The translations under genes and the position numbers were made by a program. 10,736 nt of DNA from Pseudomonadales bacterium. Its GTDB lineage: Bacteria; Pseudomonadota; Gammaproteobacteria; Pseudomonadales; Litorivicinaceae. The DNA is taken from assembly GCA_012269655.1 (NCBI GenBank), contig JAAXJV010000111.1, forward strand, positions 1-10,736, written 5' to 3'. Within the stretch, counting starts at the first letter, position 1. Every line of letters begins with the position of its first letter. Below are positions 1-10,736 of the stretch, piece after piece. The notes below the pieces were generated by a model. That model saw only the letters and a list, made by a program, of their open reading frames with translations. It searched no databases and was not told where the DNA came from.

Positions 1-1
1 T

Positions 2-1129
2 GTGAAAATTCAGCAACTCAACCTGTATCAAGTCCATCTGCCCTATGCCCATGGCGTCTACAGACTGTCAGGCGGGCGCACTTATTCGGGGTTTGACGCC
101 AGTTTTGTAGAGTTGGTGACGGACACTGGGGTGTCCGGCTGGGGTGAGTCGACGCCCTTTGGCGCCAGCTACATCGAAGCGCACGGCCCGGGTATTCGGG
201 CCGCGATGCCAGAATTGGCCGAGGCGGTATTGGGTCAGGATCCGCGTCGCATGGATCGTATTAATGACGCCATGGATGTGCGAATGACGGGTCAGCGGGC
301 CGCAAAAGCGGCGATCGATGTGGCGCTATGGGATCTGCTTGGAAAGTTATTGTCGGTGCCGGTGTGTGACTTGCTCGGTGGCCGGACCGATCATCCAATC
401 GGGCTGATCTCATCGATTGGTGCAGGCTCACCGGATGAGATGGCCCAGCGGGTCGCCGAATACCGCGCTCGGGGATTCAAAGGACACTCGATCAAGGTGG
501 GGGCTAGCGAAGCCGAAGGAGGGCCGGCCTTGGATGCCGAGCGTATTCGCGCAAGCCTCAGTGCTCGCCAAGCGGGCGAGTGGTTTTTAGTCGATGCCAA
601 CGGTGGATTGAGCGTCGAGCATGCCCTGCGCCTAGAGCAATTAGTCGGGCCTGACCTGGACTATGTACTCGAGGCGCCCTGCGCGAGCTGGCGCGAGACC
701 CAGTCGCTGCGTCAGCGATTACAGCGGCCTCTGCTTATAGATGAGCTGGCCCAGTCGGATGCGGATTTGATGCTGGCCGCGGCGAACGATCTGTGTGATG
801 GCGTTGGAATTAAGATCACCAAACAAGGGGGCCTGAGTGCCAGTCGCCGACAGCGTGATATTGCCCGAGCAGCCGGATGGGTGATGAGTGTTCAGGATAC
901 CGTGGGATCGGATATCGCCTTTGCCGCCATTTTGCACATGGCGCAAACGGTGCCCGCTCATCTATTGCGTTGTGCGTTGGACACCCGAGCCATGGTGACG
1001 CTAAAGACGGCGCAATTTGAACCGCTGGTGAATGCCGATGGGACATTGCATGCCCCCAATCTACCGGGGCTCGGCGTGACACCGGATTTAGACGTGCTAG
1101 GGCAGCCGGTGGCGCGATTTGAACTGTAA
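2..1129 (+). CDS. Enolase-superfamily (MR/MLE) enzyme, cis-3-hydroxy-L-proline dehydratase-like
   Basis: 375-aa cytoplasmic enzyme of the mandelate racemase/muconate lactonizing enzyme family, full family length. The N-terminal capping domain (about 1-125) is followed by a TIM-barrel domain. Expected catalytic residues are visible: Lys165 in HSIKVG (position 163 of the usual KxK is Ser), metal ligands Asp198 (VDANGG), Glu224 (LEAPC) and Asp247/Glu248 (DELA), and the opposite-face base Lys271 (GIKITKQGG), then SVQDTVGSDIAFAA at 296-309. A lysine on each barrel face fits the MLE subgroup. From memory, the HSxKxGASEAEGG and LEAPCxxWRE stretches match cis-3-hydroxy-L-proline dehydratases, which give delta1-pyrroline-2-carboxylate; a related epimerase or cycloisomerase is possible. 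The first codon is a GTG at the window edge, so the true start and its SD cannot be checked. A CobW GTPase gene follows after 51 bp, probably co-transcribed. Family is certain; the substrate is inferred. Confidence 0.85.
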   Translation: MKIQQLNLYQVHLPYAHGVYRLSGGRTYSGFDASFVELVTDTGVSGWGESTPFGASYIEAHGPGIRAAMPELAEAVLGQDPRRMDRINDAMDVRMTGQRAAKAAIDVALWDLLGKLLSVPVCDLLGGRTDHPIGLISSIGAGSPDEMAQRVAEYRARGFKGHSIKVGASEAEGGPALDAERIRASLSARQAGEWFLVDANGGLSVEHALRLEQLVGPDLDYVLEAPCASWRETQSLRQRLQRPLLIDELAQSDADLMLAAANDLCDGVGIKITKQGGLSASRRQRDIARAAGWVMSVQDTVGSDIAFAAILHMAQTVPAHLLRCALDTRAMVTLKTAQFEPLVNADGTLHAPNLPGLGVTPDLDVLGQPVARFEL

Positions 1130-1180
1130 TACCCTGAGCGCAACGGTTAATCTGCCCTGCTCTTCAGACAAGGCCCTTCT

Positions 1181-2143
1181 ATGATCCAATCCGTCCCCAC
1201 CAATGTCATCACCGGTTTTCTGGGTGTGGGTAAAACCACTGCCATCCTGCATTTGTTGGCGAATAAGCCGGCGGACGAGCGTTGGGCGGTGCTGGTCAAT
1301 GAGTTTGGTGAAATTGGCGTGGATGGCGCCCTGATGGAGCAACAAGACGAGGGGGTTTATATCAGCGAAGTGCCCGGTGGATGCATGTGTTGCACGTCCG
1401 GATTGCCCATGCAGATTGCCCTGAACATGTTGTTGACCCGATCCAAACCCGATCGCCTTTTGATCGAACCGACCGGGTTGGGCCACCCCAAAGAAGTGAT
1501 CCAGACATTAACTGGACCGGATTACGCCGACGCGCTCAAGTTAAATCGCACCATCACCCTGGTGGATCCCCGTAATTTAGACAATCCTCGCTACACAGAT
1601 CATCCGGTGTTTGCCCAGCAAATTGAGGTGGCCGACTTGGTGGTGGGGCACAAGGCCGATCTGTGCGACGAATCCGATCGCCGGCGCTTAGAGAACTTTG
1701 TCCCGGGTAAACCCATCGAATTTGCCGCACATGGCGAAATTGATTCGGCTTGGCTTGAAGGACCAAGTGCCATGCAGGCAGAGCCGACTTCACATCACCA
1801 TCATAGCCATGGTGAGGCACCACCTTTGGCTTCTCAGTTAGAGTTTCCGGAGTCGGGTTGGATCCGCGCGGTCAATCAGGGTGAACGGTTTTTAAGTGAG
1901 GGTTGGCGCTTTGCCGATTGGCATCAATTTGATCGCACGTCGCTGCGCCGGCTGCTATTTGTGACCGAGGCCGAACGAATCAAAGGCATTTTTATTACCA
2001 ATGAAGGCGTGTTTGCCTATAACGCGGTTGCAGGTGAGGTGAAGGAATACTCGCTTGACGAGGCCGAAGAGAGTCGGGTCGAGCTGATTTCTAGCCAGGC
2101 GCACCCAGAGTTTGAAGCGGCTCTGCTGGAATGTTTGGCGTGA
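1181..2143 (+). CDS. CobW/COG0523 family GTPase, putative metallochaperone
   Basis: 320-aa G3E-family P-loop GTPase, usual family length. Walker A is GFLGVGKTT at 12-20. The metal-binding CxCC motif is C68-M-C70-C71 within PGGCMCC. LLIEPTGLGHP (93-103) matches the family's switch/Walker B region, and GHKAD (156-160) replaces the usual NKxD guanine-specificity motif with His for Asn. A His-rich segment (SHHHHSH, 204-210) lies in the linker, and the CobW C-terminal domain spans about 225-320. COG0523 proteins deliver zinc, cobalt or iron to partner metalloenzymes using GTP; the partner here is unknown. Its position between an enolase-superfamily enzyme and an aldolase-like enzyme suggests service to a pathway enzyme, but that is inference. 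A weak AAGG lies about 7 bases before the ATG. The family call is firm; the metal is not determinable. Confidence 0.92.
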   Translation: MIQSVPTNVITGFLGVGKTTAILHLLANKPADERWAVLVNEFGEIGVDGALMEQQDEGVYISEVPGGCMCCTSGLPMQIALNMLLTRSKPDRLLIEPTGLGHPKEVIQTLTGPDYADALKLNRTITLVDPRNLDNPRYTDHPVFAQQIEVADLVVGHKADLCDESDRRRLENFVPGKPIEFAAHGEIDSAWLEGPSAMQAEPTSHHHHSHGEAPPLASQLEFPESGWIRAVNQGERFLSEGWRFADWHQFDRTSLRRLLFVTEAERIKGIFITNEGVFAYNAVAGEVKEYSLDEAEESRVELISSQAHPEFEAALLECLA

Positions 2144-2183
2144 ATGGGCAGGCGCGGCGTATCAACGTAACATTAGGATCATG

Positions 2184-2807
2184 ATGAAGCTTTTATTGGA
2201 TACGGCCGATACCGATGTCTGGCAGCGGCTGGCGCCGCAGGGCGTGTTTGCTGGCATCACGACCAATCCACTGTTGATGCAGCGGGCAGGTATGACCTGC
2301 TCGATCGAAAACTACAATCGCTTGTTTGAGCAGGCTCAGGCCCTGGGTTATGGCGAGATTCACTTTCAAGTGTTCGGTGATGACTGGGCAACTTGCGCGG
2401 AGGACATTTTGTCGATCGGTCCGGGCGTTTTCGTCAAGATACCGGCGGTGGCGGCCGGATTGCCTGTGGTCAATCACATCGATTGCCCAGATCGAGTGAC
2501 CCTAACGGCCATTTACTCGCCCTCGCAAATCATGGTGGCTGAAGCCTTAGGGGTGGCTTACGCCGCGCCTTATTACGCCCGCTTGCATGAAGCCTCGAGT
2601 AACGCTGATCCAGCCTTTCAGACCATGCGCCAAATCGAGCAGAATACGAGAGTGTTGGTGGCCAGTCTTCGCTCGAGTGAGCAAATTGAACACCTAGCAC
2701 AAATGGGTTTCCGAACCTTTGCCATTCCTGGACAACTCGCCCTGGAGTGGACCGAAAACCCACTCTCGTTGCGGGCCGTTAGTGAATTTGAGGACGCCGC
2801 AAGCTGA
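2184..2807 (+). CDS. Transaldolase/fructose-6-phosphate aldolase-like protein
   Basis: 207-aa class I aldolase of the small transaldolase family (FsaA/TalC type, usually about 215-220 aa). Family blocks occur in order: LLLDTADT (3-10), GITTNPLL (24-31), FQVFG (61-65), VFVKIPAVAAGL (82-93) with Schiff-base Lys85 at the same number as in E. coli FsaA, LTAIYSPSQ (107-115), YAAPYYARL (126-134), VLVASLRSSEQI (157-168) and FAIPGQLALEW (179-189). Such enzymes cleave or form C-C bonds of ketose phosphates or dihydroxyacetone adducts in the cytoplasm. I place the start at the second of two tandem ATGs (2181, 2184), because AGGA at 2175-2178 is 5 bases before 2184 and only 2 before 2181. It starts 40 bp after the CobW gene, probably in one operon, and ends one base from the convergent mutarotase gene. 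Substrate unknown. Confidence 0.85.
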   Translation: MKLLLDTADTDVWQRLAPQGVFAGITTNPLLMQRAGMTCSIENYNRLFEQAQALGYGEIHFQVFGDDWATCAEDILSIGPGVFVKIPAVAAGLPVVNHIDCPDRVTLTAIYSPSQIMVAEALGVAYAAPYYARLHEASSNADPAFQTMRQIEQNTRVLVASLRSSEQIEHLAQMGFRTFAIPGQLALEWTENPLSLRAVSEFEDAAS

Positions 2808-2808
2808 T

Positions 2809-3186
2809 TCAGTGCCCGACCGCGGCTTTGGTCAGCACCACGTTGCCGTACAACTCGGGTGCACTGGTCGCGACCATCGCGTAGGCACCATTGGCAAGCC
2901 CATAAAACTCATCATCGCCCAGCGCTTGGATGTCCGGCAGTCGACTTTTCAAGGCGTCGTGGATCGGGCGCTGAGTATTGGGCATCGCCGCCGCTTCAAC
3001 AGGCAATACGGTCATGATGGCTTCGAGCACATCGATTACTCCATGACCGTCAGCTCGGATCAGGCGTTGGGCTTTGGCGGCTGCCGGATAGTTTGCGTCG
3101 ACAATGGCGATTTGATCGCCATGCCCCATGCTCGCCAGTGCATGCAGCAAATCAGGCCCTAACAGCGGATGCACATTCAGCAGCAT
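2809..3186 (-). CDS. RbsD/FucU family sugar mutarotase (FucU-like)
   Basis: 125-aa protein of the RbsD/FucU family, which speeds interconversion of anomers or ring forms of free sugars after import. Visible motifs are MGHGDQIAIVDANYP (20-34) with the conserved catalytic-type His22 and with Asp30, LIRADG (42-47), FYGLANGAYAMVAT (94-107) and YGNVVLTKA (113-121). YGN plus the FYxxAxxAxAxV spacing resembles E. coli FucU (L-fucose mutarotase, 140 aa) more than RbsD, although this copy is slightly shorter in the middle. Its ATG follows the permease stop in the string TGATTATG, so translation is probably coupled and the mutarotase is the third gene of the binding protein-permease unit. It probably prepares the imported sugar for the next enzyme. 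Which sugar is not evident: family members act on fucose, ribose and galactose. Confidence 0.88.
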   Translation of the reverse strand: MLLNVHPLLGPDLLHALASMGHGDQIAIVDANYPAAAKAQRLIRADGHGVIDVLEAIMTVLPVEAAAMPNTQRPIHDALKSRLPDIQALGDDEFYGLANGAYAMVATSAPELYGNVVLTKAAVGH

Positions 3187-3188
3187 AA

Positions 3189-4709
3189 TCAGGCCTGCCG
3201 AGCTTGTTCAAACAGGCTGTCGGTGTAAAGCGAACCCAGCAACGCGGCAAGCCCTAGCGCCAACACCGGTACACCCGGCCATCCACCCAGGCTCAACAAA
3301 ATGCCAGCCGCGACCAGTAGACCGATCGCCATCAGGGATGTGGGCTTGTTGGGACGTGCCAGGGTTAAGAAGCTCAGCACCACCATGACACCCAGCAGAA
3401 GCGCATAAATCCAACTGGCTGAGGCGGCTGCCTGCACGGCCGCAAGGGCATCGCCCTCGAGCAGTCGAGTGGCCTGTGTCGGAGCCAAGTTGCTGCCCGC
3501 TGCCAACAGCGACGCCGAATGACTGTGCTCAAGCAGGCTTAATTGGGCGCTAACAAATTGTGCAATCGGGTGAATGCTGGCGAAAAACAGCGAGGCCGCC
3601 GCCACAGCAAACAGTACTTGCTTAATTTTTTCGGGATTGGCGTTTTGTCGAACGATGTCGATACCGACGGCCAACAGAATAATCATGCCCAGCACGACCA
3701 TTTGCCAAAAAGTATTCAGCTGAGCCAGCGTCAGGCCATTTGCAATCAGTTTAAGCAAAATCACGCCAAGGAAGGTGCCCAGCACCGAACCACGCCCACC
3801 AAACAGCGAGGTTCCGCCAATCACTACGGCGGCAATGGCGTCGAGCTCCCACATCTGCCCGTAATCGGACTTGGCGTAGGGGGCGCGCCCCAAAAACATC
3901 AGCGCACCCAGTGCTGCGGTCATGGAACACACCACGTACGCCAGGGTTTTATAGAGGCGCACGTCGATACCGGCTTGGCGTGAACCCTGTTCGTTCGAGC
4001 CGATCGCGTAGATGTAGCGGCCTAATTTGGTGTGCTTGACCACCAGACCCAGCACAATGAAAAACAAAATGAAGATCACGAGCGACATCTGGAAGGTGCG
4101 GAAATAGGCTACCCAGTTGGCGTCGACCCAACTGCCAAGTGGCATCAACCAATCCGGCAACGAGCCATCACGGAACGCCTGGCGAAGGGGCATGAAAGGG
4201 TTATAGCGACCAAAGAAATCAAAAACTGAATCCAGTTTAGGAGTCGCCTGCGCGCCGGTCGTTAGGTGGCCGGTGCCGCGCCAGATAGAGAGGCCTGCCA
4301 GGGTCACAATAAAAGCTGGCATGCCAAAGCGGGCAACCAGTGAGCCGTGAATCAGGCCAATGCCGAGGCCCAGTGCCATCCCAAATAAGATCGCAAGGAT
4401 GGGCGGGAATCCCCAGTACGAGGCCACATAGCCGACCAGTGCCGCGATCATGCCCATCACGGATCCGACCGATAGATCAATGCCCGCGGTCAAAATGACC
4501 AGCGTCATGCCGCCGGCAATCACACCCAGTGCGGCAGAGTTATTCAGAATGGTCATCAGGTTCGATGGGTGGAAAAATGGCTTTCCGTCCGTTACCAACT
4601 CAATGGCGATGGCCAGAATCACGACGGCCAATAGGGCGCCCGACCAATCTTTTTTGAAGTACCCGGCCAATAGGCGGGCGAACCTGTTATTTGACGTCGC
4701 TTCTGACAT
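3189..4709 (-). CDS. Sugar ABC transporter permease with C-terminal membrane extension (Frc/Rbs class)
   Basis: 506-aa inner-membrane permease of the carbohydrate ABC uptake type (ribose, xylose and fructose class). The first 355 residues hold the usual core: conserved LTAGIDLSVGS (73-83) after the second hydrophobic segment and the ATPase-contact region DAIAAVVIGGTSLFGGRG (290-307). About 150 residues follow with four more hydrophobic segments (about 366-383, 433-450, 458-475, 480-496) separated by an Ala-rich polar stretch; family members usually end near 320-390 residues. A hydrophilic insert (about 152-200) also lies mid-core. I choose the ATG at 4709 because GGAG lies 7 bases upstream; the in-frame GTG at 4712 would leave 4. 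It lies between the binding-protein gene, 104 bp upstream behind hairpins, and the coupled mutarotase gene. Role is firm; the sugar is not known. Confidence 0.93.
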   Translation of the reverse strand: MSEATSNNRFARLLAGYFKKDWSGALLAVVILAIAIELVTDGKPFFHPSNLMTILNNSAALGVIAGGMTLVILTAGIDLSVGSVMGMIAALVGYVASYWGFPPILAILFGMALGLGIGLIHGSLVARFGMPAFIVTLAGLSIWRGTGHLTTGAQATPKLDSVFDFFGRYNPFMPLRQAFRDGSLPDWLMPLGSWVDANWVAYFRTFQMSLVIFILFFIVLGLVVKHTKLGRYIYAIGSNEQGSRQAGIDVRLYKTLAYVVCSMTAALGALMFLGRAPYAKSDYGQMWELDAIAAVVIGGTSLFGGRGSVLGTFLGVILLKLIANGLTLAQLNTFWQMVVLGMIILLAVGIDIVRQNANPEKIKQVLFAVAAASLFFASIHPIAQFVSAQLSLLEHSHSASLLAAGSNLAPTQATRLLEGDALAAVQAAASASWIYALLLGVMVVLSFLTLARPNKPTSLMAIGLLVAAGILLSLGGWPGVPVLALGLAALLGSLYTDSLFEQARQA

Positions 4710-4750
4710 CACGCTACTCCGCGAGTGAATGTATTCGAATTAGGTGATGC

Positions 4751-4764
4751 GGCCCTTGCGGGCC
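4751..4764 (-). other. Small hairpin upstream of permease gene
   Basis: GGCCC-N4-GGGCC forms a 5-bp GC stem with a TTGC loop (GCAA on the transcript strand). It lies between the larger 4786-4808 hairpin and the permease start region, in the leader of the permease message. It may shield the processed 5' end or be neutral. Seen directly; its role is a guess. Confidence 0.45.
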
Positions 4765-4776
4765 AACATCGGGGGA

Positions 4777-4808
4777 GAAGAAAACAAGGCAGGCAAGGTG
4801 CCTGCCTT
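4777..4808 (-). terminator. Intercistronic hairpin, attenuator-like, between binding-protein and permease genes
   Basis: A perfect 9-bp inverted repeat, AAGGCAGGC / GCCTGCCTT, with a 5-nt loop (4786-4808), lies 8 bases past the binding-protein stop codon. On the transcript strand it is followed by GTTTTCTTC, a broken T-tract. This fits partial termination or a 3' exonuclease block, a common way to make much more binding protein than permease from one operon. Full termination is unlikely because no separate promoter for the permease is obvious in the 100-bp gap. Confidence 0.65.
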
Positions 4809-4816
4809 AGGCGGTA

Positions 4817-5749
4817 TTACATGCCGATTAGGGCTTTGTATTCCGCCGAGGTTTCAGGAGTGACGAGGAAGGTACCGGTGTCGATACGCTTGTCTACGAC
4901 CATGTTTCCTGCTGCTTTAACTGCGGTTTTGATGCCCTGGTAACCCATCTGGTACAGCATCTGAGCGGTGTCGACCTGAACCCAACCTTCGTCCATCGCA
5001 ACGATGGCGTCAGCTGCGCCGTCAAAACCGACCAATTTCACGTCACCGGCGCCGTAGCCTAGGTTTTCCAGAGCGGCTTTCGCTGCCATGGTGCCGCCGT
5101 CCCACGCGTTGACGACCATTTTCACGTCATCGTGGCTGTTCAGCAGTGCTTCAACGCCCGCCTGAGCTTCGTCAGAGTTCCACTTGGTGGGCACTTCTAG
5201 GATTTCGCTGTTCGGGCGAGTTTCTTTGAAGCCTTTCATAAAGCCGTCGCGACGCTCTTGGCCGGTTGAAGAAGCCTGGTCACCGGTGACGTAGAATACT
5301 TTGTCGCCGTCGGCTACCAGCTTGGCCGCTTCTTGACCTTGGATGACCGCGACCGCGTAGTTGTCAGTAGCGACGAATGAAGTGACTTCGGCACCGCTGA
5401 CGCCGGTGTCGATGGCAACGACCGGAATGCCGGCAGCCATGGCCGCGTCAACTGCAGGTGCAATACCTGAAGAGTCAACCGGAGCGACGCCGATCGCGTC
5501 AACGCCCTGTGCAGTTAGGTTTTCGAAAACTTCCAACTGGCTAGACAGGTCGCCTTGGAAAGCGGGGCCGACGGTAACCAGCGTCACGCCTTCTTCTTTG
5601 GCGGCGTCTGTCGCGCCCTGGTTAATCATGATCCAGCCCGCGTTGGTCGCAGACTTGGTGACATAACCAATAGTCATTGCAGATGCTGACAGAGTCATGC
5701 CAGCGGCGATTGCGCCAGCGATAGCTAGCTTAGAAAACGATTTAATCAT
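4817..5749 (-). CDS. Periplasmic sugar-binding protein of ABC transporter (Frc/Rbs-like)
   Basis: 310-aa substrate-binding protein of the periplasmic-binding-protein type 1 (ribose/galactose/fructose) family. A Sec signal peptide is clear: MIKSFSK, a hydrophobic core, then SASA, with probable cleavage after Ala24. The mature protein begins MTIGYVTKSATNAGW, a typical first strand and sugar-contact region. Later family features include GVDAIGVAPVDSSGIAPAVDAA and GIPVVAIDTGV (about 83-119), SSTGQERRDGF (about 160-170) and KLVGFDGAADAI (about 238-249). It captures the sugar in the periplasm and delivers it to the permease. GAGG lies 7 bases before the ATG and is part of a small GAGG-N3-CCTC inverted repeat. 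It is the first gene of a divergent unit facing the ATPase-ROK genes; the palindrome in between suggests control by that regulator. The sugar cannot be stated. Confidence 0.93.
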   Translation of the reverse strand: MIKSFSKLAIAGAIAAGMTLSASAMTIGYVTKSATNAGWIMINQGATDAAKEEGVTLVTVGPAFQGDLSSQLEVFENLTAQGVDAIGVAPVDSSGIAPAVDAAMAAGIPVVAIDTGVSGAEVTSFVATDNYAVAVIQGQEAAKLVADGDKVFYVTGDQASSTGQERRDGFMKGFKETRPNSEILEVPTKWNSDEAQAGVEALLNSHDDVKMVVNAWDGGTMAAKAALENLGYGAGDVKLVGFDGAADAIVAMDEGWVQVDTAQMLYQMGYQGIKTAVKAAGNMVVDKRIDTGTFLVTPETSAEYKALIGM

Positions 5750-5919
5750 GAGGTGTCCTCAACCTGTTTATTTTTATCTCGATCTTCGCATCGCATTTAC
5801 GACACTGATATCAAGGTGCAATAAACTTTGATGGCTTGTCAATAAATAAATTTATTTGATTTATTAATTATTTCTGAAGTAGCCTCTGGGCAATTCGAAA
5901 AATAATGCGTAGAGCTCAA
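5750..5919. promoter_or_regulatory. Divergent promoter region between binding-protein and ATPase-ROK units
   Basis: About 170 bp separate the two divergent translation starts. The centre is very AT-rich (5841-5875) against GC-richer flanks. On the - strand there is an exact TTGACA (5842-5837), but no good -10 at 16-18 bp from it. On the + strand TTGTCA (5836-5841) sits 18 bp before TTTATT (5860-5865), a weak sigma70-like pair. The 5844-5857 palindrome lies between these two + strand hexamers, where a bound repressor would block polymerase in both directions. Promoter presence is certain from gene layout; exact hexamers are tentative. Confidence 0.6.
5844..5857. promoter_or_regulatory. Perfect 14-bp AT palindrome, candidate ROK operator
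   Basis: AAATAAATTTATTT is perfectly self-complementary, with a centre of symmetry between 5850 and 5851. ROK regulators of the NagC/Mlc type bind AT-rich dyads containing TTATTT/AAATAA elements, and a ROK gene is in the adjacent + strand unit. TTATTT occurs in the palindrome and AATTATTT again at 5867-5874. Autoregulation and control of both units is therefore the simple reading. AT-rich palindromes also arise by chance in AT-rich promoters, so confidence is moderate. Confidence 0.5.
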
Positions 5920-6723
5920 ATGGATCACATCTTAAAGACTGAAAAACTCACCAAGCATTACGGGGGTGTGCACGCCCTGAATGACGCCGATTTCTTCTTG
6001 GAGCCCGGCGAGCATGTCGCGGTGGTGGGCGATAACGGCGCGGGTAAATCGACCTTTGTGCGCAATATCACGGGTGTGGAGCAGCCGACCTCTGGGCGTA
6101 TTGAGTTCTACGGTGAGACCGTTCAGTTTGATTCGCCACTGGATGCCCGTGAGACCGGGATCGAAACGGTGTACCAGAATTTGGCCTTGGCTGATCATCT
6201 GGATGTGCCTGCGAACATTTTTTTAGGCCGTGAGGATTGCATTGACCGGATTAAAATTCCGGGCACGAAATTCTCGCTTCCCTTGGGTCCGCTTTCATGG
6301 ATGAAGGCGGGTGCAATGGAACAGCATGCGATCGAGTTGCTGGCCAAAACCGGCGTTAAGATTCCGGATCTACGTGAATCCCTGGCCGGCATGTCAGGCG
6401 GTCAGCGCCAGTGTGTTGCGATTGCTCGAGCCGCCGGTTGGGGTAAAAAACTCATCATATTGGACGAGCCCACGGCCGCCTTGGGTATTCAAGAAACTAC
6501 CCGGGTCGAGGAGATCGTTCGAGGTCTGAAGGAGCAAGGTATTCCGGTCATTATCATCAGCCACAACCTGCGTCAGGTGTTTAACCTAGTGGATCGAATC
6601 TGGGTGTTTCGTCAGGGACGCATTGTGGGCAACCGATTGACCAGCGAGACCGAACCCAACGAAATCGTGTCGATGATTACGGGCCTCGATCAAGGGGTTC
6701 ATGAAAACGCGAGTTACATCTAA
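5920..6723 (+). CDS. Sugar ABC transporter ATP-binding protein, single domain (FrcA-like)
   Basis: 267-aa single-domain ABC ATPase energising sugar uptake. Motifs: Walker A GDNGAGKST (37-45), Q-loop YQN with Gln86, signature MSGGQ (158-162), Walker B LIILDEPT (178-185) and H-loop His215 (IIISHNL). Ribose-type systems usually use a double-domain ATPase of about 500 aa; a single domain matches the rhizobial fructose (FrcA) arrangement and implies a homodimer. I choose the ATG at 5920 because AGAG lies 5 bases upstream and the protein then begins MDHILKTEKL; the ATG at 5905 has no visible SD and would add five residues. The ROK gene follows 3 bases after the stop. It is divergent from the binding-protein and permease genes, so the transporter is split over two transcription units. 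Function is firm; the sugar is not. Confidence 0.93.
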   Translation: MDHILKTEKLTKHYGGVHALNDADFFLEPGEHVAVVGDNGAGKSTFVRNITGVEQPTSGRIEFYGETVQFDSPLDARETGIETVYQNLALADHLDVPANIFLGREDCIDRIKIPGTKFSLPLGPLSWMKAGAMEQHAIELLAKTGVKIPDLRESLAGMSGGQRQCVAIARAAGWGKKLIILDEPTAALGIQETTRVEEIVRGLKEQGIPVIIISHNLRQVFNLVDRIWVFRQGRIVGNRLTSETEPNEIVSMITGLDQGVHENASYI

Positions 6724-6726
6724 ACA

Positions 6727-7902
6727 ATGAATCGTCAGGCGGGTGCCAAACGCGGTTCGAATTTAGTCGGCGTTCGAGAATACAACGAGCGACTGATTCT
6801 TCAGACGGTTCGGATGCAGGGTGCGATTCCCAAAGCCCAGATCGCCCGTTTGACTGGCCTGACCGCGCAAACCGTATCGACGATCGTCAGTGAATTTGAA
6901 GCGGAAGGCCTGTTACGCCGGCTAAAACCTCAAAAGGGCAAAGTGGGTCAGCCTTCGGTGCCCTTTGAAATTAATCCTGACGGGGCCTTGTCGATTGGTG
7001 TGCACATTGGGCGTCGCTCGACTGAAATGATCCTGACCAATCTGACCGGACAGATCATTGTCCGGGCGCAAGAGGTCTATACCCACCCGGATCCGAATGC
7101 GATCGCGGCTTTTGTCGGTAAAACTCGTAAGGCTTTTGGTCGCCGCCAAGTCATGAAAACGACCCGGCTTATCGGGGTGGGTGTCTGTAAGCCGACAGGG
7201 ATGGATGGTTGGCAAGCCAAGTTAGGTGCGCCGGCTGAGACCATCAAGGCGTGGCGGGAAATCGACTTTCACCAACTGATTGATGAGCAACTGGGTGAGC
7301 CCGCGGTTTACGTCAATGATGCCTCTGCTGCTTGCGCAGCCGAACTCTTGTTCGGTCAAGGAGGCGCGCTTCCGAACCACCTGTATTTTTATTTAGGTTC
7401 GTTTATTGGTGGCGGCTTGGTGCTCAACGGGAATCTGTTTTCTGGTCCAACCGGCAACGCTGCCGCCCTGGCCTCACTGCCCATGCCTGGGAATCGTCAG
7501 CTGATCGACAAAGCCAGTTTGTTGCAGCTAGAGGAGCGTGTCGTTGCGATGGGTGCCGAACCCACGACCCTTTGGAAAAGTCCGGCGGCTTGGGATCAGT
7601 ACAGCGACGCCGTACAAGCCTGGATCGCCGAAGCAGCGCCCGCGATAGCTATGGCCGCTTTGTCAGGCGTGGCCTTGTTAGAGCTTGACGGCATCATCAT
7701 CGATGGCGCGGTACCTGAGCAGGTCCGAACCGATTTGGTTGAAGCGGTCAACGACTGTATTCATGCCATTAACCGTGAAGGTTTGGGCGTATTTGATTGC
7801 CGTTCGGGCCAATTGGCCAGTGACGCTCGTGCCCTAGGTAGCGCCGCCATGCCGTTGTTGGCCAGCTTCTCGCCCAATCACGAATCCTTGTTGAAGTCTT
7901 AA
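6727..7902 (+). CDS. ROK-family transcriptional regulator
   Basis: 391-aa regulator with an N-terminal winged helix-turn-helix (about 20-66; AIPKAQIARLTGLTAQTVSTI contains the HTH) fused to a ROK sugar-kinase-like domain. The kinase part looks inactive: the first phosphate-binding motif reads GVHIGRRST (91-99) instead of the usual GxDIGGT, and the region that normally carries GEIGH and the CxCGxxGC zinc site reads GPTGNAAALASL (240-251) with no cysteines. It probably binds the imported sugar or its phosphate and acts as a local repressor, as ROK proteins do beside Frc-type transporters in rhizobia. The gene starts 3 bases after the ATPase stop with no strong SD, suggesting translational coupling. 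A likely target is the AT palindrome in the divergent promoter. Regulator class is firm; ligand and sign of control are inferred. Confidence 0.9.
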   Translation: MNRQAGAKRGSNLVGVREYNERLILQTVRMQGAIPKAQIARLTGLTAQTVSTIVSEFEAEGLLRRLKPQKGKVGQPSVPFEINPDGALSIGVHIGRRSTEMILTNLTGQIIVRAQEVYTHPDPNAIAAFVGKTRKAFGRRQVMKTTRLIGVGVCKPTGMDGWQAKLGAPAETIKAWREIDFHQLIDEQLGEPAVYVNDASAACAAELLFGQGGALPNHLYFYLGSFIGGGLVLNGNLFSGPTGNAAALASLPMPGNRQLIDKASLLQLEERVVAMGAEPTTLWKSPAAWDQYSDAVQAWIAEAAPAIAMAALSGVALLELDGIIIDGAVPEQVRTDLVEAVNDCIHAINREGLGVFDCRSGQLASDARALGSAAMPLLASFSPNHESLLKS

Positions 7903-7939
7903 CTGCCTCATAGGTTGAAAAGCCGCCGCTAAAAACTCC

Positions 7940-7957
7940 GAGCGGGCTAACCCGCTC
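7940..7957 (+). terminator. Hairpin after ROK gene
   Basis: GAGCGGG-CTAA-CCCGCTC forms a perfect 7-bp GC-rich stem with a 4-nt loop, 37 bases after the ROK stop. It is followed by AACTTATCATTT, which is not a clean T-tract. It may be a first, weak terminator or an RNA 3' end stabiliser, backed up by the next hairpin. Confidence 0.5.
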
Positions 7958-7973
7958 AACTTATCATTTGGAG

Positions 7974-8009
7974 ACGGGCATTGGGCGGGAACGTTTAATG
8001 CCCGTTTTT
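7974..8009 (+). terminator. Rho-independent terminator of the ATPase-ROK unit, overlapping the convergent gene
   Basis: ACGGGCATT / AATGCCCGT is a perfect 9-bp inverted repeat with a 14-nt loop, followed on the + strand by TTTTT (8005-8009). The right arm lies inside the last codons and stop codon of the convergent - strand gene, so coding and terminator sequence are shared. On the - strand the stem is followed by CTCC, without a T-tract, so it terminates mainly + strand transcripts. Confidence 0.7.
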
Positions 8010-8588
8010 CATCATCCGTTCGTGGACTGCTTGCATGCCCCGTGCGGACATATCGCTGACTTCACCGGCGTGTTTTTGCAAAAGCGCTACGACCTCTGGG
8101 TTGGCCGAGGTCTGCGTGACCTTGACGCCAGTCGGCGTTGCAACGGTGGTCGTGTCGATCTGGTCATAGACCTCAAACAAGGCATCCAGCGTTGGTGACT
8201 GAATCATGACCTCTGGATTTCTTCCTGCTTCCAGACGGGCCACCATCATGGCTACGTGCCCAATGATCGCATCTCTCAGTGCAGGATCGTCAGATTCGGT
8301 CGTGGTCACAATGCCGTTAAACAGTGGCGAAACGCTCCGACGTATGCCCTGATGTTGCGTGAATATGGTTTTAAGGTCAGCGACTTCTTGCTCGGTGGTA
8401 TCACGCCCCTGTAACCCGGGCATATTCACTTCGTCGTGAACATGGTCTGCGCCGGCTCGACCATGACCGCCACCGTGATGAGCCGCATGCATTTCAGCAT
8501 AGGATCCATGGCCCTGGTGCATGGCATAAATGACGCCGCCTGCAGTCAGAAGACCAGCTCCTATTAATCCTAGGGCGATTTTTTTCAT
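7995..8588 (-). CDS. His-rich exported protein of unknown function, putative metal-linked
   Basis: 197-aa protein with a lipid-free Sec-type signal sequence (MKK then a hydrophobic stretch 4-22, cut near YA-MH). The mature N-terminus is rich in His, Gly and Met (about 24-51: H24, H27, H34, H37, H38, H42, H49, H51), a likely metal-binding tail. The rest is a predicted helical domain with MPGLQGRDTTEQEVADLK (56-73), NPEVMIQSPTLDALFEVYDQ (124-143) and VTQTSANPEVVALLQKHAGEVSDM (157-180), ending AVHERMMKNGH. I recall similar uncharacterised proteobacterial proteins with the QSPTLD and HAxEVSDM stretches but know no function. The ATG at 8588 fits a Lys-rich signal start; an in-frame GTG at 8597 exists. 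Its promoter looks like a CueR/MerR-type metal-responsive promoter, so a periplasmic copper or other metal role is inferred. Confidence 0.8.
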   Translation of the reverse strand: MKKIALGLIGAGLLTAGGVIYAMHQGHGSYAEMHAAHHGGGHGRAGADHVHDEVNMPGLQGRDTTEQEVADLKTIFTQHQGIRRSVSPLFNGIVTTTESDDPALRDAIIGHVAMMVARLEAGRNPEVMIQSPTLDALFEVYDQIDTTTVATPTGVKVTQTSANPEVVALLQKHAGEVSDMSARGMQAVHERMMKNGH

Positions 8589-8613
8589 TTTAAACACTCA
8601 TAAATTTCTAAAG

Positions 8614-8644
8614 AGTTTAAGCCTTTACCCTGGGGAAAGGTAAA
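8614..8644 (-). promoter_or_regulatory. MerR/CueR-like promoter-operator of the His-rich gene
   Basis: Reading the - strand: -35 TTTACC (8644-8639), a 19-bp spacer (8638-8620), then -10 TAAACT (8619-8614). A 19-bp spacer with an internal dyad is the hallmark of MerR-family activated promoters. The dyad here is CCTTT-N9-AAAGG, and a second overlapping one is CTTTACC-N9-GGTAAAG. The layout matches the E. coli copA promoter bound by CueR (TTGACC, CTTCC/GGAAG dyad, TAACCT) in hexamer positions, spacer length and dyad centre, 8 bases after the -35. The expected RNA start is near 8607, about 20 bases before the ATG at 8588. Pattern is seen directly; the regulator is inferred and not encoded in the window. 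Confidence 0.65.
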
Positions 8645-8752
8645 GCTCGCCCAGGCCATCGGTTTTGCCGGGTATTGTCCAGTAGACCGAGTTTTCGATT
8701 CAACTCCGGTGTTAGCCTCATACCAAATTTAGGCCGGCGAGGTGATCCCTAC

Positions 8753-9514
8753 ATGAAGTCTCACACATTTAGTGTTTCAATTTTTCTGGCCTTAGGTCTT
8801 GCCCTTACTCTCAGCTTATCGAACATAGCTTCGGCGGCGAAAGGCGGCAATGGTAAGGGTAAAGCAGGTGCAAATGGAAACTCAGCCGCGGCCAAACTCG
8901 ATAAGTTTAACCGGACTAGTGGCGATGCGGATTCATCGGATCAAAATAGTGAAGAAGTCGAATCGATTGATTCTGGAGTTAGGGCAAAAGGGTTACAGGC
9001 ACTAGAAAAGCTGGATCCCAGTGCAGGGCGAGGCAACAGTTACGAACAACGTTTGGCGGCCCGTCAGCGTTTCATTCAACGGTTTGATGAAAACGGTGAC
9101 GGTCAGGTGGATAAAATGGAAGTCACCAACCTCGCGACCATTAATTTTGATGAGTTGGATGAAGACTCAGATGCAAGTCTGTCGGCACAAGAACTACAGA
9201 ATTCGCTATCTGAGGAGTTGGCAGACAGCTTAGCAACCCGTTTCGCTAATTTGGACGTAAACAGCGATGGCGAAATTGGAGGCGGGGAATCATTTAATGT
9301 TCAAAATTTCCTAAAGCGAAAGGGTGCAGACAGTAATCAAGACGGAGTTATCTCTGAGCAAGAATACCTGGAACACAACTTGGGAGAATTAGCCTCTGAG
9401 GCACTGGCTCGCCTAGATTCTGATCAAAACGGTGAGGTGTCGTTCGAAGAGCTGCAAGCGCTCTACGTTGATAGCGTGGACGCAGAAATATCAGGCGAAA
9501 CGAAGGACAGTTAA
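8753..9514 (+). CDS. Exported calcium-binding protein with five EF-hand loops
   Basis: 253-aa exported protein. The Sec signal peptide runs from MKSHTF through a Leu/Ala-rich core to NIASAA, with probable cleavage near residue 28-29. A low-complexity Lys/Gly/Asn linker follows (30-48), then an acidic body. Five 12-residue EF-hand loops are visible: DENGDGQVDKME (112-123), DEDSDASLSAQE (136-147), DVNSDGEIGGGE (168-179), DSNQDGVISEQE (193-204) and DSDQNGEVSFEE (222-233); all keep Asp at 1, Asp/Asn at 3 and 5 (Ser-shifted in none) and Glu at 12, and the second lacks the usual Gly at 6. It probably binds calcium in the periplasm or outside; partner and role unknown. The start is set by a strong GAGGTGA 7 bases before the ATG; an upstream in-frame start would add an implausible 26 residues before the signal peptide. 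Confidence 0.88.
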   Translation: MKSHTFSVSIFLALGLALTLSLSNIASAAKGGNGKGKAGANGNSAAAKLDKFNRTSGDADSSDQNSEEVESIDSGVRAKGLQALEKLDPSAGRGNSYEQRLAARQRFIQRFDENGDGQVDKMEVTNLATINFDELDEDSDASLSAQELQNSLSEELADSLATRFANLDVNSDGEIGGGESFNVQNFLKRKGADSNQDGVISEQEYLEHNLGELASEALARLDSDQNGEVSFEELQALYVDSVDAEISGETKDS

Positions 9515-9565
9515 GTTAAATTCATCTATCGAGGAAAAAATAGCGTTAGCGAATTCGCAGGGCTT

Positions 9566-9585
9566 ATTTAGACTAAGGTCTAAAT
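9566..9585. promoter_or_regulatory. Dyad ATTTAGAC-N4-GTCTAAAT before a small ORF
   Basis: Perfect 8-bp arms with a 4-nt centre (TAAG) lie 2 bases before the in-frame ATG at 9588 and about 14 bases before the chosen start at 9600. It can act as a DNA operator or as a leader hairpin controlling access to the adjacent GGAGG. A perfect 10-bp palindrome, GCGAATTCGC, sits just upstream at 9549-9558. No regulator can be named. Confidence 0.5.
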
Positions 9586-9599
9586 TAATGGAGGCCGTG

Positions 9600-9722
9600 A
9601 TGACTCAACGTAATCTGTACCGCTCGATCAAAGGCTTGAACTTTTTCTTCAAAAACGCCTTGGGTGTAAAACCTCAATCCGAGGCTAAGACGGTCAAATT
9701 GAATACGCCTTGGTACATCTAA
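9600..9722 (+). CDS. Small 40-aa basic protein, unknown function
   Basis: A 40-codon ORF: MTQRNLYRSIKGLNFFFK, then NALGVKPQSEAKTVKLNTPWYI, ending with tandem in-frame TAA codons. It is supported by a near-consensus GGAGG (9590-9594) exactly 5 bases before the ATG and by the dyad just upstream. The peptide is basic with an amphipathic-looking first half (LYRSIKGLNFFFK) and no signal peptide or clear membrane span. An in-frame ATG at 9588 would overlap that SD and is less likely. It lies 85 bp after the EF-hand gene and converges on the DUF2237 gene 6 bp away. I do not recognise the family. The SD and double stop argue for a real gene, but the length keeps confidence moderate. Confidence 0.55.
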   Translation: MTQRNLYRSIKGLNFFFKNALGVKPQSEAKTVKLNTPWYI

Positions 9723-9723
9723 T

Positions 9724-9754
9724 AAGCGCTAGTTCAAATCAACTGCGTGCGCTT
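9724..9754. terminator. Possible imperfect bidirectional terminator between convergent genes
   Basis: AAGCGC (9724-9729) and GCGCTT (9749-9754) can pair around an inner AGTT/AACT stem with a 6-nt loop, with a bulge. It lies between the 40-aa ORF and the convergent DUF2237 gene, overlapping the latter's 3' end. No long T-tract follows on either strand, so the call is weak. Confidence 0.3.
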
Positions 9755-10100
9755 TAAGCTGATCGAGCGAGATCACTTTTAGCGCCGTGGTCTCCGTTCG
9801 CTGCAAATACACAGGCGGAGCCACACCCTTATCTGCTGCTTCCTTCCAACGAAGTGCACATAAACACCATCCGTCGCCTGCCTTTAATCCCGGAAAGCCA
9901 AGTTCAGGCCGGGGTGTAATGAGATCATTGCCTTGTCGCCGCGTGAATTCCAAAAACTCATCCGTTAACTGTGCGCAGACCACGTGTCTGCCCACATCCC
10001 TTTCATCTGTTCGGCAGTACCCGTCCCTGAAAAATCCGGTCATGGGATCAAAGCAGCACGGCTCGAGTTCGGTCCCTAGAACATTGAGTTTATTTGTCAT
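9729..10100 (-). CDS. DUF2237 family protein
   Basis: 123-aa cytoplasmic protein matching the DUF2237 family over its whole length. Characteristic stretches are NVLGTELEPCCFDPMTGFFRDGYC (6-29), TDERDVGRHVVCAQLTDEFLEF (31-52), GNDLITPRPELGFPGLKAGDGWCLCALRW (57-85) and APPVYLQRTETTALKV (94-109). Six cysteines are present (15, 16, 29, 42, 79, 81); the CC and CLC pairs could bind metal or be redox active, but no biochemical function is known to me. The ATG at 10100 gives the usual length, and the conserved region begins at once. Longer in-frame extension to 10178 has no conservation support. A GGA lies about 8 bases upstream. It is transcribed alone, converging on a small ORF and diverging from the next gene. 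Confidence 0.85.
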   Translation of the reverse strand: MTNKLNVLGTELEPCCFDPMTGFFRDGYCRTDERDVGRHVVCAQLTDEFLEFTRRQGNDLITPRPELGFPGLKAGDGWCLCALRWKEAADKGVAPPVYLQRTETTALKVISLDQLKAHAVDLN

Positions 10101-10254
10101 GGTGATAGTCCAAAGATTAACTGCTCTATCGGTAAACAATGGGTATGTTTGGCGGGAAATGTAGTCTGGGTATCTCAATTAGCCGGAAGTATTTTTCTGC
10201 AAATCTTTACGCATTAGGAAACCAGCGCCTGCAACGTTGAAGGGAATCTAAGCA

Positions 10255-10545
10255 GTGACGGAAGAAAAAATAATTGAATTGGTCGAACAAGGGTTAGGCT
10301 TGGCATATCAATTTCTTCGATGGCTTGGTTTTTCTGAGGCTTGGCACTTTGGCATCGCCTTCTTAGCCTGCACAGTTTGTTTCATGGTTGCGGTCAAAAA
10401 GAAGACTCAAAAAGCTGCGGTCACCTTGAATCAATCTGAAATCGATGCGGTTCGTGATGCGAAGATCAAAGGTGGTCTTGAAGGAATAATCGCCGCCTTT
10501 AAGGTGGGCGAACAGGTCGGTAAAAGAAACAATAAAGGTGAATGA
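10255..10545 (+). CDS. Small single-TM membrane protein, unknown
   Basis: 96-aa protein with a GTG start preceded by AAGGGA at 9 bases. It has an amphipathic N-terminus (TEEKIIELVEQGLGLAYQFLRWLGF), one membrane span (about 30-47, WHFGIAFLACTVCFMVAV), then a basic stop-transfer VKKKTQK and a soluble tail with a predicted helix (SEIDAVRDAKIKGGLEGIIAAFKVGEQVGKR). The positive-inside rule places the C-terminus in the cytoplasm. I do not recognise a family. It stands alone, divergent from DUF2237 across 154 bp in which I see no convincing promoter hexamers, and is followed at once by the hairpin array. Confidence 0.65.
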   Translation: MTEEKIIELVEQGLGLAYQFLRWLGFSEAWHFGIAFLACTVCFMVAVKKKTQKAAVTLNQSEIDAVRDAKIKGGLEGIIAAFKVGEQVGKRNNKGE

Positions 10546-10546
10546 A

Positions 10547-10690
10547 GTGCAGATGCCTGAGCGGAGAAGGAGGATTGTCGCTTCGCATCCTGCTGCACGA
10601 CCCTTCGGGCTCGCCGCTTAGCAGCGGTCTCGCTCAAAACGCGCGTTCTGCGCGTTTTGCCGAACCCTCTTCTCGGGTTCTCATCCTGCT
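10547..10690. repeat. Array of consecutive short hairpins flanked by a 9-bp direct repeat
   Basis: Starting one base after the preceding stop codon, a nearly unbroken run of inverted repeats is visible: outer GTGCAG/CTGCAC (10547-10598) enclosing AGGAT/ATCCT (10571-10591); CCC-TTC-GGG (10601-10609); CCGCT-TAGC-AGCGG (10614-10627); a 10-bp stem CAAAACGCGC/GCGCGTTTTG with loop GTTCT (10635-10659); and GAACCC-N7-GGGTTC (10662-10680). CATCCTGCT occurs at 10586-10594 and again at 10682-10690, bracketing the last four stems. CTCGC spacers recur between stems. No plausible coding function. It resembles an extragenic palindromic (REP/BIME-like) element or a structured RNA; which one is open. Confidence 0.6.
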
Positions 10691-10704
10691 TTTCTTTCAC
10701 GCAC

Positions 10705-10732
10705 AAAAAAGCGCCCAATGGGCGCCTTTTTT
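10705..10732. terminator. Strong terminator, possibly bidirectional
   Basis: A6-GCGCCC-AAT-GGGCGC-C-T6: a GC-rich 6-bp stem with 3-nt loop, T-tract at 10727-10732 on the + strand and matching A-tract at 10705-10710, which is a T-tract on the - strand. It closes the hairpin array and would end transcription from the 96-aa protein gene, and from a convergent gene beyond the window if there is one. Confidence 0.8.
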
Positions 10733-10736
10733 ATGC

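Follow-up and report, generated by a model that had tools for sequence, protein, structure and literature searches.

A CueR-type promoter upstream of a gene for a candidate periplasmic copper-binding protein of an unnamed family

Among the copper proteins of bacteria, SilE/PcoE, CusF and CopK are periplasmic and rich in His or Met, and CueP is a periplasmic copper protein under the control of CueR. For the CueR protein of E. coli, a switching mechanism that operates through distortion of the promoter DNA is known. The E. coli CueR box reads ACCTTCC-N7-GGAAGGT and its H. influenzae counterpart ACCTTaA-N7-TaAAGGT, with both situated between the -35 and -10 elements (excerpts of PMC10187127), and in the E. 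coli copA promoter these elements are separated by a spacer of 19 bp (excerpts of PMC10187127 and PMC7911910).

Promoter and product of the 197-aa gene

The DNA analysed here, hereafter the window, is a stretch of 10,736 nucleotides from a Pseudomonadales bacterium of the Litorivicinaceae (contig JAAXJV010000111.1). Its minus strand carries a gene for a protein of 197 amino acids (7995..8588, stop codon included). Upstream of this gene, and on the same strand, the sequence reads as a -35 element, TTTACC (8639..8644), and a -10 element, TAAACT (8614..8619), with the CueR-type operator ACCTTTC-N7-TAAAGGC (8621..8641) placed inside the 19-bp spacer (8638-8620) in the geometry described in the excerpted parts of PMC10187127. 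An earlier note on this DNA had described the same two hexamers 19 bp apart on the minus strand, which we likewise read at 8644-8639 and 8619-8614, and a CCTTT-N9-AAAGG dyad centred between them, which is indeed present and matches the published geometry of the CueR box. In the 21-mer ACCTTTCCCCAGGGTAAAGGC (8641-8621), 8 of 10 pairs are self-complementary, and its half-sites, which lie 11 bp apart, agree with ACCTT-N11-AAGGT at 9 of 10 positions. The -10 element is weak. From this arrangement, transcription would be expected to start at approximately position 8607. A promoter scan of positions 7850-8800 returned no sigma-70 promoter with a spacer of 16-18 bp.

Dyads of this kind are not unusual in themselves: the 1.63-Mb genome contains 16 copies of ACCTT-N11-AAGG, compared with two of its reversed control. 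When the dyad is combined with both hexamers in the pattern TTKACYYT-N11-ARRGNTTWWA, allowing at most one mismatch, a single match is found genome-wide, and it falls at the window promoter. Because the reversed control of this pattern also matches once, frequency alone offers no proof, and the promoter sequence taken by itself is suggestive. A near twin of the dyad on another contig (C228) was discarded since it sits within an open reading frame.

The 197-aa protein scores below the cut-off of every Pfam and NCBIfam model, in agreement with the earlier description of a product without a named family, and there are 1103 homologues at E <= 0.001 (the best 120 of the 1103 are listed). The hydrophobic N-terminus (residues 1-22, 8523..8588), as judged from its residues, could be a signal peptide or a membrane anchor. 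Secretion of the product, as proposed in the earlier note, is likely, but the N-terminus can equally be read as an uncleaved anchor. It is followed by a His-rich tail (residues 23-52, 8433..8522) that is modelled with low confidence. The count of eight His within the first 28 mature residues, given in the earlier note, is obtained if the mature protein starts at residue 24; the number is seven if it begins at residue 22, 23 or 25.

AlphaFold2 returns a confident core, with 140 of 197 residues at pLDDT of at least 70, and values below 50 for the first 50 residues. This core consists of two consecutive helix-strand-strand-helix units, taken as repeats from the alignment, the model and the profile comparison: repeat 1 comprises residues 66-121 (8226..8393) with H111 and M115, and repeat 2 comprises residues 132-183 (8040..8195) with H173, E176 and M180. 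In a profile alignment of the two halves (E 2.1e-5 for this single comparison, probability 53%), H111 falls on H173, which suggests that the core arose by internal duplication. Beyond M180, the last helix carries M185, H189 and M192. Searches of the PDB yielded no convincing match by sequence, the best being a designed repeat protein at E 0.017, and no clear structural match by fold. The protein contains no cysteine and thus no CXXCH motif.

On the 3′ side of the gene lies a terminator-like hairpin (7938..7959, minus strand), a weak signal given that three such sites occur in the region compared with 1.1 expected in shuffled sequences, and its position suggests that the transcription unit may be monocistronic. 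Other genes of the window include a plus-strand gene (8753-9514) that is divergent from the 197-aa gene and encodes several EF hands behind a signal-like N-terminus. Positions 3189-7902 hold genes that by eye encode the permease, binding protein and ATPase of a sugar ABC transporter, together with a ROK-type regulator. Farther away, a plus-strand gene (1181-2143) encodes a metallochaperone-type GTPase that looks CobW-like by eye and contains a His-rich stretch, making it perhaps a second gene of the window with a role in metal handling.

CueR-type elements at orthologues and at cueR genes

Recurrence of the promoter was examined upstream of orthologous genes using patterns of increasing length, of which only CCTT-N11-AAGG was fixed before the orthologue sites had been seen; the T at the end and the longer, extended element described below were added afterwards, and these patterns are therefore not blind. 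Exact CCTT-N11-AAGG is found at the window and at one further locus (L043, in G877) among 57 loci, a set in which the window is counted twice. Four of 64 unique upstream regions (the window, G869, G877 and G816) match ACCTT-N11-AAGGT at 9 or 10 of 10 positions, compared with zero to two at 12 other gap lengths; at 8 of 10 positions there is no clear excess (10 of 64 regions versus 4-10 at other gaps). The extended element TTKACY-YTCC-N7-GGARGGTT-TAT, scored out of 21 and composed once several orthologue sites were known, reaches at least 17 in 7 of 67 upstream regions (G864, G873, G869, G825, G816, G865 and G877), compared with zero to three at eight other gaps and, in shuffled sequences, 0.05 on average. 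The window scores 16, a level attained by 8 of the 67 regions, compared with zero to five at the eight other gaps and 0.25 in shuffles. In four upstream regions the element is complete at 21 of 21, one of these (L085) being previously unread, and in the orthologue promoter of G877 the -10 element (TATGCA) is one base nearer.

Orthologues had been expected by the earlier note to share the 19-bp spacer and dyad, which proves correct for these 8 of 67 upstream regions, the window included, and fails for the other 59, mainly those of Rhodobacteraceae, in which the CueR-type box is missing. The link to CueR is thus lineage-specific. In a tree that includes the window and four of the seven holders of the element, these proteins are spread over both main branches. 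The family of G667 contributes 13 copies: six have the box directly upstream, two are linked to cueR (G856 and G750), and five have neither (G667, G832, G829, G852 and the second copy of G877).

In three loci, a cueR-type gene adjoins the orthologue or resides two genes away. The sensors encoded there are assigned to CueR by their best scores, which clearly exceed those for ZntR, CadR-PbrR and MerR: against the CueR model TIGR02044 they reach 155.4 bits (L017), 150.0 bits (L138) and 145.3 bits (L094), and the last value narrowly misses the cut-off of 147.4 bits. In L017 and L090, both from G856, cueR is divergent from a series comprising a DUF4396 gene, a c-type cytochrome gene and the orthologue, and TTGTAT-19-TATACG lies between cueR and the DUF4396 gene. 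In L138, which holds the second copy of G1050, cueR adjoins the orthologue in convergent orientation, and the box TTGACC-19-TATATC faces an operon encoding cytochromes and a multicopper oxidase. In L094 (G750), the orthologue and cueR diverge, and the intergenic region between them contains no recognisable box of the CueR type. At a further locus (L023), CopC and CopD genes are found near the orthologue.

The same element recurs in front of cueR itself. Within 150 bp upstream of cueR, it scores at least 17 at 10 of 15 cueR loci (G816, G856, G852, G864, G865, G1050, G829, G877, G825 and G869), compared with zero to two at eight other gaps. Only the loci of G856 and G1050 were known when the element was written, such that 8 of the 10 positives were previously unread. 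This result indicates that the element upstream of the orthologues and that upstream of cueR are one and the same, and six genomes (G825, G864, G865, G869, G877 and G816) carry it at both places. A genome-wide search of 23 genomes gave 26 pattern matches and 34 for the reversed control, and the evidence therefore resides in the location of the sites: six of the 26 are directly upstream of the orthologue (G000, the window's genome, G825, G864, G865, G869 and G873), six are just upstream of cueR (G825, G829, G864, G865, G877 and G1050), and 14 lie elsewhere. The CueR/MerR-type control put forward in the earlier note is supported by the seven other orthologues with such a promoter, by the linkage to cueR in three loci and by the element at 10 of 15 cueR loci.

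The five cueR loci at which the element does not reach 17 include those of both congeners of the window's organism (G001 and G002). Their cueR genes score 153.0 and 149.4 bits, above the cut-off, and lie beside a gene that by eye encodes a P-type ATPase. In G002, the region between the two genes contains a dyad of suitable type, TTGACCTTGACGTTAGGGCAGGGTCAA, that scores only 15 of 21 by the extended element; in G001, cueR directly follows the ATPase gene and no box precedes it (13 of 21). No cueR gene was found in the 78% complete assembly of the window's genome (G000). A MerR-type protein encoded on C230 was rejected as the regulator, with only 57.6 bits against CueR and neighbours that resemble fatty-acid oxidation genes by eye. 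Also set aside were the only two matches to the copper P-type ATPase model (C80 and C289), considered as copA for operator comparison; both fall below the cut-off and by eye resemble fragments of an assembly ATPase for cytochrome oxidase of the CcoI type.

Clustering of neighbouring genes across loci revealed no partner common to most of them, as only the gene itself and frames overlapping it extend beyond a few loci. Among members of the G667 family, a DUF4396-like gene is frequently the divergent neighbour of cueR (L172, L173, L175, L176, L180 and L181), with a cytochrome c or multicopper oxidase gene behind it in some cases; the assignment is confirmed by Pfam for L017 and made by eye for the other loci. 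From this arrangement, DUF4396 looks copper-linked. DUF4396 genes flank a metal-resistance cluster in work excerpted from PMC7760498. Genes resembling persulfide dioxygenase, YeeE/YedE or both, named by eye, recur at orthologue loci of unrelated genomes (L019, L083, L120, L122, L128 and L094).

Conserved candidate ligands and distribution of the family

Across 61 aligned sequences that are 43-93% identical to the window protein, H51, M56, H111, M115, H173, M185, H189 and M192 are invariant. A second alignment extends to distant homologues, down to 27% identity, and has 11 rows, the eleventh being cut by a contig end; H111, M115, H173, E176, M185 and M192 are retained in all 10 full-length rows. 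The composition of the tail differs among these proteins, as the stretch corresponding to residues 23-75 holds eight His and three Met in the window protein, one or two His and 13 Met in acidophiles, and no His and 6-8 Met in mycobacteria. Replacement of His by Met might be expected of a protein that binds Cu(I), Ag or Hg where acid protonates His, a reason that is inapplicable to the mycobacteria.

The family extends over several classes of Pseudomonadota, acidophiles and mycobacterial plasmids. Plasmid-borne relatives that are 27-34% identical to the window protein include copies in Acidithiobacillus ferrooxidans and Acidiphilium multivorum located near merA and a MerR-type gene. In two acidophile loci (L083, 5016-8432; L187, 4016-7432), the homologue, which has a Met-rich tail, comes last in a row of merA, a redoxin gene and a hypothetical gene, with the MerR-type gene on the opposite strand. 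Relatives on plasmids of Mycolicibacterium and Mycobacterium, in the same identity range, are near metal P-type ATPases and ArsR regulators, and that of Acidiphilium cryptum is carried by a 4.9-kb plasmid without annotated metal genes. A Neotabrizicola homologue (43% identical) lies inside an ars cluster, and a Spy/CpxP gene occurs near an Aminobacter homologue.

Among 95 relatives of the window's genome, including two members of the same genus and 22 members of the same family, there is no match at E <= 1e-5, which points to acquisition of the gene. In the tree, the closest neighbours of the window protein came from the database search. The nearest metagenomic homologues (P0002-P0009) are 67-93% identical to it. 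Matches were found in 6 of 398 genomes of a phylum-wide draw (window included), in 4 of 385 genomes drawn from the class of G400, in 12 of 61 genomes of the family of G667 (taken as Puniceispirillum, SAR116) and in 42 of 295 genomes of the family of G400 (taken as Rhodobacteraceae). The search of viral contigs yielded no relative. Copies in L041 (G825) and L047 (G829) are reported with in-frame stop codons within the matched stretch.

Proposed function, alternatives and known systems

We consider it probable that the 197-aa gene is activated by CueR in response to Cu(I) and that its product serves as a copper-binding buffer or chaperone in the periplasm. At low Cu(I), CueR bound to the dyad within the over-long 19-bp spacer would keep the promoter off, and CueR occupied by Cu(I), or by Ag or Au, would distort the DNA so as to align the -35 and -10 elements and turn the promoter on. 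The product would then be exported, to be released or to stay tethered to the inner membrane on its periplasmic side, where the flexible His-rich tail and the duplicated alpha-beta-beta-alpha domain, with its HVxxM, HAxE and GM..M motifs, could bind copper.

Control by CueR could be assigned correctly and the protein nonetheless not carry copper, acting instead as a helper with a redox or heme-binding role, or as a chaperone of the envelope, needed in a copper-damaged periplasm. The orthologue follows a c-type cytochrome gene in L017/L090 and has cytochrome c′ and other cytochromes nearby in L138, pairs of His and Met could ligate heme, and the Aminobacter homologue has a Spy/CpxP gene in its vicinity. 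We nevertheless judge this alternative unlikely, as every one of the 11 rows of the distant alignment has a tail with many His or Met, as expected for a metal binder, and the window protein lacks the cysteines of a CXXCH motif.

A role with another soft metal, under a different MerR-type sensor (of the ZntR, CadR/PbrR, GolS or MerR type), appears quite improbable. The operator anatomy is common to the MerR family, and MerR promoters also have 19-bp spacers (excerpts of PMC7911910); moreover, distant homologues occur near merA, in an ars cluster or near metal P-type ATPases, and the cueR loci of the congeners offer no close copy of the window box. Against this stand the sensors of L017, L094 and L138, whose best scores are as CueR, the element at two-thirds of the cueR loci (10 of 15), and the spacer of 20 bp in the zntA promoter controlled by ZntR (excerpts of PMC7911910). 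That the dyad and its spacing arose by chance, with expression from some other promoter, is very unlikely: the dyad's abundance in the genome, the weak -10 element, the many orthologues without a box and a window score that up to five regions reach at control gaps would all allow it, yet the dyad sits at promoter distance, relatives of the gene repeatedly bear CueR-type boxes, and no standard sigma-70 site is nearby.

Beyond the copper-buffer function of the window gene, we propose tentatively, at somewhat under even chances, that the unnamed family is a periplasmic soft-metal buffer, built on a duplicated alpha-beta-beta-alpha core, which several bacterioplankton lineages have recruited into the CueR regulon as a second arm that stands alone, with the His of the tail exchanged for Met where acid protonates His. 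A family of 1103 homologues would thereby gain a testable job in the copper defence of what are largely ocean bacteria, and the CueR regulons of some marine bacteria are suggested to have a member beyond the usual set of ATPase, oxidase and chaperone. Among the titles and abstracts returned by searches of one open-access library, none describes the family or names it as a CueR target.

The promoter resembles those of E. coli copA and H. influenzae copZA in its interrupted palindrome and, as in E. coli copA, its 19-bp spacer; it differs from them in a right half-site that ends in C and in its -10 sequence, TAAACT, and the gene that it precedes encodes neither an ATPase, a multicopper oxidase nor a cytoplasmic chaperone. 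The window protein would work in the manner of CueP, as an exported protein induced by copper through a MerR-type sensor and acting outside the cytoplasm, although the CueP model NF038094 is absent from its NCBIfam matches (E <= 1) and has none in its genome. His and Met are abundant in its tail or body, as in SilE/PcoE, CusF and CopK; unlike them, it carries its most conserved His and Met residues in a folded, duplicated alpha-beta-beta-alpha domain. The promoter is of a known kind, to which this protein family is a new addition.
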